NCBI GenBank assembly: GCA_030867875.1
Contig: JAOWCC010000041.1
Span: forward strand, 62,001 to 126,000
Direction: 5' to 3'
DNA from: Actinernus sp. WN-2022
Lineage: Eukaryota; Cnidaria; Anthozoa; Actiniaria; Actinernidae
DNA length: 64,000 bases
The position numbers were made by a program, and so were the translations under genes. Under the pieces are notes generated by a model that saw only the letters and a list, made by a program, of their open reading frames with translations, searched no databases and had not been told where the DNA came from. Within the stretch, counting starts at the first letter, position 1. Each line of letters opens with the position of its first letter. This document shows positions 1 to 64,000 of the stretch, one piece after another.

Positions 1-458
1 GTATCAGCCAATCATATTCCCTGTCCCTGATGGATGGGATATAACTTTTGTACTCAAAAATCGACAGTTTTTGGGCAGGCGGTCTTTCCTTTCTGCTTCT
101 CCACCTCCCCCTCCCCTTCCATTTGTCATTCGATCCCTGGTCTCAATCACGCTCGGCCAATATGGCAGCTGCCATTTGCTGTGCAAAAAAAAACACCATC
201 TACCGCCTGAAAGCAGGCTACAAATGACCCAACAGTTTTACAACAGCATACAATGTATATGATGCATGAACATTTTTTTAGGCTTCTTTATCTGTTTTGT
301 AATAATATGAATGTGTGCACTTGACGATGAAAGATAGCCACCAGTTCAAAATAATAAAACATGGTAAACCATGTTATACATGTATACTCTGATTAAACAT
401 TTGCTTTTATTGTATCTAATTATGAATTTGTGTCAATATTTAATGTTTTAATTTGCAG
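1..458. other. no gene seen; intron of the gene at 459-4606
   Basis: This stretch ends in a pyrimidine-rich tract and an AG acceptor at 457-458. I see no exon, RNA gene or recognised repeat in it. It is probably the intron before the first visible exon of the transposase-like gene. Confidence 0.5.
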
Positions 459-3400
459 GTATCTGGAGTCAAAATGGTTTCACAGTTATGCTTTATCGAG
501 GAATTTGATATTATTAGAGGAATGCCAATTGACTATATGCATGGTGTACTGCTTGGCATTGTCAAGATGTTGTTTTCATTTTGGTTCGATAAAAAATACA
601 AAAAAGAGAAGTTCTACATTGGATTAAGAATTACAGATGTTGATGACAGACTATCTAAATGCCAGCCTCCTGACTTTATTTCAAGACTCCCCAGAAGCTT
701 GGTGAAAGACAGAAAGTATTGGAAAGGTACGGTATACATGTAGTTTTACAATTAACAAATTTGACAATTAATTTACCACACAATTAAATGTGTGGCCATC
801 CATTAATAATGTACTTGTATACTCATGCGTGTAACTTGGCGATAACAAATAATATTATTGTTTGACAAGCCACTTTTGTATACATAGTGTATGTAATTAG
901 ATAATGTTGATCCAGTCATCACACATGCAGAAAAGTATGAAAATGCATTAACGGTGATGGGTTTGTACATTGTAGTTGCATGACATGAAGTAATTAATAT
1001 AATAAGAACTTGGAGAATCGTGAGTACGCGTGGAAACATCGAAATGATACAATACTTTACACATTCAGCTGCATGCATCTCGCATGACTTACATGCTTAT
1101 ATTTATTTATTATTATGGGGAGGGGAGGGGAGGGTGATTTTTTTCTGTTTAATATTATTGAACACCCTTCCAAAAAAGAAATTGGACCGGTTCAAAACAT
1201 TGAACCAGTTCAAAAAAGTTAAACTGGTTGAAAAATGTTAAACAGTTTTGAAAATAAAATTGAACTAATTATAAATTCAAATCACAACATATATATAAGT
1301 ACAGTACAATTTAAGAGGTCAGTACAATAACAGCATATAAAGTGACTTTGATCAAAGTCTTAATTCTTCCATACATGTAGGTAAGCAGTCATTTCTTTTC
1401 ATTACTGAAGGAGAATTTAGAACTTGATCAATGTCACTTACACTGCTATTGCATGGGCCCCTTCAATTTACAGTATAACACATTTGTATGCCAGTTTTTG
1501 TCAAAATACAAATAAATTTGTGGGTGTTTATTGTTATTATTGTAGCATCTGAAGTTCGTTCGTGGCTGCTTTACTACTCTCTGCCAGTTCTGAAAGGAAT
1601 CCTCCCTGATGATCTGTATTGCCATTATTCTCTTTTGGCAACTTCGGTGTACCTCCTCCTACAGCAACCTGTGACACAAGCAGAACTGGTTTTAGCAGAC
1701 AGGCAGTTGGAGGAGTTTTATTCTCTTATGGAAGTTCATTATGGTGAGTGTAAGTGATTATGGCGAAGAAGTGTTTGACGACAGTACATGTACGTCTAAA
1801 TTGTTATAAACTTAATTATAATGAAAAATAGATTTTCTAAAACTTATTTGTTGGCATGCATATGTCATGAATGTAATTGTGCCCTTAAGCTTGACATGCA
1901 TGCCATATTACAATAATACATGTGTATATTAATTACAATGTCTTGCTTGGGTTTAAATGATAGTGAGGAAAGACATATCAAAATTCACAAGGGTACCTGA
2001 GGACATCTTTTGGAGTCATGCAGTTATAACAAATAAAAATATCAAACTTTAAATATGCTATTTATGATTCCACATTTAAACCATCCCATATGAATGGCTT
2101 AAAAACACATTCAGAGAAGACTTTGAGTGATCAGTAAAAGGGCTTAAATTGCCTGTCATCAAAATGTTGTTAAATGTTTCAAGTTGTAATTTGTTTCTTT
2201 TTCTTCATTTATTCCTCTGGGTTCACTAATTACATGTGTACATGTTAATGTGCATGCATGTAACTTGATACTACTCGGAGCTAACCATTTTTGTTTGTTT
2301 TAATACTCAAGGTAAAGCTTCTTGTACTATGAATGTGCACAACACTTGCAAGCATACTACAGCAAGTGTGGTGCTGGCTGGACCTCTCTGGGTGTACTCA
2401 TGTTTTGGTACAGAAGGGTGGAATGGCACCATGATGAAACTTATACATGGCACCCACCATGTTGCAATGCAGGTACATTGCTAATCTAATAATGCATTAA
2501 AGTATTAATTAAATGATTCAGTTTAGAATAGACATGACATGAACATGTAACCCACATACGGGTTTATACAGTAATGGTTTGCTTGAAAAAAACCTGTGAT
2601 TGTTGGTAAGTTGTTCATGGATGTTGTAGGCATGTTTTTCTCTTGCACTTACTTAAGTGCCATTCTTGAACTTATACTCTATAGCATGCAAAACATGTAT
2701 TGGACTACTTGTTTCAGTTAATGCAAATATATTTACAAATGTAAATACATTATATATTTATATATTTTAAATCAAGGTTGTTGCTGCTGTGAAAGCTTTA
2801 CACATAATCTCTGTTGTGTGCGATAAGAGAGCACGTCCTCAAAATGCGGAAGCAGATGTTACAAAGTACATACAAAGCCTTGATGGAAGAATAAGGTAAA
2901 CATTTATTCGTTGTAGTGGTAGTGTACATGTTTCAATCTTTATTTACACCCGTTGAATTGTTTTTGGGACTTAATATTCCCAGATTCCCCTTACATCAAG
3001 TAAGGTGTATGTATGTTCAGGTCCTCCCCTACCCCCCAAGAAACAAAAAAGAAATATACAATCCCATTTAATGCTCCTGGTTATATTATAGGGATGTCTT
3101 AAGACTTGTTAGTGAGGCTTTGGCCCAAGAAAATGCACTTGGTTTTGAAATTTAAGGGCTCAGAATTGCTATTTCCAGCATTTTCCAAGATGTATTTCTC
3201 ATGAAAAAACTCTGGATGGAACCCAGTAGTCCAAATTTAAGGCCCCCCTTGATGCATTTATATCTGTTTCTCAGGGACCCCATTTTCTCCAAGATATTTC
3301 AGGTACCCCAAATTTCTCCCCCATCCTCCCCCATCGCATAAATAATGAATGGTTCCTTATAGTCAACAAGTTGCACATGTTAAATTTACATAATAAATGT

Positions 3401-4606
3401 AATTTCTTACATTCTATTTCTCCATAGAAATAATTTTGTCAGACTGTTCCCAGGATGCTATTCAGTTGGATGTATTACCAAAAAGATTAATCTACCCATG
3501 GACCAGTTGGCACTGTTAAACGAGTTGATTCCTGGGGCAGCAGTAAATGTTGAGGAGGTGTATTTCTTCAAGAAGATATACCTCCATAGGCAAACATTCT
3601 ACAGCATGTGTTGCAGTAATGTAACAAAACGAAATAGCTACACCATAAAGTATAAGTGCATAGATGGATCAGAGAGAGCAGGTTGCATTGTACATTTCCT
3701 GAAGGTAAAATTGAATGACCATGAAATGGCACATTACCTTGCAGTTGTTAGGGACCTTGTCCCAAGTCCAGACGAAGGAATCCTGGAAGGCACTGTGGTC
3801 TCAACCAACAACAAGGAGCTAGGGATACACTTGAAGCCATATAAGTATGACAAGTAAGTGATGGGAGGTGTCCGTTTACAGGAGGTTACGAATATAGTGT
3901 TTCCTAAGAGAAACTGCTGAGACCATGGAATGGTGTCCGCTTACGGGAGGTGTCCGCGTATGGGAGGTGTCCGTTAATGGAGGTTTGACTATATTCCATT
4001 CATGCATCATTAGAGTGACTCCATTTACATGTATAATCAACTCATTAACACTGTACATGCAATAATTTATATAAGAGTATGCACAATGTATTACTCTAAT
4101 ACTAAACCATTTTATGACCTGACAAAAGTATATCATCTGTTGAGTGTTCTTAACTGTTCAGAGGTCCCCAGTATTAAGATTTTGTTATGCGATGACAGTC
4201 GGAGGGTCATTAGACTGAAATACACAGTGCATTAAAAAAATTAGATATTTATAAATTATATGCAAAAATCTTGGGATTGTTGATTACATGGACAGAAAAT
4301 CAAAACCCCCTAGAAAGAGTTTCTGGCAGAAATCAAACTTGTATTCATAAAGGTGGTCGCTGATTAGGGATATGGTCATTTATGGGAGTGATCACTTAGA
4401 GAGAGTCAAGTATATTATATTTAAGCCAATTGAAGTAATCCTGTAGTCACACATGACTTATTCAACTGTTTTAACAAATCACCAGAGATGAACCTGTTAC
4501 CTACATTCATGTAAACGACATCAAAGAGAAGCATGTCGCTATCAGCTGTCTACCTTCTGGCACTGTTTATGTTTGCAGGCCACCCAACATCTTTGAAATG
4601 GATTAA
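459..4606 (+). CDS. CACTA/tnp2-type transposase-like protein, 3' part, six exons
   Basis: Six exons join without any stop or frame break: 459-726, 1546-1743, 2312-2472, 2777-2895, 3428-3853 and 4486-4606. They give about 430 residues ending in TAA at 4604-4606. Phases agree at every junction and all introns are GT-AG. The sequence has the marks of the tnp2/CACTA transposase family: 'GMPIDYMHGVLLGI' in exon 1, 'MNVHNTCKH' followed by 'GPLWVYSCFGTEGWNG' and 'KLIHGTHH' in exon 3. The family cuts and pastes DNA with an RNase H-fold domain; part of that fold must lie upstream of the window because the first exon starts in phase 0 with no start codon. No terminal inverted repeat of a CACTA element is seen next to the last exon. 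The lack of decay suggests either a young element or a domesticated gene. The family call is from motif memory; domestication is inference. Confidence 0.72.
3863..3985. repeat. degenerate GTGTCCG(C/T)TTA minisatellite
   Basis: Units of about 18 bases containing 'ggtgtccg' followed by 'ttac/tta...gggag' recur at about 3866, 3932, 3950 and 3966, just after the exon that ends at 3853. A weaker trace ('ggtggtcgctgattaggg') sits near 4350. It looks like a dispersed minisatellite inside the last intron. Confidence 0.55.
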
Positions 4607-4773
4607 GGTAAAATTAAGAATTTAACCTTATATTTCCTTAAATGTTTAATTATGCCTACAGAAATTGCGGTTATTAAAATCTTCCATTATTTAACCAATT
4701 TAACCGTCAAAACAAGTCATATTAACCTGTAAAAATTGTGGTTTAATTAATATTTTTGTACACTTTTTTCTAG

Positions 4774-5056
4774 CATGCATGCAATATATTTTATGCATGC
4801 ATGCACTTTTGCATACATGCATCAAATGGAACTGCATGCATGCATTTCCTTTTGCATGCATGCAGTATGTTGTGCATGCATGCATCGAGTGCTTTAACGT
4901 AATTGCATACATGCGTGCATGTATGCATTTCCTTTTGCATGTATGCATTGTCAATTGCATGTATGAAAAGTCAATTGCATGCATGCAAAATGCAAAATGC
5001 ATGCATGCAGGTGCATGCAAATGGAACTGCATGTATGCATGCATGCATGCATGCAT
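4774..5056. repeat. ATGCATGC-rich palindromic microsatellite block
   Basis: About 280 bases in which 'gcatgcatgc' and 'gcatacatgc' octamers recur every 20 to 30 bases, separated by short spacers such as 'cttttgcatg' and 'gtcaattgcat'. It begins about 170 bases after the stop codon of the transposase-like gene. Both strands read open because of the repeat composition; I do not regard these frames as genes. Confidence 0.8.
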
Positions 5057-5287
5057 TTTTTGGGAGGGTAGGCTGATACGTCCCTTGAGTTGTTTTATGT
5101 AGGGAGCGCTGGATGCGTTCAGACGGTTCTAGTGAGGAGTCCGTATCTGTATTAAGCGACATTGTTGTGTGTGGGGGGAGGGTGTGGGTGTGTGGTATGT
5201 GTACGTTTTCCGGGCTAGTCAGGCTGATTTGGACGGTCCGAGGTTTGTGTGGGCAGTCCACTGCGGCGTGACGCATTTCAATGGACC

Positions 5288-6101
5288 TTATGTGTAAACA
5301 CGGGCCACAAAGAGATGTTTCTCGAATACTCCTTCAACCCTTGTCACAGTTGTTGGACTGGAAGGCCCCATAATAGCGTACGGGGGTGACCTTCCTAGTG
5401 TTACACTAGCTCCGACGCTGACTGACTCGAGGTGTGGAATCTTGCGGATGACTCGAGCGTGTAGGTCGTCGAAGGCGGTGTACTCCATTGTACTTGGCCG
5501 CGCTTTATCTTTTACAGGATCGTCTTGTGACCGTCGTTTTCATATTTCTAGGTCTCCTAAGTGACGCAAGCGACCGGTTCGCTCAGGTTCTCGGATAAGC
5601 CCAGAAACTATTATTTCGAGCTCACCCGTCATACGTTGCTGATAGGAACGTTCGGCAAATGTAAACTCTTGTGTGCTTGGCAAAGGATTCAAGAGATCCT
5701 CATGAGGCCAGAAGACATAATGTGATACTAAAACGGATGCCTTGCGTGCCAGACCGCTCTTCAAGTTCTTACCTGCGATTTTTGAATCGGCTTTCTTTAT
5801 TCTCGTCAATAATTTCTTATGATAAAATTATTCTTCAAGGGATTCGTCGCTGGACTCGCCTGGAATCGGTGCCTTCGTCCGAGAATTCTTGGTTATGGAG
5901 TTCTAGTTTGGCGATCTGGCGATCAACCTTATGCTCTAGCGACTTGACAGCTCTGAGATCTGTGATAGTTGGGTCATGTTTCTTGGCGTGGGCCGTGTCG
6001 TTGCACTCGGGTTTTAACGAATTCTGAATGACTTTTAAGCCTTCTAGAGCGGTGATTATCCCCTCCAAAGTCACGTGAGGCTTTAGGAACTTTGCAGGCA
6101 A
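5288..6101 (-). pseudogene. unrecognised minus-strand coding relic in three frames
   Basis: Three consecutive minus-strand open frames follow each other: 6101-5835 (88 residues, lysine-rich, with 'EHKVDRQIAKLELHNQEF'), 5809-5540 (89 residues, with 'YVFWPHEDLL' and 'FAERSYQQRMTGELEIIVSG') and 5488-5288 (66 residues). Local GC is higher than in the neighbours and the polarity is consistent, which suggests one broken gene. The 'WPHE' patch and charged helices recall gag-like proteins of cnidarian DIRS elements, but I cannot place it in a family. It lies directly before the first FN3 exon, on the opposite strand. Confidence 0.35.
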
Positions 6102-6436
6102 GACAAAGGGATTTTGCTTACCTTGGTGAATGATCGACCATCTTGGAAGGGCGTAATGTTCGATAATGTTCGAACACGTTCAATAATGGAGGTGTACAAT
6201 CATGAGCAGTATTCAACCTAAGTCACCGAGCAATACGAAACCTATGCTAACCGGATGGAAGATCACGTTATGATATCACGTCTGATGATAATTGACATTT
6301 ATGTACAACTACATAATTAACCAAATTAACCATTACTCCTCGTTAACTTAGTAATATTTATTCTGCTCCTCCTTTTTCCTATTTAAAAAAATCATCTCTC
6401 AAGAAGTTAAAAACTTTCCACTGAACTATTTTTCAG

Positions 6437-6778
6437 TGCCGATCCCAGTTCGTCCAACAAGTTTTCCACAAAACATCAGCGTTATAACTATTAACACTAC
6501 ATCGCTGCTCGTGAAGTGGACTCCGTTACCAAAAATACACCAGAAGGAAGATTTCAAAGGGTACAAGGTGTCTGTAAAGAGAACAGGAGACCAAAAGAGA
6601 CGAGAAAACCAGAAGACAGAAGGAGACCAAAAGGATACTCATCCCAAAGTTGTTAATAGTACAAGCATTGTGTTGAGTGACCTTTACAATTGCACCGATT
6701 ACCTAGTGACGGTGCTTGCTTACAATCGCGATGGAGACGGGCCAATGTCCCCATCAATCAGCTTCAAGACGAATAAAG
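6437..6778 (+). CDS. RTK exon: FN3 domain 1
   Basis: The acceptor AG is at 6435-6436 and the donor at 6779; length 342, phase 1-1. Core FN3 residues are seen: 'TSLLVKW' (B-C strand Trp), 'FKGYKVSVK' and 'LYNCTDYLVTVLAYN' ending in 'GDGPMSPSISFKT'. The loop between strands C and C' carries an unusual charged insert of about 20 residues rich in Q, K, E and D, built from a short duplicated 'gaccaaaag' segment. A Cys replaces the usual residue before the 'T-(D/E)-Y' motif, as in domain 5. Several N-x-S/T sites fit an extracellular position. Confidence 0.8.
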
Positions 6779-7303
6779 GTAGCGTGTAGAATGAATACTA
6801 CATTTATTGACTGACAATTATTTCACTAAAGTAAATCTAAGACCACGGCCAAAACTATTGGAACGGCCCCCTATTCCCCCATCTCAATGTTGAGTAACCA
6901 AATGGTAAAGGAAAACGTTCGCATCTCACAACATTTAAAATGAGTGAGGGATTGTTACATGAGTCTCGGTGTTCATCTAGTTTTGTCCATTGTTGTAGCT
7001 TATTTAACCTGTTAGTTGGATAATACTGTAAAGAAAATAGAAAAGTCAAGTCATAGGACGTTAACAATTTAATATGTTTCACAGAACGTTTTTAATTATT
7101 AGATTACTCGATTTAATCAAACGTAGAACTAGAGGATAGTAATTCGTAATAGCGTTTAATTTCAGATACGTTTAATTTCATACACAATCAATAAAGTGCT
7201 AGCTCATATCTAGATGACACAATGTGTGTGTGATGCAAGCAAGCCCAGGTAAGATTGTGTGTTAATTTAGGTCCTAACAAATTTATTTTTAACCTATAAT
7301 CAG

Positions 7304-7584
7304 ACATACCTGGTGTACCATCCATTACTAACAACGAAAAGGAGCAACCTGGGTGCAGTATTCATTTGAAATGGACGCAGCCTCACAACAACAATTGCCC
7401 TGTCGATATGTACAGTGTGTACTACAGATTGGTGCAGTCCAGTGAGAGAAGCAGTCCTTGGTTTGTAGTGAACACGACTCACTTCAGTGTGACAAGTTTT
7501 ATGATGTCATGGTTCGCGCCTCTAATGCCAAGGGGATATCTGAAGTTAACTATTATAAGAAAAGAAGAATAAAAACTGACAAAG
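7304..7584 (+). pseudogene. RTK exon: FN3 domain 2, with a one-base frame break
   Basis: Acceptor CAG at 7301-7303, donor GT at 7585. The first half reads 'CSIHLKWTQPHNNNCPV' then 'YSVYYRLVQ'. The second half, 'LQCDKFYDVMVRASNAKG', is in another frame, and the switch falls between about 7458 and 7490. The exon is 281 bases long, so it cannot keep the phase 1-1 that all its sister exons keep (all multiples of three). Its closest relative is domain 6, which shares the Cys pattern and is intact. A one-base deletion, a sequencing error or an assembly error would all explain it. Because the exon is symmetric in phase, skipping it would still leave the rest of the receptor in frame. Confidence 0.75.
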
Positions 7585-8110
7585 GTAGGCAGTCAAAATT
7601 ATTTCACCCATCTTCAAGAAAGGAAACTGAAATAAGATCTTGAAAGAAAAAATAGACAACAAGTAAAGCATAAGAAACATTTATTTACTTACAAGGGTCT
7701 TTGGTCAACTAACGTCTTTAAAAAGGAACCATTAGCAACTAATATTTGGCGCCTTTCGGGGATGATTTAGCTGAAAATGCTTAAACAAACATTCACTATC
7801 TTATGACCTTGCTGAACAATTTCGATCAAGTAGAGTCTTGGTTATTTTGCCCACTGATCCAGGTCAATAAGATCGACCCACTGATTCAGCCGCTTTTATA
7901 TGTGGGGAAGAGTGCAGGCTCTGACGAAGGGCTAGCGCTCGAAACGTCAGCTGCTAGTCGCTTCCCACGGCGGTTAGCATACCTTAATCGACTTTTAGGT
8001 GATCAGAACAAAAGGCGTTTAAACTATGATTTGTTTGATGTCGAAAAATAAGTTATATTATTAGAAAAGCTGGCCGTAATCTGCCTGATACGCTTTTATT
8101 TCGACAGCAG

Positions 8111-8461
8111 ATAAAGTGGGAAAGGGCAAAATCCTTTTACGCAAGACATCAACCACATCTAAAAGTATTGGCCTAACTTCGGCTGTCCAGCAGCCAAATA
8201 CGACGAACATGACGAAAGATGAGATCCTCACCAATAACTCTGTTAACTACACGGAGTCAAGACCTTTGTCATTCTATCGTATTGACTATGAAACCACTGG
8301 CGGTTTAAAGTGGAATAAAACATTCCAGGGTGATAGAGGCGAGTTGACAGGTCTACAGCCGTATACCATATACCGTGTTGTGGTGACAGCCCTTGGTGAC
8401 AAAACTGGTAATAAAAACATGCTTACATCACTGCCCGTCTTCCTTTACACAGATGAAGAAG
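8111..8461 (+). CDS. RTK exon: FN3 domain 3
   Basis: Length 351, phase 1-1; acceptor 'cagcag' just before 8111, donor 'gtaaga' at 8462. It is a divergent FN3 domain: the B-C strand Trp is absent ('SIGLTSAVQQ'), there is a long N-glycosylation-rich insert ('NTTNMT', 'NNSVNYT'), and then a normal C-terminal half, 'YRIDYETTGG', 'ELTGLQPYTIYRVVVTALG'. Together with domain 7 it forms the third position of the proposed repeated cassette. Confidence 0.72.
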
Positions 8462-8694
8462 GTAAGAGATTGATTATAGCTATCCATCGATGTTTAAAAA
8501 TGTCGATGTTAAGAAAATAAAGCAACCCAAACTGACAATTTGACATGAAAACACGCACAGTTATTAAGAAAAATGTGAAAGAGAAGAACAGGTTAACTTA
8601 ACTTAGAAAAGTAATAAATGACAAACAAATATGAGAGACAACTTCAAAAGCAATAATTATGTTATATTGGTATGTTTCTTCATCTTGTGTGCAG

Positions 8695-9003
8695 TTCCGA
8701 GTGTTCCTGTTCGTATCAAGTTACTAAAGAAGACATCGACAAGTATTCGTATTTCCTGGACTCTAATCGATGACAAGTCGTTTCAAGGAATTCCTGTTGG
8801 TTATGCTGTCCAATATGAAAATGTTGAATCGCAAATGAATTCTGGTGTATATCAGAAGACCGAAATGTTTAGCAAAGAGGTGAATGAGACGCTAATAGAA
8901 GATCTGCATCCCTTTACGACATATATGATTGCAGTAGTTGGACGGACGGCGAAAGGCTTGGGCCCTAGCGGCCTAGAAATCAACGTTACGACAGACGAAG
9001 AAG
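8695..9003 (+). CDS. RTK exon: FN3 domain 4
   Basis: Length 309, phase 1-1; acceptor 'gtgcag' ending at 8694, donor at 9004. A canonical FN3 domain: 'VPSVPVRIKLLKKTSTSIRI', 'SWTLIDDKSFQGIPVGYAVQ', 'IEDLHPFTTYMIAVVGRTAK', 'GLGPSG'. It closes the first four-domain group and is followed by a 6.4-kb intron. Confidence 0.85.
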
Positions 9004-9989
9004 GTGATTTAAAACCTCATTGTAACATGTCAGTAAACTATTCATATTAATTTTAAGTCAATATTAGCACACATATACATAAACATATAAACGTAAACAT
9101 AAAAATACACACACATACATAGGAATAGTGCCTTTATTTTCCAATTTGTACCTATAGAATGAAGGAAAATGTATTTTGTATCCAAAATATGTTTAGCAAC
9201 AGAAACATAAAACGTGTAAGAGCTCTATAAACAGTTTCTAAAACATTTTTATAGTGCACACGTATCTGCTCTTAATGAGTACATGATTTTATTTAATGAC
9301 AGATATTCTTCCTTGTTGTATTCTCTGGTAATGTGTTGTACCCAGTCTAGCCGCTTGATTTGCTTTGTTTCCGTTTAATCGAACATTTAATGGAGATGCA
9401 TATTTATAGTTGTTTATGCCTTCCCCCTTCCTTTAAAGCGTAATACCCAAAGTGCTGCATTCACTGATCCTGTTTGCTGGGCAAGATACTATAACTCACA
9501 TACAGGCATGATTTGGAGAAATATCGCTATGAGCCAAAGCCCATAGCCGCTTTTAATAAAAATGTCCATTTCAATAGTAATTAGTTACTTATTTACAAAT
9601 GTTGATCTAATCATTTTTTTGCCCAGTAAAAGTGAGGGCAAGGAAAACTAATAGATAATAGATATAGCTAATAGACTGGTTGCCCTTGCTAACGATTCAC
9701 TATAAATTCTATAATATTGTCATGGCTTATAATTACTAGCCCAATAGAATGTAAGGTTACCACTGCTAACCAATCATTTGAACTAAGATAATGGTATTCA
9801 ATAATAATATTGAAAACTAGTTATAAATCAAGTGGTTGCCTTAATGTGCTAAGCATTTTCTGGGATACGTAATAATAAAGCTTACATTACAGTGTCACCT
9901 TTGCACTAACAGCCCTCATCAAGACCACTGTTTTATATAACTTGGCAGAAAGCAGACATGAATACGGGAAAGTTTAAGAAGTCAAACTA
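9004..9989. other. intron sequence without a recognised feature
   Basis: AT-rich intron between FN3 domain 4 and the DIRS-like element. It holds short A/T runs and a 'caca'-rich stretch near 9060-9120. I see no coding frame, RNA gene or clear inverted repeat. Confidence 0.5.
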
Positions 9990-10816
9990 GAGACACGGAT
10001 GTATTTTTGGAAGGCATTAGACTTCCAACGCCCTAGAATTCTAATTTCTGCATCAGACATCCCCAGATCTGCAGCATGGGAGGCAGCTCCAATTCGATAA
10101 TTGTGTCCTTTCTAACGAGAGGGGTCGAGTCCACAATGCTTAACATCCAGAGAAAGCTTGTCAGTGAAATTCTCCCGATAAACTGGTGTGCTAACCACAT
10201 CTACAAAAAGAGGACCAGGTGTGCTACCCCTCCTGGACAGATATTCGAGGATTAGTTGGACCGGGCAAGAAACGGTCTGACGAGTTATTACTAACGAGAA
10301 GGGGCGTTGATTATAGTTATGCTTGAAATCACGAAATGTGATTGTCAAAGCTGTCACTTCATTAGCTTAATTAAAAACTTCTGTCAGTTGATTAAGCTAT
10401 AGAGGAGGGGTTGACACCTGCTGAGCTGTTGAAGTTAGTTCACCAACTCGTAGAAATGCAAAAAATTCCAGAGCACTGTAAATTTGACAACTCGCCCAAT
10501 AGTGATGGTATTGATGGCGCAATAGAAATAAATTTACCTCCAGGCATCAGTGTTACTAGAAAAGCTTTAAATTGACATATTTGATATGGAGAACCAGCAA
10601 ATTCAGGTGCAGAGTTCACTAATCTAAATTTGGTAATCGGCTATCGAAACGTACACCTAGCTTTCCATAGCCTTTAAGCATTTGACTGATGTAAAATATT
10701 TTTGTGCGATCTGGGAAACCACCCAGCTTATATGAGTAACCTAATGCAGAGATATAAGTATTCACCTTTGAAGGAGCGTAATGACGGTCAAACATGAAAG
10801 CTATGAAAAGGCCCAA
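9990..10816 (-). pseudogene. tyrosine recombinase of the DIRS/Ngaro-like element
   Basis: The N-terminal SAM-like part is seen at 10816-10619 ('MFDRHYAPSKVNTYISALGY'). The catalytic part runs from 10357 down: 'GHNYRIGAASHAADLGM', 'AEIRILGRWKS' and then 'NAFQKYIRV', which holds the His-x-x-Arg pair, the GRW motif and the active-site Tyr of the family. A TAG stop interrupts the frame at about 10112-10114, just before 'KGHNYR'. The frame between 10619 and 10357 is also broken. The enzyme would have cut and rejoined circular element DNA into the host. Confidence 0.78.
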
Positions 10817-10967
10817 TGTGGTGCTGTAATTGGTAATGTGAAAGCGAAAGAATTAATTCTGAAAATGGTGTACAAGATCTCATGGTGTACAAGATCTCAA
10901 GATCTCCATGCCCGCCTATAAGTTGGGATGGACGACGGTTGCAGGCTAGACTGCAACAACTTCGAAA

Positions 10968-11494
10968 CTATAGCTGCCAATTGCGGGGCTGCAGATGCTG
11001 GGGGATGTCTGTTGGATTGGAGTTCATGTGTGCGGGTGCCAGTAGTTTGAAGGCCTGCACCTGTAAGCGAGATAATGCATCAGGCAAGGTATTCCGGACA
11101 CGAGGAATGTGCTTTGCCTTAAAAACTATGTAATATTTCAAACAAACTAGCACCAGATTACGGACGAGCAACATAAGAAATTTGTCCTTACATGATTGCT
11201 TGTTGATGACATGTCAAGGGTCTCGTTATCCGTAAAAAATACAATACAACGATTCTTCATGTTACGTCCCCACAAGTTTAAACTGAGGACAATAGGGTAA
11301 AATTCTAAGAAGGCAATGTTGTGCTGTAACCAGCTTACTGGCCATTGCCCAAAACACCATTTGTTCCCGAAAATTGCTGGAAAACCCAGAGCATCTGATG
11401 CATCAGTAAACAACTTGAGCCTTTCAGAACTGTACCAGGTATCATCAAGAAAAAAGTATCCCATTTTAGTCAGACAAAAAGGAAAGCCACACAT
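10968..11494 (-). pseudogene. RNase H region of the DIRS/Ngaro-like element
   Basis: Two overlapping minus-strand frames carry an RNase H-like signature: 'LKLFTDASDALGFPAIFGNK' with the first catalytic Asp, 'FTDNETLDMSS' further on, and 'RNTLPDALSRLQVQ' near the end, the usual 'ADALSR'-type tail of retroelement polyproteins. Frame switches near 11150 and 11470 separate it from the reverse transcriptase. Confidence 0.68.
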
Positions 11495-12869
11495 TGAGGT
11501 CTTCTTTAACTTCCTTCTTGAGTCTAATGAAGCAGTATGGTGCCTGAATACCTATTGTGAGGTCAATCAATCTAGGTAAAAATGCTCGACGTGATACAAT
11601 AACGGAACAAGCAAAATTTAACAAGCCTGTTAATGATTGAACCTCTTTTGGTGTAACATTTTTTGGGTGAAGAAATTCTGATAGGGCTTGAATGCATTTG
11701 TCAATCTTGTCTCGATGCCAGCAAATGAAAGTGTTGTGGAGGGGCCACATGTTTTTTTCCTGTGCTATGGGAATGCCCAGATAGCTACATAAAGTTAGAA
11801 ATATATCTAACTGGACCTGACAAAACTGAACAGTAGGAGCCACTATGAGAACATCATCCAATAAATGTAGTATACTATTAATCTTGAATTTTGTCCGGGC
11901 AATCCATTCCACTGCGGTTGTAAATGGTATAGTAGCAACTGTCTAGGTTATTACTAGTTTCGGATTACCTGTGTCCCGACCCATAAGCCTCCTCGGGGCG
12001 GACGAACACGAGGGTTCAGGATTCCGCGACAAGGTTGTACCTTTTCTTATTGGTCAACATTAATTGCAAGATTTATACCATCATTAAGTGCTCTAAAGAT
12101 TCATTTCAGCTGTAAGTTACGGTCATGGAAATGAGAAGCAAGTAAATTTGGTAAAGTGTTGATTTAACTGTGGAAAAGCGTCTTCATTCAACCTCGTTCG
12201 TGATAACAAAAACAACTACGGCAAACATACGGCTACTGCGAACCCTCGCACGGCTACAGCGGTACTGAAGGTTTCGAATGTTTTACAAGCAGTGGAACAT
12301 CCCATGGGCATACACCGATCATAATAATATAGTCCCCGCCATTGGATACCCAGGAGATTGTAATCCTCTGAGCGAATCGGTATGATACGGAAGGCATTTT
12401 TAATGTCAGTTTTTGACAGAAAACAGCCAGGGCCCTCAGACTTAATAAGGCCAATTGCATCGGCAATGTTACCATATGACACCCTGTTGTGATCAGAGGA
12501 TATGCCATCATTAATCGATGATCCTTTGGGAAAGGATAAATGGTGGATCAACCGAAATTCGCCATGTGACTTTTTGGGAACAAGCCCGAGAGGAGAAACC
12601 CGGAGAATAGGGAAATGTGGGGATTGGAAAGGACCAGCCATCCTATGAGCATCGAGTTCCTTTTTTAGCTTAGTATCAACTATATCTGGGTGCTGTATTG
12701 CCGAAATTAAATTATTGGCTTTGAATGAGTGCCTAGGGCCCTCATATTGCAGACGAAAACCATCAGTAAAGCCAGAAGCCAGGAAATCCACAGTTGACTG
12801 CTCATACCCAGACAAAAGAAAAAGAAAATGCTCAATTATTACCGGAGTTGGAAGGTCGTGACTTGTCAA
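11466..12869 (-). pseudogene. reverse transcriptase of the DIRS/Ngaro-like element, split by an insertion
   Basis: The 5' part (12869-12216) has 'SPLGLVPKKSHGEFRLIHHL', 'SFPKGSSINDGI', 'FLSKTDIKNAFRIIPI' (catalytic Asp) and 'CMPMGCSTACKTFETFSTA'. The 3' part (11912-11466) starts at 'VEWIARTKFKINSILHLLDD' with 'LLDD' standing for the YxDD box, and continues with 'LTGLLNFAC'. About 300 bases (11935-12240) with no matching frame lie between 'FETFSTA' and the 'TAVEWIA' continuation, so a later insertion splits the enzyme. Confidence 0.75.
11935..12240. mobile_element. insertion of about 300 bp inside the DIRS reverse transcriptase
   Basis: The two halves of the reverse transcriptase match neighbouring parts of the family consensus, yet this segment stands between them. 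On the minus strand the flanks read 'accgctgt' on one side and 'accgcagt' on the other, a possible 8-base target duplication with one change. No terminal inverted repeat is obvious. It might be a hAT-like nonautonomous element; the class is a guess. Confidence 0.4.
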
Positions 12870-13885
12870 TCAGTGGAGGTTTGTTCGAAAATAGCTTTGA
12901 ACCACGAAAATTACATTTTGTGACTGGTGTGCACCATCACATTTGAAGCATGAATGCTTAAATTGGCAGCCAGAACAGGGCGAACCCCCATGGTACTTGT
13001 AACAATACCCCAGTGGAGAAGCAGGGCGTCCCAATCTGTTAGGGTTAGCATTGCCTGACTGCATGGGGCCCAGATTGCGGTTAAACTGGGGGCTACGATT
13101 CTGTGGATACTGAGACCGAAGCCACAGTTCAACATGTATATCTCCCCAGGGTAAGGCACTGGCATAAGTCGGCCTTAGAAAAACGAAAGTTATCATCATA
13201 AAAATGCCAATTTTGTCCCCTGATGGCCAAGTGCCTAATAATGTCACCATATTTCATGAGGGCTGGTGCCTCATTAGGATATTTGGAGGTGTAAACTCCG
13301 ACAAATATATGGAAGGCAGCCTGCTGGATGGTTCTAGTGAGAGACATGGTGCATTGCCCCGTTCGGCGTTGCTAATGCAAATCTGGATTTTTTTATCCAG
13401 CATAGGACTTCCCAGAAGAGAGCCAAAATCAGTGTAATCACCATTCCATATCTTTGCCTGGAGTTTAGATGAGATCCTGGCAATGTGCTCACCTGACAGG
13501 GCAAAATGTGCAGCATCTACAGAGCCTTGTACAATAGATGCTGCACATGTCCCTGGGTAGTTGGCAAAGCCCCGAGGGAGACAGCCGAAATAGCTATAGC
13601 TGCTGCATCAGCCTCTGGACTGATATAGGGAAGTGGCAGAGAAGCAGCACTTGTTGAGGTACCAGACGAATTGGTGACTGGCGGTGCGAGTCTCTTTGCC
13701 ACTTCCTCCGTAACTGTGGAGACCAGGCGGTCGAAGAAGCCTGGAGGAAAGGAGAATGCTGGGGCTGAGGTGGGCGGCTGAAGCTCGACAACTGATTCCA
13801 CCGATGGAATAGTAGACTGTGCGGGTATTGATACTGTTTCGGGTGCTGGTGTGGCACACCGTACACTTCGAATAGGCCTTGCCAC
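12870..13885 (-). pseudogene. gag-like frames of the DIRS/Ngaro-like element
   Basis: The upstream frame (13885-13517) is Ser/Thr/Pro-rich with 'PPGFFDRLVSTVTEEVAKRL'. The downstream frame (13250-12870) ends in a Cys/His cluster, 'CYKYHGGSPCSGCQFKHSC' followed by 'FKCDGAHQ', which looks like the zinc-binding end of DIRS gag proteins. Between them, frames at 13516-13334 and 13347-13129 continue the same polarity. Frame breaks separate all parts. The product would bind element RNA. Confidence 0.55.
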
Positions 13886-14099
13886 CAGTGCCTATGTGGC
13901 CCTAACAGATAGGCGTTTCAGTCGTTGGGATCGCTAAGGAGGCATGCTGCAATACAAACATTTCCGGAGAAAAGGCAGAAACGTAGCCCACGAATAACAA
14001 TTGATGAACAATAGAGTGATTGTTGTTGGCAGAATAGAAGAAATAAGTGGCAGGTCCAAGCCATGGCAGACAAAGTCTGCCCCACCAGCAAGTCCCTAT

Positions 14100-14262
14100 G
14101 TGCCACAATAAAGAATAATTCGAGGTCGTACCCTCTGGAGAACTAATTCTCCAAAACATAATAATTCGATGATCGTACCCTCTGCTCTGGAGAACGAATT
14201 CCCCAAAACATCATGATAATAATTCGAGGATCGTACCCTCTGGAGAACGAATTCCCCAATAC
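14100..14262. repeat. three tandem repeats with 'tcgtaccctctg...gagaa' core
   Basis: The core 'aattcga(g/t)gatcgtaccctc' followed by 'tggagaacgaattcccca' occurs three times (near 14115, 14164 and 14221), with unit lengths of about 50 to 60 bases. The block lies between the gag-like frame and the SGNH frame, both minus strand, so it may be a subterminal repeat of the retroelement. Confidence 0.65.
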
Positions 14263-14399
14263 ATAATATAACACACATTAACGATCAATGAATGAATACA
14301 AATGAGATGAAAATGACACACTGAACTGCCTTGTAATAAAGGAATTTTAAACACGACCGTGTTATTTAAAGCATGCACAATGCTTTCAAGATGGTTCCC

Positions 14400-15097
14400 C
14401 TATAGATATTGACCCGATTGAATCAGGTGAACACCATCTTTTGACAGGAAACCTTGGGAAACATCATTGATCTTTTTATGGGACCACCAGAAACCATTAG
14501 GCAGAGGCTCCAGCACAACATTAAGATAATGATTTAGCGTGTCGGCGCGGGCATTGAAATTTGAGAAGAACGCATGGTCTTGGGGAGTGCCACGCGGGAC
14601 ACTTCGCAAACGGCAATCACGCTAACTGAAAATCGCTCTCGCATCAAGCAAACGAAATCCTCGATCGCGGAACCGACAGTCTCGGGCCTCATAGCACCCG
14701 ATAAATCGTTGGTGCCAATTTCTAAAATGATAATATCGGGGGAAATGTGCGAGATCACACCAAGGTCATGTTCCTCTAGTGTTGGAACAGTACGCCCTCC
14801 AACACCGAACATATGAACGTTCACTGTCCCAAATAATTTAATATTACAGTCTGTGCGAGCATCAAAGCACGATTGCAAATTCTGTTGCAGCCGCTTTACG
14901 AAGGAATGGCCGAGAATAAGGACTGCTGGAATGTTAATTGCCATGTTAATGTAGTATGAATGGTAGCGTGATAGCGTGCCGTAGGCGTACAAATAGGCGT
15001 GAATCAAAATGTCGCAATTAAGGATGAAACATCGCGACAAAAATAAGATAAACTTAATTATTAAGTTGTATTGTCCCTCATATGAATAATGATACAC
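14400..15097 (-). pseudogene. SGNH-hydrolase (GDSL esterase-like) frame beside the DIRS/Ngaro-like element
   Basis: The frame 15097-14534, with a likely start at 14944, has the SGNH blocks in order: 'VLILGHSFVKRL' (block I, with GHS for the usual GDS), 'GVGGRT' (block II Gly) and 'IIILEIGTNDL' (block III GTND). The block V 'DGVHL' is in the overlapping frame 14609-14400, which ends 'SKDGVHLIQSGQYL' and stop. A frame shift near 14600 joins them. SGNH enzymes cleave esters; some Ngaro and CR1-type retroelements are known to carry such a domain. The polarity equals that of the neighbouring element, but its position upstream of gag is odd, so it may belong to another copy. Confidence 0.72.
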
Positions 15098-15439
15098 AAC
15101 AGGGAGTGTGAAATAAACGAAATATTTTCTTACCTTGTTATAATTATTTTCACACGTCCTCTCTCAATGAGAAATCAAAGAGAATGACTGACAAACAACC
15201 ACCAAATGTCATATGATCATTCTGTAACCCATATAGGGTGGTCAATTATAATGACACTTGTAATCCCAAGGAGCCTACAATATGGCATTGTGTATGAAAT
15301 ACCAAGCATTTAATAATTAAAGTCAGAAGGAGGAAGGCATAAAATTCCTATTCGCAAGCAAATATTTTATTTCTCTATGTGGCTTTTGTACTTTCATGTC
15401 ACGGTGCATGCACTAACAATTTCTGTTGTCAATTTCAAG
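15098..15439. other. intron sequence without a recognised feature
   Basis: The stretch between the SGNH frame and FN3 domain 5. I see no repeat or coding signal apart from the pyrimidine tract and AG acceptor at 15438-15439. Confidence 0.45.
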
Positions 15440-15730
15440 TGCCAAGTAAATCACCACAAGATATACGAGTAGCTGCTGTCACCCCCACATCGGTGTCCCT
15501 GAAATGGAATCAAGTACCACTTAGTCATCGAAATGGTAAAATTATCAAGTACGAGGTAGAATACAAGAAAACTGGCGAAAAAGAAGGCAAGGTTAAAGTG
15601 GTAGCAGCTAACACAATAGCTCTTGTACTGCGCAATCTCAGTCCGTGCACAGAGTATCAGGTCGATATTTTCGCTTTCACGTCTATAGGAAGAGGGCCGT
15701 CCGCATCTAAGAAGATCGTTACTTCTAAAG
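15440..15730 (+). CDS. RTK exon: FN3 domain 5
   Basis: Length 291, phase 1-1; donor 'gtaata' at 15731. Canonical FN3 pattern: 'VPSKSPQDIRVAAVTPTSVS', 'LKWNQVPLSHRNGKIIKYEV', 'LRNLSPCTEYQVDIFAFTSI'. The Cys in 'PCTEY' matches 'NCTDY' of domain 1, which is one reason to pair the two. The 'RNGKI' turn also resembles domain 9. Confidence 0.85.
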
Positions 15731-16919
15731 GTAATAAAATAGACAAATAGTTGTAAATATTTGTTATCCTATTTAACTCGTGGATGCGCGCAAGCGCAGA
15801 AACGAGTTGTTGGGGTTACGGGAAGGCGTGTCACTGACTTAAAAACCCTATTACGCCACTGTTAGATGTGTTTTTTTCCGCTGTGATCTTGATTTGTATT
15901 TTTGTGATAAGCGCGTCGTCTACCTTCGCCATGTGTGAATGGTCTTTCCCGATACATACCGAAGACGACCGACAATGATTCTGCTATACCCAAAGGATAA
16001 TAAATGGAGTTTTCAAAGAATTTGGAGGAAAAACGAAGCAGCTCTTCGTCTGCAGTTGATGTTGTTCAATTTAAACACAGGGTTCCTGTTTTAATAAAAC
16101 CATTGATAAATTAATTTTATAAGTATATTATTATTCATTATATGCTGTTAAATAATTTATACTTGTGAGACAGACGAGCTGCTGAGAAGAAGAGCAGTTC
16201 ATTTACAAATCGCGAGGCCAATATAATGAATACGAAATCAATTCACTTTCTGACATAATGAGACCTTTATTTATAACACGAGGATTACCCTCAATGCTAG
16301 CAGAGGTTTCTCATCTTTTTTATCCTTTTCCCTGGGGCATTCCCCTGTTCGGTTTTCATTGTGTCGTTCTTGGACTGACTGACATGGGAACTATCTAATT
16401 ACAAATGCCTTATTTCCAGCATTGTAAACGATAAACAGCTATATTCAGGCTATGGATGCAAGATTTCCAACAGCTGTTAAATGAATCATCGGCAAGTATT
16501 AAGAATATGTTCGGCGCTTAGATAAATTGATCCTAAGGTTCAAACTTTACCATGCCTATTATAGGTTTTGCTGAAGGCAATGAGCTTTTTAAATGATTTA
16601 TTGGAATAAACTATAACTATAAAACCATACCTCAGATGGATTTAACTACATTTATCCCTGAAACAAATTTGCGCGAAAAGATGTACGTTTAGTAGATGTC
16701 ACACTTCGGTCAAACCGTTGACGGATCAAAATAAAAAGACGGGAATCTAGTTTCAACAAGAAAAAGCCAAAATTAGTCCGCTGTTGTAATCAAATATCAT
16801 TTGCAACTACTTAGAACTACTTAGCCATGTCTATAGGGTTTTTAACTCAACTAAAAATGAATCAACCGGTCAGAAAACGTTTTCGTATCACAGAGGAACG
16901 AATAAAAAGATATTTAGTA
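15731..16919. other. intron sequence without a recognised feature
   Basis: I see no gene. The start (15780-15850) has a GC-richer patch with 'gcgcgcaagcgcag'. The rest is AT-rich and may be decayed retroelement sequence, since a DIRS-like relic follows directly. Confidence 0.4.
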
Positions 16920-17730
16920 AATTACGAGGAGCAGCGGATATTGCGTGGTTCATATTCCTAGTGTCGAGGATGCTAGTGGGATCGTTAAGGAAAAGCAACC
17001 ACATTTCCCAACGAACTTTTGTAGTGTTTTAATAGGGATTAATTTGAATCGTAGGCTTTCCTTTCGAAGACAGGAGAACTTCTGAATTCGTGTCGTCAGG
17101 TAAGACGACGGACCTTCTAATGGAGTCACAGAAAGCCTAGAAATGCAACCTGTTATAAAGGGAGCATCTGGGATTTCTTGAAGTCGAGTGTGTAATCAAA
17201 AGAGATAAGAATATACGTGGAGATGCAATCTACATCCAATGCTGCCAGGCAGTTAGCTTCATCCATGATATGATGGGATCTAGGGTATAGGCTATAAACT
17301 CTCTGACATGTTCGTCATCTATATACTATGACAGAAGAACACCTAGATACCTGATATACTTTGTGGCTACTGAGCCAATGGTTTGGTGTAGATAAGCGTA
17401 TCATTTCTATCCAAACGGCAGGGTAAGGGATGTAAAATACCAAGTATCCCATTGGAAAGAAGCGCAATTGCTGGCTATCATCCGTCCAGGAGTTTATAGT
17501 CATAGCCTGCCTTTTCATCATGTGTCGTTTGGACACCAGCATCTAGTTTGAAAGGTTTCTCAGAAGTCCAGAAGTTAGTATGGCGCAGATCGAGGCAAAG
17601 TCTAGGTTTTGTAGGCTCAACGGTTAATGGCGGTACGATGAATGAGGAAGTCACGGGACCACACATATCTAAAGGTATCACGGCACCAGAAGTAATTCTG
17701 GATAGAAGTAACCTTTGAATCTGTACCAAT
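16920..17730 (-). pseudogene. second DIRS-like reverse transcriptase relic
   Basis: On the minus strand from 17730 the frames read 'TKPRLCLDLRHTNFW' and 'EKPFKLDAGVQTTHDEKAGY', close to the '(P)RLC-D-R-LN-W' and 'PFKLD...DEKSGYD' boxes of DIRS-like elements of cnidarians. Further down come 'KKSQMLPL', 'QVAFLGFL' and 'FKLIPIKTLQKFVGKC' in shifting frames with stops. It lies in the intron between FN3 domains 5 and 6 and has no intact frame. It belongs to a different lineage from the element at 9990-13885, whose boxes differ. Confidence 0.62.
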
Positions 17731-17884
17731 TAGTGAGAGTGTAGACTTTGTAGGGACTATATCATGACTGAACAACGTTTCCAAATTTAATAATTACTCC
17801 CATTAATTACCTCTCAATCGGAAGATCCATGTGCCACATTAAATGGTACTCAGAATTTTACTCAGACATGGGTCATGCCTACCA

Positions 17885-18225
17885 ACAACTCGAGTTAAGC
17901 TATTTCCAACAATAAACACTCAAAGATACTGTTCCAGTATAACAGACTTCCTTGTGGAATTTCAAGTGCACCCGGTATTTATCAGAGAGTGATGGAACAC
18001 CTCTTACAGGGAATATATTATGTAGTAGTTAGAGTATACATATTGCGGTGTCTGTTGAAAATAGGAAGCAAACATCACAAATCAAGTTCTAGACAGACTT
18101 CCAAAGGTACGCTTCGGTCAAACAAGAAGACATGTGTCTTCATGGCAGAGGAAGTAGTCTACCTTGGACAGAAGATCGTACGTGAAGGTATTCATCCATT
18201 TGAAGTTCATTTGACAGCAGTGACT
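17885..18225 (+). pseudogene. Ty3/Gypsy reverse transcriptase fragment
   Basis: The plus strand reads 'YNRLPCGISSAPGIYQRVME', 'HLLQGIYYVVV' and then 'KKTCVFMAEEVVYLGQKIV', 'REGIHP'. This is the familiar Gypsy segment around the YxDD box, but the 'YLDD' itself is lost and frames shift. It abuts the DIRS relic on one side and a LINE relic on the other. Confidence 0.65.
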
Positions 18226-18439
18226 GATGCTGCAGTTTCACTGAGAGAATGTAACACAATTGAAGTTATACCTTTGGATGCTCAACTATTAACACCGTTA
18301 ATAGTTATACACCGTAGTTCGATGGCTACTGGCTTCATTCCGATAGCTATAAAATTCATGAAACAAATATCTGAAAACCTATTTATGCTGTTGCATCTAT
18401 GTCACATAATTAATTCTTCTTTCTATACTGGAATTGTGG

Positions 18440-18960
18440 GGTCCCTCAGCAATCCATATTAGGATCAGTCCTGTTTCCTGTTTACATAAATTAAGTATAC
18501 TATTTCACTAGGATAATCAATTTGTTGATTACATTATCTATTGGCATAAGAGCATTAATAAGTTACAGTGTTATATACAGCGGTACAGTTTTATATGGAG
18601 GAATCAGACTTGCTCCTCAATTTTAATGCCACTATTTATTATTCAACGAACATTGCGAGTCATGACTAATTTCCCTTCTAGAGCTTCTAGCAAACGTATT
18701 TCAAATTAATGTAATTAATAAGCAACAACTTGATAAATTAGCTTATCAATATCAAAACAATTTGCTGCCTGAAATCTTCTCCGACTACTTCAAGCTCAGT
18801 TCGACAGTATACAGCTACAACACACGTTCACTTGCTAATCAAAATCTATATTTCCCAAAATGTCGTCTGAATCATAGTAAGGTTAGTGTCAAATATTCTG
18901 CAGTTGCTAATTGGAAACATTACCTCTGATCTAGAGGTAAAACATATCCAACGTTACAAA
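18440..18960 (+). pseudogene. LINE reverse transcriptase relic with C-terminal end
   Basis: At about 18450 the plus strand reads 'VPQQSILGSVLFPVYIN' then stop, the LINE 'GVPQGS-LGPLLF-LYIND' box. From about 18750 it reads 'QYQNNLLPEIFSDYFKL' and 'YNTRSLANQNLYFPKCRLN', a typical tail of LINE polyproteins. The segment between lacks a clear YADD box, so it is internally deleted or strongly decayed. Confidence 0.6.
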
Positions 18961-19120
18961 TGTTTAGACAAAAGTAAACAGATATCCGCTCACCTGTTTT
19001 AAAGTTAATCTATGTAATTTGTCTGTTCTAGCATGTACATGTTCTACCTTAAGCATTTGAACATTTAGGAGTACAATGAGTGGATCAGTTACAGTGTTCT
19101 TCTCATGCTTACATTTCCAG

Positions 19121-19423
19121 CTCTTCCGAGCAGTCCATATGTAACCAACACTGAGCTTCAAGTGGACAAGTGTAAAATCAAGTTGAAATGGACCTATCCT
19201 AAAGGCACTGCATGTCCTATCACGAGTCAGACAATATACTACCGACAGGTTCACTCCATGATCAGTCATACAGATTGGTATGTCGAAACAATACGAGATG
19301 CACATACAAGGCAGCAAGAACTGGTTCTGATGTGTAACTCGTTCTACGACTTTATGATGACTGCATCCAATGATGTGGGAGAGACGAAAAAGGACAAGAG
19401 AAAATTGCGAACAATTTTGATCG
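19121..19423 (+). CDS. RTK exon: FN3 domain 6
   Basis: Length 303, phase 1-1; acceptor 'tttccag' ending at 19120, donor 'gtaagt' at 19424. It reads 'DKCKIKLKWTYPKGTACPIT', 'QTIYYRQVHS', 'VLMCNSFYDFMMTASNDVG'. Three Cys residues sit at the same places as in domain 2 (before 'I-LKW', in '-CP(I/V)' and before '-(S/K)FYD'). This Cys set is not usual for FN3 and suggests a special subtype with a disulfide. Unlike domain 2 it is fully open. Confidence 0.82.
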
Positions 19424-20302
19424 GTAAGTACTTTTATTTGTTGAAATTTAGAAAAGTTTAGACATTTTGTATCTCATCGTTGTTGCCAAGCAAGAGCAAG
19501 AGATCCGATATCATTACATCCGGCTACGAGTACGGCGTTTACTATGGGTATGACCTTTAGAATCAAAATATATCACTCCCAAGGACAAACAATGCTAGAG
19601 ACACGAGAACTAGCTACCAATAGTATTTCTTCATGTAACTTCTTAAAGTGGAACGTTGCACTCATACTCGATACAGTGACTCAACAGATGACCTTATAAA
19701 TCAAATAAATGATATGATATAAAAATGCCGTCATTCAATTAATCTGCATTATTTTTCATTCCTTAAAACCCGTGATAAACAGGATTTTTCATGAAGTACA
19801 ATACAACCAAGACCCAACCTGTAATTGGTGAAATTAATATTTTCTCTTACTTTCTTGGTGTATCGACGTAAAATAAAACACAGTTAATGATGTTAGCAAG
19901 GACGGTTGAACCAACAATAGAACCAATCGTTAGCATAATCCAATGGCTTCTAAACAAGCAATATTGAGAGCCAGGAGCAATTTTACTCTTATGACTTAAG
20001 TCTGGTTTCCATATGATCGGTACCATCGCTGGAAAGTAGATTTAGCGATCCCTACGGTCGCCGGAGAGTGCTGTTATTTGTGATCGCTACGATCGCTGAA
20101 GAGTGGTTTCCATATGATCGCTACGATTAAATATTACTTTCTCCGGTGATCGCAGCCATAGTAGCGATCGTATCGATCATATCGGAATCGGGCTTTAGCG
20201 ATTTTCCCTATAATCATTATCGGGAATAGTATGTTTGGATTATTAAAAGACATGAGGTTTTAAACAAAATCTTATGCGTATAAGGTTGTTGCTCTTAAAT
20301 AG
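19424..20302. other. intron with a GATCGCTACGATCG-rich repeat
   Basis: Between 19990 and 20210 the sequence 'gtttccatatgatcg' and variants of 'gatcgctacgatcgc' recur at least five times in both orientations, alternating with 'ggagag/gaagag' spacers. It looks like a MITE or a satellite scrap. The rest of the intron shows nothing recognisable. Confidence 0.55.
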
Positions 20303-20578
20303 GTTCAGCATATACGGAAAGCGGAATGGTAAAGGCAACTATGAAGAGCTCGCAAAGTATTCTGGTAGAATGGAAGTCTCGCGAACTAGCTGGTGGGTAC
20401 GAGATTATTTACAAAGATAGCACAAATACCTCCCGCAAGTTCGTCAACGGTTTTTCTTCTAGAAGGTACTTGCTAGAAGGATTAAAAAAATTCACCGACT
20501 ACGAAATCACAGTCATGTCAGTAAAAAGTGGCGGAAACGAACTGATTGGAGTTGATAGCAGCAAAACAGACGAAGACG
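20303..20578 (+). CDS. RTK exon: FN3 domain 7
   Basis: Length 276, phase 1-1; acceptor AG at 20301-20302 (an alternative AG six bases on gives the same frame), donor 'gtgaga' at 20579. Reads 'MVKATMKSSQSILVEWKSRE', 'AGGYEIIYKDSTNTS', 'LEGLKKFTDYEITVMSVKSG'. It is shorter than its cassette partner, domain 3, lacking the glycosylated insert. Confidence 0.82.
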
Positions 20579-21842
20579 GTGAGATAACAACTTTATTATT
20601 GTATGTTTTCTTTTTCCTCCTCTATCTAGAAATTGAAAAAGGTTCAATGTTCCCAGTGTGTTATGGATTTATGTACCTTTCACGTACTTTCGCTACCGAA
20701 GTGTTTTTCAGAGAGGCACTGTAAATATGAAAAATCACTAAAATGAAATAGGGTAAAACTAAAAGTTACTAATACAATACGTACTAACTGTATATAAAAA
20801 GGTGGAAAATGAAAAACGATCAACAAATGGCATGGAAACAAATGGATTGGCAAGATAATTGCTATAGGTTTGGACGTAAATGGTGATAATGATCGTATAG
20901 ATTGAACATCGAAATCTAAACTATTAAAGTCCTACTATGCCCACTTTGTTTACTGTGCGACTACTGTAACTGGGGTCACTTAGACAACGAGAGCCAATCA
21001 CATTGCAGAACGAAAACAAAGCATTCCATTTTATCCACTCAGTGTTGACTACAGGACAATAACATTTCAATTTGCTCGAGCTTCGATCCGTTAAAAGGCA
21101 AATTTGATGGAATATAATATATTTGAAGTTGAAGTCTTTTGAATGACGAAAATCGTGTGGATATGCCAGGATTTCTAAGTTGTAATGCAATGTGATTAGT
21201 TCTCGTTGTGCTCATGTGGCCAGTAACTCGCACTGTAAACAAGTTTATTATACATATCACGAGAATTGCATTGCATAAAGCCCGTGCGTAACAATATTTA
21301 ATATATAATTTTCGATGAAATACCAGTGTATATTTCTTTCTAAAAAGTGATATCTTCACACGTGAAGATATAAATGATATCTTCACACGTGAAGATATCA
21401 CTTTTGAAAATATGACTTGCTTTCAAAGATTTCTAGCCTTTTTAGCAAGAGATTGAAACTAGTATTTCATCGATAATTATATATTTCATCAACACTCGAA
21501 GATAAAATCCGTATCTCCGCGCGGCCATGTAATATCCTCTATATCTCCTATATTGTTACAGCGATACGTCCAATCACCATCGCGTATAGCTTTTTCACAT
21601 GTGAAAATATATAACCAATCAGCAAAAAGAAAATAGCGACTCAACCAATGAGATTCGTGTGTGCATGTGAATGCCACTCGAATGGCTTCTCGGTTTGCTT
21701 TTAAAAATTGGCTGAAGGTTTCGAAGGCTCTTCTCGCTTTGTTTCTTGTGACTGCTCTTTAGATGAATTTATAGATCAACAAAATAACCAAAATACACTT
21801 AGCAAGACATAGAGAGATATTTCATTATTGAAAAGGTTTCTG
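20579..21842. other. intron with a palindromic repeat block, otherwise empty
   Basis: Most of it is plain AT-rich sequence. A clear block at 21346-21405 carries two tandem copies of a palindrome and is listed separately. A shorter palindrome, 'ttttcacatgtgaaaat', lies at 21592. These flank the Crypton-like sequence on its left. Confidence 0.45.
21346..21405. repeat. tandem perfect palindrome 'gatatcttcacacgtgaaga...'
   Basis: The 24-base self-complementary unit begins 'gatatcttcaca' and ends 'cgtgaagatatc'. It occurs twice, separated by 'aaatgatatc'-type overlap, and is framed by 'aaaagt' on the left and 'cactttt' on the right, so the whole block is itself an inverted repeat. Confidence 0.85.
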
Positions 21843-22987
21843 ACTTCAAACGATGAGCCGAAGGATATAGAAGATATTCACGCAAATCATTAGGCCCACT
21901 ACATCGCTACTTTTATGCTTCAAGTTAGAAAACAAGACGGAAACGAATACGAGCCTACAACGCTCAGATCTTTTATTTCCAGTTTTGATCGGTACCTTCG
22001 AAACAAAGACTATCCTACAACTATAATACAAGGAAAAGAGTTTAGAAAAACAAGAGATATTCTGGTGACTGAGCAAAAAGAGCTAAAGAAGGAAGGGAAA
22101 GGAAATACACCAAACGCAGCTCGTAGTCAAACTGAAGAAGAGGTTGACGTTCTTTATAGTCACAATTTACTCGGTTGTTCCAGTTCAGAGTCCGTCGTCA
22201 ACACAGCATGGTTGAACAATACACATTACTTTGGACTAAGGGGCTGTCAAGAGCACATATATATGAAATGGGGCGATATTGAGCAGAAAACGACAACAAC
22301 CGCCGTTGAATACCTGGAATACATCAAAAGACAGACCAAGACCAGGCCCGGAGCTGATCCAAAGGTTTGTCGCAAAGTGAAGCCAGAACGTTTGCTGTCA
22401 AAGGCAGTGAAAGAGATCCTTTCATAGCTTATCTACTCTACGCTACTAAGAGGCCATATGACATGAAAACTCCGGAAGTCCATTTTATTTGGCCATTAAT
22501 CACACTAAAAATAACATTGTTTTTAAACCCTGGGTTAAGTCAGCTCCAATGGGTGTTAACAAACTAAACTTGCTCATGAAAACAATGGCAAGGAAAGCTG
22601 GATTAAACACGGGGAAAAACGATTCAGAAATTCAATGACGAGGGAATGCCTCCAACGCATATCATGCAATTCTCCGGTCGCAAGAATGTTCAGAGTTTGA
22701 ATAATTATAGCAGCTTCTCTGAAACACAAAAGAGAAATATCTCGGATATTTTGAGCCACCCTGGGCCATCTTCGGGTTTTCAGACAAGCATTGCCAATAC
22801 ACGAGTACACGAGTCATCATTACAGCAGCCCTTGCCTCTTTTTCACGGTGCTTCTATTCAAGGAGGGACATTTAATATTTCCGTCAGTGCCTTAAAACAA
22901 AGTCCTACGTTGTCATTGCTGACTACTAATTCTCCAAAGTCAACAAAGCCATGTTGTCGCTATGTGATTGAATCTGATAGTGACTGA
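21843..22987 (+). pseudogene. Crypton-type tyrosine recombinase (KIAA1958/DUF3504-like), broken
   Basis: The main frame 21915-22427 (170 residues) reads 'RKQDGNEYEPTTLRSFISSF', 'YPTTIIQGKEFRKTRDIL', 'LNNTHYFGLRGCQEHIYMKW', 'YIKRQTKTRPGADPKVCRKV'. The sequence continues after a frame shift near 22370 ('FAVKGSERDPFIAYLLY') and again in 22646-22987 ('MPPTHIMQFSGRKNVQSLNN', 'YSSFSETQKR'). The order matches Crypton-derived recombinases. The His-x-x-Arg box expected before 'PPTHIMQ' is missing and the later 'SGHKN' His is Arg here, so the enzyme is dead. Cryptons move as DNA through a tyrosine recombinase. It lies in the intron between FN3 domains 7 and 8, on the sense strand. Confidence 0.75.
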
Positions 22988-23118
22988 ATTGAATCTGACT
23001 GCAAACTAATTAAACGTACATTTTAAACACTTTTATCAACATGCATTACCAAATGTGTTTTGATGAGATAAAGTCAATATCAAAATCATTTATTCTCGTG
23101 TGATGTATAATAAACAGC

Positions 23119-23203
23119 AAGTGTTTTGTACGAGTTTTATTCACTCGTTGTGAAGCTTGAGAACACAGCTCGTGAATAAAAACCCGTACACCCCACTTGC
23201 TAT
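23119..23203. repeat. imperfect inverted repeat 3' of the Crypton-like sequence
   Basis: Left arm 'gcaagtgttttgtacgag' with 'ttttattcac' pairs with right arm 'gtgaataaaa' and 'cccgtacaccccacttgc'. The hairpin lies 130 bases after the Crypton stop codon and may be a separate small MITE. Confidence 0.65.
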
Positions 23204-23445
23204 GAAGTAATCTCTATAGATGGTATATCTTGGCATTATATGTTTTCATACAAACTCAATAAATACATTTAAGGAACAAAAAGAAAAATAGTGGGTATGA
23301 AATTAGTATTATGTAGCAATATTGAAAGAACAACACTGAAGGTGTATCTGTTGAGGTTGAAAACTAAAGTATGCTGAAATGTTTACTAGGAAATTAACAT
23401 GCAAAATTAATGATACATATGTATGTCAAATGTATTTTTTTCTAG

Positions 23446-23742
23446 TTCCCAGTGCACCAGCACATTTATCAGTTCTCAGGACGGAATCAAACACCATTTA
23501 TCTTCGTTGGAAGAAGTTACAACAAGAGTCTATCAATGGTATATTGTTAGGTCATCGCGTTTTCTTCAGGAAATCAAACTACTCTCGAGATCCTAATAAC
23601 ATTACGACGGGACCTCAGTGGAATGAAGCAATTCTGAGTAACCTCAAGCCATTTACAAAGTACTCCATAGAGATATGTGGATTCACCAAGAAAGGAAATG
23701 GAAAAAGGATTAAAGACCTTGTTGTACAAACAAGAGAAGGCG
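23446..23742 (+). CDS. RTK exon: FN3 domain 8
   Basis: Length 297, phase 1-1; acceptor 'ttctag' ending at 23445, donor 'gtaagt' at 23743. Canonical: 'VPSAPAHLSVLRTESNTIYL', 'RWKKLQQESINGILLGHRVF', 'LSNLKPFTKYSIEICGFTKK'. Closest in style to domain 4, completing the second four-domain group. Confidence 0.85.
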
Positions 23743-24383
23743 GTAAGTATGAAATGTCGCATAACTCAGTCAAGTAAATTGTTGGCTATTAAGGGTTTTT
23801 GAATGAGCTGCAAAAGTGCAGAAATTATCTTTCATTTCCCAGAGGAAATTAATACTCCAAATACAAGAACAATTCAAGAATACGAAGGGGCTTTAATGTT
23901 TTGAAACTTTTGTAATGTTTGCCAGCGAAATCACACGAGCTATTGTATGTAACTCAACCTTTACTCGTACATGACTAAAACTACAACGTATACAAAACGT
24001 CCGAGCACATGTAGCCTTATCACGTGACTCTACAGACCAATCATAACACATAACACATAACACTCCTTTCTCCCTAAGGAAAATAAATCCTAACGAGGAG
24101 AACATTGTTCAAAGTTCCTTGAATCACATCTGTTCAATCAGACGTTCTCGGGGCTTCCTAGATATATGTGGGTACCGCTTTCTGCTTCAGGTACTTGTTT
24201 CTCTGGTAATGTAGTGGAAAAACTAGGTGTTGCAGGTGAGTGGGTATAGTCTCTTGTGAAGGCTTCTGGATTCGAGGGTATTACGTGATGTGATAGAACT
24301 GGTTCCTCTGTAGTTTCTGTTGTTTGTGGTTATATCAGGTTCCAGATAGATCCTTCAGCTGATCTATGTGTCACTTCCACATA

Positions 24384-24638
24384 TTATCTTCGACCTGCAC
24401 ACGATAGGTCACGGGGCCAAGTGTCTTGATTCTTCCTAAAATCTGAAACCAGTACCGGGTCTCTAACACTGAACTCTCTTCTCGGTGCACTTCTCTTCCA
24501 CTTTGTTGGCTTAGCTACTTTCTTCCTAAGGTCTGGACGTAATAAGTGTAGCCTGGAGCGCAGTCTGGGATTCATGAGTAATTCTGCAGGTGTACATCCA
24601 GTTACTGTGTGTGGCGTGGTGCGATACTTATGCATCAA
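24384..24638 (-). pseudogene. Gypsy integrase C-terminal part
   Basis: Reads 'HKYRTTPHTVTGCTPAELLM' and 'VRDPVLVSDFR' on the minus strand, the usual 'Y(R/N)-TPH-TTG-(S/T)PAELL' motif of Gypsy integrases and the following basic domain. The frame is cut off at 24638, where the nested insertion begins; the upstream integrase resumes at about 26390. Confidence 0.75.
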
Positions 24639-24639
24639 T

Positions 24640-26390
24640 CAGCGGCTTCCCCCTGGGGCCGACCCCCGGGGACCCTGGGGGATGTGTCCAAACGCCCATT
24701 CAAACCTCATCTAATCCCCCTGGGTATGGGGCAGGAGAATTTTGACAAATCCCCTCCCTCTGGGGCAAATATAATGGGTCCCTGTAATATACGTTAACAA
24801 ATATCAGTTACATATCACCTATAGATCTTTGCAGTAGTAGCACACAAATGATGGCAGTTGCTCGACCCTCTTCTTGCTAATCTTTACACAGGGGCCATGG
24901 TACCAGATGAAGCAGCTGGGCCCTCGTTTGTCACACTGGATCATGAAACTATAGAAGATCACAATGACCTATTAATGTATATAATGTTACACGTTGATGA
25001 AAAATGCAGTAATATATATTTATGTTTTAAAAGACCATTTTCGGACAGTTTTAATACCCTTCTTCTGGACCTCTACAAAAACACCACGTCTCATCATCAT
25101 CATGCTGCTCGTCTGGCACGGCAGTCTTGGCTCTTGCTTCTTTGTAAGGAATAGAAAAGAAATCAATCGACACTAGTGTTTTGAAAGACAACTGAAATAC
25201 TGTGTGATTGTTGTACAGACCTGTCATTTGAAATCTACTGAAATCTACAAAAGCCATATTCAAGTAAAGTACCTTGTCTTTTTCTTGTTTGCCGTCGTTT
25301 TCCGGCTGCTTTCTTCGCACCTGCCTTACGTCGCTGTGTTATTACCTCCAAATGTTCTTTCCACATTTGTATACTATCAATATCTAGAAGATGTGTCTTC
25401 GCTAATTCTTCCACGTCATAGTTGCCAGCCTTGAATGCAGCCTCCAGAGCATCTTTCGGTGGTACTTTCATGTACATGCTGTTTCCTTGGTGTTTGCGAT
25501 AATGTTCTAAATTATCATTAGGTTCCAAGAAATGCCCAGTACAGGTTCCAATGCATTTTGTGCATGGCCCATCCCATGGTTTAGTGCCATCTGGAATTGG
25601 GAGTGGTAAATAGGACAAAGGGGGACCACCTTCATACCAGCAAGGTTCTTCATCAGGCTTAACAGCTGAACACACACGATGAGGGCAGTCCTCCTTATAA
25701 CATAGTAGTAACTGAAACAAGTAATTACTTCGTAGTCCCTTGACCATATGCCGTTCTCGAAGATTCCATATCTCCTCAAAATGCTCATACAACTGTGGGT
25801 GACTCGTTCTTAATTGTTGTTTTGCCTTTTGTGATCCCTTTAGAAATGTATCCAGATATTGCCGCCGTTCCTGGAGTTTTTTGGCAAAATCATCCTTACT
25901 TACTTTGAACAGAATAATGTGTGATTCTCGAAAGGGTGTGCCATTACACTTATTCATGTATACGTCAACAGCAGTTTGAAGATTTCTCTCAAGCTGTTCA
26001 TAGTTAATACCACCGTTAACATCAAAGTTTGACCCAATTGTATAGTTGATGGTATGAAAATATTTGAGTGACCCATACTAAAGCAACCATTCTGTAACTC
26101 GACTCGATTGAGATAAGAAGAACCATTGCATCTTGGAATGATTAGTGTGCAGACCTTTCCTAGTTCTAAGTGCCGTTCTGTTGCTAAGAACTGGACTTCG
26201 AGATGTGCAGGTCCCTAGTCACCAGCACCATCAACTCGAATGCAATCAATAAGAGTATTGTCCATTCGGCATTCAAAGTCAGGCTTCTTTTGTAACATAT
26301 ACATATCTGCCATATGCTGTGCGGTTTTTTTAGGATAAATCATCTGAGGCTTTACCATCCCTGCTGACATTTGTGATGATGTCATCTTCT
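24640..26390 (-). mobile_element. nested insertion carrying a PHD-finger gene
   Basis: This block divides the Gypsy integrase between 'GESDTLPEKM' (26484 frame) and 'HKYRTTPHTVTG' (24638 frame). It has its own minus-strand gene with introns, so it is not a processed copy. The left border region (24645-24790) is unusually GC-rich with runs such as 'ccctggggccgacccccg'. No terminal inverted repeat or target duplication was resolved; both borders share only short 'catc' sequence. Exact ends are uncertain by some tens of bases. Confidence 0.6.
24819..26390 (-). pseudogene. PHD-finger, transposase-like gene of unrecognised class
   Basis: Minus-strand exons join in phase: one down to 25273, then 25139-25058, then 24948-24819 with stop TAG at 24821. 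The 3' exons give a PHD zinc finger: 'WCFCRGPEEG', 'FMIQCD', 'SCFIWYHGPC', 'SFVCYYC', which has the C4-H-C3 spacing with the W-Y-H core. Upstream is a Cys-rich block ('CYKEDCPHRVC', 'CWYEGGPPLSYLPLPIPD', 'GPCTKCIGTCTGHFLEP'). Earlier still come 'LIDCIRVDGAGD', 'LNRVELQNGC', 'GHSNIFIPST'. The frame has an in-frame TAG at 26215-26217 and a shift near 26040; from 26030 to the end it is open (240 residues from Met 25957, plus the PHD exons). PHD fingers read histone tails. The acidic 'VDGAGDE' patch could be the start of an RNase H-like transposase, but that is inference. I recall similar reading frames in other cnidarian genomes but cannot name the family. Confidence 0.65.
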
Positions 26391-26884
26391 CGGGAAGAGT
26401 ATCTGATTCTCCTTTCAAGGCTTTCATGGCTTGTTTGAAGGTTCTTACTGGCCGTTCTATTTTCACCAGGATGGTATGGCGCACTGAGTATCTGCCTGAT
26501 GTGTTCGACTTCAGGAACCCATTAAACTCCTGTTGCTACAAATTGAGGGCCATTATCAGATACCAATTCTTCGGGCAGCCCATGTTTAGCAAACACTGAA
26601 CGTAGGGCTTGTACTGTGGCTTCAGCAGTTGTACAGGATATACCCAGCACGTCTAACCATTTGAACTTGGCATCGATAATAACTAGGAAAGACTCGCCGA
26701 TAAATGGACCATAATAGTCAACATGTACTCTCTGCAAGGGGCGGTGTGGCCAGATACATGGGTTGTCCGAAGTAACAGCTGTTTTATTATTCATTGTTTG
26801 ACAGGTTTCACAGTCCTTCGCCATCTGTTCAATTCCGCTGTCCAGTTTTGGCCACCATACGTGCAGCCTAGCTAATGTTTTCAT
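26391..26884 (-). pseudogene. Gypsy integrase zinc-binding and catalytic core
   Basis: The frame 26884-26522 reads 'LHVWWPKLDSGIEQMAKDCE' with 'CETCQ' (end of the HHCC zinc finger), 'LQRVHVDYYGPFIGE' (first catalytic Asp) and 'LPEELVSDNGPQFVA' (second Asp). The next frame from 26484 has 'ERPVRTFKQAMKAL', whose Glu would be the third catalytic residue. A frame break near 26500 separates them. The enzyme joins element cDNA to host DNA. Confidence 0.78.
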
Positions 26885-26899
26885 CCTTACTAGTCTATG

Positions 26900-27738
26900 C
26901 CAAGATGATTGAAGTATAGCTCTGCTAACACAGTTTCATGATGTTTCTTTGGGATTACTACTACTCGTGTACCTTCAGCTCGCATCCGTCTTCCACTGTG
27001 AGTTCATTTGTTTTTATGTAATACATCTCCAGGTTAGCCGGAAATTCCTATTTATAAGGCCATCCTTGAAGAGGGAAGTGCACTACCCTGGACAGTACTG
27101 GGTTGCGAGCTGTATCATCTCGAAGATGTCTGGCATTTACTGGCACTCTAGCTACTTGGAGCTAGTTTACCTCTTCCGCTTCTTCTTCCAAAAAGCTTGT
27201 GTTTCAGTGGCTTTACGCGGTAGCCTGTTAAATGCATCGGCACTAGCATTCTGCTTGTATGCGCGGTACTTAATGTCAAACTGGTATACGGAGAGCTGTA
27301 TTGCCCATCTTCATAGGCATGATGCAGCTAAGGGTGGTATCCCTTTTCCTGGTACAAAACAGGAACGTTAGAATCTACGGCCACACAGGAACTGCTGGAA
27401 CTTACGTATTCCAAAGATAATTGCCAGTGCTTCTTTATCAATGACTTAGTAATTCTTCTCTGCGTTGGTTAATGATCGTGAGTCATAAGCAATTGGACGT
27501 TCATTCCCCTCGGCAGTGATATGTGATATCATCGCTCCCAGTCCCACTGGTGATACGTATATGCTAACTGCACTTTCAACTTGGGGTTATAGTGAACTAA
27601 CACTCTGGATGGGGCCAGAGTGTCTTTGAGTTTTTGAAACGAATCTGTACGCTCTTGACTCCAACACCACTTTGTACCGTTTGTCAGTAGCTGGTTTAGT
27701 AGACTAACCAAGATGGACATACTCGGAATGAACTTCCT
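26900..27738 (-). pseudogene. Gypsy RNase H and connection region
   Basis: On the minus strand, 27738 down reads 'KFIPSMSILVSLLNQLL' and 'KWCWSQERTDSFQKLKDTL', then 'RVLVHYNPKLKVQLA', the usual boundary of Gypsy reverse transcriptase and RNase H. Near 27230 comes 'ADAFNRLPRKA', the 'ADALSRLP' box at the end of RNase H. The frame between is broken in several places. Confidence 0.65.
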
Positions 27739-28151
27739 TATGACTCCACGCTATACAAGAGAAAAAGAAGCTGGTCGTGATTTCTCTGTCACAGCTACTA
27801 AATGCTGGAACAAATTACCTGTTAGCCTAAGACTCTCCGCCTCTGTCAATATTCTTAAGTCTGCCCTTTACAAGCATTTTCGCACCTTTCAAAAAAGCTT
27901 CGAACAGTTCACTACTTTTTTTAGATACACAATTTATCCTTAGTTAACTTGGTAATGTTGATTCTTCTTAATGTATACATTTATATATCTTGTAAATATG
28001 TAATTTTAGCTTAACTTAGTATAGCCTTATTATATGTCCTTATCGTACTATGTCTTCCATGTGTTGTCCTGCGAGGGCCACGAGTTTATTAGTGCTTTGT
28101 ACTATTTAGTGTTACCCTCTTGAAATAAAGTTGATTGATTGACTGATTGAT
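27739..28151 (+). mobile_element. 5'-truncated LINE tail inserted in the Gypsy element
   Basis: The plus strand reads 'PRYTREKEAGRDFSVTATKC', 'WNKLPVSLRLSASVNILKSA', 'LYKHF', a CR1/L2-type polyprotein end, to a stop near 27943. A short 3' untranslated part ends in 'tgaaataaagttgattgatt' and a 'gattgatt' microsatellite, the typical 3' end of such LINEs. On both sides the Gypsy frame continues ('GLVNYY' on one side, 'KFIPSM' on the other). No clear target duplication was seen. Confidence 0.75.
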
Positions 28152-28431
28152 TGGTAATAGTTCACTAATCCTAGAAATGACAGAAGCTCAGTTTTGTTCT
28201 GCGGCTCACGTACTTCCAGTATAGCTTGCACCTTCTTTGGAGATAGATGGATACCATGGTGGTCAACTACAAAGGCAAAATACTCCACTTGAAGCTGCAT
28301 AACGACACATTTTGACTTCTGGAATTTGACTTCAGACAAATCAAATTTCTTGAATGTCTGATGTAAGTTCTCAACATGCTATTCGTTATATACTCCTGTG
28401 AGGATCAAATAATCTAGTATCCCACCAGCAT
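28152..28431 (-). pseudogene. Gypsy reverse transcriptase, C-terminal part
   Basis: The minus strand reads 'VKFQKSKCVVMQLQVEYFAF', 'VVDHHGIHLSPKKVQAILEV', 'ELLSFLGLVNYY', matching the segment after the YxDD box. It stops abruptly where the LINE tail is inserted and, at the other end, at the 9-base duplication of the MITE. Confidence 0.78.
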
Positions 28432-28440
28432 GACTTACAC
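28432..28440. repeat. 9-bp target site duplication, left copy
   Basis: 'gacttacac' directly before the left terminal inverted repeat of the MITE; the identical copy is at 29528-29536. Confidence 0.9.
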
Positions 28441-29527
28441 TAGCCTGATTTTCAGACGGTACGAGGTCGTCCGCTCACTTCCTCCCCCTCCCCGTCTGAT
28501 GGACTTCATAGACTTTCATGTTCTTGACGTCATCAACCTTTGTTTTTACAATAAGCCAATACGAACACGCGTAAGAATTGAAGCGTGAAGTGTAGAACAG
28601 TCGTGCAGTGGCGGCTTTTACTAGTTGGATCTATTAGCATTCATGCACTGGAAAAAACATTCTACAGCTTCAAACTTCTGTCGATTTCTCAGAATGGTAT
28701 CCTGTTTGAGCTGCTGTGGTTCTTTGGAGAGCAGGAACGTTTTAAACGGAGGTTTGCGTGCAGTATTTACAGGACAGTGTATGAGAATGCATACAAGAAA
28801 TATCACCCTCGATTACTGTGAGTTGATGCCGTAAAGTTTATGACTGTGATCTTAGAACTTTTACGCTTTTACTTTTATTTATAAAACGTTTTGAAGCTTG
28901 ATATGTATGCCGATTAGTCACACGAGACCCTATAGTTGTCCTAGTGTAGTTTTCTTGGTATCAGAGATTGTTTTAACCGGACATTTTGTGCAAAGTTTAG
29001 ATGCCATGCATTTGGCATTGCCGTACATGAACTTACGGAAGTGTATTCATAATTCGGAAAACAAAAGTATTCAGCCAAGTGCCATGAAACGTTTTCCATA
29101 ACATACTTAGTATGTGTGTTCACTCCTGCAGAAAAAAAACATAATATTCTATGAAAGATTTGGTCTTCTAAAAGCCAAAAACCTAGGAGAATGTTTGAGA
29201 TCGAATGCATGAGATTTGTAAGCGGAGGAAGATTAGTGATTTACCAAATTCGCAAACACTTCGTTTCGATGAATGAACGATTCCGATGCTTTCTTCTGCT
29301 CTGGATATAGATTCGAAATCCTGAAAACTTTGCAACTTCGGTTGACACACTGCTCAAGTTCTTCGCCAACGCCATTTAGAAAAATATGCGAGCACATTCC
29401 TTAAATTCCAGACTTTGCCAAATTGGTTGAAATTATGACGTCAGGAACATGAAAGTCTACGAAGTCCATCAGACGGGGAGGGGGAGGAAGTGAGCGGACG
29501 ACCTCGTACCGTCTGAAAATCAGGCTA
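28441..29527. mobile_element. MULE-like MITE, 1087 bp, terminal inverted repeats of about 95 bp
   Basis: Both ends start with 'tagcctgattttcagacggt' in inverted orientation and match for about 95 bases with two or three changes. The element is flanked by a perfect 9-base duplication, 'gacttacac', which restores an uninterrupted Gypsy sequence when removed. Long inverted repeats with 9-base duplications are typical of Mutator-like elements. The inside has only short frames (the longest about 80 residues, 28585-28821), none recognisable, so it is nonautonomous. The copy at 41510-42313 has related ends. Confidence 0.88.
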
Positions 29528-29536
29528 GACTTACAC
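29528..29536. repeat. 9-bp target site duplication, right copy
   Basis: 'gacttacac' directly after the right terminal inverted repeat; identical to 28432-28440. Confidence 0.9.
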
Positions 29537-30235
29537 CATCCAGCATCTTGTCTATGATCTGTTGGAAAATGGCCGGTGCAGCTGGGACTGCAAATGGGAG
29601 TCAGTATACCGGTTCAACCCTAAGTGGGAGGTTGTGGTAATTATAGAGATTTCTAGTACTACCTGTTGGTAGGCGTTACTTAGATCTAATTTAGTGAATA
29701 GCTGTCCCTCATTAACTTTTGGTAAACAGTTCCTCCGGTGTAAGCATTGTTACTCAGGTACAACTAGGTATGGATTTAAAGTTACCTTAAAATCTCCACA
29801 AATCCTAACTGTCCCATTAGGCTTCAGCAACGGGTATAATAGGTGTAGCCCAATCTGAACTCTCTACTTTCTTCAATACTCTGTTTTTCTCTAATCTTTG
29901 CAGCTCTGCTGCGACCTTTCCTTTCAGAGCATAAGGTACTGGGCGGGGCTTGAAATACTTTTCTTTTAACTTAGCAGTAACCCCTTTGATGGTATATCAT
30001 TTACCATCAAACAGTCATATCTCTGTTGGGTACTGTTGAATCACATCTTCGAACTTGGGTGTAGGCTGGTTTGTCTGGTGAACTTTGCTAAGTTCTTTCC
30101 AGTCCATTTTGGAAAGCCAATTCTTCCCCATCAGGATGTTCCATCAATGCTGACAATCACAGGTAGATCTGCTTCTTGGGAATGATACTGAACATGAACT
30201 GTGATTTCTCCAAAATTTCCAAAATTTCCATTACT
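29537..30235 (-). pseudogene. Gypsy protease end and reverse transcriptase N-terminal part
   Basis: From 30235 down the minus strand reads 'GEITVHVQYHSQEADLPVIV', the aspartic protease C-terminal region, then '[20 protein letters not shown]' and '[20 protein letters not shown]', then 'TPIIPV' and 'KLDLSNAYQQV' (catalytic Asp of reverse transcriptase). Several frame shifts and stops are present. Confidence 0.72.
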
Positions 30236-30491
30236 TCACGCGGTGAGGGTACCTGAAGGCTTTTCCTACGTTCGATCGTCAATTTCGAATATGGCGTCAC
30301 CGATGTCCTAGATTTTCTTGATTTACTTGTTTCCCTTCGACGTTTTATTAAGCATTGCAAATAATGAAAGAATCAAACATGATTCCTCTTCATAGAAAGC
30401 CTTAAGTTTCTTTTAAGGTCGACGAAGCTTTTTTTATATAAAGAGGCATACTAGTTCCGATAAACATTAACACTGCCATTCTTCTTTGTAG

Positions 30492-30785
30492 TTCCCAGTA
30501 TGGCTCCACAGGGTTTGAATGTGACTGTATTGAATTCTACAAGTTTGTACATTGAGTGGCATCCAGTCCCCGTGGGATATCGTAATGGAAAGATATTAAC
30601 TTACATCGTGTACAACAATGGCGAGCAGTCACTAACAACCGTTCCTAACAATGGTTCAACAACTATCCACACTACTTTGAGAAATTTAAGGCCGTACGTC
30701 ACTTACAACATAAGCATCGCTGCCAAGACCAGGGTAGGAAAAGGTATCAAATCACTGGGAGTCATTGCACGAACAACGGAAGACG
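30492..30785 (+). CDS. RTK exon: FN3 domain 9
   Basis: Length 294, phase 1-1; acceptor 'tttgtag' ending at 30491, donor 'gtaagt' at 30786. Reads 'VPSMAPQGLNVTVLNSTSLY', 'IEWHPVPVGYRNGKILTYIV', 'LRNLRPYVTYNISIAAKTRV'. Strongly canonical, with several N-glycosylation sites; the 'YRNGKI' turn resembles 'HRNGKI' of domain 5. Confidence 0.87.
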
Positions 30786-30837
30786 GTAAGTATAAAGTGT
30801 TTTATGCAAAGGACTATTTACACGGTATAAATATTAC

Positions 30838-31705
30838 TTACAACTGTCGCATGCAATAGGACATTTGTATGATGACGTCACATACAACAACTACCAGAAC
30901 TCTTTGCGCGAATCCTTCTGTTCTTCTAATTTGGACCATTGTCTTGGAATTCTCAAAGGAGTTTAAAAATATGAATGACAAAAACAATTCGAAAAGGATT
31001 CTGGTAGTTGTAGTAAAATGACGCCAAAATGAAAATGTACCATTTAATTACACTCAAACAACACGCTTTTCGCTCACAACACACGAAATTTATATGCTAG
31101 TCGTATCGGTTTTTTAATCAATTAGTTTTCGTTTCCACAATTAAACAACCTCTTCATTAGGTTTTGGGTTTCCTCGACCGTAAAACTCGTCGACTCTCTC
31201 TATTTATGTTTTATATCGAGTGACTGCGTTGATGAATTGTATTTACTTTCCGTCGTTTTGAAATGATCGTCCCCAATACTCTCCCCCTCAGTAGAACATT
31301 GGTACAAAATACGTTATTTCTATTGTTCTCAACTACGGCTGTGTTGCACGATTGTGTTGATTGTGTTATACGCAAGTTGTAGGGTTGATTTATACCAAGC
31401 AATCCGTGTTGTAAGCTAATGGGCCTTTTGCAGGAATACAATCATGTACGTATATTTAAAGGCACTTGTACGAGATCGGTAGTGTTATTAGCAAAACCTG
31501 TTTGTAAATGCTATTTTCCACCTCCAATCGATTGTCGATCTTTCTAAATCAACGCTTTTAAAGATAGCTTGCCGTACAGCATCCATGGCAACGCGTTTCC
31601 CATGGGGATTACGAGCTCAATTCATTCGCTAACGACGTATTATATCAGCTCGTGACTGTTTCCTGCAAAAGTCCTATTGTATGCGACAAAGTTGTACTTT
31701 GTAAA
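30838..31705. mobile_element. MITE-like element with about 34-bp inverted ends
   Basis: The left end 'acaactgtcgcatgcaatag' followed by 'gacatttg' pairs with the right end (inverted) 'tgtcgcatacaataggac'. Inside, 30880-30905 ('acaactaccagaa') pairs with 30995-31015 ('ttctggtagttgt'), forming an internal hairpin. The part 31461-31660 recurs at 51619-51780. No target duplication was resolved. It begins 50 bases after FN3 domain 9. Confidence 0.5.
31461..31660. repeat. dispersed repeat, copy 1
   Basis: Begins 'ggcacttgtacgagatcggt' and matches 51619-51780 with few changes over the first 100 bases ('gcaaaacctgtttgtaaatg', 'attgtcgatcttt'), then more loosely. Confidence 0.75.
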
Positions 31706-32439
31706 TCGGCCTTAAGTTCCTGTCTTTTTATTGTCTATCTATCGTGGGACTAAGGGGCTAAACGGATAGGTAAGGGATTTGATTCCAAAAGAAACAGCTA
31801 TAGCAACACATAATTCAGCCTTGGTTTGATTATTGCGATGTGGTCTGCTGTTATTATTGTTGTGTTCAGTTCGGTTATGGCGGGTCGACCAGTGCAGTCA
31901 CGGTGGGCACAAATGACCCTCAAATCGCTCAGGTTGCTATATTTTAAAAATCAGTAAATGATATAATTCTGAATTCCCATCATCTTGACAACAAAGAAAT
32001 CGAAAACTCGAGTTCGATTATTTAAGAGTGAGCCAAGTTATTAAATGTTAAATTTGGTAATTTCCACGCCAGAATTTGGCGGGAAATATTCAACGTAAAA
32101 CCATTTACAAAATAACTTCTTCATTCATCTTTTAGTGTTTAGAATAGTTGTTCATGAAAATCTAGCAACTTAAAGAATACATCTGTATCCACAATCGTAT
32201 GAGAGGAATTACTTTAAAATTCACCGTGAACAGGAGATACGTCATTATGACGTCATATATTTTTCAAAACGTCTCTTAGAAAATGAATGTGAGTATTTTT
32301 CGGGTTTTAACGAAGAAATGTACTTATTGCACACTGAATAGGCTTAATATGGCCTTTTTATATTTCTTCAATATAGAAAGCATAATTTAAGTCATACGCA
32401 TGACGTCAGAAATTGTGACGTCATAGGAAACTTAATAAT
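31706..32439. other. intron sequence without a recognised feature
   Basis: AT-rich. Contains several 'tgacgtca' palindromes (near 32247, 32403 and 32418) of the kind seen in other MITE-like parts of this window, but no defined ends. Confidence 0.4.
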
Positions 32440-32782
32440 AGGCCATATTTATATAGCGCCATATACCACAGTCGCATGGCGCTTTACATTTAACTGACAT
32501 ATCCCGTCAGTGAATTTTTCGGACTACGAATCACGGCGCCAATGGCTGCCACGTGGTTTACAATGTTGAGTGAGTGGTTAGTGCAATGGTCAGGCTGCTG
32601 TACCGGGTGACAATCCCCTTCTCTTTTCCGAGTAGTACAACAGGTTCTTTCACGTCCCTTTAAATACTTATTAGAAGTAAAAGGAGACAAGGCCAACGGC
32701 TTATAAACGTCCCTGCCCAAGGACGCGACCGGCTTCGAACTCCCGACCTCCCGCACTCTAGACCGCTAACCAGTGAGGCGTT
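32440..32782 (-). mobile_element. tRNA-derived SINE-like repeat
   Basis: On the minus strand from 32782 the sequence starts 'cctcactggttagcggtcta', an A-box-like D arm, and about 30 bases on has 'gggagttcgaagccg', a B-box-like T arm. The body runs to about 32440 and ends 'gcgccatgcgactg', 'ggcgctatataaatatgg'. The tRNA-like head with internal polymerase III boxes and a body of about 300 bases suggest a SINE. The tail shares 'gcgcNatat' with the LINE 3' end near 36020. It is not a functional tRNA gene: the acceptor stem does not pair. Confidence 0.5.
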
Positions 32783-33539
32783 AAAGTTCTTAATAACTCT
32801 GCAAATATGTATGGTGGAGACTTCAAAATTGCGGTCTAAAAAGGAGGTCTAAAAAGGATGTCTTATTATAGAGATGAGGGCTTAATAGAGGATTTAGGGT
32901 ACATAGGTTTCGTGTATAATACACATCACAATTTGTGAGCCCATTTCTACGCCAAAAAAGTGCGCGTCATACTAACGTAAATATCCGGACAAAAATTCAC
33001 CGAGGGGGGTAGAGTGTGGGGAAATTATCACCGCAAGTAAAATTTGGGTATAATTTTGACAACCTACCAAAAATGTGTTCTCCATTTTTATTAGGCGATT
33101 TAGAGCATTTTTGGGGTTTTTAGTATTGGATATGTCCATCCAACCTCGAACAAAGAACATGGTTTCGATACCTCTCAAGGAGGACTATAAAGAAACCGTG
33201 GGAGTGGGGTGGGGAATTTTTTTAACGCTTTCGTAAAAAAATATTTCAACATGTTTTGCACAGTTTAGAGCACTTTACCATTTACTTCAGCGCTGTCATG
33301 ATTAATTCTATTTTTAGGATCTATGCATTCCATGTACCATTCCAGTCCCATTCCATGTTTCCATGGAAACTGTCATGTGTAATTGTTAAGGTCGTAACAA
33401 TATCATGTTTGTCAAAGTTTTAAGAGAACGAATGCAACTCTTGATTTGCCGGCGGCCAATTTGAGACCCAGGCCTTAATGTACCTGAGCTGGAAGTTCCA
33501 CGGGTCCCTGCTAGTCTATTGATAATACCTTATCTTCTA
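32783..33539. other. intron sequence without a recognised feature
   Basis: No gene or clear repeat ends seen. A G-rich patch ('gaggggggtagagtgtgggg') lies near 33002. Confidence 0.4.
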
Positions 33540-34210
33540 AACTAGATGTTAAATGTGGTGTGCTGCAGATCTGTTCTGGGCCCTATTTTATTTCTTCTTT
33601 ACATTAATGACATGCCTAGTACATCACACTTGATGCTCACCTTTTCATTCCAACAAAAACTAGAAAATACTATAAATTGTGAACTGGCATAAATGGCTAT
33701 TATAAATGGCTATTAAGCAATAAACTCTCTCTTAATATATCTAAATCAAACTTTGTAATTTTCCATCCCAGACAGAAAAGAAAACCAAAACCTTTCACTA
33801 TTAAAATTAATATTGAAAACGTTGAAGAAAAACTCATACTAAATACCTAGATGTTATAACTGACTTAACTTATCGTGGAAGCAACACTTAATTTCAATTA
33901 AAACCAAATATTTGCTAAAACCATTGGCTTAATGTACAAAGCAAAATATAATGGCCCACTACAAGTCCTGAAACAAATGTATTTTTCACTTTTTTATGCA
34001 ATATTACTTTCGGGAAATGCGTATTCGTCAATTATGAAACTACTCGAAATACTTCAAAAATGAATCATACGTGTATGTATCATATGGAATCAACTATGAA
34101 ATGCACATAGCCAACCATTCTTCCTGGAACTAAATATTTTGAATATTAAAGATATCCATGCCTTACATACTAGTTTGTTTATGAATGATATCTTATTACA
34201 CTAATATAAG
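33540..34210 (+). pseudogene. LINE reverse transcriptase fragment
   Basis: The plus strand carries the 'CGV-Q-S-LGP-LF-LYINDMP' box at about 33555-33620 in two frames, then 'KLSLNISKSNFVIFHP' near 33735 and 'YLDVITDL' near 33845. The YADD box and the 5' part are missing. It is a decayed L2/RTE-type fragment. Confidence 0.6.
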
Positions 34211-34235
34211 TGATATACATTAATTAATATTGTAC

Positions 34236-34453
34236 TAGTCGGAGCCTCGTACTAAAATGGAGGCTGCACGTGTTGTTGTAGTTAGAGTTGACACGGAGAG
34301 CGTTCAGTTTTGTGAGAGCTAGTGTGAGAGCTCTAGTGTAGTGTTTGTTAGGTTAATTAAACTTACTTTAACCAGGCTCGAGGCTTGTTACAACGTTTAC
34401 TCCAATATCAAGTGTGTTATTTATTACCTCTATAAAATAGGTCATTTTGTTAC
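34236..34453 (+). mobile_element. possible solo LTR
   Basis: A segment from 'tgtactagtcggagc' to 'cattttgttaca' has TG...CA ends, promoter-like and 'gtgttatttattacc' sequence, and is followed by 'ctcgaacc'. No matching partner or target duplication was found, so this is weak. Confidence 0.25.
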
Positions 34454-34861
34454 ACTCGAACCATTAGCTATACAGCAAGAAGCCTAATAAGCCTCATTAT
34501 TCGAGTTTAAATAAAATATTGTATTGTACACAAATACAATATGAGCATAGCTACAAATATGAGCAAAGCTACACCAAGATATCAAATCAGAAAATAGATT
34601 AACGTTCAAATGAAAGGTACATTCATACCCAATTCGTCAACATAGCCAAAACGTCAGTTGATTCCTTCCATCATATTCAGTAAGTAAATATTCTATACTT
34701 CATTCCAAGCTGGTAATACATTTGCTACTGCTTTTGATTATCTTATTATTTAGTCTTATATATTGTACATCCTTAATATCCTGTTAGTATGCTATAGGTA
34801 ATTTGAACTTATGTACATGTTGCAGTTTAAAAAATCTTTCAGGTTAAATTTGTCCAAACTA

Positions 34862-35000
34862 CTTTATTTTGGTTCAAACTAGTTTATTTGTGTCTAACCT
34901 AGTTTATTTTTGTCCAACCTAGTTTATTTTGGTTCAACCTAGTTTATTTTGTGTTCAACCTAGTTTATTTTTGTCCAACCTAGATTATTTTTGTTCAGCC
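34862..35000. repeat. 22-bp tandem repeat 'cctagtttatttttgtccaa'
   Basis: Six to seven units of 'cctagttta-ttt-g(t/g)-tcaa' follow the left inverted arm of the composite element; the arm itself looks like the first unit. At the right end only one such unit is seen. Confidence 0.85.
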
Positions 35001-35060
35001 TACAATCATCTGCAAATTATTTTGAGACACCGCTCGCGTTTAGAGACCGTTCTTTAAATT
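35001..35060. repeat. 60-base direct repeat, copy 1
   Basis: Starts 'tacaatcatctgcaaa' and includes 'gagacaccgctcgcgtttag'. The second copy is at 36923-36981 with two or three changes. The copies enclose the LINE tail and the compound repeat. Confidence 0.85.
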
Positions 35061-35239
35061 AATCCCCTCTCCCCCTCTCAATGTTGTGTCAGGTGAACTT
35101 TCAATCTAGAATTCATTCACAACCAACATTGAAATGGGGGGAGGGGGTTGGGTAATCTCAACTGCTTGAACTTTGTGTCCAGTATGTTTTCTTCTCGTAT
35201 ACTACATATTGTTCTCGACTTTCTCAAATTTTTGCAGTT

Positions 35240-36052
35240 GATTGTCTGAGAAGCTTCTTTATGAAATCGGCTGCAGAATCTCGAGTAAATGATCATGATG
35301 TCTGTAAAGTTACTTTTTATCACATTAGAAATATTGCACGTATTAGGAAAATTATATCTTTTGAAACCACCACAATTCCGATTCATGCTTTTGTAACTTA
35401 TAAATTAGAGTACTGCAATTCTCTATTATTCAGAAACTTCAGTATTTACAAAATTCTGCAGCTCGCCTTGTTACTTGTTCACGTAAATATGATCATATTA
35501 CGCATATTCTTAAGGATCTACATTGGCTACCTGTTGAACAAAGAATTACATATAAGATACTATTGCTGACTTTTAAAGCTACTAATAACATTGCTCCGTT
35601 ATATCTTACCGAACTGTTAGCACCGTACGTACCTACTCGCTCGTTACGTTCCTCGTCTAAACATTTACTTAAGGTTCCGAAGCATAATCTGAAATCGTAT
35701 GGTCTTAGGGCATTTTACGTTTCTGCCCCTATGTTATGGAACTCTCTGCCACAGGAATACTGAGTCTATAAGTCCTTTTAAAAGTAGAGTAAAAACGTTT
35801 CTCTTTAATCAGGCATTTTTATTGTAATTATTCGATAGGAAACCATTTAAGATATATTTTAAGACTTAGTGGACTGTATAATTTTTAGCTTTTTAACTTA
35901 GTATTCATTTTATAGTAGATTTTAAATTTTAATTATTTATTGTTTTTGGTTTCTATATATGACAATACACCATTAGTTTTCATTGTAGATTTGTGAAGCA
36001 CCACTGGACAATTAGTGGAAATAGCGCCATATCAACTTATTATTATTATTTA
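35240..36052 (+). mobile_element. 5'-truncated CR1/L2-like LINE with 3' end
   Basis: The plus strand reads 'IRNIARIRKII', 'THAFVT'-like 'IPIHAFVTYKLEYCNSLLF', then 35563-35763 'NNIAPLYLTELLAPYVPTRS', 'LRSSSKHLLKVPKHNLKSYG' and 'PMLWNSLP'. After a frame shift 'SFKSRVKTFLFNQAFLL' ends at about 35826. The 3' untranslated part runs to a 'ttattattatta' tail at 36050. It is related to the better-kept LINE at 60322-62493 ('YCNSLLYGLP', 'PYVPGRSLRSS'). Confidence 0.78.
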
Positions 36053-36059
36053 AAAGACG

Positions 36060-36665
36060 ATTTCTGCAGAAGTGGGGCTTTTTTAACAGTTTACAACGGT
36101 TCCTCCCACGATTCACCCTATTTGTGACATCAGAATGACGTCATTAATTGATCTGATTGCTAAACCAATAGTATCATTGGAAAGAGAAGCCAAAGTAGAT
36201 ACAGTGTCATAATTTATCACAGGTGAAAGTAGAAAGCTGAAAAGGTACAACGATTTCCGCAGTACGTAGTGGGGCTTGTTTTAACGGTTTACAAAGGCTC
36301 ACCCAACGGTTCACCACTATTTTTGACGTCAGAATGACGTCATAACTTGCTCTGATTACCAAACCAACAGCATCACTGGAAAGAGCAGCCAAAGTAGGTT
36401 CAAAAGATCATGAGTTAACATGGGTTTAAGCAAAAATGCTGAAAATTACAACGGTTCACCCTTTTTACGAACTTTAAAAGGATAATGAAGTATATTTTTA
36501 AAAGTGGTGAACCGTTGTAACTTTCTGCTTAATTAAAACCTGTGGCAAATCATGACATGTTGAACCTAGTTTGGCTGCTCTTTCTAATGATGCTATTGGT
36601 TTGGCAATCAAAGCAAGTTATGACGTCGTTCTGACGTCACAAATTGCGGTGAACCGTGCGGTGAA
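36060..36665. repeat. compound repeat: two direct and one inverted unit of about 180 bp
   Basis: Units at about 36060-36245 and 36250-36460 share 'tggggctt-ttttaac', 'gttcacc-cta', 'tgacgtcagaatgacgtcat', 'ctgattgcNaaaccaa' and 'ggaaagagcagccaaagta'. The third unit (36500-36665) is the same in inverted orientation ('tttggctgctctttctaatg', 'ttctgacgtcac'). The middle and third unit form a stem with a short loop at 36465-36495. Confidence 0.75.
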
Positions 36666-36922
36666 GGTAACCATTAAATTAAGCCGCAATACTGCAAAGA
36701 TCGTAAATTTTTAAGTACTTTACTGTCATTTTAATTCAATGCTACAAACGGGATTATTTTTACGACTTTTTTAAAAAGAACAATTTCTTTTCTGTCAATT
36801 TTTATTCAATGCTCCAGATGTTATCCTTATAACATTAATCAGCCATGGACACACAATATATATATATATATTCCAACAATAAAACAGAGATTCTGCAGCA
36901 GATTTCTTAAAGAATCTTCAAA

Positions 36923-36981
36923 TACAATCATCTGCAAAATAATTTGAGACACCGCTCGCGTTTAGAGACCGTTCTTTAAAT
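36923..36981. repeat. 60-base direct repeat, copy 2
   Basis: Second copy of 35001-35060. Confidence 0.85.
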
Positions 36982-37639
36982 TTTAGGCTCATTTTAATGT
37001 AGGGTAGAATTACATTTCTCGGTTGTTTAGTGACCTAGATCTAAACACCCAAAATTAGTGACTAGCCCTAAACACCTTAAATTAGTGAGTAATTGGGTTT
37101 ACTGAGGTTAGGTTTTTTTTAAATGTTGGGTTAGGGTTTGTATTTTGGATTATTTGATCCACTTCTTTGTTGTCAGCAGTTAGTTAATTGCAATGCCTAC
37201 CTCCGTTTTGTTCTAGTCTAAAGCTGAGTCTAACGAGTACGAGGGTTACTCCAAGATCTTCTGTACTCGTTATTTCTTCCAGACACAATGTTAGACGTGA
37301 TTCGCTTCTCTTTTGCCTTTATTTTAGCTCCGTGATTAACTCTGTAAAAGTCGGTTCGGTTGACAGTTTGTTTCGAAGTACGAGTGGGGCCATACAGTAC
37401 ACCTGTTCATCTATAAACAATGTATTTTTCTGAATTTAGGTAGAAGACCTAATTCCATTTAGATTTTTCCCCCTAAAAAAAGTAAACCCCATTCTTTTAT
37501 GACAACCCAAAAACAAAGGATCCCTTGTTAGAATGATTGAAATATAACCAAAACAAACGAGGTTGAAAGAAATAAACTAGTTTGGACAAATTGAACCTGA
37601 AGTATTGTTTTAACCAGCAACATACACATTATTGTCTCC

Positions 37640-37842
37640 ACGAACTTCTGTAACAACTTTCTTTTTTTGTAATTCGTAGTGGTTGTAACATATGTCGTCG
37701 CATAGGGTGCTCATGGCTAGATAACCTTAAGGTTATTTTCAGGACCTACCAGCTTAGAAATGTATATAATTTTGCTTTGTTTTGTTACGTGTAACTCATC
37801 CATCTTGAGTGAAATAAAGACTGTTGTTGTTGTTTTTGGGAT
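37640..37842 (+). mobile_element. LINE 3' end fragment
   Basis: The segment ends in 'gtgaaataaagactgttgtt' and a 'gttgtt' run. This resembles the untranslated 3' ends of cnidarian LINEs. No coding part is left. Confidence 0.45.
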
Positions 37843-37959
37843 AATCTGCCAACTGTATTAGCTATCTTATTTCATGGATGGAACGGTTTAACTCTTTTGA
37901 CTTCAAAAAGTTACGAAACTTGCAGCCCATGTCATAACCACGATTAGTATAAACCAACT

Positions 37960-38240
37960 AGTGGACTATTACAAATCCTGCATTCTGATTGGCTACGCTA
38001 CTATAGGTCTATTTGTGATAGCCCATGGCAGAGAAAAAATGCACGCATTTTCACGACATAATAAAAAAATTTCAACTTCAATTTGTTTCTTTCTATTATT
38101 TCTACTGTCCGACTAGTTAGTTTATACTAAAACAATTAGACCTCTCGCCCTCATGGGCTACGAGTTAAATAGCCCATTCGGCTGCGCCTCATGGGCTATT
38201 CACTCGTAGCCCATTCGGGCTGCGGGTCTAATTGTTAATT
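37960..38240. mobile_element. palindromic MITE-like segment
   Basis: The core 38150-38220 has 'catgggctacgagttaaata' pairing with an inverted 'gggctattcactcgtagccc', repeated twice around 'ggctgcgcctcatggg'. The edges 'aaccaactagtggactatta' and, inverted, 'ccgactagttagtttatact' also pair loosely. This suggests a foldback MITE. Confidence 0.5.
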
Positions 38241-38814
38241 ATGCATTACGATATCTGATTTCATGGCAACCTCGAAAATGAAATCTTTCCAAAATTCGAT
38301 GTAAACATAAATTTACAAAGATGTTCAAGTTACAGAATAATAACGACCCTTTGTCTTTGAGAAAACCTTCCAGATCAAGGAATTAAGATACAATCTTCTT
38401 CAATAAGAAAATCAGTTATCTCAAAAACATGGTGCTAAGTATCTACAAAGAGCTTTCGTGTATAACGGTGTAAACTCTGTGACGAATTACCAGATCACAT
38501 TAGAAAGCCAATAATTTCCTTTTTTAAGCTTCATTCTCCCACTAAAATTTGTTTTAAGAACATCATTTTCCATGGGAAACTATCAGCCGCTAGTCCCTTG
38601 ACAGACACACTCCATTTGTCAAACAGTTGTTGGCGAGAGTGGAAGAAAATTTTGTGTTTAACAATAGCGACAATATAGTGTTTATGTCTTTTGAAACTAG
38701 CATATAAACCATTGAAACGAGATTCTGTTGTTTAAGTGGAAACCTCGAGCTCGCAGACTAATTATTAAATACACATTTATTTACGTATTCAAACCGCGAT
38801 CGATGCTGTTTTAG

Positions 38815-38966
38815 TTCCAGGTAGTTCGCCTGTCATTGAAAGAATCAACAGCATTGGTTCGACCAGCCTCAGTATAGAATGGAATCCAATTCCTGCAAAC
38901 CTGTCGAATGGGGAAATCCTGAAGTACAACCTGTTTGTAATGAAAGGCTTACCACCAAAAGGAATG
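38815..38966 (+). CDS. RTK exon: FN3 domain 10, first part
   Basis: Length 152, phase 1-0; acceptor 'ttttag' ending at 38814, donor 'gtaaaa' at 38967. Reads 'VPGSSPVIERINSIGSTSLS', 'IEWNPIPANLSNGEILKYNL', 'FVMKGLPPKGM'. It gives the A to C strands of an FN3 fold. This domain is split into three exons, unlike domains 1-9. Confidence 0.82.
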
Positions 38967-40890
38967 GTAAAAAACGATATCTATCATATTCATTTTCTAT
39001 TTATTATTGTCGTAGTGGTCACTTCCTTTTTCTATCATTTATTGATTATTGTAATTTGTAAACCTTTCTATTATATAATTCTTAACGATAATAAATGAGT
39101 AAATGATTTATTTGATGATTTTAATGATTGATTTGATTGATTGGTTGATTTATTGATTGATTTTAATGATTGATTGATTTTATTAATTGACTGATTCAGG
39201 AGCCCATTACTAGGGGCGTCCATATATACTCTACCCGACCGGTTTGAGCTATTTTTAGAACATGTTTCTCGGGTAACAGACTCTGCTGCAAGCGTGCATA
39301 TGCTTACTGTAATTTTCGAGATTAAGAATTGTTCTTTGAGGTGATTTTACTAACGCTGCATTGTCCTGACTATGGTTTGATTGGATTCCCAAAGTGTGGG
39401 CACGTGAACTCCCGTGAGATATGTTCTAAATATAGCTCAATCCGGTCATACGATGACTCACAGACCTAGCATGGGAGATGAACGCTCCTGGTCATGGGAT
39501 CCTGACTGATTTTAATGATTGATTGATTGATTGAATGATTGATTTTAATGATTGATTGAATTTAATGAATGATTGATTGAATGAATGATTGTTTTACTGA
39601 ATGAATGAATGAATGAATGAACGAGTCCATGTGATATTAAATATGATATTAAAAAATGTGATATTAAAAACTAACAATTAATTACAAATTATAATATATA
39701 CACTATACAATCTAATTAAATATTGCTATATGAAACAGTTAAAAACACAAGTCCTAATCACGGTCGAAAGTAATGTAAACAAATATTGATGTTGGAAGCG
39801 ACCTGAGCATTGTTCCAAAGTAAAGTCCCCTGTATCTAGAAGTACCTAAACATCAGTTAAAACCCTTAGGGATTTAAAGAGTTCATTCGAGAAACTTGAT
39901 ACTATGATCATTTATTTTAAACCCATATATTCTAAGTTTGTGTACCTTCACACTGGGAATATTTTAATTTTAAGGGAGGGGTGAAGCACTGTAAATAACT
40001 TGAGAAACCTAAACGTATAAAATTCACATATGATCATTACAAGCATGTATACTGAGTTTGTGCGCATTTACATTGGCAAATGAGATATTTTCTAGCTCCA
40101 TTTTCATGCTAAATTTTCAGTATAATGTTTGATTATCGTTATCGGTACCACTTGTAATAATAATAAAAATAAAATAATAATAATGGTAAAATCACATTGC
40201 TTCGCAATACTTCCTACTTCCATTTAGTTGGACAGTTTTGTCTTTATATCAGCGATATATAATGTATCAATTAATTTATCCAACTATCTGGATCCATCCA
40301 TCTCTCTCTCTATGTATCCATCCATCCCATCTCGATACCAACATTATTAGGAGTCAGTATGTCAAGCTGTCGTCTCGAAAGTATGAGTGGTCTATAAAAT
40401 CCTTTATTGAGAGGCCTTGGTTTTTTAGAATTCCGCATATTTTCCACATTGTGATGTTGGTAATCGACGAGTGGGGCCCGCAAGCTTGATTCTGCCTCCT
40501 TGCATGAACGATCATCGAACTGGCCTATTGGCCGGTAACAAAACGAGCAGGGGACTGGGACCGGGTTTATCAGAATTACCCTAATTCTTAAATGAAGTTC
40601 ATTACATGTTAATGTTCAAATTTCGTGCATTGTACAAAATCCAAGCATGTGATTGGCTAATGAGCGTGCATTATTGGTGACCCCAGCACTCGACCCAGAC
40701 CCTCTCTTACCTAGGGAAAGGGAGACCTGATACAGTGACTGAGTGAGCATTCGCTTAGTTACGTATTTGGACGGTTTGCAAAAACTCATTACAAACGATC
40801 ATCGAACTGGCCTATTAACGATAATTACCTCATTTGTTTTCAAATACATATATTAACTGATTCATTTATTCATTTGTTCTCGTTTTTAAG
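38967..40890. other. intron with TGAT microsatellites and a repeat-flanked insert
   Basis: Microsatellites of 'gattgatt' and 'tgaatgaa' lie at 39105-39195 and 39505-39625, enclosing a 300-base segment of unknown origin. A 264-base insert with 23-base direct repeats lies at 40530-40793 and is listed separately. No gene is seen. Confidence 0.55.
40507..40816. mobile_element. 264-bp insert flanked by a 23-bp direct repeat
   Basis: The repeat 'aacgatcatcgaactggcct' plus 'att' is identical at 40507-40529 and 40794-40816. The insert (40530-40793) starts 'ggccggtaacaaaacg' and ends 'aaaactcattac'. Long perfect direct repeats are typical of target-primed retroposition; the insert has no coding capacity and no clear poly-A. 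Confidence 0.65.
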
Positions 40891-40932
40891 GACATGGAAA
40901 TTGGATATGAAGAAGGAAGAAACTACTCAAAG
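40891..40932 (+). CDS. RTK microexon: FN3 domain 10, middle part (42 bases)
   Basis: Phase 0-0; acceptor 'tttttaag' ending at 40890, donor 'gtgaca' at 40933. It codes 'DMEIGYEEGRNYSK', the short C' strand region with an N-glycosylation site. The frame and phase fit exactly between the exons at 38815 and 44591, but such a short exon needs transcript support. Confidence 0.6.
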
Positions 40933-41029
40933 GTGACAAAATGATTCGTCTTTGTTACTTCGTACACTTCATGATTACTCCTGCTGGAAACAGTTATGTT
41001 TTCCCAGTGGTTAGGGAAACAAAACCACC

Positions 41030-41340
41030 TAATTCCCGACGTACCAGTCATTAACTAACCTTCAGTTACCATTTGATCTATTTTCTTGCTTAATTCTGTA
41101 CAGCACGCTCCATTTTGAAGAAACTGAAAGAGCCACCCCCCTTAGCAGATAGTCAATAATGCGCGTGACCTTCTGTCACGATGTGATCACGTGGGTACAA
41201 TTTTCGAATTGCAACCCACGCGGGATACAATAAACACTCAATGACTGGCCCCGAGGGAAACTAGGGGATCTAGAGGAAACAAAACTCACTGATTCCCGAA
41301 GGGACAGTCATTAAGTGATTTGTTATATAGACATAAGTTA
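41030..41340. repeat. repeat with 'gggaaacaaaac-cac-(t/g)attcccg' units
   Basis: Two units ('ggaaacaaaaccacctaatt' near 41028 and 'ggaaacaaaactcactgatt' near 41272) each lead to 'ccagtcattaa'/'acagtcattaa'. Between them 'cttctgtcacgatgtgatca' recurs at 43650 as 'cttctgtcacgatgtaatca'. These look like parts of a dispersed element interrupted by the two MITEs that follow. Confidence 0.5.
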
Positions 41341-41509
41341 TACTACCTGATACGAGCGAGGTTTGTCGTCTTCTCTTCGGGAAGCTGCTTTTCAACACAC
41401 AACGCTGCCAGCATCGCTACGGCATTTTTAGTATCGTTTTGTATCTTTCTTGCATCCATTTTAGCTACCAATTTTTCTCTCGCGCGCGCTTGATAAAGAT
41501 GTAAATTGT

Positions 41510-42313
41510 TAGCCTGAATTTCAGCCGTCTCCTCCGGTTCGTTCCTTCCGAGAGAGACGTCTGAATCCAATAGCCAGAAAACCTGGTATGATATTTGATT
41601 GGTTCATATTCTATAATTTCGCATAATTATCATAATTATCTCATCCGAGTGATGTCTTTGGCAAAGACCTTGAATTCGTAAGGAAAACATCTGGAAATGG
41701 ATTGAAAGTGTCCTGCACAATAACCGGTCAACTGTCCTGTAAACATGTACATTTTATCCCATCGCGTCCGCGGGGTTGTTGATAATCGATTATTTGTTCA
41801 CACTCGCAGTGGCAAAGAATGTCGTTACTCTCTTCGAGGAACTGTTCTTTCCCGTAAGAGTCTTCGTATTTCTTCGAAAATTCTCCATTATCCTTTCATG
41901 TTTTTCTACTTTTCTGTTGCATCATTTACATAGGTAATATCTCGTAGCTGTGTCGATTGTGTCAAATATTAACGGAAGACAAAGATCAACTGTACTTTGC
42001 CTCCAAACATAATATAACGATTTGTTACTTCGAAAAGGTTTTCACAACATAAGAGGCACTTGAGAAGCAAATGGATGGAGATATATATAGGTAAGGCTTT
42101 TATTTTGGCCGGCATGATCTCAAATAATTTCTCAAGGCGAGCGATGGCTTTGTTTTTGTGACCCACGAACTCTTACTACCGCCGTGACAGTTTTATTTGC
42201 ATAAATTAAATTGTTCATCCGCCTTGACGTCACTGGACGGCATTATCGGCTATTGGATTCAGACGTCTCTCTCGGGAGGAACGAACCAGAGGAGACGGCT
42301 GGAATTGAGGCTA
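41510..42313. mobile_element. MULE-like MITE, 804 bp
   Basis: Ends 'tagcctgaatttcagccgtc' (left) and inverted 'tagcctcaattccagccgtc' (right) match over about 65 bases, including 'tcgttcc' and 'gagagacgtctgaatcc'. The flanks 'gtaaattgt' (41501-41509) and 'gtaaattct' (42314-42322) are a 9-base duplication with one change. The ends resemble those of the MITE at 28441 ('tagcctgattttcag'). A minus-strand frame (41570-41343) overlaps the left end and continues outside; I do not regard it as part of a gene. The element is nonautonomous. Confidence 0.78.
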
Positions 42314-42434
42314 GTAAATTCTTTCTTTGGAGCTGGTTCCATTTTGAACGCTTTCTTTCGACGTAAAATGGTCATTTTTTGATGAAGATCTAGATATTTT
42401 GGTAAACAAATATTTCCCGCCTTTAGCTAGCCAG

Positions 42435-43616
42435 TACCCAGATTCTAGAGGTTTCCTAAAGAGAACAGCGGTGGAGAGAGAGCCGCGAAGCGGCGATCGG
42501 CGAACTGCGAGAAAACCTCTGGTATCGGTGGGTGCGAATCTCAATGTCATGTTTTGAATTCGGTTCAGGATCTGACTGTCGTTTCTGATTGGAGGAATAT
42601 ATAATGAGCTCAACAAGAGCTGCGGTTGGTTAGATATATTGTTTTCAGGGACGGAAGGGTAAGTAATCATTGTAGATATCGTATGGTCAATTAGAGTTCG
42701 CTCGATCGCGTACATAGAAGATTGTACTATTCGCGTATGAGGATTCCTCAAAGCATTTATGAAGACATCGCATCATCTGTACTAAAAGAGCGCTTTCCCA
42801 AGATAACATCACTCACTGGCACAGCGTTATTTGGCATTATAAATCCGAAAGACGGACTGGTCATGGCAAGTCGATTATTTTTTCCGTTGTACCATATATA
42901 AGCAAATAATTATCATTGAGAGGGTTTAGTTATACACAGAACGTAATAGGTATTGCTATCTGCCCTCTAAAATCATTGATGGACTCTCACGTTGATCTAA
43001 GGTCTTCTCCAACTTTAGAATAGCTCTGTAGCATTTCTGACAGATATCTTGTGAAACGCCATTTAGGTCGGCGGTCTCCACACCAGCAATGGTCGCAACC
43101 GCTTCAGAAAGTTGTCATTATTGCTTTTTTTGTCCACAAATGTTCGTTGGTGATCGGCTACATACATTAATGTTTATCCTGGAGACTCTGCAGTGGTAGT
43201 TTGTTCGAGTTTTACGGCTTTGAGTAGTGGTGTTAATTTTACGGAGAGTTATCTGCTATGAAAACATCCCCGGCCAGGCTCTTGCAAATCGCATGTGGTT
43301 TATTTTTAACATGTAAACAATTCTCAATCTTCCCTCCCCTACCCGAAAACGTCTGGCAGAGCATTCTTTTACTCTGTCTACCACACTGAACAAAATTATA
43401 ATGTGACGCGCACGTGGTATGTCTCTCCTGAAAGGTTGATTAATTACTCAGTTGATATTACTTAATTACTCAGTTGATATGTTTGACAGCTCTCATGGGC
43501 ATGAAAGGGAGATTCGCACCCACCGATATCAGAGATTTTCACGCAGTTCGCCGATCGCCGCTTCGCGACTCTTTATCCGCGGCTGTTCTCTCTAGAAAAC
43601 CTCTGTAACCAGGGTA
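42435..43616. mobile_element. MULE-like MITE, 1182 bp, with perfect 9-bp target duplication
   Basis: Terminal inverted repeats of about 125 bases start 'tacccagattctagaggttt' on the left and, inverted, 'taccctggttacagaggttt' on the right, and share 'cgcgaagcggcgatcggcga'. The flanks are both 'gctagccag' (42426-42434 and 43617-43625). The inside has no long frame. The end sequence differs from the other two MITEs, so it is a separate family. Confidence 0.87.
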
Positions 43617-43625
43617 GCTAGCCAG

Positions 43626-44186
43626 TAGCGCGCGCGACACATCACATCATCTTCTGTCACGATGTAATCACGTGGCGGGCAACATTGGATTTTGATTACT
43701 GCCACGTGACCCTGTATCAGCCAATGTGAGGGTGAGTTGTGTCTGGAAAACCTATGTCTATATAACAATTAAATGTGGTGACTGTTACATGGCCAAGAAA
43801 CAATCAATAACAGTTCGTGTTAGACCATCAAACTCCACCTCTATAGAGATTACTTTGTGGCGAATGGCACTTACACTCGAGTTTGTTTTATAAAAGGAAC
43901 GAGCGATTAAGTTTTGTGAAAACTATCATACGAATACACTTCCCAAGTTGTTATTTGTTTTGTTATCTCCATACCGAGATTTTACTCCAGTATCCAGGTT
44001 TTATTTATGTTTAGTCATTAAACACACAGATCTCTCAAATTTTCGTTTTGCATTTTGCACCACTTTAAGCAGTGTAAAATTTGGTTAATCATTGCATATA
44101 GTGAGGATTGTTAATTGTTTGTTATTTGATATCTGATCGTCAATAATATATAGATGGTTTGCACTCAATCCCCAGAGATTCAAATG
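43626..44186. other. intron sequence, mostly unrecognised
   Basis: Starts with a palindromic part around 'aatcacgtggc' and 'gccacgtga' (43665-43710) that resembles 41171-41220. The rest is plain AT-rich intron. Confidence 0.4.
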
Positions 44187-44290
44187 ACAAAGGGCATGGC
44201 GACCATGTTGGTGTACAGAACAAAAGAAGCTAACGAAGAATCTATTGTTAACTGTACACCAACATGGCTGCTATGACGTCACGTGCAAAG
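44187..44290. repeat. hairpin MITE of about 100 bp
   Basis: The arms 'ccatgttggtgtacag' (44203-44218) and 'ctgtacaccaacatgg' (44252-44267) are perfect inverted copies, with weaker pairing outside ('aaaggg' and 'ccctttg'-like ends). Confidence 0.75.
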
Positions 44291-44511
44291 GGTCTATAGG
44301 GTTATTTAAATGATCGTATGTCAGTCATAATCTCTAATCGAACTTATCGAACGCTCCGTGCTTTACCCTTATCCCTCCCACCCTTAAGGCAGGAGTTTTA
44401 TTGTTTACTGTAGTTTTTACGAGGTTCTCGCTTTCATTGGCAGAACAATAAAGCTCCAATTTTCCCAAACGTCGTTGTCCTGTGTCTTTGAATTTATAAA
44501 ACAATTATGCT

Positions 44512-44590
44512 CACTAATAGGACATTTGCATTATGGCGTCATTTACCTACAACTACCAGAATTGTTACCTGCAGATTCTTATTACTACAG
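44512..44590. repeat. scrap of the 30838-type MITE next to an exon
   Basis: 'aataggacatttgcattatg' and 'acaactaccagaattgt' match 30855-30895 closely. The scrap runs up to the acceptor of the exon that starts at 44591, so the branch region of this exon may come from a transposon. Confidence 0.6.
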
Positions 44591-44735
44591 ACTAGCCAAG
44601 TAGATGGTAAAGTGAACCACACTCTTATCCAAGGCTTTGACCCATTTACTAACTACTCAGTGACCATCCGGGGTTCTACTTCTAAGGGGCCAGGCCCACT
44701 TAGTCGATGGATGACAGGCAGAACTAACGAAGATG
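44591..44735 (+). CDS. RTK exon: FN3 domain 10, last part
   Basis: Length 145, phase 0-1; acceptor 'actacag' ending at 44590, donor 'gtaagt' at 44736. Reads 'GKVNHTLIQGFDPFTNYSVT', 'IRGSTSKGPGPLSRWMTGRT', which is the E to G strand part of FN3 with the 'F-P(F)T-Y' and 'G-GP-S' motifs. Confidence 0.85.
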
Positions 44736-46840
44736 GTAAGTACTGAAAATTATTCTGCAATTTGCAAATGTTTGCAACCATTATAAGTTCTGTACTCGAA
44801 AGTAGGAACAAAATAATAAATTGGCAATATATAACTGCTTATTAACCTTGCTTGCTTGGTTTGTACGGAGAAATATCAGACCACGAATATCTGATATTTC
44901 TCTGTAAAGACCAAGAATGAGTGGTTTATTATATGGCTTACTTAATTGCACTTTTATAATATTTGGGCTCTTCCGGTTAGCAGTATTTCACTTCCGGAAT
45001 CGCGCGAACGTGCATTTTTTTGCCGCGGTTTTCATTTTAGTGACGTAAGCAAGTTGAAAGAGAACTATGGATTAAACAAACAAAACAACTGTAAAAACTG
45101 TCGAGTTCGATGGCTTTATTTATTTATTTCAATTTTCGAAGTCACGAATTGCCGAGGATCAACCTTCATAATTGTTGATACAAGTTTAATGAAGTGGTGA
45201 ACCGTCAAAATGATAAATATAAGTATATTTTTAGCTCAGTGGGCTTGACGATGCTATTTTCAGATTCGGTTCCAGCTCCTCACGGACTTTACTCGCTCCA
45301 CTGATTTTCTTTGTTGTTTGTTCCAAGTTGCGAAACAAACTATATGGAGCTTTCAAAACTGGCTCTGAATTCTGCCGAGTTGCTCCCTAAGCTTACTACA
45401 CGGATGATCTGACATGAAGACTCGTGAATTTAATATTATAAACTTACAACTACCTAAGCAGTATGGACGGAGTGTAAGTTGAAAACCCATTAAATGTAAT
45501 GGATTTGACTTGGAAACTGTAGGCCGTATTATGCCACACCAATGAGATTCTCCCGAAAATTAGAATAAATTATAAATCCTGCATTGTTGTTATTGAAACT
45601 AATCAATGACTTCGATTCGCTTGCTTTAAAATATAAATACGTGTTCCCTGTCGTTCATATTCACGTACATATTATAGCTAGATAACATACCTAGGAAATT
45701 TAGAGACGTTCAGCTTATGAGAAGCACGCATCGAATTTTGACCAGAACTTTGCGAAATTATAAATCCCACGCTCGTCCGTCATTGAAACTTCGCTCGCTT
45801 TCCAAATACAAGTACATTCATGTTTACTGTCGTTTATATTTACGTGTATTATAGCTAGACATTATAAGTTCAGAACTAGACGATAATTTGATGCTATTTT
45901 TGATGCTTGTAATTCTTTAAGCGTTCAGTTTGTAGCGAGCGAACATAGAGATCTCCCAAAAAATTAGAATAAATTATCAATTCCGCACTCGTAAACAAAC
46001 ACTGACTGACTGAGTGTGAAATGTCGTAAACAGACGCTTACAATTCGCTAAAGAAATTAGAAATATAACCTAGAATATCGTAAGCAACCGGAAATGTTTT
46101 TTGCAACACTGTAATATGAACCTGTACTGTCATGAAAGTAGAAAATCGTGATTGCTGTTGGTTTTGATTCTAAACACTGAATGCATTCTTCCGCCTCCCG
46201 CGATCCATTCGGACACGTGATATCAACAACCAAGCAGATAGAGTGGTAAAAATAGTCCAACTAATTTATGGAAGCTAAAAATAAATCGCCGCAAACTATA
46301 ATAGAGAGAGCTTAATATGGGTGATCAGTTTTCTAAGGTGATGGTCTTTTGGTTATACCCATGCAATATAAAACTGAACGACTGATTGTACGAAAAAAGT
46401 GTTCTGAAATCAGGTTTTCAAATAACCAAACTACGACATTTTTCACTGGGCTTCCATTTTAAGAATAAAGTTGCAAAGCAATGATTACACTCAAAGAGGT
46501 CATAAATACCTTCTAGACAAATATCTGGATTGAAAACATCCAGAGTACTTTGGCATGTTGCTATGGCAAAGTTGGAGAAACTTGAAATACTTTTCTATTC
46601 TTCGTGTGCATGTGACGTTAGCTTCTCTTGTTAGTTCATCCAACATGGCGGCCACGTCTTTGTTATTTAAATCTCTGGGAATTGGATTACACACCACCAA
46701 TACCGTCGTTTCAGCCTCTTAACCTCTTCACCTCTGCACAAAAAAATTAGGGAAGTCGATTTTTCAACTGTCGTCACGCTTTACATGATATTTAGACAAC
46801 CGCCCATAATAGCTTTCACTAGTATCAAGTTTTGATTTAG
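44736..46840. other. intron with hairpin and a degenerate tandem array
   Basis: A hairpin with 'gagaaatatcaga' and 'tctgatatttctc' lies at 44870-44903. A degenerate tandem array lies at 45545-46015 and is listed separately. No gene is seen in the rest; a minus-strand frame at 46700-46500 looks like a shadow. Confidence 0.5.
45545..46015. repeat. degenerate tandem repeat of about 190-210 bp, 2.3 units
   Basis: 'ttagaataaattataaatcc' at 45560 recurs as 'tgcgaaattataaatcccac' near 45752 and 'ttagaataaattatcaattc' near 45964. Between them 'cgtcgttcatattcacgtac' and 'tgtcgtttatatttacgtgt' also correspond. Confidence 0.65.
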
Positions 46841-47064
46841 TCCCCAGTTCGGCGCCAGGAAATGCGATGGCAACTGGCAAGACATCTACTACCATACTGG
46901 TCACGTGGCAGCCGATACCTTTCCGTCATTGGCGAGGAAGAAAATTAGGGTACAGAGTGACAGCTCAAACATCAAGTGGGATGTCAATCACAAAAAACGT
47001 TGAGCCAGGAGAAACCTTTGCAGTGATTACAGGCCTGAAGAAATACACCGAATATCATATCTGG
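46841..47064 (+). CDS. RTK exon: FN3 domain 11, first part
   Basis: Length 224, phase 1-0; acceptor 'gatttag' ending at 46840, donor 'gtaaca' at 47065. Reads 'VPSSAPGNAMATGKTSTTIL', 'VTWQPIPFRHWRGRKLGYRV', 'ITGLKKYTEYHIW'. It ends in the F strand. Confidence 0.84.
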
Positions 47065-47547
47065 GTAACAAAGAGTGCGGTTTGTGACTTTTGTATCTCA
47101 GTTAAAGGCCCTTTGTTGATCGTCATGCTTCGCGTCACCCAAGCGAATTTTGAATGATATGAAATTCAGAGCTTCAGAGCGTAAAAACAACAGCGATATA
47201 GCTTAGTATTGTGTTTAGTATTCCCTGAAGATATGTAACAATAGCTACACCCTCGCAAAGCATTACGGTCGGCAGAGAGTCTTCAAAAGTAGATTTCGCC
47301 CTTTGCGATTTCTCTACGTACGAAAAACCTGCGTAAAAAAAGAAGCAAAAATTATGTTTTACGAGAGTAAACACCCATTTTGAAAACGTAAGTAAAAAAT
47401 ATCGCGGCGTTTTAAAGTACTAACTTTAAACGAACAGTGGAATTAATTACGTTTTCTTGACTCAAGTCAGTAGACCAGTTAGGTAAAGGAAGTTGCACTG
47501 AAGTTAGTTATTCACTTACATATTTACCTATTTATTGTATTTCTAAG

Positions 47548-47617
47548 GTTGCTGCTTTCACATCTAAAGGGATTGGTAATAAAAGCAAGATTATCGTACA
47601 AAGAACTAACGAAGGAA
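47548..47617 (+). CDS. RTK exon: FN3 domain 11, last part
   Basis: Length 70, phase 0-1; acceptor 'ttctaag' ending at 47547, donor 'gtgagt' at 47618. Reads 'VAAFTSKGIGNKSKIIVQRT', 'NEG', the F-G strands, which fit directly onto '...YHIW' of the exon before. Confidence 0.82.
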
Positions 47618-48583
47618 GTGAGTAGACTGGTGTTATTGTGTTTTTATTCATTCATGCTAACCTTTTATTGACGAAACAATGATGACAAGTATTTTGAGTT
47701 TAGGCTGAATAACAGTACTGTATGTATCAATGGATGACTTACTAAAGTTGAAATGGCTATCAATGAAAGAGCAACGAGAGTGGCACCTGCTAAAGCTATA
47801 CACAAAGCTATACCTCATTGGCCTAATTTTTTAACTGCTCAAGCTATTTAACACAAATTCAAAAACTCGTGAATAATTCATGAGCATTTTCTCCAATCAG
47901 ATGAAGCAAATCAGTCACGTGCATGTTCCTTTGTACCTGATAAAATCTCATCATTCCAAAAAGCCCGCGGAGGGATTTGAATTCTGTCCCAGGGGGAAAC
48001 GAGGTTAATGATAGACCAGTTCGCGGTAAATTTCGACATTTTGAAAGGGGTGCAAACATGGCGCGAAATACAGTGTTTGTATGGGAATCGATGGGAATCT
48101 GATGCCAAATAAAATCCGTAAAATCGAATTTATGAAATATTCTTCAGATACAAACTTAAGATACCAGGTAAAAGATTAACATATCAAAATTTGAGGGATG
48201 TAGCTGTGCTGGGAAGCGTGCAATCGTGTTTTTCGTGTTCTTATTGATAATACGTTTTTATTTACTGTAACCTTTAATTGAAGCTTTGTCGATTCATTAT
48301 TTTCACCTGGTGGCCATCTTGGATTCAAAGCGAGGCAATCCGTTGTTTTTGCTATGCTAAACTCGTTCTAATATCCCTCACTGCGAGGCTAACCTAGCAA
48401 AAACAAAGGATTGCCTCGCTTTGAATCCAAGATGGCACCGGATAAAACGAGTGAATAGTTCTCTTCACTCACGCTTTTAATCTTAACTGCTTAAAAATAT
48501 CCCCCTTACTAAGCATATTTTGCAAACGTTTTGTTTGTATATTTTTGTATACCATTTAATTTTATGTCTAATCTATTCTTTAG
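47618..48583. other. intron with a hairpin element
   Basis: Nothing coding is recognised. A strong hairpin at 48309-48439 is listed separately. Confidence 0.5.
48309..48439. mobile_element. foldback MITE of 131 bp
   Basis: Arms of about 45 bases, 48309-48354 and 48395-48439, pair almost perfectly: 'ccatcttggattcaaagcga' with its inverse 'tcgctttgaatccaagatgg', plus 'ggcaatccgttgtttttgct' with 'agcaaaaacaaaggattgcc'. The loop is 40 bases. Confidence 0.85.
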
Positions 48584-48871
48584 CTCCCAGTGAACCACCG
48601 GCCAATGTCAAAGTCGTAAACCGGACTTCAACAACGTTACTGGTGACGTGGATACAAATTCCAGCTAGCTCTGTCCATGGCATCTTAACTGGATACATAC
48701 TGAGATATAAGAGACACAACGATAACACATGGAACTCAGTCACTACATCCGATCTTCAAGTCAATCTTGTTCATCTGGACGAAGGCACTGAGTACGACGT
48801 ACAGGTTGCAGGTTTAACACGACAAGGACAAGGAGTTTGGAGTGCTTTGGATAGATTCGTGACTTCCTCTG
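48584..48871 (+). CDS. RTK exon: FN3 domain 12 (membrane-proximal)
   Basis: Length 288, phase 1-1; acceptor 'ttctttag' ending at 48583, donor 'gtaact' at 48872. Canonical: 'PPANVKVVNRTSTTLLVTWI', 'HGILTGYILRYKRHNDNTWN', 'LDEGTEYDVQVAGLTRQGQG', 'VWSALDRFVTS'. It is the last FN3 domain before the linker. Confidence 0.88.
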
Positions 48872-50325
48872 GTAACTATGCACTATGCAAATCTAGACCT
48901 CTTCCATTGGATGGATTGGGGATTATAATTTCAAGTAAAATTTACAAAGGATGGAAGTTATAAAAATTGGACATTTAATGGTAGTTTTTAATTTCCAGGA
49001 GATGGAAATATATATATTTAAAACCAATTATAAAATAACGCAAACGAAACTCGCGCGCTGATTGGCTGAACGCCGTATTTATATGAGAATCTATAGACAG
49101 AGAAATTCGCTTTTAGTTGTCGTGCATGTTGGCACGCGATTGGGAATTAAATCAAAATGGCAAACGACAAGGAAGAATGACCAAACATTGACTTCCAAAT
49201 GAATGTGATTTTAATCAGCATTTAATCAGAGATAGTTTTACAAAAATACCACCTCATCACGACCGACTCCAATTTGAACCTAATTTGCTAACCCGCATCC
49301 GATAACCGATATATTTTTATTCGTGGATTAAACTTGGAAATAAAACTAATTCTATTTTAACTTAATTTGCGTCATAGTGCCTAGAACGTTCTAGTTATAT
49401 TGCGTGGGCCTGGAGCGGACTAGCAGCGAGTGCCCCAGGTCGAGGCAGACAAAGCGGTCTAGAGAAGGACGCCATCTTGTAATCTGTATAGGTCAGCACG
49501 TCGTCTCAGTATTATAGTTCGTTAGTATTACAGCACTCGCACTTTTACAGTTTGTACGTAAAACGGCTAAAAAGAATACTTTTCACACAATTCTCCTGAC
49601 AGACGACTAGAGTGAGGAATCGAGCTAGAGTAGTAGGGACGGGAAATCAACACTTTCATTTTTTTCCATGTCTTTTTATCTCAAACTGTTAAAATGTAGC
49701 TTTATAATAAGTTCGAGTCCAACATTTTAGTCAGCGACGAAGTCATGAAATAATAAGGCCAATTGCTATCACTGATTCTGCTGATTGATCCTTAGATAAT
49801 TCAGATAATATTTTCAAGCCGAATTTTGCAAACTCACGTGAAACAGTTGTGACGCTCTCCAAGCAAATCAAACTTGTCTATTTTTCACAGAAAAGCAATG
49901 TCAAAAGCAAGCTTTTCCCTCTTACATTACACTCAAAACCTCATCCCACTGGAACGAAGGTCCAAACAGCTATAGATCTTTCCATTGAATTTACAAAAAT
50001 AAGATTTCATTCAACTAAAGCTGCTCCAATCCAAGTTCGACGGAATCTTTATCATTCAGCCACAAAAAACACCCAGTTCAAGTCCTCTATTCCTTGAATG
50101 GCTTATGTCTTATGGCTTAAATTTCCAAGGAATGTTTCAAGGAGATATTTTCAAAATAGAGCCACACACTGACACAGAGTGCCTTCGTTTCTTTCAGTTC
50201 TGCCTTGGGGGATCTCCCGCGCTGTGCAAACTCAGTCGATTTCTGACGACTGTTAGGATAATTGATCTTCTGATCGTGCGTGCGTGAGATGTATTTCTCA
50301 TGTTTTTCCTGTTCGTTATTTTATA
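48872..50325. other. intron sequence without a recognised gene
   Basis: A GC-richer part at 49390-49500 ('gcgtgggcctggagcggact') may be an LTR or promoter scrap. A plus-strand frame at 49849-50097 is short and unlike any known family. I see nothing firm. Confidence 0.4.
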
Positions 50326-50479
50326 AAAGCAAGTTAACACGCTTTCCATGTCTTAGTTCTCTTATATAAACACGCGGGATATGTTGGGAGAACAAAGAAA
50401 AGTTGTTCTTTGTTCTCCCAACATATCCCGGGTGTTTATATGAGAGAACTAAGACATGGCAAGCGTGTTATATTGCTTA
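50326..50479. mobile_element. near-perfect foldback hairpin, arms of about 75 bp
   Basis: The arms 50326-50401 and 50406-50479 are inverted copies with few changes: 'ccatgtcttagttctcttat', 'gggatatgttgggagaacaa' pair with their inverses. The loop is only a few bases ('aagttg'). It may be a MITE or a small-RNA precursor. Confidence 0.85.
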
Positions 50480-50752
50480 GTAAGAGATGCGATTTTCAAC
50501 ACAAGTTTTCAACGCAATCGTGGATAACTAATTTAACAATGTTCAGTTTTAGTTTAGAACTTGATTGGCTGCAATAACAGGACTTCGACACTCGATTGTC
50601 GCTCATGTGTATGGTATTTACACTAGAAATAGAAAACCCAAGTACAAATTACTTTTGACACTCAATCAAAATACGCTCATTAATGTAATACTCCATCGAG
50701 CTACAACAGTCCTCTGGTTCACTTCAGTTTTATTATTACTTTTGCTTGACAG

Positions 50753-50815
50753 AACGTGTGAAGACTCCACCAATTCCTACATCTACTACATCTCAACAAA
50801 ATATGCCCAAGCCAA
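50753..50815 (+). CDS. RTK exon: extracellular juxtamembrane linker
   Basis: Length 63, phase 1-1; acceptor 'cttgacag' ending at 50752, donor 'gtatat' at 50816. Codes 'ERVKTPPIPTSTTSQQNMPK' plus 'P', a Pro/Thr/Ser-rich stalk suited for O-glycosylation. The phase fits between domain 12 and the membrane exon. It is short and the donor is weak, so transcript support is needed. Confidence 0.6.
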
Positions 50816-50898
50816 GTATATGATGGGGAATTATACGGTTTTATTTTACACAACTAATTTAAAGAAATGAAAGCGTAGCTCCTAATTATAGTACACAT

Positions 50899-50997
50899 AC
50901 CAGACTCACTTTAAATGTGTATTATTATTAAACAGACCAGACTCACTTTAAATGTGTATTATTATTAAACAGACCAGACAAACTTTAAATGTGTAAT
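50899..50997. repeat. 37-bp tandem repeat, 2.7 units
   Basis: 'ccagactcactttaaatgtg' followed by 'tattattattaaacaga' occurs twice exactly and a third time with changes ('ccagacaaactttaaatgtg'). Confidence 0.9.
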
Positions 50998-51211
50998 AAT
51001 ACCAATTGCGAGCATTGTCATTATTAATTAATAACGGTTAAAAGAATAGCGTTGCGTTCCCTGTTTTCAAAGGTTGCCTTGTCCACAGTTTGATAGTTAT
51101 CAATGTTGGTGAAGTTTGTGCTATTCATTACATTGCAAAATATCAAATAACAATAGACTTTCACTAAGCTATCCCCGAAATGCATGCGAAAGATTTATTG
51201 TCATATTTTAG

Positions 51212-51323
51212 TCAACAGCGATACCCTGGTTGGTGGAACAGCAACAGCGGGTATTGTTTTACTTGTGCTATTCATTCTGATACCAGTATTAATCAGGAAA
51301 AGAAAGAACAGTCGGCGAAAGAA
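51212..51323 (+). CDS. RTK exon: transmembrane segment
   Basis: Length 112, phase 1-2; acceptor 'tattttag' before 51212 and donor 'gtaagta' at 51324. Reads 'NSDTLVGGTATAGIVLLVLF', 'ILIPVLI', then the stop-transfer 'RKRKNSRRK'. A single hydrophobic helix of about 22 residues followed by a strongly basic stretch marks a type I membrane protein. It links the FN3 ectodomain to the kinase. Confidence 0.87.
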
Positions 51324-51618
51324 GTAAGTATGGGCCTGTTTGCGCCAAATGAAGTTCTATTTACCTAGCAAACAAATCCGTCAACTGTGGCCTCTGACAA
51401 GTGTGAACAGTACTTTCGAGCGCTATCAAATTGTGTCGAGCGCTCTCAAACTACAAAGACTCCATTGTCCTGCCTCGGAGGCCAACAAAATATTATCAGG
51501 CGACGAATTGATAACTTTGTCAATTCTCACCTGTTCTTTATGCGAGCCTGCTTCAATGGGCATTTTGCAAAAATGTATTCACGTGGCTCGGTACTGGACC
51601 GCAAACATCTGATTTAAA

Positions 51619-51780
51619 GGCACTTGTACGAGATCGGTAGTGTTATAAGCAAAACCTGTTTGTAAATGCTATTTTTAACCTCCAATCTATTGTCGATCTT
51701 TTTAAAACAGCGTTTGGAAGTTTGCCCAGCCCATGGGAACACGACCCCAATTCATTGGTTATTGAACTGACAGTGATTAT
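51619..51780. repeat. dispersed repeat, copy 2
   Basis: Second copy of the repeat at 31461-31660, starting 'ggcacttgtacgagatcggt'. It lies directly before the second Gypsy relic. Confidence 0.75.
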
Positions 51781-53771
51781 GATGAGCTTAAGACACTAGA
51801 TGTAATTATGGCGGCACAAATTGTTTGCAACAATAAACGTAGGCAATAACCCGGTCAAGTTCCAGCTCGACAGCGGAGCAACATGCAAAGTAATTTCTAA
51901 AAAAATACTAGAAAATAGTCTCGGAAGTATTGAACTGACCGGCGTCGATCGCGCGTTATCTATGTACAATCAAACGATCGTAATACCAATGGACAGTGCA
52001 AACTTCATCTGTTCAATGAGAAGATCGGAAAGAGTTATGAAGCAGCATTTATGGTTCTAGTGAACGAGTGTACTCCCCTGTTAGGTAGCGAGACATGCGC
52101 TTCGAGAATTTTTTATCGGTCGAACACCTAAGCAGTTTAAATTACTCGCAAGCTCGATAACAAAAGAAACGCTACAGAAGGAATATGCTGACGTATTTCA
52201 TGGAACGGCAAACTAAAAGGGCAATATCATCTAGAAATAGAAATTCATGCGGCACCGGTAGAGCACCCGCCTCGCAAGATACCATTAGCAATCAAGACAC
52301 AGCTAAAAAAAACGAATTAGTAAGTCTACAGACACGGGGAATCATAGCTTCGGTTACAGATCCGATCCCTTGGGTTTCAAGTATGGTGCTTACTAGAAAA
52401 TCGAAAGGGAGTTTGTGGATATGTTTGGACCACAAGGACGTTAACAAAGTCCTAATACGCAACCACTACCTACTACCAACAATCAAGGAACTTTTACCGG
52501 TGATAAGCAAGGCTAAGGTTCAGCACATTTGATGTAAAAACCGGATTATGGCATATCGAGCTAGATGAAGAGAGTTCCAAACTTACAACATTACACACTC
52601 CTTTTGGCCAGTACTCGGTATCCGAGGAGTTCCAAATAACGACAGCACCATGTCGTAGAAATTTTACCAGGAATAATATCGGTCTACCATGATATCCTGC
52701 TATTCTGCCATGGCTCAGAGACGTCTGCGAGCCATTACGACAGCTAATCCAGAAAGAATTGCTGTCATTGGACCGATACACAGGAGGACCATTTGAGAGC
52801 ATCAGGAAGCTAGCAACAGAAGCCCGAGTAGTAAAGTACTATGACCCAAAAGAAAGATTCACACTTTAATGTGATGCCTCAGACAAAGGTGGTCCTAACG
52901 CAGAAAGAAGAAGGTATATATTTTGTGAGTAGAGCTCTGACGGATGCTGAAACTCGATACGCGCAAATCTAGAAAAAGCTCCTTGCAATCATATTCCGAC
53001 TACAGAGATTCCAGTATACACATGGTCATCTTGTTAACGTACAGTCGGACAACAAGCCCTTAGAGGTGATCGTGAAGACGCCGATACACAAAGCACCAAA
53101 ACGACTTCAGCACATGCTGTTGATACTACTGGTCTATGACACAGACGTAGTACATATAACTAGAAAGAAGATGGAATTAGCAGACACTCTAAGCAGAACC
53201 TACCTACGAGACAGTCAACCAACACAGTTTGTCAAAGGAACGGCATACATCTTGATATCCTGAAATAGTCAGAATGAATTACCCATTGCATCTCCTCGAC
53301 TAGATTCGACTGGTGCGCACCCTGACAAAGATGAAGACATGCAGGAGCTGCTGAAATTCGTCAGGTCAGGATGGCCAGAGCAGACAAGCGAGGTATCTAG
53401 TGCAGCGCTACCATATTACGACATACGTGATGAGCTCAGCATTAAAAATGGTATGGTTTTCCGTGGCGAGAGAGCAGCAATACCTAAGATCTTACGAAAT
53501 GACATACTACACATAATCCACTCATCTCACATCGGGATTGAAGGGTGCCTGCACCGTTCTAGGACATGCTTATACTGGTCGGGCATTAATGGATGATTAA
53601 AGAATACATCGAGCGGTGCGATGTATGCCGTTCCTGTGATAAGCGACAACCAAAAGAAACTCTACACCCACATGACATGCCGAATCGTCCATGGGCCAAG
53701 ATGGCAACAGACCTGTTCAAGGTCAATCAGCATGAGTACCTGATCACCGTGAACTACTACCCCAACCATAT

Positions 53772-53945
53772 CATATAACTTAATACGCTTCAAGCACACT
53801 TTTCTAAATTTAGAATTGTGCTCCAAGCACGCTCGGATGATCATCTAAGCAAACTCGCGTATTGGAATATCTGTTTGAGTCCAAAAATACGAAATAACAT
53901 ACTGGCAAGCATTGCCGGATAGTTGGTTCCGACTCGGGCGCCTCT
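53772..53945. other. insertion within the Gypsy II integrase
   Basis: The integrase frame reads 'YLITVNYYPN' up to about 53770 and resumes at about 53945 with 'WDVDPLEGTTS', which in the family consensus follow each other directly. About 170 bases of unrelated sequence lie between. No repeat ends were seen. Confidence 0.5.
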
Positions 53946-54725
53946 GGGATGTAGATCCCCTTGAAGGTACCACATCTACCCATGTCATCCGAAAACTGAA
54001 GTCTCAGTTCACACGGTATGGAATACCGGATATTTGCGTTTCAGATAACAGCCTCCAGTTTGACTCGACAGGATTCATGAATTTTTGCCAACGAGTGGAA
54101 GTTTCAGTCAGTGCCTTTCTCACCAACCTACCCACAGAGTAATGGCCGAGTTGAAAATGCGATATAAGCAGCCAAGTGTCTAATGAAGGAGACCAAAGAA
54201 GGATGGTTCCTACATATACCTAGTATTGTTGAGTTACCGAACCACTCCAACATAAGGCTTAGATTACCAGACCAGACCAGAGATGAATGAGTAGACGAAC
54301 GAAAACGATGCTTCCAAAGAAAACTAACCTATTTAACCAGGGGTATACGACCAACGCAGCAACATACGGGTTAACAAAGAGCACCAAGCGAAGTACTTTA
54401 ACCGAGGAGCACACGTCCTCCCTGAATTGCAGAAAGGAGATATCGTGAGAGTGCATACAAACAACGCTAATAACTCCAACCTGCAGAAGTAAAGCAGAAG
54501 GTAAACATACGATCTTATGAGGTGGAGATGGAAGAAGGAAGACAATTCCGTAGGAACAGGGTTCATCTGCGCAGTGAGAAGGAGGAATTAAACCCTCCTC
54601 CAGTTAATGCATCCCTAGAGCCAGGGGACAACGGGAGTGATTCTGCGGCTAAGCGCACGATTGCAATGCGGTTAATGTTCTAGTTTCAGAGGTATGATTG
54701 TGAGTTTTATCTATAAGAGAAAGGT

Positions 54726-54902
54726 GTGACAGTAGGGCAGGGCCCCATCAGTATCAGATGACACCACACAGTGACATATCTGAACAGTATCATTTTACAG
54801 ACACGTGGCTCTTAGCTTGTATGTGACGCGAAGCAATCAGACGAGGAATAAGAGATAAAACAGAATAAAGCAGGCTTAGACTGATTTTTATACCGACTAA
54901 CA
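54726..54902 (+). mobile_element. probable 3' LTR of the second Gypsy relic
   Basis: A purine tract 'aagagaaagg' directly precedes 'tgtgacagtagggcaggg', and the segment ends 'ataccgactaaca', giving TG...CA ends. It contains 'aataaag' near the end as a polyadenylation signal. The partner LTR was not found. Confidence 0.45.
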
Positions 54903-54966
54903 TGTGTATATAGAAAATGAGTTTATATTGTTTGAAACCACTACTGTTAATGCTTGTTTGAAACAG

Positions 54967-55085
54967 GGAAGCGATTGACGAATTCGAAATTTCTCAAGAC
55001 CGACTTGACTATGAGCATGACATTGGCCAAGGAGCGTTTGGTATTGTATACAAAGGAAGTGAGGTCGCCGTCAAAATCTTACATG
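54967..55085 (+). CDS. RTK exon: kinase exon 1, glycine-rich loop and VAVK
   Basis: Length 119, phase 2-1; acceptor 'gaaacag' ending at 54966, donor 'gtaatg' at 55086. Reads 'KEAIDEFEISQDRLDYEHDI', 'GQGAFGIVYKGSEVAVKIL'. The GxGxFGxV loop and the ATP-anchoring Lys in 'VAVK' are present. The loop between the two is very short compared with vertebrate FGFRs. It is the start of the cytoplasmic kinase domain. Confidence 0.9.
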
Positions 55086-55461
55086 GTAATGCACAGAACC
55101 TAAACGCTATTAATTAAACTTAATTAAATTAATTAACCTTCATTGTTTACACTGAAAAATGCGGTAAAATATGGCTTGTCGTCCAAGCAGTTCTCTCACT
55201 TCAAATATCAAAAATATATGAATTTCAGATTTGTTTGTGCTAATACTCAAACGTACGATTCTTCCCGCCTTTATTTTCTTTAAAACTTCTGATATGCAAC
55301 CTATCTTAAGATCTATTTATCAATCAATTAACCTACATGTATGCAATAGATAGATGGATGGGTAGATAGAAGGGAACGTGTAACTTGTCTATAGTTACAC
55401 ATAAATAGATTTAGTATCAAGAGAGGATAATATGTTACATAATTTTACGGCTTATTTTCAG
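55086..55461. other. intron between kinase exons 1 and 2
   Basis: A small AT-rich intron with 'gatagatggatgggtagata' simple sequence near 55350. Nothing else is seen. Confidence 0.6.
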
Positions 55462-55646
55462 AAGGAGGAGGTGAGATGCAAAGACAAGAATTTGTAAAAG
55501 AAATGATCTTCATGAGGAACGTGGGAACTCATCCCAACATCATCAATTTTGTTGGTTACTGTAAGCAGTCTGAGCCATACAGCCTGGTGCTCGAGTATGC
55601 TGAGTATGGGGATCTGCTGAACTTCTTGAAAGCTGCAAGAAAACGG
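55462..55646 (+). CDS. RTK exon: kinase exon 2, alpha-C helix to hinge
   Basis: Length 185, phase 1-0; acceptor 'tattttcag' ending at 55461, donor 'gtatgt' at 55647. Reads 'QRQEFVKEMIFMRNVGTHPN', 'IINFVGYCKQSEPYSLVLEY', 'AEYGDLLNFLKAARKR'. The alpha-C Glu ('KEM'), the 'HPNII-' motif, the hinge 'LVLEYAEYGDL' and 'LL-FLK' helix are typical of FGFR/RET-like receptor kinases. Confidence 0.92.
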
Positions 55647-56549
55647 GTATGTCAAAACCATTTTAATTTATGATAGACGACCGTCATTTCGTAGAGCATT
55701 TCACGTTTTGCTTTTCCTGTTATTACTGTTATTCCATGTTTTCTGTTCCATTTGACGATAACTTATAACACCCGTTTGGGACGGCGAACTTCTCATTCGC
55801 CGAATTTAATAGATGAAAGAAGAGCGGCGTCTAAATCAATTGCCGTCGACGTTTGAATGATTAGGTGCGGCAGATGCTGTCACATTATGCGACACTTTAA
55901 CGACGTTGATTCAAACGCCACTCTTTTCATTCGTCGATCTTAATGCACAAACTACGATAATGTAAAAACCTTCCCATAGTTCTTTATCATTGATACGGGT
56001 CATATCTCCGACAGTGTCCGGGGAATGAAGTTCGCCGTCTGAATCAACTAGTTGCTCCGATGTCGTACTTAAAGGTATTAGGTTCAGTGCATGAAATGTT
56101 CGCCATCTGAAACGAGCCTGGATTGAAGCATTCCTCTGTCTAGCTGAGAGTAATGCAGACATTTGGTTTAACAACTAAGAGGCAAAACCATTCGCCCAAA
56201 TTTACTTTTGTATTCAGCCTTGCAATAACAATTTGCCTATGCGTAGAAATATAACTTAGGCAAAAACGAAACATTCTCCTGAGAATCAACATGGCCGCGG
56301 CGTGATTGAGGGCCATTGTTCAAATAACCCACGAAGTTATTAGGGCGCTTAGTATTGATAACGGTTTCTTATTTAGCTGAAATGATATATTTAAATAAAT
56401 AATTAATATTTATTACATGGCACGCCGGTCCATCATGAAATGGAACAATCTGATTGGTACCCTGAGCGGTCGGAATCCTGCAGTCTGGACCGCTCAGCCA
56501 GACCTTACAAGATTGAGCTTATTAATTGAGATTTTTTTCCCACCACGAA
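55647..56549. other. intron sequence with an inverted repeat
   Basis: An inverted pair lies at about 55794-55855 and 55895-55950 ('gcggcgtctaaatcaa' against inverted 'agtggcgtttgaatcaa'). A related half copy, 'ttcgccgtctgaatcaacta', follows at 56030. No gene is seen. The foldback element starts at 56550. Confidence 0.5.
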
Positions 56550-56852
56550 ATGTGAGTAGTAGGAAGAGAGGCGAATTAAGCCCCTTTTTTAGGGCGCTAT
56601 GCTAATTTTTAAGGTGCTCTCATTAATTCAGATGACGTCACAGTCCTATTGTCTTATGTCAGGCATAAATTAATTAGGGCGTACGCCCTTTTTTAGGGTG
56701 TTATGCTAATTTTTAAGGCGCGCTCATGAATAAAGTGCGGCGCGCTCATGAATAAAGTGGAATCTCATTAACTCAGAGGATTATCTATTATTTCTGTGAA
56801 TGAGGTCATCGATCAATTATATTCGGGCATGTTTGGGCAAAGCTTGAGCGGC

Positions 56853-56859
56853 TATAAAA
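56853..56859 (+). promoter_or_regulatory. TATA box of the left foldback arm
   Basis: 'tataaaa' 108 bases before the ATG at 56967. It is followed by a tandem 'aaaccagaacctgtgtctc' repeat (56858-56945). The same set is in the right arm. Confidence 0.55.
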
Positions 56860-56966
56860 CCAGAACCTGTGTCTCTGAGTGAGTACAACCCAAAGTGTAA
56901 AACCAGAACCTGTGTCTCCCAGTCAGTACAACCCAAAGTATAAAACCAGAAACCTCCAACTACAAG

Positions 56967-57320
56967 ATGGCAAGGAAACCTATATCAGAAGACACTATTT
57001 GCATCGAGGAATCGTGGAATTTGTTCTAGGATAATGCAAAAGAAAAAGTCAAACCAGACAAAGTGTGGGAGATTGTGAACGCTGTTTGCTACATGTTGAA
57101 CATTGAAATTCATCGCTCATGGAAAGTTTACCTATCTGAACTTTACAAGTTACCCTGGACCACAGTGTATCTCTTACATCTTCAGTTCAGTAACAACGGC
57201 TCTTGTATCATTGATCAAGTGCTTGAAGTAGTGAGACGTGAAATACATCCACTGAATGACAATGAACACCACGGCTTTGGCTCAAGATATTCTGTGTCTG
57301 TTCCAGAACAATTTTTTTAG
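56967..57320 (+). pseudogene. left-arm copy of the foldback gene, deleted and stopped
   Basis: The frame starts 'MARKPISEDTICIE' and jumps to 'ESWNLF', lacking 56 residues (168 bases) present in the right arm. A TAG stop then replaces the Tyr codon of 'LFYDN' (57026-57030). The rest, 'VWEIVNAVCYMLNIEIHRSW' to 'RYSVSVPEQFF', equals the right arm. The in-frame loss and one point change show that this copy is dead while the other arm is open. Confidence 0.8.
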
Positions 57321-57747
57321 AAAAGATGAAGAGTTTATGCAGATAGATTCACTTTGTAGTACGTTTTCTGAACAGTTACCTATGCAGATAGATTGACTTA
57401 TGATAATCATCAAACTTATGGTAAAATGTAATCACCCTGGTCAAGCATACGCGTAATTATTGTAAGATTAGCTTCGAATGTTAAAATACGTCGGTGTTTA
57501 CAGAACAGTGTAATAAAATCTTGTTGCAACAAATCAACTTGTTTAGTATGTCATTGAAAATAGAAAATTATTCTCTAAAACTGAACTATAATTACCATAC
57601 GAATAAAAACAAACCACCAGATAAATTAAACAAAGTTTATTCAATCTCAAAAACACCAATTTACAGTTCGTTTTCCTTATAGTCGCGGAGTTGATAACTT
57701 TCTTATTTCTCAGTTCTTGGGTTGATATAATGTACCGTGTTACAAGA

Positions 57748-57990
57748 TTACACTGATTTATGTTTCATTGATTTTTTTCTTGTTGACAAATGCTGCTTTC
57801 TAATAAAAACTTTTTTTTGAAGTTTCGCTTCTTGTAAATATGGTTTACGTTCTTGAGTTGATAACCTATGGACTTGTGCCAAGTCGTTGGATAATTTAAC
57901 AAGATACTTTGATCCACAATTAGGTAGAGGGCAGTTTTCCAAAGTCCGATTTTCCATGTTCACTCGTTGAAAGTTAGTATCAAATAGCAC
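57748..57990 (-). CDS. short zinc-finger-like frame in the foldback spacer
   Basis: 80 residues on the minus strand from Met 57990. It contains 'CPLPNCGSKYLVKLSNDLAQ', 'VHRLSTQERKPYLQEAKLQ': Cys-x4-Cys, then a helix with 'L-N-L-QVH', as in C2H2 fingers, but the second His is not clear. It has the same strand as the intact 173-residue frame and could be a downstream exon of it; I have no splice evidence. The function is unknown. Confidence 0.35.
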   Translation of the reverse strand: MLFDTNFQRVNMENRTLENCPLPNCGSKYLVKLSNDLAQVHRLSTQERKPYLQEAKLQKKVFIRKQHLSTRKKSMKHKSV

Positions 57991-58017
57991 AAATCTACTT
58001 GATCGTCCCTTTTATCT

Positions 58018-58128
58018 CCTTTCATCCTTTTTGTCGCCTTTCGTCCCTCTTTTTTTCTTTTTGAAATAAAAAAAAGAGGGATAAAAAAAGAAGAATGCGT
58101 GACGAAAGGCGCCAAAAGGGATGAAAGG
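58018..58128. repeat. palindrome in the foldback spacer
   Basis: 'cctttcatcc' and 'gtcgcctttcgtccctcttt' pair with inverted 'aaagagggataaaa' and 'gacgaaaggcgccaaaaggg', separated by 'tttttgaaataaaaaa'. The stem has some mismatches. Confidence 0.75.
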
Positions 58129-58523
58129 GTTTACTGACAAGAGACGTGTCCACATTCGGATATAGTTATCAACTCCGCTGTAAATAAGTGTTTTTGAGAT
58201 TGAATAAACTTTGTTTAATTTATCTGGTGGTTTGTTTTTATTCGTATGGTAATTATAGTTCAGTTTTAGAGAATAATTTTCTATTTTCAATGACATACTA
58301 AACAAGTTGATTTGTTGCAACAAGATTTTATTACACTGTTCTGTAAACACCGACGTATTTTAACATTCGAAGCTAATCTTACAATAATTACGCGTATACT
58401 TGACCAGGGTGATTACATTTTACCATAAGTTTGATGATTATCATAAGTCAATCTATCTGCATAAGTAACTGTTCAGAAAACGAACTACAAAGTGAATCTA
58501 TATGCATAAACTCTTCATCTTTT

Positions 58524-59045
58524 CTAAAAAAATTGTTCTGGAACAGACACAGAATATCTTGAGCCAAAGCCGTGGTGTTCATTGTCATTCAGTGGATGTA
58601 TTTCACGTCTCACTACTTCAAGCACTTGATCAATGATACAAGAGCCGTTGTTACTGAACTGAAGATGTAAGAGATACACTGTGGTCCAGGGTAACTTGTA
58701 AAGTTCAGATAGGTAAACTTTCCATGAGCGATGAATTTCAATGTTCAACATGTAGCAAACAGCGTTCACAATCTCCCACACTTTGTCTGGTTTGACTTTT
58801 TCTTTTGCATTATCGTAGAACAAATTCCACGATTCCTCTTCGGATAACATCAAGCAATCGTGCTGTCTTTGGTTTGGGTGATCTGTTTCACATTGTCTTT
58901 CTTTCTCGTCATAGATTGGTTTTTCACAGAGTGCAGCATACACCAAATGTATTGTACTTGATATCCTGTGAAATGCTCTGTTTCCTTCAACAACTTCAAC
59001 TTCATCGATGCAAATAGTGTCTTCTGATATAGGTTTCCTTGCCAT
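58524..59045 (-). CDS. 173-residue protein of the foldback element, unrecognised
   Basis: An open minus-strand frame from ATG 59045 to 58524 in the right arm. Segments: 'MARKPISEDTICIDEVEVVE', a polar middle part with 'CETDHPNQRQHDCLMLSEEE', then 'SWNLFYDNAKEKVKPDKVWE', 'IVNAVCYMLNIEIHRSWKVY' and 'LLHLQFSNNGSCIIDQVLEV'. The C-terminal half looks helical. No signal peptide, membrane segment, or catalytic motif is recognised. The ATG is preceded by a TATA box and a tandem 'ccagaacctgtgtctc' repeat on the same strand. It could be a transposition protein of the element or a captured host gene; I cannot place it. Confidence 0.6.
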   Translation of the reverse strand: MARKPISEDTICIDEVEVVEGNRAFHRISSTIHLVYAALCEKPIYDEKERQCETDHPNQRQHDCLMLSEEESWNLFYDNAKEKVKPDKVWEIVNAVCYMLNIEIHRSWKVYLSELYKLPWTTVYLLHLQFSNNGSCIIDQVLEVVRREIHPLNDNEHHGFGSRYSVSVPEQFF

Positions 59046-59152
59046 CTTGTAGTTGGAGGTTTCTGGTTTTATACTTTGGGTTGTACTGACTCGGAGACAC
59101 AGGTTCTGGTTTTACACTTGGGGTTGTACTCACTCAGAGACACAGGTTCTGG

Positions 59153-59159
59153 TTTTATA
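59153..59159 (-). promoter_or_regulatory. TATA box of the right foldback arm
   Basis: The inverted counterpart of 56853-56859, 108 bases before the ATG at 59045 of the open frame. The two promoters face each other. Confidence 0.55.
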
Positions 59160-59466
59160 GCCGCTCAAGCTTTGCCCAAACATGCCCGAATATAATTGAT
59201 CGATGACCTCATTCACAGAAATAATAGATAATCCTCTGAGTTAATGAGATTCCACTTTATTCATGAACTTTATTCATGAACGCGCCTTAAAAATTAGCAT
59301 AACACCCTAAAAAAGGGCGTACGCCCTAATTAATTTATGCATTGCCTAAGGCACTAGGACTGTGACGTCATCTGAATTAATGAGCGCCTTAAAAATTAGA
59401 ATAGCGCCCTAAAAATTAGCATAGCGCCCTAAAAAAGGGGCTTAATTCGCCTTTCTTCCTACTACT

Positions 59467-60321
59467 AACGTGTAGTAAAGTAGCGAATAATACACGTTTC
59501 TAACTGATAAAGACAATTAACGGAGACAGTAAATAAAATAACAAAAATAACAAGGTAAATAAAATAACAAAAATCTATTGTCAAAAGCAATGTAAGCATC
59601 GTCGACACAAAGCAACGCCAAATTTCATGAATTCATTTCTCTGAACACCAGCCGAAAAACAACAAAGACAACACAAAGGACAACTTAAACTAATGCATCT
59701 GGAAACGATTTTTCGGAATCAAAACAAGCTAAGAATATTGGAAAACATACCTGAAATTTTATTAGCGGAACCTCCTACTTCGTCGGTTCTTCAAAAATAA
59801 TTTGAAGAAACGCACGTGACACGAGCCAAGCTATGTCACTGACTTCATTCCTGTGAAACATAATTTTATTAAACATTTCAGAAATCAAGGCTTCACAGCA
59901 AATATCATGAAAGGAGGCTAAATCAAATTATCTTTCGTAGTCCTTCATGGCTAGTCCTTTCTGTTCAGCACGCTGCAAGGAAAGTCGGCTGAATTTGAAA
60001 ACTGTTCGTTCAGCATTTTAGTCAACCATGGATCGTAGAGTCAATACGGAACCAAAACTTGAAAATATTCACAAAACTTGGCGCCGAACTATCCTAAGCG
60101 ACGATGATGACGAGTCAGCACACAATCCCCAATATTACATTTGATGATTTGAAGAGTTTTATTTGGTAATTTCTCTGCTGTTTTTTCGAGCGAAGTAGAC
60201 GTGAATTTAACTTTTAGGTACACCAAATTTACCGCTAACTTTGAAAGGGTTTCTATCTCACACTCAGCCAATCAGGTATCACATCTCATTCAGCTGACCA
60301 ATCAGAGATAATGCCAGGATG
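59467..60321. other. intron sequence without a recognised feature
   Basis: AT-rich to 59900, then ordinary composition. A short 'aataaaataacaaaaat' repeat lies near 59530-59575. No gene is seen. Confidence 0.45.
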
Positions 60322-60386
60322 CGCCTTCTAAGTCTTGTGCCCTTGACCCCGTACCGACTCGTACTCTGAAGGATTGTCTTGATATT

Positions 60387-62312
60387 GTGCTTCCTGCCAT
60401 CACTGCTATTGTAAACTCGTCCCTACAGACTGGAGTGTTCCCTACGGCACTCAAGGAAGGTCGTGTTCTTCCCTTGATTAAGAAGTTGACCTTAGATCCT
60501 GATGAATTTGGTAATTTCAGACCGATTACGAACCTGGCATTTTTATCAAAAGTGCTTGAGAGAATGGCTGTTGGTCAATCTCGTAATTATTTAGTGATGA
60601 ACCACCTTTACCCTAGTCTGCAAGCGGCGTATCAGCAAAACCACAGCACTGAGACTGCGCTAATACGGGTTCAAGACGATATCCTCCGTGCTTTGGACCA
60701 AAAGAAAGAAGTTTTCCTGGTGCTATTGGATCTTTCTTCTGCGTTCAATACTATTGATCATAATATTCTCATAAATAGACTAAAATCTCAGTTTAGATTT
60801 ACTGGAACAGTCCTAAGTTGGTTCATGTCCTACCTCTGCAGTCGCTCTCAGAAGGTTGTGATAAATGGTACAGAGTCTAAGAGCCAACCCATTACTTCTG
60901 GTGTTCCACAGGCTCGGTGTTGGGACCTTTGTTGTTTATATTGTACTTTGCCCCTCTACAAGACATAATCAAGTTACATGGTCTGGACTGTATGCTCTAT
61001 GCTGATGACTCACAACTGTATATCAAGATAAATCCTGCGTCTCGGCAGTCAGCCTTAGTTGATTTAGATCATTGTATTACTGACATTCAAACGTTCTTTC
61101 TCGCGAACAAACTCGCATGCAATTCAAAAAAGACTGAAATAATCCATTTTTCTTCTAGGTTTAGTAAGTTGGAGCCTATCTCTAACATAATATTTGGCAA
61201 GCATAGTATAGTACCTGTAAATGAGGCCCGTAACCTAGGTGTCATTTTTGACCGTCATTTGACTATGGCCACTCAGGTTAATAAAATATGCCGGTCCGCG
61301 TTACACGCCCTTAGGAACATAGGAAGAATACGAAAATACCTCAGTAAGTCGAGTACCGAACGGTTAGTTCACGCTTTTATTTCATCAAAGATGGATTATT
61401 GTAACTCTCTTTTGTATGGGCTACCTGCCACAGAATTGTCTAAATTACAACGCGTGGAAAACGCGGCAGCAAGGCTCGTTACACGCACTAGACAGAGGGA
61501 TGAATCCTGCGTCTCGGCAGTCAGCCTTAGTTGATTTAGATCATTGTATTACTGACATTCAAACGTTCTTTCTCGCGAACAAACTGACATGCAATTCAAA
61601 AAAGACTGAAATAATCCATTTTTCTTCTAGGTTTAGTAAGTTGGAGCCTATCTCTAACATAATATTTGGCAAGCATAGTATAGTACCTGTAAATGAGGCC
61701 CGTAACCTAGGTGTCATTTTTGACCGTCATTTGACTATGGCCACTCAGGTTAATAAAATATGCCGGTCCGCGTTACACGCCCTTAGGAACATAGGAAGAA
61801 TACGAAAATACCTCAGTAAGTCGAGTACGGAACGGTTAGTTCACGCTTTTATTTCATCAAAGATGGATTATTGTAACTCTCTTTTGTATGGGCTACCTGC
61901 CACAGAATTGTCTAAATTACAACGCGTGCAAAACGCGGCAGCAAGGCTCGTTACACGCACTAGACAGAGGGAGCACATTACACCGATTTTGCGCCAGTTA
62001 CATTGGTTACCTATTAGAGAGCGAATTATTTTTAAAATTTGTTTAATAATTTTTAAGTCTATCCATTTGTGCGCGCCATCTTATATTAATGATCTAATTA
62101 AGCCTTATGTTCCTGGCCGTAGCTTGCGCTCCTCCAACCTGGGTCTTTTAACCGTCCCCAAATCTTTCTCTGCCACGCATGGGGACCGCGCCTTTTCGAT
62201 CGCAGGACCCAGGCTCTGGAATGCACTACCAGCTAGGATACGAAATGCAAATTCAATAACTAATTTTAAGTCGTGTCTTAAGACACACCTTTTCAATTAT
62301 AATTTAGAATAG
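60387..62312 (+). pseudogene. LINE reverse transcriptase and C-terminal region
   Basis: Motifs in order: 'DEFGNFRPITNLAFLSKVLE', 'LVLLDLSSAFNTIDHNIL' (first catalytic Asp), 'SGVPQ' then frame shift, 'LGPLLFILYFAPL', 'LDCMLYADDSQLYI' (YADD box), 'CNSKKTEIIHFSS', 'DYCNSLLYGLP', 'LRQLHWLPIRERIIFKICLI', 'YVPGRSLRSS', 'GPRLWNALPARIR', ending 'LKTHLFNYNLE' at 62312. The missing base at about 60912 turns 'PQGSVLGP' into another frame, and the duplication (472 bases, not a multiple of three) shifts the frame again at about 61503. The upstream endonuclease is absent. Confidence 0.87.
61031..61974. repeat. 472-bp tandem duplication inside the LINE
   Basis: Copy 1 is 61031-61502 and copy 2 is 61503-61974. 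Both start 'aatcctgcgtctcggcagtc' and end 'cgcactagacagaggga'. I see only about three or four differences (for example 'actcgcatgc' against 'actgacatgc', 'gtaccgaac' against 'gtacggaac'). Confidence 0.92.
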
Positions 62313-62493
62313 TGTGTTTATTTATTGCTTCGTGGAACAATTTATTCATTATTATATATTTTAAGAAAAATGAAAATCTCGAATCTTTTTAAACTAAGTA
62401 CTGTTAAATTTATATTCATATTGTAAACGCATTGAGGCTTGCATAATGCGTTCTAAGAACGGTTATTATTATATTATTATTATTAATGCTACT

Positions 62494-63127
62494 GTAGCTT
62501 CCGAAAAAAAACACTGCAATGGTATTTTTGGAACAAAGCGAAAGCACCAAGCCAGTTACAGTAAAACATTTATCGACCAAGCGTGAGGTCTGGATGGGGG
62601 GGATGTTAGTCGAGTTCTCTTCTTGTGTGTATGGACCGAGCCCGAATGGCGAGCTCCATACACAAACATAAACGAACGAACGCGACCAATATCCTCCCAT
62701 CCGAACCGAAGAAAATCTTATGGCTATATGGAAATTATCCTTTAGAGATCCAATGCAAAACGTTATAATTGAGATATTTAAGATTTAAGATTTCTTAAAA
62801 AAAAATGTGTTTTTTTCAAAAGGTTGTATTGTACTGACATATTGCATTCAAATATCTGATCCAGCAAATGTATTGAGAAATAGTGAATCCCTCATATTGT
62901 TATCGAACTGAATACTTATAACACGCACGCCGGCTTGACTAAACAGATACATCATCAAATGTGTGCATTCCTGTCTTGCAACGCGCAATGCAATTTGCGC
63001 AATGCAATTTGCGCAATGCAACATGTACAAGTCAATAATGTTTGAAATAGGTATATAAATAATAAAACTGTTTGTAGCAATAACCCGTGATCACCGGTAA
63101 GTGACCAGTTGTACTCTGATAACACAG
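62494..63127. other. intron sequence with a short palindrome and tandem repeat
   Basis: A palindromic part 'gtgtgtatggaccgag' and 'gagctccatacacaa' lies at 62625-62668. A tandem 'gcgcaatgcaattt' repeat (three units) lies at 62985-63022. The intron ends with the acceptor 'aacacag' at 63121-63127. Confidence 0.55.
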
Positions 63128-63214
63128 CAAACGGAGAGAACATCGTCGACAAAACAAATCGAGGCAGCAAAAGATGCTCTTCAGTATGCAAACACAGGAT
63201 TCCTTAAGCCACAG
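63128..63214 (+). CDS. RTK exon: probable kinase-insert exon
   Basis: Length 87, phase 0-0; acceptor 'gataacacag' ending at 63127, donor 'gtgaga' at 63215. Codes 'QTERTSSTKQIEAAKDALQY', 'ANTGFLKPQ'. The phase fits kinase exon 2 (which ends in phase 0), and the position after '(L)LNFLKAARKR' is where FGFR/RET-like kinases carry a polar insert. The residues are not conserved enough to prove the call. Confidence 0.6.
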
Positions 63215-64000
63215 GTGAGAGACATTATCGAGTTATAACATTTTGTATAAACTGACATCATTTGAATTAAATTCATCGCCAGAAAAAAAGTCGAATAGAC
63301 ATGCACAGTTGAAGCATGACACAGAACAAAATCCTCTCCGTAGAGTTCTCAACTTTACAGTAAATGTATAGCACTACAATTTTCATATTGCAATATCTTT
63401 GAGTACGCTAAATCGCCCAAGCCCTTCGGTCTCCGTGTGGAATAAGACATTCATAAACTTTGTTTAGATCTCAAAAACAAAAAGGAAACGTTTGATTTCG
63501 GCTCGTTTTTGTGATTGTTCGCTAAAGTAAACTTCAAGGGCGCCATATTAAGGATTAGTGAGACGAAGGACCTCAACAGACTAAGTTACGATTCATTTTG
63601 AGTTACTATACGAATACTTACTTTCTTCTTTCATTCCCAAATCGAACGATCCAGTATGTATTCATAAATTTGTTAAATTTCAGTTTTTACTAATCCAGTT
63701 TGGGTAATTATCGCCATTTTTTATTAATTCAGTAGAAACGTATCACGTGTCCGTGTGGACCAATTAGAAGCATTGGATTAGAATATTTCATTCGACTTTT
63801 CTGGCGATGTGTTGCTGAGATATAAGAAGAATGAGCCAAACTAGCATTGCTACTATGAAAGTCATATTCCACACAGCAACTGTTATACTGATCAAGGGCA
63901 AGAAACTGAAATTCAAGCTTATAGTGAAATACCATGATAAAAAAATACCATGATAACTTGAAATCCCTCATTCCATGTTTCACTGAATTCAGGTCATAAA
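63215..64000. other. intron start, no further exon seen
   Basis: No HRD, DFG or other kinase motif is seen up to the right edge. The next kinase exon must lie beyond 64000. Confidence 0.55.

Follow-up and report, generated by a model that had tools for sequence, protein, structure and literature searches.

A decayed foldback element in an Actinernus genome is probably a palindromic satellite of Polinton/Maverick elements

Introduction

To our knowledge, the replication and mobility of Polintons have so far mostly been inferred from gene content. Long inverted arms and symmetric genomes are familiar from several other systems. Drosophila Foldback and Galileo elements have long inverted arms with internal repeats, and target duplications in the P superfamily are 7–9 bp long. 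Adenovirus-type snap-back defective genomes are symmetric, with the same terminus and its first genes on either side, and parvovirus rolling-hairpin dimers consist of units joined head to head with a stem-loop at the axis, parvovirus-like rolling-hairpin replication depending on an HUH/NS1 replicase, a large protein. In one account of vertebrate Mavericks, the elements have (AGT)2 ends and 6-bp target duplications (PMC8097293).

Here we analyse a foldback structure in a 64,000-nucleotide stretch (the window) of the cnidarian Actinernus sp. WN-2022 (contig JAOWCC010000041.1, positions 62,001–126,000), and compare it with its relatives in the host genome (1.39 Gb), for which all copy counts are lower bounds. 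We conclude that the window element has decayed and suffered internal deletions, and that it probably belongs to a family of palindromic, non-autonomous satellites of Polinton/Maverick elements.

Results

Structure of the window element

The foldback measures 2,912 bp (56555–59466), its exact ends having been set by comparison with other copies of the family, and begins AGTAGTAGG at either end. Its parts are as follows (window coordinates).

56549–56554, no strand: left target-site duplication AATGTG, matching the right AACGTG at 5 of 6 positions
56555–57700, + strand: left arm, with terminus AGTAGTAGG, regulatory repeats, broken gene A and 3′ region (from inverted-repeat search, alignment and ends)
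56853–56951, + strand: left promoter region, with TATAAA at 56853 and 56939 and the 43-nt leader repeat
56967–57320, + strand: remnant of left gene A, with a 168-nt in-frame deletion after 57005 and TAG at 57027–57029
57748–57957, − strand: gene B, truncated, a 69-aa frame (residues 1–54 at 85% against family B)
58018–58128, no strand: polypyrimidine/polypurine stem-loop, a motif also at the axis of both full palindromes printed (L049 and L052)
58163–59466, − strand: right arm (from inverted-repeat search, alignment and ends)
58524–59045, − strand: right gene A, a 173-aa open frame, its tail shortened by a frame change common to the left arm
59061–59159, − strand: right promoter region, with TATAAA at 59159 and 59073 (− strand) and the 43-nt leader repeat
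59467–59472, no strand: right target-site duplication AACGTG

A preliminary description of this locus had proposed two inverted arms of more than 1.1 kb, each with a TATA box, a tandem leader repeat and the same gene, facing each other. This architecture was borne out: the arms are about 1.15 kb (left) and about 1.3 kb (right) long, 1,100 of 1,120 aligned positions are identical and 20 differ, and TATAAA and the leader repeat (2.3 copies of a 43-nt unit) were located in both. A mechanical inverted-repeat search of the window returned matches of 661 nt (99%), 266 nt (99%), 121 nt (93%) and 74 nt (91%). We also confirmed that the right arm keeps a 173-residue open frame and that the left copy has lost 56 residues in frame (the absent 168-nt block) and gained a stop, with TAG where the right arm has TAC; the other indels between the arms are three short ones of 18, 9 and 19 nt. 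AATAAA signals lie between the genes on both strands (+ at 57512, − at 57641). Relative to the fuller family member L044, neither half has kept gene C, and gene B survives in the left half alone.

Elsewhere in the window, a reverse-transcriptase (RVT_1) fragment is followed by a 472-bp tandem duplication with 98% matches (60312–62312). A fibronectin-III frame (48487–48963) and a kinase frame (55476–55673) both lie on the + strand, with more fn3-like frames visible by eye, and these fn3 and kinase frames may all belong to a single receptor gene that transposon pieces have broken up.

A family of near-perfect palindromes in the host genome

The search for other copies, named beforehand as a check, revealed 843 candidate gene-A places in the host genome, at least 150 of which were scored. 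Within 8 kb, 72 of the 150 scored matches face a partner, giving 36 pairs, and the other 78 have no partner among those scored; 20 loci were fetched at 20 of the 36 pairs. Eleven of these 20 loci are near-perfect palindromes, each forming one uninterrupted self-complementary match of 4.6–7.7 kb at 97.1–99.5% identity; in all 11, each half contains genes A, C and B (some B copies being split into two matches). In the fuller members, each half-element reads end, A, C (reverse), B (reverse), axis. The self-complementary match does not always run from end to end (in L050 it begins inside one end, and L053 is missing part of one end), and at the axis, 15-mer matches sharing that axis approach within 47–158 bp in eight of the ten palindromes analysed and within 197 and 296 bp in the remaining two. 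At the other fetched loci the centre is asymmetric or deleted, as in the window element. The length of the window's inverted arms, together with the many independent copies, excludes a chance origin of these arms.

Two tandem arrangements were also observed. The locus L061 (C1380:38767000-38776900, host genome) covers only one side of a pair, plus a tandem array adjoining the facing pair, with four gene-A copies at an exact spacing of 1,356 bp, each matching only to residue 161. On contig C235, gene-A matches recur every 23.1–23.5 kb (24541365, 24564513, 24588008 and 24611152), which is probably a large tandem duplication.

The largest ATG frame of the palindromes L044, L046 and L047 has 220 aa, so that a gene for a polymerase, an integrase or a capsid protein was not found in them. 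In the window element the largest such frame has 173 aa, and a Pfam search of genes A, B and C and the PC4 gene described below gave no PolB, integrase or capsid match. The palindromes are accordingly a Polinton derivative and not a full Polinton.

Ends and target duplications

Among 20 elements (19 loci and the window element), AGTAGT was located at both ends in 15, one end being missed in the other five. The 6-bp flanks agree at five or more of six positions in 12 of these 15 elements, perfectly in nine, compared with a mean of 1.0 and a maximum of 7 matching in 10,000 shuffles of flanks among elements. The target duplications that the preliminary description had suggested looking for are thus a property of the family, the window copy matching at 5 of 6 positions. 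L051 has CAAATC on both sides and was left out of the count, its variant end having escaped the pattern. The three elements without a 6-bp match at their located ends are L054, L056 and L057. In all three, inverted sequence continues beyond AGTAGT; an outer stretch common to L054 and L056 begins TACGGTGGCCC / TACGGTGGCCCATAAGGGCC, and in L056 CATTTG flanks that outer end on both sides. Genome-wide, a 24-nt end pattern gave 807 exact matches (431 forward, 376 reverse), and its reversed control gave none. The family therefore resembles Mavericks, as that account describes them (PMC8097293), in its 6-bp target duplications and in its (AGT)2...(ACT)2 ends with inverted repeats.

Arm divergence

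Over gene A, the median difference is 0.25% between partner arms (20 elements) and 2.2% between arms of different elements (171 pairs of 19 elements). The nearest arm is the partner in 14 of 20 elements, with two ties, and an arm of another element is closer in four. Over whole arms, substitutions amount to 0.16–1.29% in the nine complete palindromes measured and to 2.1–3.7% in three deleted palindromes and the window element, where the alignment is poorer; for the window element the figure is 2.9% with forced alignment of the centre and 1.8% in the arm-only alignment. Polarising 21 differing window sites (from a different alignment than the 20 counted above) against up to 38 other arms placed 12 changes in the right arm and 7 in the left, with 2 unclear. 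Because private changes are spread over both arms in this way, the window arms appear to have been identical or nearly so at insertion and to have mutated separately afterwards. The high arm identity had been attributed to youth or gene conversion; the distribution of changes does not require gene conversion, although some may have occurred.

Genes A, B and C

Relatives of gene A were found in metagenomic and animal sequences (33 proteins at E ≤ 1 in a second search), including one from Desmophyllum pertusum, 38% identical across 73% of the query, and one from Potamilus streckersoni, 32% identical across 38% of it. Many have the pattern C-x-G-C...HPSQ..H.C, followed by EEE.W and a tail RK...MDiD, and the gene A product is predicted to be a helical protein of this family. 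The window protein has only one of the two paired cysteines, as do the printed copies from L044, L045, L046 and L047, so the single cysteine is a trait of the family in the host genome and not of the window copy; it also has HPNQ, as in L044. In both arms of the window element the reading frame changes within a T run immediately ahead of the tail (RKDEEF..ID), and gene A ends before it. At 14 of the 20 family loci this tail is kept by one or more copies, whose alignment extends to residue 183. The 173-aa window frame is therefore itself shortened. The left-arm TAG is private to that arm, the family having C at this position in 38 of 38 cases. None of genes A, B and C matched a Pfam family above the cut-off.

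Relatives of gene B have a GSKYLVKLSNHLAQVH-like sequence in common. The palindrome L046 carries an extra gene per half with a PC4 domain (PF02229, E 5e-8); the PC4-domain protein, with zinc-ribbon matches, is encoded in both arms of this 7.7-kb palindrome (617–1279 and 6727–7389). To gauge constraint among elements, we calculated pN/pS from 35 loci, using open, gap-free copies only (35 of 52 well-covered copies of A, 22 of 26 of B and 29 of 32 of C), and obtained 0.68 for A (23 elements), 0.33 for B (16) and 0.83 for C (16). Genes A and B thus show signs of purifying selection, and gene C appears near neutral. In view of these signs, A and B are probably of use to the satellite or to its helper.

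Links to Polinton-like elements

One element, L045 (target duplication TGTATG), carries gene A in both of its 1.37-kb ends and, between them, genes for a 489-aa P-loop protein, a 106-aa PX-like protein and a 195-aa acidic protein, the first two of which we take to be an ATPase and a PX protein. A Pfam search of the 489-aa protein gave Viral_helicase1 as the best match (E 5.6e-4, below the cut-off), then poxvirus A32 (0.033) and adenovirus IVa2 (0.059), and the PX-like protein had no Pfam match. In another Polinton lineage, a frame that shares 45% identity with the 489-aa protein across 90 aa lies 1–5 kb from a Pfam PolB match, and the adjoining frame looks PX-like by eye, with no tblastn match. 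We place modest confidence in the packaging-ATPase-like and PX-like assignments, which follow from these comparisons. The same three genes also occur as a separate element of about 4.1 kb, with ends placed by similarity only, and as another of about 4.4 kb with the target duplication AAGATG on both sides; gene A was not found in the parts of these two elements that were read. L045 looks like a recombinant of A-type and ATPase/PX-type elements. ATPase matches also lie within facing-end intervals of 3.25 and 4.3 kb.

Longer intervals between facing ends were drawn from the first 100 of the 807 ends, and three were sampled by one 2.5-kb piece each. The piece from a 16.3-kb interval on C89 holds a second, inverted gene A. 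The intervals C235:11532290-11544813 (12.5 kb) and C235:61520710-61534914 (14.2 kb) are candidate elements bounded by facing ends and known from their 2.5-kb inner pieces, in which the motifs GNSSYGKT and CEMDTDS, presumably typical of PolB, were found. A PHROGs search of one of these two polymerase-like pieces gave a weak match to a DNA polymerase (phrog_1907, E 0.0012), and Pfam and PDB sequence searches of the pieces gave no polymerase. In the 14.2-kb interval, a gene-B relative (69% identical) lies 250 bp from the polymerase-like frame, and a 267-aa frame matches the C-terminal part of the ATPase-like protein across 69 aa at 29% identity. Among the 150 gene-A and 74 PolB matches listed, none placed gene A within 60 kb of PolB, and no integrase was identified in the sequence analysed.

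Discussion

We propose that a full-length Polinton with the same ends would supply a protein-primed DNA polymerase and an integrase, which would act on the ends common to satellite and Polinton. The displaced single strand of a palindrome could then snap back into a hairpin, and copying through this hairpin from its one kind of end would both make and renew the symmetry. A new palindrome with identical arms would insert, giving a 6-bp target duplication. Inserted copies would then decay, and the window copy would be such a relic.

The family resembles Polintons and Mavericks further in that ATPase- and PX-like genes, and probably polymerase-like ones, occur in elements whose ends are related to its own, but its palindromes are about 5 kb long and the inverted repeat spans nearly the whole element instead of the ends alone. 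Unlike adenovirus-type snap-back genomes, it is integrated and amplified genome-wide, and its genes look constrained. The likeness to parvovirus dimers is limited by L044, L046 and L047, which have no frame of more than 220 aa, although a helper could supply the replicase.

An alternative that we regard as unlikely is a segmented agent, in which the palindrome is one segment of a multipartite Polinton-like virus and other segments carry the ATPase–PX–acidic protein set and the polymerase. The ends would be common to all segments, and the A–C–B segment, holding its genes in duplicate and copied by a snap-back hairpin, would be retained for its gene products. Recurrent gene sets with related ends (A–C–B palindromes at 11 of 20 loci, and two ATPase/PX/acidic elements), the ATPase matches inside the 3.25- and 4.3-kb intervals, the recombinant appearance of L045 and the pN/pS values below 1 for A and B would all fit such an agent. 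However, the 14.2-kb interval unites a polymerase-like frame, a gene-B relative and the 267-aa frame, as one-piece Polintons would, and the small elements may be deletion derivatives. That the family consists of cut-and-paste elements, either of the Foldback/Galileo type (P superfamily) or another DNA transposon with long terminal inverted repeats, is quite improbable. Such elements share its long inverted arms and internal repeats near the ends, but the family has 6-bp instead of 7–9-bp target duplications, (AGT)2 ends, a different gene content and arms that reach almost to the axis, and related ends occur on elements with ATPase-like genes and on candidate elements with polymerase-like ones. 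The Foldback-type label first given to the locus is consequently not supported; symmetry is the usual state of this Polinton-related family.

We give very little credence to the view that the main effect of the element is to produce double-stranded RNA or siRNA against itself or its host. The facing TATA boxes and near-identical arms favour it, whereas the AATAAA signals that lie between the genes in either orientation could stop transcripts before the axis, and genes A and B of the family look constrained. A chromosomal inverted duplication or assembly artefact at this locus is scarcely credible, since the family has many unlinked copies, which are spread over several contigs and differ in their target duplications. 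An artefact in particular is very unlikely, because those unlinked copies have 6-bp duplications and the window copy has its own imperfect one.

Read as a palindromic satellite of Polinton/Maverick elements, a large integrated family of near-complete palindromes with Polinton ends would record how such ends are copied. Arms that are identical at the start point to snap-back synthesis from one template, and the differences that later separate them give every insertion its own clock. The family also suggests that Polintons have satellites with conserved genes of their own, which may be parasites, helpers or parts of a defence.
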